Shown here piece after piece: positions 1 to 12,241 of a stretch of DNA of 12,241 bases (position 1 is the stretch's first letter; each line of letters opens with the position of its first letter). Origin of the DNA: a bacterium (lineage in GTDB: Bacteria > CG2-30-53-67 > CG2-30-70-394); contig JAJRSX010000096.1 of NCBI GenBank assembly GCA_024278555.1, forward strand, positions 1-12,241, in the 5' to 3' direction. A program made the translations under genes and the position numbers. The notes under the pieces are model-generated. The model had not been told where the DNA came from, ran no database searches, and saw only the letters and a program-made list of their open reading frames with translations.

Positions 1-259
1 CCGCGGTATCGATCGCCACCGCCTCCCAGCGGGTTCGCACGTCGATGTTGCGCCGTTCGCGAAAGGCGGACGGGGTGACCACCACCAGGTCGTCGGCGGC
101 GGCGATGTCGCCGGCGAGAAAGTAGGGGATCCCGCACGCCGCGTACGAGGTAAAGGGGGAGCGCTCCACCACGGTGATCGGCCACTCGGCCTGCCGCCGT
201 CGGACCTGACTCGCGCCGCTCATCCCGGCGGCATCACCGCCAATGACCACAATCTCCAT
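1..259 (-). CDS. FAD/NAD(P)H-dependent disulfide oxidoreductase (CoA-disulfide reductase / NADH oxidase type), N-terminal part
   Basis: Only the first 86 residues lie in the window; the gene continues past base 1. The N-terminus MEIVVIGGDAAGMSGA is a dinucleotide-binding Rossmann loop for FAD. Residues 39-46, YAACGIPY, match the active-site block of the CoA-disulfide reductase, NADH peroxidase and NADH oxidase group, with Cys42 as the expected single redox cysteine. These cytoplasmic enzymes use NAD(P)H to reduce CoA disulfide, persulfides, peroxide or oxygen; the substrate cannot be told from this fragment. The ATG is supported by GGAGGAG (bases 264-270 on the minus strand) four bases upstream. 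A TATCCT about 30 bases further upstream could be a -10 box but is weak. Family assignment is firm, the specific reaction is open. Confidence 0.88.
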   Translation of the reverse strand, partial: MEIVVIGGDAAGMSGASQVRRRQAEWPITVVERSPFTSYAACGIPYFLAGDIAAADDLVVVTPSAFRERRNIDVRTRWEAVAIDTA

Positions 260-595
260 CAGACTCCTCCATGCTTTATGGCGAGAGGATACATGGCAGA
301 CGAGAGCGCGAAAGGAGGCGAGAGCGGCGGGTTCACCGCCTCCACCAAGGGTAGGCAGAAATCACCCTGAGCGTTCCACCATCCTTCACACCGCAAGAAC
401 ACGAAAACACGAAATAGGCAAAGGATGAAAAACAACCTTTTGAATTCTTTCGTGTTTTTTTTCGCGCTTTCGTGTTCCCTCGCTCGCGAGAACGCGGAGA
501 CACCGGATTTTTCGGTAGTCGATATCTCCACCGATCCTCCGCCGTGACCTTCCCCCTGGCGCCGTGACGCACGATTGCCACCGCCGCGGGGCGCC
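260..595. other. Intergenic region with ACACGAAA inverted repeat
   Basis: No gene is supported in this 336-base gap between the PpsR stop and the oxidoreductase start. Its middle is markedly more AT-rich than the neighbouring genes. That part holds the repeat listed at 397-477. The palindrome CTCGCGAG lies at 483-490. The right part (about 530-595) is GC-rich and shows no clear terminator for the PpsR gene. The open frames here have no recognisable protein character. Confidence 0.6.
397..477. repeat. Imperfect inverted repeat of ACACGAAA words
   Basis: GAACACGAAA (397-406) is the exact reverse complement of TTTCGTGTTC (468-477). Inside it, ACACGAAA (407-414) pairs with TTTCGTGT (448-455), and CAAAGG (419-424) nearly pairs with CCTTTTG (436-442). 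The whole can fold as an interrupted hairpin. From general knowledge, ACACGAA-rich degenerate repeats are dispersed between genes in many environmental bacterial genomes, so this is probably one copy of such a family. A role as transcription terminator or mRNA end for the flanking minus-strand genes is possible but not shown. Confidence 0.6.
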
Positions 596-1462
596 TCACC
601 GCCCCGGGCGCCGCCCCACCGGGGCGAGGCGTTGCTCGATCTCGGTGGCGGTCTCCTCGATGGAGAGGGTGGTGACGTCGATCTCCTGCCAGCCGAGTGC
701 CCACCGTTCGACCTGTTCGCGGGCGTAGCGGAGCTCCTCGCGGATCGCCGCCACCTCGGTGTAGCGGCCGCTGGCGGCCACCGCGGTGCGCGCCCGGCGC
801 AGGTGGGCGAGGGTGGCGGGGGCCCGAGTGAGGACGAAGACCCGTTGCGGCTCGACCTCGCGCAGGGCCGCCGGCAGCGGCACCCCGGGGATCAGGGGGA
901 TGTTCGCCACCCGCCAACCGTGGGTGGCGAGGTAGACCGAGGTAGGGGTCTTGCCGGCCCGGGAGACCCCGAGGAGGACCACATCCGCCGACCCCAGCTC
1001 TTCCATCCGCTGGCCGTCGTCGTGGCGGATGGTGAAGGAGATGGCGTCGGCGCGCTGGCGCATGGAGCCCCGCCGCTTATCCACGCCGCGCGGCGCCCCG
1101 AGGGGGCCGTGGTGGACCACCCGGCCGATCGCCTCGACGATCGGCCCCATGATGTCCACCATCGCCACCCCCGCCTCTCGCGCCCGCTGCTGGAGGTACT
1201 CCGCCAGCCCCTGCTCCACCACCGTGCAGACGATCACCGCCCTGAGCTCCGATGCCTGGGCGACGATCCGCTCCACCAGGGGGGTGGAGAGGACACGCGG
1301 GAAGCGGTGCAGGACCACGTGGGTGGTCTGGAACTGGAACAGGGCCGCGTCGAGGACCTGCTCGGCGGTGCGGCCGGTGGCGTCGGAGACGATAAAGAGG
1401 TGGAGCTCCTCTCCCGGCGCCTCCGGCGGCTCGGCAACATCGGGGTTGGAGGGGTCGACCAT
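596..1462 (-). CDS. ppsR: PEP synthetase / pyruvate phosphate dikinase regulatory protein (bifunctional kinase-pyrophosphorylase)
   Basis: The 288-residue product matches the PpsR/PPDK regulatory protein family (formerly DUF299). Members use ADP to phosphorylate a threonine of PEP synthetase or PPDK, switching it off, and use phosphate to reverse this. They thereby control pyruvate-to-PEP conversion in the cytoplasm. Visible blocks are SDATGRTAE (26-34), the nucleotide-binding loop GVSRAGKTPTS (165-175), NIPLIPG (187-193) and a C-terminal RYTEVAAIREEL segment (233-244). The first 18 residues are proline- and acid-rich and look unconserved. There is no good ribosome site before the ATG, but no better start is near. 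Neither target enzyme is in the window, so PEP synthetase versus PPDK cannot be decided. Confidence 0.93.
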   Translation of the reverse strand: MVDPSNPDVAEPPEAPGEELHLFIVSDATGRTAEQVLDAALFQFQTTHVVLHRFPRVLSTPLVERIVAQASELRAVIVCTVVEQGLAEYLQQRAREAGVAMVDIMGPIVEAIGRVVHHGPLGAPRGVDKRRGSMRQRADAISFTIRHDDGQRMEELGSADVVLLGVSRAGKTPTSVYLATHGWRVANIPLIPGVPLPAALREVEPQRVFVLTRAPATLAHLRRARTAVAASGRYTEVAAIREELRYAREQVERWALGWQEIDVTTLSIEETATEIEQRLAPVGRRPGR

Positions 1463-1505
1463 GGGGTGGAGGGGGGCAATGATGCGGCAGAGGGTGGGAT
1501 CGGCC

Positions 1506-1522
1506 GGCCGCCGCGGGCGGCC
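1506..1522. other. Short perfect inverted repeat in the divergent spacer
   Basis: GGCCGCC (1506-1512) and GGCGGCC (1516-1522) form a 7-bp perfect stem with a 3-base loop. It lies in the 134-bp spacer between the PpsR gene (minus) and the peptide ABC ATPase gene (plus). It could be an operator or an RNA hairpin. In such GC-rich DNA it may also be chance. No convincing -35/-10 pair for either gene was seen in the spacer. Confidence 0.35.
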
Positions 1523-1596
1523 CGCCCATCGTAGAGGGAACCGCTACCACCGGCATACCATCCGATCCAGAATCCACCCCCCCTCCCCACTCCGCC

Positions 1597-2586
1597 ATGC
1601 TCCTCGACATCGACGCACTCACCGTCGCCTTCGCCACCCGCCACGCCGCCTTCGAGGCGGTGCGCGGGGTGAGTTTGCAGGTGGCGCGCGGGGAGGTGGT
1701 GGGGCTGGTGGGGGAGTCCGGGTGCGGCAAGTCGGTCACCGCCCTGGCCTGCCTTCGCCTCCTGCCGCGCGGGGTGGCGCGCATCCGGTCGGGGTCGATC
1801 CGCCTCGACGGCGAGGAGCTCCTCACCCTCCCCGAGAGTGCGATACGCCGGGTGCGCGGCAACCGGATCGCGATGATCTTCCAAGAGCCGATGACCGCCC
1901 TGAACCCGGTCTTCACCGTCGGCGACCAGGTGATGGAGCCGCTCAGGATCCACCTCGGGATGCGCGGCGCCCCGGCGCGGGCGCGCGCCGCCGAGCTGCT
2001 GGCCCAGGTGGGGATCGGCGAGCCCGAGCGGCGGCTCAAGGACTACCCGCACCACCTCTCCGGCGGCCAGCGGCAGCGGGTGATGATCGCCATGGCCCTG
2101 GCGTGCGACCCGGACCTGCTCATCGCCGACGAGCCGACCACGGCGCTCGACGTCACCATCCAGGCGCAGATCCTCGCGCTGCTCGACCGCCTCCGGCGGG
2201 AGCGAGGCCTGGCGGTCCTGCTGATCACCCACGACATGGGGGTGGTCGCCCAGACCGCCGACCGGGTGGCGGTGATGTACGCCGGCGAGATCGTCGAGCA
2301 CGCGGCCACCGCGCCGCTGTTCGCCGACCCGCGCCACCCGTACACCCGGGGGCTGCTCGCCTCGATCCCGCGGCCGGGGCTCGACCGCCTTACCCCGATC
2401 CCCGGCCAGGTCCCCCCCCTGGAGCGGCTGCCGCCCGGCTGCGCCTTCCACGACCGCTGCGCCTGGGCCGAACCCGCCTGTGAGAGCGCCGCCCCGCCGG
2501 TCCAGACCGACGGCGACCGCTACCACCGCTGCCGCTTCGCCCGCCTGCCGGAACGGGCCGTCGCCGGAGTGGCGCCTTTGCGCTGA
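1597..2586 (+). CDS. Peptide/nickel-type ABC transporter ATP-binding protein (OppD/DppD-like)
   Basis: This 329-residue ATPase has Walker A GESGCGKS (39-46), Q-loop Gln96, signature LSGGQRQR (154-161), Walker B LLIADEP (174-180) and H-loop His212. The C-terminal extension is typical of the oligopeptide/dipeptide (and nickel) importer branch. It contains HPYTRGLL (247-254) and four cysteines at 282, 288, 295 and 312. This Cys-rich tail is a family trait, and an iron-sulfur cluster has been reported in at least one DppD. The subunit normally powers peptide uptake together with an OppF-type ATPase, two permeases and a binding protein. None of these is next to it here. No ribosome site precedes the ATG, but the N-terminus aligns with the family start. 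It converges with the next gene, with 10 bases between stop codons. Confidence 0.93.
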
Positions 2587-2596
2587 GATTTTTCCT

Positions 2597-3265
2597 CTAC
2601 TCACCCTCCACGATCCGCCCGTCCCGGAGGGTGATGTGGCGGTCGGCGCGGGCGGCGATCTCCGGGTCGTGGGTGATGACCACCAGGGTGAGCCCCTCGC
2701 GGTTCATCGACTCCAAGAGGTCGAGGACCTGGCGGCCGGAGGCGGAGTCGAGGTTGCCGGTGGGCTCGTCGGCGAGGAGCAGCCGCGGCCCCATCACCGT
2801 GGCCCGGGCGATCGCCACCCGCTGGCGCTCGCCGCCGGAGAGCTGATCCGGCCGGTGGGCGGCGCGACCGGCGAGCCCCATCTGCTCCAGGGCGGCGGCG
2901 GCGCGGCGCCGCCGCGCCCCCCGCGGCACCCCGGCGAAGACCATGGGCAGGGCCACGTTGTCGGCGGCGGTGAGGCGCGGGACGAGGTGAAAAAACTGGA
3001 AGACAAAGCCGATCGCCTCGCGCCGCAGGCGGGTCCGCTCTGCATCGGCAAGGTTGGAGACGTCCTCGCCGTCGAGGTGGTAGGTACCGGAGGTCGGCCG
3101 ATCGAGCAGGCCGAGGATGTTCAGCAGCGTCGACTTGCCGCTCCCGGAGGGGCCGATGATCGCCAGGTGGGAGCCGGCCGCAACGGTGAGGTCGACCCCG
3201 GCCAGGGCGTGGACCTCCTCCCCCCCCACCTGGAAGGTCCGCGACACGGAGGCCAGCTCGATCAC
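2597..3265 (-). CDS. ABC transporter ATP-binding protein, MacB/LolD type
   Basis: This 222-residue stand-alone nucleotide-binding subunit has Walker A GPSGSGKS (38-45), Q-loop Gln90, signature LSGGERQR (142-149), Walker B LLLADEP (162-168) followed by TGNLD, and H-loop His199. Length and motifs fit the LolD/MacB/FtsE-like branch. Members power membrane proteins with a large periplasmic domain that extrude substrates or release lipoproteins. Its start overlaps the adaptor gene stop by 4 bp (ATGA), implying translational coupling and a shared complex. The usual next gene, a MacB/FtsX-type permease, is absent. The gene ends 10 bp from a convergent stop, so the permease must be elsewhere or lost. 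LolD is an alternative, but the linked adaptor favours an efflux-type complex. Confidence 0.92.
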   Translation of the reverse strand: MIELASVSRTFQVGGEEVHALAGVDLTVAAGSHLAIIGPSGSGKSTLLNILGLLDRPTSGTYHLDGEDVSNLADAERTRLRREAIGFVFQFFHLVPRLTAADNVALPMVFAGVPRGARRRRAAAALEQMGLAGRAAHRPDQLSGGERQRVAIARATVMGPRLLLADEPTGNLDSASGRQVLDLLESMNREGLTLVVITHDPEIAARADRHITLRDGRIVEGE

Positions 3266-4407
3266 CGCCCCGCCACCCGCGCCCGCGCCCCCGCCTTCAC
3301 CTCCGGCCGGTCGAGGCTGGTGACCACCTCCTCGCCCGCGACCAGCCCGGAGGTGATCTCCACGAAGTCCCAGTTCCTCAGCCCCACCGCCACCTCGCGC
3401 GCCGCCAGGCGGCCGTCACCGCCCACCACCAGGACCCGCCCCCCCTCCATCAGCGCCGCGGTGGGGACGCGCAGCACATCGTCGTGGACCCCGAGGACCA
3501 CCTCCACGTCCGCCGAGGTGCCGGGGAGGAGCCGCCGGGCCAGCTCCGCGTCGTCGAGGGCGACCTCGATCTCCACCGTGCGGTTTTGCTGCTCCACGTC
3601 GAGCACAAAGGGGGCGACGCGGGTGAGGTGGCCGGGGAAGGTGGCCTCCGGGTAGGGGTCGAGGGTCACCTTCACCTCCTGGCCCACGGCGAGCTTGGCC
3701 GCATCCACCTCGTCCATGGGGGCGGCCACGTAACGGGGCGCGGTGTCAATCAGGTCGATCACCGGCTCCACCACCACCGCCGGCGGCGACGGGGTGGCCC
3801 ACTCCCCCACCTCAACGGACCGGCGGGCGATGGTGCCCGCGAACGGGGCGGTGAGGCGGGTCTGGGCGAGGGAGCTCTCCACCACCCCGACCTGGGCGCG
3901 GGCCCGCTCGACCTCGGCGGCGGCGGCGGCGCAGGCGGCAATGGCCGCCGCCGCCTTCGCCTCCAGCCCCTCCAAGAGATCGGCAGAGATCACCTTGCGC
4001 TCGGCGAGCTTGCGATTGCGCGCCACCTCCTTGGCCGCCCGGTCCGACTCCACGCACGCCTGCTGTTGGCGCGCCCGCGCCGCCGCGGTCTCGGCCCGGG
4101 CAAGAGCGAGCCGGGCCTTGAGGACGCCATCATCGATCGCCAGCAGGAGCGCCCCCGCCGCCACTGACGCCCCCTCGCGGTAGGGCAGGTCGACCACCCG
4201 GCCCCCCGCATCCGGGGAGAGGCGGGCGCGGCGGTGGGCCTTGACCGTGCCGCCGCGCGAGTTGGTGACCGTCTGCTCCACCCGGCCGGCCGCCACCGCG
4301 GCCACCTCCACCTCGATGGGCTTCGGTGCCAACACCGTGCGCCGCAGGGCGACGGTCGCCACCGCCACCGCCGCCGCCAGCCCGAAAAAGAGGAGCCACC
4401 GCCGCAT
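3262..4407 (-). CDS. Periplasmic adaptor (HlyD/MacA-like membrane fusion protein)
   Basis: The 381-residue protein has one N-terminal membrane anchor (about 4-21). It then has the first half of a lipoyl-like domain (about 52-92), an alanine/arginine-rich coiled-coil hairpin (about 95-182) and the second lipoyl half with TAPFAGTIARRSVEVG (186-201). A beta-barrel (about 228-305) and a membrane-proximal domain (about 306-378, with RVPTAAL and GLVAGEEVV) follow. This order is that of adaptors in MacAB-type ABC efflux pumps, which bridge inner-membrane transporter and outer-membrane duct. The gene follows the FKBP gene after 43 bp and overlaps the ATPase gene by 4 bp. Cys118 and Cys159 lie in the coiled coil. 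No strong ribosome site is seen before the ATG. The substrate is unknown. Confidence 0.9.
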   Translation of the reverse strand: MRRWLLFFGLAAAVAVATVALRRTVLAPKPIEVEVAAVAAGRVEQTVTNSRGGTVKAHRRARLSPDAGGRVVDLPYREGASVAAGALLLAIDDGVLKARLALARAETAAARARQQQACVESDRAAKEVARNRKLAERKVISADLLEGLEAKAAAAIAACAAAAAEVERARAQVGVVESSLAQTRLTAPFAGTIARRSVEVGEWATPSPPAVVVEPVIDLIDTAPRYVAAPMDEVDAAKLAVGQEVKVTLDPYPEATFPGHLTRVAPFVLDVEQQNRTVEIEVALDDAELARRLLPGTSADVEVVLGVHDDVLRVPTAALMEGGRVLVVGGDGRLAAREVAVGLRNWDFVEITSGLVAGEEVVTSLDRPEVKAGARARVAGR

Positions 4408-4450
4408 GGTTTGCAGGTTAGCGGCGGCGGCGCCCCTTGGAAACGCGGTG

Positions 4451-5143
4451 CTACTTGGCGGGCCCGACGGAGATCAGCTCCACCTCGAAGATGAGGGTCT
4501 GGTCGGCGAGGGGGCCGCGCTCGTTGTAGGCGAGGTCGGCGGGGATGAAGAGCTGCCACTTCGCCCCCTCCTTCATGAGCTGGAGCCCCTCGGTCCACCC
4601 CTTGATCACCCCGTCGAGGCGAAAGGTGGCGGGCCTGTTACGGCGGTAGGAGCTGTCGAACTCGGTGCCGTCGATCTTGGTGCCGCGGTAGTGGACGGTC
4701 ACCGAGTCGGTGGGGCCGGGAGACTTGCCGTGGCCCTCCCGCAAAACCTTGTACTGGAGGCCGCTGGGGAGGGTCACCACCCCCTCCTTCTTGGCATTGG
4801 CGGCGAGGAAGGCGCGCCCCTGATCCCGCGCCTGCTCCAGCTCCTTGGCCTTCTTGTCGCGCTGCGCCGCGGAGATCCGCCGCTTGAGGGCGACCAGGGT
4901 ATCGCGCATCTCCGCGGCGCTCATCTCCGTTGCGCCGCCGGCGATGGCCGCCTCCACCCCACGCACCATCGCCTCGGCGTTGAGGGTGACCCCCTGCCGC
5001 TTCATGTCGCCCCCTACCTGGTAGCCGATGGCGTAGCTCACCCGGTCGTCGTCGCTCGCCAGGGTGGGCGGCGGCCCGGCGTGGGCGGCGAGGGTGGGGC
5101 GGAGGAGGAGGGCGGTGAGGGTGGCGGCGAGGATCGGTCTCAT
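4451..5143 (-). CDS. FKBP-type peptidyl-prolyl cis-trans isomerase, exported (FkpA/Mip-like)
   Basis: From the chosen start the protein has 230 residues. A signal-peptide-like N-terminus (about 1-22, LAAHA) is followed by an alpha-helical Mip/FkpA-type N-terminal region with AIGYQVGGDMKRQG (38-51) and a charged helix (about 90-118). The FKBP fold spans about 125-226. Pocket residues are visible: Tyr152, Phe162-Asp163, Val179-Ile180, Trp183, Tyr206 and Phe219. It catalyses proline isomerisation and chaperones folding in the periplasm. An ATG seven codons upstream (5164) is in frame, but the ATG at 5143 has AAGGAG at ideal spacing and gives a cleaner signal peptide. It probably heads the unit with the adaptor and ATPase genes. 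No strong cysteine or lipobox is present, so it is not an obvious lipoprotein. Confidence 0.93.
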   Translation of the reverse strand: MRPILAATLTALLLRPTLAAHAGPPPTLASDDDRVSYAIGYQVGGDMKRQGVTLNAEAMVRGVEAAIAGGATEMSAAEMRDTLVALKRRISAAQRDKKAKELEQARDQGRAFLAANAKKEGVVTLPSGLQYKVLREGHGKSPGPTDSVTVHYRGTKIDGTEFDSSYRRNRPATFRLDGVIKGWTEGLQLMKEGAKWQLFIPADLAYNERGPLADQTLIFEVELISVGPAK

Positions 5144-5148
5144 GGGGG

Positions 5149-5154
5149 CTCCTT
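5149..5154 (-). promoter_or_regulatory. Ribosome binding site that fixes the FKBP start
   Basis: AAGGAG on the minus strand lies five bases before the ATG at 5143. It selects this ATG over the in-frame upstream ATG at 5164, whose extra seven residues (MPPQGAP) would blunt the signal peptide. Confidence 0.8.
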
Positions 5155-5190
5155 GGGGGGGCAATGGGGTGCAGGATAGGCGACGCAGGC

Positions 5191-5220
5191 AAAAAAAGGG
5201 CCGCCCCGCGGGGCGGCCCT
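5191..5220 (-). terminator. Intrinsic terminator of the multicopper oxidase gene
   Basis: Bases 5197-5220 are a perfect 24-bp palindrome (AGGGCCGCCCCG and its complement), giving a very stable GC-rich hairpin. On the minus strand it is followed by seven T residues (A run at 5191-5197 on plus). It starts about 25 bases after the oxidase stop codon. This is a textbook Rho-independent terminator for the gene to its right and separates it from the FKBP unit. The FKBP promoter must therefore lie in the 47 bases between 5190 and 5144, or read-through must occur. An AGGATA (5173-5178; TATCCT on minus) could be a -10 box. Confidence 0.9.
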
Positions 5221-5245
5221 TGTCCTGCTTCCGGAACTCCGAGAT

Positions 5246-7723
5246 TTACGGCGAGACCACGTAGGGCCGCATCATCTCGTTGTCCTCATGCTCGACGATG
5301 TGGCAGTGCCACACGTAGAGGCCGGCGACGTCGAAGGTCGCCTTCACCCGGGTGATCTCCCCCGGGTAGGCAATCACCGTGTCCTTCATCCCCATCTCCC
5401 ACGGCTCGGGCGGCCGGTTGGTGCCGGGGATCGCCAGGCCGGTGAGGGGGTCGAAGAGCTGCCGGTCCACCACCTCGAAGCGCACCAGGTGGAGGTGCAT
5501 CGGGTGGCCGTCGACGGTGGTGTTGTAGATCTCCCACACCTCGGTGTTGCCCACGGTGGGGTTCTCGGTGACATTCACCATGCGGATCGAGCCGTCCGCC
5601 ATGGCCACCGCCGCCGGGGTGGAGACGCCGCTGGTGTCGGTCCACTTGAGGGGCGTGGAGACGCCGGCGACCGGATCATAGGTCCCGAGCAGGGCTGCCT
5701 TCGGCGCCATCTCCACACCACCCGCGGCAGTGCAGGTGGCGAGGAAGTTGGGATCCCCTGGAGGGCCGACAAAGAGGGTGGTGATCGCCCCGGCCGGCGA
5801 GATGGAGACGCACACCTGGCCCGACCCCTCCTCGTTGAGAGAGACGGTGCGGGTCGGCCCGTTGGCCACCGGCAGGGCCGGCTCGGCGTTGAGCACCAGC
5901 CGCTTCGGGTTGGTGGCGGCGTTCAGGTTGGGGGTGATGCCGTCGGCCAGCACCGGGTCGGTGGGTGAGGCACCCAGGGGGCCGCCGAGGGCCGCCGGGG
6001 TGGCGTTGACCACGAACTGCATCACCTGGCCGGTGGTGGCGGGATCGGCGGGGATCGTCGGGAAGCCGCCGAAGGGGGCGTCAGGCGCGGTGTTGTACAT
6101 GGTCACCACGGTACCGTTGGGCACCTTGGAGAAGTCGACGATCACGTCGGCCCGCTCGGCGAGCCCCATGAGCAGCGCCTGCTGCTTGCTCAGGAACTTC
6201 ACCTTGGCCGGCTTGGTGCCCAGACCGTCGTGGATCTTGGCGTCGCCCGCCTTGATCTCCACCACCTGCGGCAGGAAGCCCTGCTCGGCGCCGATCTGGA
6301 AGAAGGGGAGCTGCTTGATCTTGACCTTCGGCTTCTTGCCCTTCTTGCCCTTCTTGCCCTTCTTGCCCTTCTTGATCTCCGTGTAGCTCATCGACAGGTT
6401 GAGGAAGCGTGAGTTGCAGCCGTTGAGCAGGCGGAAGCGATAGCGGGCCGGGGCGACCTCCATCACCGGCCAGGTGGTGCCGTTGACCACCATGGTGTTG
6501 AAGAAGGCCTCCGGGTTCCAGATCGGGGCGATGTCCGAGGTGGGGACGTAGGGGCCGGTGAAGCCGTCGAAGAAGGTGCGACTCGCCGGGTAGAAGAGGG
6601 AGCCGTCGGCGTTAAACGACCGGTCCTGGATCACCACCGGGATCTCCCGGTACTTCTCCCGCTGGCCGCCGAGGGCGGCGGGGAAGTTGGTGGTGGCGAG
6701 GGTCTCACCGGCGACCGGCGCCGGCCCGGGAAGGACTGCCGGGAGGCCGGTGGTGCCGTCGACGGCGCCGTCATACACGCCGCCGCGCACCAGCCAGAAG
6801 CCGGCCGGGCCGGCGTAGACGTTGGAGCGGGTCATCCCCAGGGCGTGGTCGTGGTACCACAGGGTGGCGGCCGGCTGGTCGTTGCGGTAGAGGTAGTCGG
6901 CGTAGCCGAGGTTGCCCGGGTTGGTCCCCGGCACCACGTTGCTCGCGTCGTCGAACATCGTGCCGCTGGTGGCGTACCCGGCCGGGATGTTGTTCGCCGC
7001 CGGCAGCCACCACGCCTCCGGGTAGCCGTCGGAGTGGGTATCCACATGGGCACCGTGGACGTGGGTGACGATCGGCACCGGCCCGGTGTAGGGGGTCGGG
7101 TCGAGGGTCATGCAGTCGGTACGGTTGGTGCCGTCGGTGCACCCCACCGCCGGCGGGTTGGCCCAGTGGAGGGTCTGGTCGACCGGCAGCAGATGCGGGA
7201 TGTAGTTACACGCCGGGTCGGTGAGCGGCATCAGGGAGGCGTTGCAGGCGATCGGGTCGGCCACCAGCTCGTTGCGCCAGCGCACCGCGACCGGCGCCAT
7301 GGAGGTGGTCTCCAGGGTGTAGGCCGGGTAGTTGAACTGGGAGTTGGGGGCCGGGGCGATGCCGACGCCGCCGCCCAGGGCGGTGGAGTCGGGAAGGGGG
7401 TCCGCCTCCGGGCCGTAGGACCACACGGTGGTCGGAGGGAAGGCGTCCAGCCGGCCGTTGAGGGTGTTCCAGACCCCGCCCGGCAGGATCTGCTGCTGGA
7501 ACTGGCGCACTGCGATGTCGTAGTTGTTGGCCACCGGCAGCCCGGTAAGCGGATCGGTGGTGGTGTTCATCACCGGCGGGATCACCAGCGGGGTGACGAA
7601 CTTCGGGATGGTGAGGGGGTCGAGGGTGCCGCCCGGCAGGGGCTGGGCCTGCGCCGTCAGAGCGGTGGTGACCGCCAGGAGCAGGGCTCCGGTGGCGATC
7701 CCGAGTCGTCTTGTGAGTCTCAT
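5246..7723 (-). CDS. Exported multicopper oxidase, CotA/bilirubin-oxidase-like, with Lys-Gly repeat
   Basis: The 825-residue protein starts with a signal peptide (about 1-26, LTAQAQ). All four copper-binding blocks are present. They are HVHGAH (221-226), WYHDHALG (289-296), HPMHLHL (740-746) and HCHIVEHEDNEMM (806-818). His740, Cys807, His812 and axial Met817 fit the type 1 copper, and the other histidines the trinuclear cluster. Context around the ligands (SDGYPEAWW, NVYAGPAGFWLV) is CotA-like. Such enzymes oxidise phenols, bilirubin-type pigments or metal ions such as Mn(II), Fe(II) or Cu(I) and reduce oxygen to water. At 825 residues it is much longer than CotA (about 500), with inserted loops, including 451-464 (KKG repeats). 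GGAGGAA sits five bases before the ATG. It is a single-gene unit with its own sigma-54 promoter and terminator. The substrate is unknown. Confidence 0.95.
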   Translation of the reverse strand: MRLTRRLGIATGALLLAVTTALTAQAQPLPGGTLDPLTIPKFVTPLVIPPVMNTTTDPLTGLPVANNYDIAVRQFQQQILPGGVWNTLNGRLDAFPPTTVWSYGPEADPLPDSTALGGGVGIAPAPNSQFNYPAYTLETTSMAPVAVRWRNELVADPIACNASLMPLTDPACNYIPHLLPVDQTLHWANPPAVGCTDGTNRTDCMTLDPTPYTGPVPIVTHVHGAHVDTHSDGYPEAWWLPAANNIPAGYATSGTMFDDASNVVPGTNPGNLGYADYLYRNDQPAATLWYHDHALGMTRSNVYAGPAGFWLVRGGVYDGAVDGTTGLPAVLPGPAPVAGETLATTNFPAALGGQREKYREIPVVIQDRSFNADGSLFYPASRTFFDGFTGPYVPTSDIAPIWNPEAFFNTMVVNGTTWPVMEVAPARYRFRLLNGCNSRFLNLSMSYTEIKKGKKGKKGKKGKKPKVKIKQLPFFQIGAEQGFLPQVVEIKAGDAKIHDGLGTKPAKVKFLSKQQALLMGLAERADVIVDFSKVPNGTVVTMYNTAPDAPFGGFPTIPADPATTGQVMQFVVNATPAALGGPLGASPTDPVLADGITPNLNAATNPKRLVLNAEPALPVANGPTRTVSLNEEGSGQVCVSISPAGAITTLFVGPPGDPNFLATCTAAGGVEMAPKAALLGTYDPVAGVSTPLKWTDTSGVSTPAAVAMADGSIRMVNVTENPTVGNTEVWEIYNTTVDGHPMHLHLVRFEVVDRQLFDPLTGLAIPGTNRPPEPWEMGMKDTVIAYPGEITRVKATFDVAGLYVWHCHIVEHEDNEMMRPYVVSP
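6332..6373 (-). repeat. 9-bp tandem repeat encoding Lys-Lys-Gly
   Basis: CTTCTTGCC on the plus strand occurs four times in perfect tandem plus a final CTTCTT, 42 bases in all. On the coding strand it encodes KKGKKGKKGKKGKK (residues 451-464 of the multicopper oxidase), followed by more basic residues (PKVKIK). The perfect unit identity makes copy-number change by replication slippage likely. Because the unit is 9 bp, such changes keep the frame. Confidence 0.95.
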
Positions 7724-7818
7724 CGAGGTTCCTCCAAACAGGGAAGGGGGGTATGGGGTGTGCGCCGAGGCCGTCGGACTCTCCTCCTGCGTCCCCGGTG
7801 CGGGACAAAGGCGGGTAA

Positions 7819-7834
7819 TGCAAGGGGGGTGCCA
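7819..7834 (-). promoter_or_regulatory. Sigma-54 (-24/-12) promoter of the multicopper oxidase gene
   Basis: The minus strand reads TGGCAC, five C, TTGCA. GG and GC fall at the required spacing, and it matches the canonical TGGCAC-N5-TTGCW at every informative position. The predicted transcription start is near 7808, giving an 85-base leader. A short stem (GTCCC 7791-7795 with GGGAC 7802-7806) lies at the start of that leader, and an AGGAGGAG at 7781-7788 without a nearby start codon lies within it. The adjacent gene upstream encodes a sigma-54 activator, which strongly supports the call. Confidence 0.88.
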
Positions 7835-7852
7835 ACGACGGGATTCCCTAAA

Positions 7853-7904
7853 GGACTACGAAATAACCATTGTTTTCCGTAGTCGCCTGTTTTCCGTAGT
7901 CGCC
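7853..7904. promoter_or_regulatory. Candidate activator binding sites: 17-bp tandem repeat plus inverted half-site
   Basis: TGTTTTCCGTAGTCGCC occurs twice, perfectly and back to back, at 7871-7887 and 7888-7904. GGACTACGAAA at 7853-7863 is the same core in the opposite orientation, so the nearest pair makes an inverted repeat around AT-rich DNA. The set spans about -45 to -96 relative to the predicted sigma-54 start. These are good candidates for enhancer sites of the neighbouring Fis-family activator. A different repressor or anti-activator is an alternative. Confidence 0.65.
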
Positions 7905-7928
7905 CTGCCACCCCTGACGCCGATGACA

Positions 7929-7950
7929 TGACACCCGTCCGGGGGTGACA
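7929..7950. other. Imperfect palindrome between activator and oxidase genes
   Basis: TGACACCC (7929-7936) and GGGTGACA (7943-7950) are inverted copies matching at 7 of 8 positions around a 6-base centre. It lies about -121 to -142 from the oxidase start, where sigma-54 enhancer sites are common. It also lies only 15 bases after the activator stop codon, where a terminator could be. There is no T-run on the minus strand, which argues against an intrinsic terminator. Confidence 0.45.
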
Positions 7951-7964
7951 GGCGGCGGCCTCGC

Positions 7965-9320
7965 TTACGATAGGCCGTACCGCTTCAGCTTGCGGTACAG
8001 GGTGCGCTCGCTGATCCCGAGGGCATCGGCGGTGTGGCGCCGGTGGCCGTGGTGGCGGGCGAGGGCGTCGGCGAGGTAGATCCGCTCCGACTCCGCCGGT
8101 GGCGGTGGCATGGCCCCCACCCGGCCGGCAACACCGACCCGGTCGGTGGCCACCGCAGGGGTGTGGTCTTGCCGCTCGCGGATCGCGCGCAGGACGGTCT
8201 CCGCCTCGATCTTTCCCATGGGGGAGTAGGCGGCGGCCACCTGGAGGATATTCCTGAGCTCGCGCACGTTGCCCGGGTAGGGGTAGCCCTTCAGGGCCTC
8301 CACCGCCGCCTTCGAGATCCGATAGGCGGGGCGGTTCGGCGGCGGCGGGATGTGGCGCAGGAGCTCCGCCACGATCAGCGGCAGGTCCTCCATCCGATCG
8401 CGCAGGGGCGGCAGCTCCACGGTGAAGCAGGCGATCCGGTGGAAGAGGTCCTCGCGGAAGGCCCCCGCTGCCACCTCCTCCCAGAGGGTCCGGTTGGTGG
8501 CGGCGACGATCCGCACGTCCACCTTCACCACCCGGTCACCGCCCACCCGCCGCACCTCCTGGCTCTCGAGGACACGCAGGAGCTTCGCCTGGACGGCGAG
8601 GGGCATCTCGCCGATCTCGTCGAGGAAGAGGGTGCCGCCGTGGGCGAGCTCCACCATCCCCTTGCGCTCCCCCACGCTGTCGGTGAAGGCGCCGCGCTCG
8701 TGGCCGAAGATCTCGCTCTCGAAGAGGGTCGCGGGCACCGCCGCGCAGTCGAGGCAGAGGAAGGGGCGCCTGGCCCGTTCCGAGTGCTGGTGGATGAAGC
8801 GGGCGGCTAGCTCCTTGCCGGTGCCGGTCTCCCCGACCAGGAGGACCGGACCGACCGACCGGGCGGCCGAGGTGAGCGCCTCCACCATCTCTAGGAAAAG
8901 GTGCGAGCGGCCCACCATCCGCCGCTCCCCCGGACGGGTGCCCACGCGGCCGGGGTGGTCGGCGAGCTCCTCCACCGTCTCGGCGTAGTAGCGGGTGCCG
9001 TCGGCGGCGGTGATCGGGTAGAGGTGGACGCGCACCCAGCGGATCTCGCCCTCGGCGTCGTAGTGGGTGTGGAGGCAGGCGTGGGGGAGGCCGGTGGCGC
9101 GGGCGTGGGCCAGGGGGCACTCCTCCCCGTCCTGGTCACACGGCCGCGGCCGGTGGTGGGAGACCTCGTGGCACGGCCGCCCGACCACCCCGCCGGCGCG
9201 GGGGGCGAAGGTCTGCTCCCAGGCGCGGTTCGTTGCGACTACCCGCAACCCCTCGTCGAGGACCATGAAGGGACGCTCGTGGGTCTCCAGCCACGCCTGT
9301 AGATCGAAACTCGGCCCCAT
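7965..9320 (-). CDS. Sigma-54-dependent transcriptional activator (PAS - AAA+ - Fis HTH)
   Basis: The 451-residue protein has an N-terminal PAS-like sensor (about 15-118). An AAA+ domain follows, with Walker A GETGTGKE (163-170), loop GAFTDS (210-215), Walker B TLFLDEIGE (230-238), VAATNR (272-277) and the NVREL block (351-355). A Fis-type helix-turn-helix ends it (about 412-450, SERTLYRKLKRYG). It would bind enhancers and use ATP to open sigma-54 promoters. There is no receiver domain, so the signal is probably sensed directly by PAS. The PAS has Cys50, Cys61 and Cys68 (C-x10-C-x6-CP), plus Cys83 and several histidines, suggesting a metal, heme or redox centre. The loop is GAFTDS rather than GAFTGA, keeping the key threonine. 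The next gene downstream, the copper oxidase, carries a sigma-54 promoter and is the likely target. A GGGAG precedes the ATG. Confidence 0.94.
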   Translation of the reverse strand: MGPSFDLQAWLETHERPFMVLDEGLRVVATNRAWEQTFAPRAGGVVGRPCHEVSHHRPRPCDQDGEECPLAHARATGLPHACLHTHYDAEGEIRWVRVHLYPITAADGTRYYAETVEELADHPGRVGTRPGERRMVGRSHLFLEMVEALTSAARSVGPVLLVGETGTGKELAARFIHQHSERARRPFLCLDCAAVPATLFESEIFGHERGAFTDSVGERKGMVELAHGGTLFLDEIGEMPLAVQAKLLRVLESQEVRRVGGDRVVKVDVRIVAATNRTLWEEVAAGAFREDLFHRIACFTVELPPLRDRMEDLPLIVAELLRHIPPPPNRPAYRISKAAVEALKGYPYPGNVRELRNILQVAAAYSPMGKIEAETVLRAIRERQDHTPAVATDRVGVAGRVGAMPPPPAESERIYLADALARHHGHRRHTADALGISERTLYRKLKRYGLS

Positions 9321-9396
9321 GGCGTTGTCTCCCAGCCTCCTGCACCGTCTTCCTGACGCTGGAGGGATCCGGGCGGTGGTCGATCCCTCTCTTCCA

Positions 9397-9412
9397 TATA
9401 TTTAGCAATATA
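9397..9412. promoter_or_regulatory. AT-rich inverted repeat, probable activator promoter zone
   Basis: TATATT (9397-9402) and AATATA (9407-9412) form a perfect 6-bp inverted repeat around TAGC. They sit in the only strongly AT-rich island of the region, about 80 bases before the activator start. It is a plausible -10 region and/or operator for the minus-strand activator gene; the hexamers are not assignable. Confidence 0.4.
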
Positions 9413-9485
9413 CGTACCGGCCGGCCCCGATCCCGCCGCGGACCGCCCGGGCGACAACACAGGCCTCTTTCCTTGCGGGAAAAAC

Positions 9486-9526
9486 GTCGTATTTTACCTC
9501 ACGACAACGTCATGACACGATACGAC
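9486..9526. promoter_or_regulatory. Spaced inverted repeat GTCGTAT / ATACGAC with central palindrome
   Basis: GTCGTAT (9486-9492) and ATACGAC (9520-9526) are perfect inverted copies separated by 27 bases. The 8-bp palindrome GTCATGAC lies between them (9509-9516). The arrangement looks like a regulator site upstream of the radical SAM gene, but chance cannot be excluded. Confidence 0.35.
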
Positions 9527-9577
9527 ACCATCCGCTTATGGCGTCGCCCCCCCGGCCCCCACCACCACACCGGGGGT

Positions 9578-9613
9578 GGCGCAGGGGTGCGCCAATTGAC
9601 GCACCCCTGCGCC
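9578..9613 (+). other. Strong stem-loop in the radical SAM leader, followed by a second small hairpin
   Basis: GGCGCAGGGGTGCG (9578-9591) and CGCACCCCTGCGCC (9600-9613) are perfect 14-bp inverted repeats around CCAATTGA. A second hairpin, GGGCC-AAAT-GGCCC (9619-9632), follows after five bases. No T-run follows, so it is not a standard terminator on either strand. Stable hairpins just before the radical SAM coding region suggest an untranslated leader, an mRNA-stabilising structure or a REP-like element. This argues that translation starts after them. Confidence 0.7.
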
Positions 9614-9660
9614 GCAAAGGGCCAAATGGCCCACCTCCACCACGAATCCCGCGGGGGGCG

Positions 9661-11385
9661 GTGGTGAGACACGGTGGCCACGGGGGGCCGGCGGCGGTGG
9701 AGCGCCTCCTCGGGCCGGGGCCGGGGGAGGGGCGGTTCGCCATCGCCCTCTGCTTCCCCAACACCTACCGGGTGGGGATGGCGAACCTCGGCTTTCAGGT
9801 GGTCTCCGGGCTCCTCGCCTCGCTCCCCGGCTGCCGCTGCGAGCGCTGCTTCCTCCCGGTGGACGGCCGCGGCCGCCCCCAGCCCGACCGGGAGGCGCGC
9901 TCGGTGGAGAGCGGCCGCCCCCTGTCGCGCTTCGACCTCATCTGCTTTGCGGCGCCTTTTGAGGAGGACTACCTCCACATCGTCGAGATGGTCCGTGCCG
10001 CGGGGATCGCGCCGCGCGCCGCAACACGGCCGGCGTGGCCCTACCTGCTCGCCGGAGGCACCGGCGTCTCCCTCAACCCCGAGCCGGTCGCCCCCCTCTT
10101 CGACGCGATCTTCCTCGGCGAGGCCGAGGAGGCGCTGGGGCCGGTGGTGGCCCGCCTCCGCGCCCTGCGCGCCACCACCGCCGACCGCGAGGTGATCGGC
10201 CGCGAGCTCGCCGACCTCCCCGGGGTCTACGTGCCGGCCGGGTACGAGCCCCACTACGACGGCGGCCGCTTCGCCGGCCTCACCCCGCGGCCCGGCTTCC
10301 CGCAACGGGTGGCGCGCCAGTGGCTGGCCGACCTCGCCGACCACCCGACCCACTCCCGCTTCATCCCGCGCGAGTCGGTCTTCGGCGACATGTTCCTCCT
10401 GGAGAGCTCCCGCGGCTGCCCGCGCCAGTGCCGCTTCTGCACCGCCGGCTACGCCGACAACCCCCCCCGCCACCACCCTTTGGCGCGCCTCCTGGCGGAG
10501 GTGGAGGCGGCCCTGCCGTATACCCGCCGCATCGGCCTGGTGGCGCCGTCGCCCGGCGACCACCCGGACTTTCCGGCCCTGGTGGAGGGGCTGGTGGCCC
10601 GTGGTGCCACGGTCTCGCCGTCGTCGATCCGCATCGACCACCTCACCCCGTCGGTGGTCGACCTCCTGGTGCGCTCCGGCAACCGGTCGCTCACCCTGGC
10701 GCCGGAGGGGGGGAGCGAATGGATGCGGCAGGTGGTGAGCAAGGGGTTCGACGAGGCCCAGATCCTCGCCGCGTCCACCACCCTCGCGGGCGCGGGCATC
10801 GACCGGGTGAAGCTCTACCTGATGGTCGGCCTCCCGGGGGAGGGCGATGGGGACGTGGAGGAGATGGCCGCCCTGGTGGCGGCGGTGCGCGACCGCTTCC
10901 TGCCGGGCTGGCGGCGTGCCGGCCGCGCCGGGCGGATCACCGTGTCGCTCAACCAGCTCATCCCCAAGCCCCACACCCCCTTCCAGTGGGCCCCCCTGGA
11001 GGAGTTCGCCTCGGTGGCCGCCAAGGTCGCCCTCCTGCGCGAGCGGCTCGCGCGCCTCGGCAACGTGGTCCTCGACTGCGAGGGGGAGCTGAAGGTGGCG
11101 GTGGAGGCCCTCCTGTCGCGCGGCGACCGGCGCGCCGCCGACCTCCTGGAGCGGGCGGCCGCCGCCCGCGGCCGCTGGCGGCGGGTGCTGCCGGCGTGGC
11201 TGGAGGCGACCAACACCGACATCCACGCCCCGATCGAGAGGGGCGCGCCCCTGCCGTGGGGCCACGTGGACAGCGGCGTCATTACCCCCTACCTGGCCCG
11301 CGAGGCCCACCGGGCGGCGCTCGGGAAAGAGAGCCGGGTGTGTCCGCCGGATCTAGTCGGCGGCCACAAGTGCGGCGTCTGCTAG
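9661..11385 (+). CDS. Radical SAM protein with B12-binding-like N-terminal half
   Basis: An N-terminal Rossmann-like half precedes the radical SAM domain. It contains AIALCFPNTYRVGMANLGFQ (about 28-47), a cobalamin-domain-like feature of TIGR03960-type proteins, and LAGGTGVSLNPEP further on. The 4Fe-4S motif CPRQCRFC has Cys253, 257 and 260 (574-residue numbering), which bind the cluster that cleaves S-adenosylmethionine. Typical LAPEGGS and MVGLPGE blocks follow. A C-terminal Cys561, 571 and 574 (ending CGVC) may bind another cluster. The reaction is unknown, and no B12-binding DxHxxG motif was seen. The frame is open back to an ATG at 9538, but those 41 residues are proline/arginine-rich and encoded through strong hairpins. 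I therefore prefer GTG 9661 (or 9664); GTG 9697 is also possible. The stop codon abuts the transposase remnant. Confidence 0.85.
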   Translation: MVRHGGHGGPAAVERLLGPGPGEGRFAIALCFPNTYRVGMANLGFQVVSGLLASLPGCRCERCFLPVDGRGRPQPDREARSVESGRPLSRFDLICFAAPFEEDYLHIVEMVRAAGIAPRAATRPAWPYLLAGGTGVSLNPEPVAPLFDAIFLGEAEEALGPVVARLRALRATTADREVIGRELADLPGVYVPAGYEPHYDGGRFAGLTPRPGFPQRVARQWLADLADHPTHSRFIPRESVFGDMFLLESSRGCPRQCRFCTAGYADNPPRHHPLARLLAEVEAALPYTRRIGLVAPSPGDHPDFPALVEGLVARGATVSPSSIRIDHLTPSVVDLLVRSGNRSLTLAPEGGSEWMRQVVSKGFDEAQILAASTTLAGAGIDRVKLYLMVGLPGEGDGDVEEMAALVAAVRDRFLPGWRRAGRAGRITVSLNQLIPKPHTPFQWAPLEEFASVAAKVALLRERLARLGNVVLDCEGELKVAVEALLSRGDRRAADLLERAAAARGRWRRVLPAWLEATNTDIHAPIERGAPLPWGHVDSGVITPYLAREAHRAALGKESRVCPPDLVGGHKCGVC

Positions 11386-12241
11386 GAGTCTGTCGGACTT
11401 TCGCTGTCGTTGGACTTGCGACGGTTGGTGGAGGCGTACCAAGGGCGAGGCTCCAAGGCGCACCACCCGGCGGTGTTGCTGTCCCTGCTGTTCTACGGCT
11501 ACGCCACGGGGGTCTTCTCCTCGCGCAAGATTGAACATGCGACCTATGACTCGGTCGCCTTTCGCTATCTGGCTGCCGACACCCATCCGGACCACGACAC
11601 CATCGCCACCTTTCGCCGCCGGTTTTTGAAGGAGCTCGGGCCGCTGTTCGTCCAGATTCTGGAGATGGCCCACGAGATGAAGTTGTTGAAGTTGGGCCAG
11701 ATCAGCCTGGACGGGACCAAGATCCACGCCAACGCGAGCAAGCACAAGGCGATGAGCTGGGGCTATGCGACGCGTCTGGAAGCGCAGCTCCAGGAAGAAG
11801 TGAACGAGCTGATGAAGCACGCCGAGACGGCGGATCAGGAGGACCTCCCGGACGGGATGAGCCTTCCGGCGGAGATCGCCCTCCGCGAGACGCGGTTGGC
11901 CGCGCTGGCGGCGGCGAAAGAGAAGATCCAAGCCCGCGCCCAAGAGCGGTTCGAGCGCGAACAGGCCGCCTACGAGGCCAAGCAGGCCGAGCGAGCGCGG
12001 AAGGCACGAGAGCGTGGCAAGAAGCCGGGAGGACGGCCACCGAAGCCACCCGAGGCGGGTCCTCAAGAGAAGGAGCAAGTCAACTTCACCGATGAAGAGT
12101 CGCGGATCATGCCGACGTCCAGCGGCGGATTCGAGCAGGCGTACAACGCCCAAGCGGCGGTGGACATGGAGACGCAGCTCATCGTTGAGCAGCATGTCAC
12201 GCAGCACCCCAACGACAAGCAGGAAGTCGTACCGGCGCTAG
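11386..12241 (+). mobile_element. IS1182-type insertion sequence remnant, left part, continuing past the window
   Basis: The first base after the radical SAM stop codon begins GGAGTCTGTCGGACTTT (11386-11402), which resembles terminal sequences of IS1182-type elements as I remember them. Transposase coding sequence starts within about 10 bases after this. Codon use is less GC-extreme than in the preceding genes (more AAG, GAA, TTG), consistent with transfer. The right end, the second inverted repeat and any target duplication lie outside the window, so element boundaries are not proven. Confidence 0.7.
11410..12241 (+). pseudogene. IS1182-family transposase, N-terminally truncated, 3' end outside window
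   Basis: The frame is open from the radical SAM stop (11383-11385) to the window end. It contains blocks typical of IS1182/IS5-superfamily DDE transposases: FYGYATGVFSSRKIE (28-42, counted from the TTG at 11410), FRYLAADTHPDHDTIATFRR (51-70) and LDGTKIHANASKHKAMS (100-116). Asp101 is the first catalytic aspartate. A basic coiled-coil linker (about 175-215) and QAYNAQAAVD with the second aspartate follow; the catalytic glutamate would be beyond base 12241. Family members usually begin with roughly 35-45 more residues before this point. Here those are replaced by the end of the radical SAM gene. No ATG exists before codon 87, and TTG 11410 is the only plausible start. It is likely a dead copy, unless a non-ATG start yields a short active form. 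Confidence 0.8.

Follow-up and report, generated by a model that had tools for sequence, protein, structure and literature searches.

A putative sigma-54 promoter between the genes for a one-component activator and a CotA-like multicopper oxidase

The closest described systems are multicopper oxidases of Myxococcus and Pseudomonas for which control by sigma-54 has been reported or predicted. In Myxococcus xanthus, the regulator CorR controls the curA operon, which includes CuoA and carries four putative sigma-54 promoters, and expression of the operon is regulator-dependent (PMC3707914). In Pseudomonas putida GB-1, predicted sigma-54/IHF promoters are associated with mnxG and mcoA (PMC11930936). 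The regulator MnxR is of the sigma-54 type, and Pseudomonas sp. MS-1 loses Mn oxidation on insertion into rpoN, a defect that was complemented (PMC11409713). An earlier sequence-only reading of the locus analysed here did not know sigma-54 control of a CotA-like oxidase as a standard arrangement; for multicopper oxidases, such control has these precedents. The paper on the Geobacter RpoN regulon mentions neither copper oxidases nor OmpB.

The locus lies in a stretch of 12,241 nt, referred to as the window, with the following features:

7965-9320, minus strand: gene for a one-component sigma-54 activator with a PAS domain (Cys/His motif), an AAA+ domain and a Fis HTH, L1 loop GAFTDS (Pfam, motifs)
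7819-7834, minus strand: predicted -24/-12 sigma-54 promoter TGGCACCCCCCTTGCA (exact match, genome-wide enrichment, chance estimate)
5246-7723, minus strand: gene for an exported CotA-like multicopper oxidase of 825 aa with four copper-ligand motifs (Pfam PF07731, PDB matches)
5196-5221, minus strand: intrinsic terminator after the oxidase gene (11-pair stem, 9 G-C, T run)
4451-5164, minus strand: gene for an FKBP-type peptidyl-prolyl isomerase (Pfam PF01346/PF00254)

As in the CorSR/CuoA system, a multicopper oxidase gene adjoins that of a sigma-54-type activator, together with putative sigma-54 promoters. CorSR, however, is a copper-responsive two-component system of kinase and response regulator, in an operon with a copper ATPase, whereas the window encodes a one-component PAS activator with no copper-export ATPase alongside. 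The Mnx system resembles the window in having multicopper oxidases under predicted sigma-54 promoters. It differs in that MnxS1/S2-MnxR is a two-component system encoded in a separate putative operon, while the one-component activator of the window adjoins the oxidase; in addition, MnxG and McoA are Mn oxidases. At 11410-12240 of the window, an IS1182-family transposase gene starts 25 nt past the stop of a radical SAM gene and is cut by the window end.

The sequence TGGCAC-N5-TTGCA had been described as a consensus-perfect promoter on the minus strand, 95 nt ahead of the oxidase start and downstream of the activator gene, and each of these points held: TGGCACCCCCCTTGCA at 7834-7819 shows 0 mismatches, the oxidase ATG is at 7723, and the activator stop, at 7965, is about 130 nt away. 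The site has GG at -24, GC at -12 and the fixed spacing, and its single deviation from the longer consensus YTGGCACGNNNNTTGCW is the G after TGGCAC. It is the sole exact match in the window, where the 2 other matches carry 2 mismatches each. A transcription start had been expected near 7808, the same position that we calculated as a prediction from the -12 element at 7820. Under a first-order Markov model of the 241-nt intergenic stretch, the probability of an exact, correctly oriented site arising there by chance is about 4.5e-5. Across the complete set of 211 contigs (3.06 Mb), TGGCAC-N5-TTGCW was found at 27 sites as compared with 0 for the reversed control pattern, and a single rpoN gene is present (TIGR02395, 438 bits for a cut-off of 277). 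This enrichment and the presence of rpoN make it very likely that the -24/-12 consensus is in use in the source organism. The site at 7834-7819 is very probably a real sigma-54 promoter. The predicted structure of the 5' leader RNA was no better than that of shuffled sequences, and an Rfam search gave no match.

The product of the upstream gene has the composition of an enhancer-binding protein, with an AAA+ domain bearing Walker motifs, sensor I and arginine finger, and a Fis-type HTH. Its Pfam matches are PF00158 (3e-64) for the AAA+ sigma-54 interaction domain, PF02954 (5e-13) for the Fis HTH, and PF08448; a PAS domain and a lid complete the protein. The motifs GETGTGKE (Walker A, by alignment), GGTLFLDE, AATNR, FREDLFHR and PGNVREL are intact, and Walker B, sensor I, arginine-finger and sensor II motifs are kept. 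The L1 loop is GAFTDS as compared with the canonical GAFTGA, with a G-to-D change. Such GAFTD loops are common in nature and account for 26 of about 165 GAFT[GD] loops in 60 genomes, roughly 139 being GAFTG. The L1 variants taken to remain active in Desulfovibrio include GAFTDA (PMC4641369), though in one study sigma-54 was not pulled down by VfmH, whose loop is GAFTDA (PMC10714721). The PAS domain carries the motif C-[HY]-x-x-[ST]-H-x(4)-P-C...C...H-x-H, whose Cys and His residues may act as metal or redox ligands. This motif is common to many multi-domain proteins of other genomes, only some of them sigma-54 activators; the PAS subtype (window 8958-9320, loci L134-L152) occurs in activators and in other large proteins, probably sensor kinases. 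Sites resembling -24/-12 promoters also lie upstream of the activator gene itself, CCGGTACGTATATTGCT in the window (9320-9540) and ATGGCATGTCAGTTGCT in a congener (L105, 1408), and this gene may be sigma-54 dependent too.

The oxidase contains all four copper-ligand motifs (HVHGAH, WYHDH, HPMHLH and HCHIVEHEDNEM) and matches CotA-type PDB chains with E values down to 1e-54; its predicted fold is settled by sequence. CotA-type oxidases (PDB 1gsk, 7z5p) share the four copper motifs and are its best sequence matches. On the other hand, the window protein is longer (825 vs about 513 aa), with a signal peptide and large insertions that include a KKGKKGKK Lys/Gly-rich stretch. The Lys/Gly-rich insert KKGKKGKKGKKGKK lies in mid-oxidase (window 6300-6400, minus strand). 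The N-terminal signal sequence has an RR pair, and classical Tat motifs are common among relatives of the oxidase. A PHROGs search with the oxidase gave no match. The terminator reported behind the gene is real, with the 11-pair stem and T run at 5221-5196. The proposal of a closed unit does not hold: closure had been deduced from the terminator alone, and the FKBP gene, just past that terminator, is lost together with the oxidase gene in the congener.

Upstream of the promoter, three candidate elements were located:

7854-7884, minus strand: dyad GACTACGGAAAACAATGGTTATTTCGTAGTC, candidate activator-binding site, -76 to -46 (single genome occurrence)
7888-7904, minus strand: upstream direct copy of a 17-nt repeat, half-site at -93 to -82 (sequence)
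7929-7950, minus strand: imperfect dyad TGTCACCC-N6-GGGTGTCA, second candidate activator site, -142 to -121

The enhancer-like repeats claimed for this region do exist, as an exact 17-nt tandem pair and an inverted half-site. The element GACTACGGAAA occurs three times between -93 and -46, twice in direct orientation and once inverted. The tandem repeat is perfect and contains GACTACGGAAAA at -93 to -82 and -76 to -65, the inverted half-site copy is at -55 to -46, and the second direct copy and the inverted copy make up the dyad GACTACGGAAAACAATGGTTATTTCGTAGTC. Slippage could give the tandem pair; it leaves the inverted third copy unexplained. The dyad is centred at about -61, near the polymerase footprint. 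Since most sigma-54 promoters of Desulfovibrio are no more than 100 nt from the nearest activator site (PMC4641369), this promoter-near position is not disqualifying. The TGTCACCC-N6-GGGTGTCA dyad may be due to chance or be a piece of the 3' end of the activator gene. No further copy of GACTACGGAAAACAATGGTTATTTCGTAGTC was found elsewhere in the genome. Footprinting by alignment with two other oxidase loci (L026 and L067) revealed nothing, their sequences being too diverged outside the promoter.

Conservation of the activator-oxidase pair in related genomes had been named as a check, and a search of 59 other genomes did not find the pair. A set of 80 oxidase loci drawn from many phyla contained two (L051 and L053) with a sigma-54 activator near the oxidase within the fetched flanks, both activators being unrelated to that of the window. 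A strong -24/-12-like site was found upstream of the oxidase in 5 of 72 loci (L026, L044, L051, L067 and L094) vs 1 of 72 on the reverse strand. For the majority of related oxidases, both an activator close by and a -24/-12 site are missing. At L067 there is also a heavy-metal P-type ATPase upstream. An FKBP isomerase resembling the window's, often adjacent, was present in 13 of the 80 loci (L023, L026, L027, L030, L032, L034, L037, L041, L045, L075, L078, L085 and L098), from Nitrospirae, Delta- and Gammaproteobacteria and others. From these counts, the FKBP isomerase is a recurrent neighbour of the oxidase and the activator a local one, and the isomerase is likely a functional partner of the oxidase family.

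Both the source genome and the congener carry a paralogous activator (about 55%) whose HTH is similar to that of the window activator. The paralog genes (L122 and L123) are divergent from a gene for a flavoprotein oxidoreductase (Pfam Pyr_redox_2), sulfide:quinone-reductase-like by our reading, with -24/-12-like sites in the gap and, in L123, an NrfD gene nearby. The search for a binding motif that the window shares with the paralog loci returned short words only, and the dyad motif is absent from the paralogs' intergenic regions.

The sister-genome comparison comprised one congener, G001, whose genome is 94% complete. Synteny with the window extends over its genes for radical SAM, the activator and HlyD, and the oxidase and FKBP genes are absent from the syntenic locus; no oxidase relative was found anywhere in this 94% complete genome at an E value of 1e-40. 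The activator ortholog (L105, 1435-2859) is full-length and 70% identical to that of the window, with its L1 loop, Walker A and sensor I broken: GETGTGKE is changed to GEAGTSKE, GAFTDS to GGGPGS, AATNR to AAARR and NVREL to NVDEL. At 90 AAA+ columns invariant in four intact outgroups, the congener protein departs at 28 and the window protein at 12, whereas the PAS domains of both are at about equal distance from the outgroups. An activator with a damaged motor in a genome that lacks the oxidase is what would be expected if activation through sigma-54 was of use only as long as the genome had the oxidase, which fits the view that the sigma-54 work of the activator served the oxidase. The decay is seen in a single comparison, and other causes could account for it.

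Altogether, these data lead us to regard as probable that a sigma-54 promoter drives the oxidase gene and is opened by the adjacent activator bound to the GACTACGGAAA repeats. It is improbable, in our estimation, that the promoter is real and another activator of the genome drives it, the adjacent gene acting elsewhere. At least 10 GAFT[GD]-type activators are present in the source genome by the pattern used, the activator-oxidase pair is not conserved, and the local L1 loop is GAFTDS; nevertheless, adjacency, the repeats unique to this locus and the damage to AAA+ motifs in the ortholog of the oxidase-less congener speak for the local gene. We give very little credence to an unused -24/-12 match, with oxidase transcription coming chiefly from an undetected sigma-70-family promoter or by read-through out of the activator gene. 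The two genes lie on the same strand, 241 nt apart, and no terminator was called between them, which would allow read-through, but the low chance probability of the site in that gap and the repeats upstream of it argue against this, as does the lack of any sigma-70-like call in the intergenic region.

Within control by the adjacent activator, a further alternative concerns the repeats, which could be the target of some other protein, a repressor or a nucleoid protein, while the activator uses the TGTCACCC dyad further upstream. The closeness of the -76 to -46 dyad to the polymerase is in line with this, as are its single occurrence in the genome and the lack of the motif in the paralogs' intergenic regions despite the similar HTH. 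Yet the half-sites reach -93, and the Desulfovibrio spacing (PMC4641369) accommodates an activator there. We hold this alternative to be rather unlikely.

Sigma-54 control by the adjacent activator thus remains the best reading, with support from the congener, where the oxidase is absent and the activator damaged. Promoter use, binding of the activator to the repeats, the signal and the oxidase substrate are inferred. According to this model, sigma-54 RNA polymerase would transcribe the oxidase gene from the promoter at 7834-7819, and the one-component activator encoded upstream, its Cys/His-rich PAS domain sensing a redox or metal-related signal, would bind the GACTACGGAAA repeats just upstream of the promoter and open the closed complex. 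The transcript would end at 5221-5196 and yield an exported CotA-like oxidase acting in the envelope, with the neighbouring FKBP isomerase probably serving as its folding helper. A more specific and doubtful version is that the Cys/His PAS domain directly senses copper or redox state and switches on an oxidase-FKBP module, the motor domain decaying once the oxidase is lost. The congener is a natural experiment linking activator and target, and the FKBP gene that recurs next to the oxidase suggests a folding partner for this enzyme family.

Of the other oxidase loci, that of Aromatoleum buckelii (L051) is similar to the window in its order of sigma-54 activator, -24/-12-like site and family oxidase. 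Its activator, however, is a receiver-type NtrC protein in an operon with a kinase and a PhnD-like protein, with a sensor domain unrelated to that of the window; its site is weaker (score 0.89), and its oxidase has a classical Tat motif. The locus described here would add a one-component activator with a Cys/His PAS domain to the few cases of sigma-54-controlled multicopper oxidases. The arrangement is a variation on known sigma-54 control, in which the type of sensor, the FKBP neighbour and the existence of a congener with a damaged activator and no oxidase are new.
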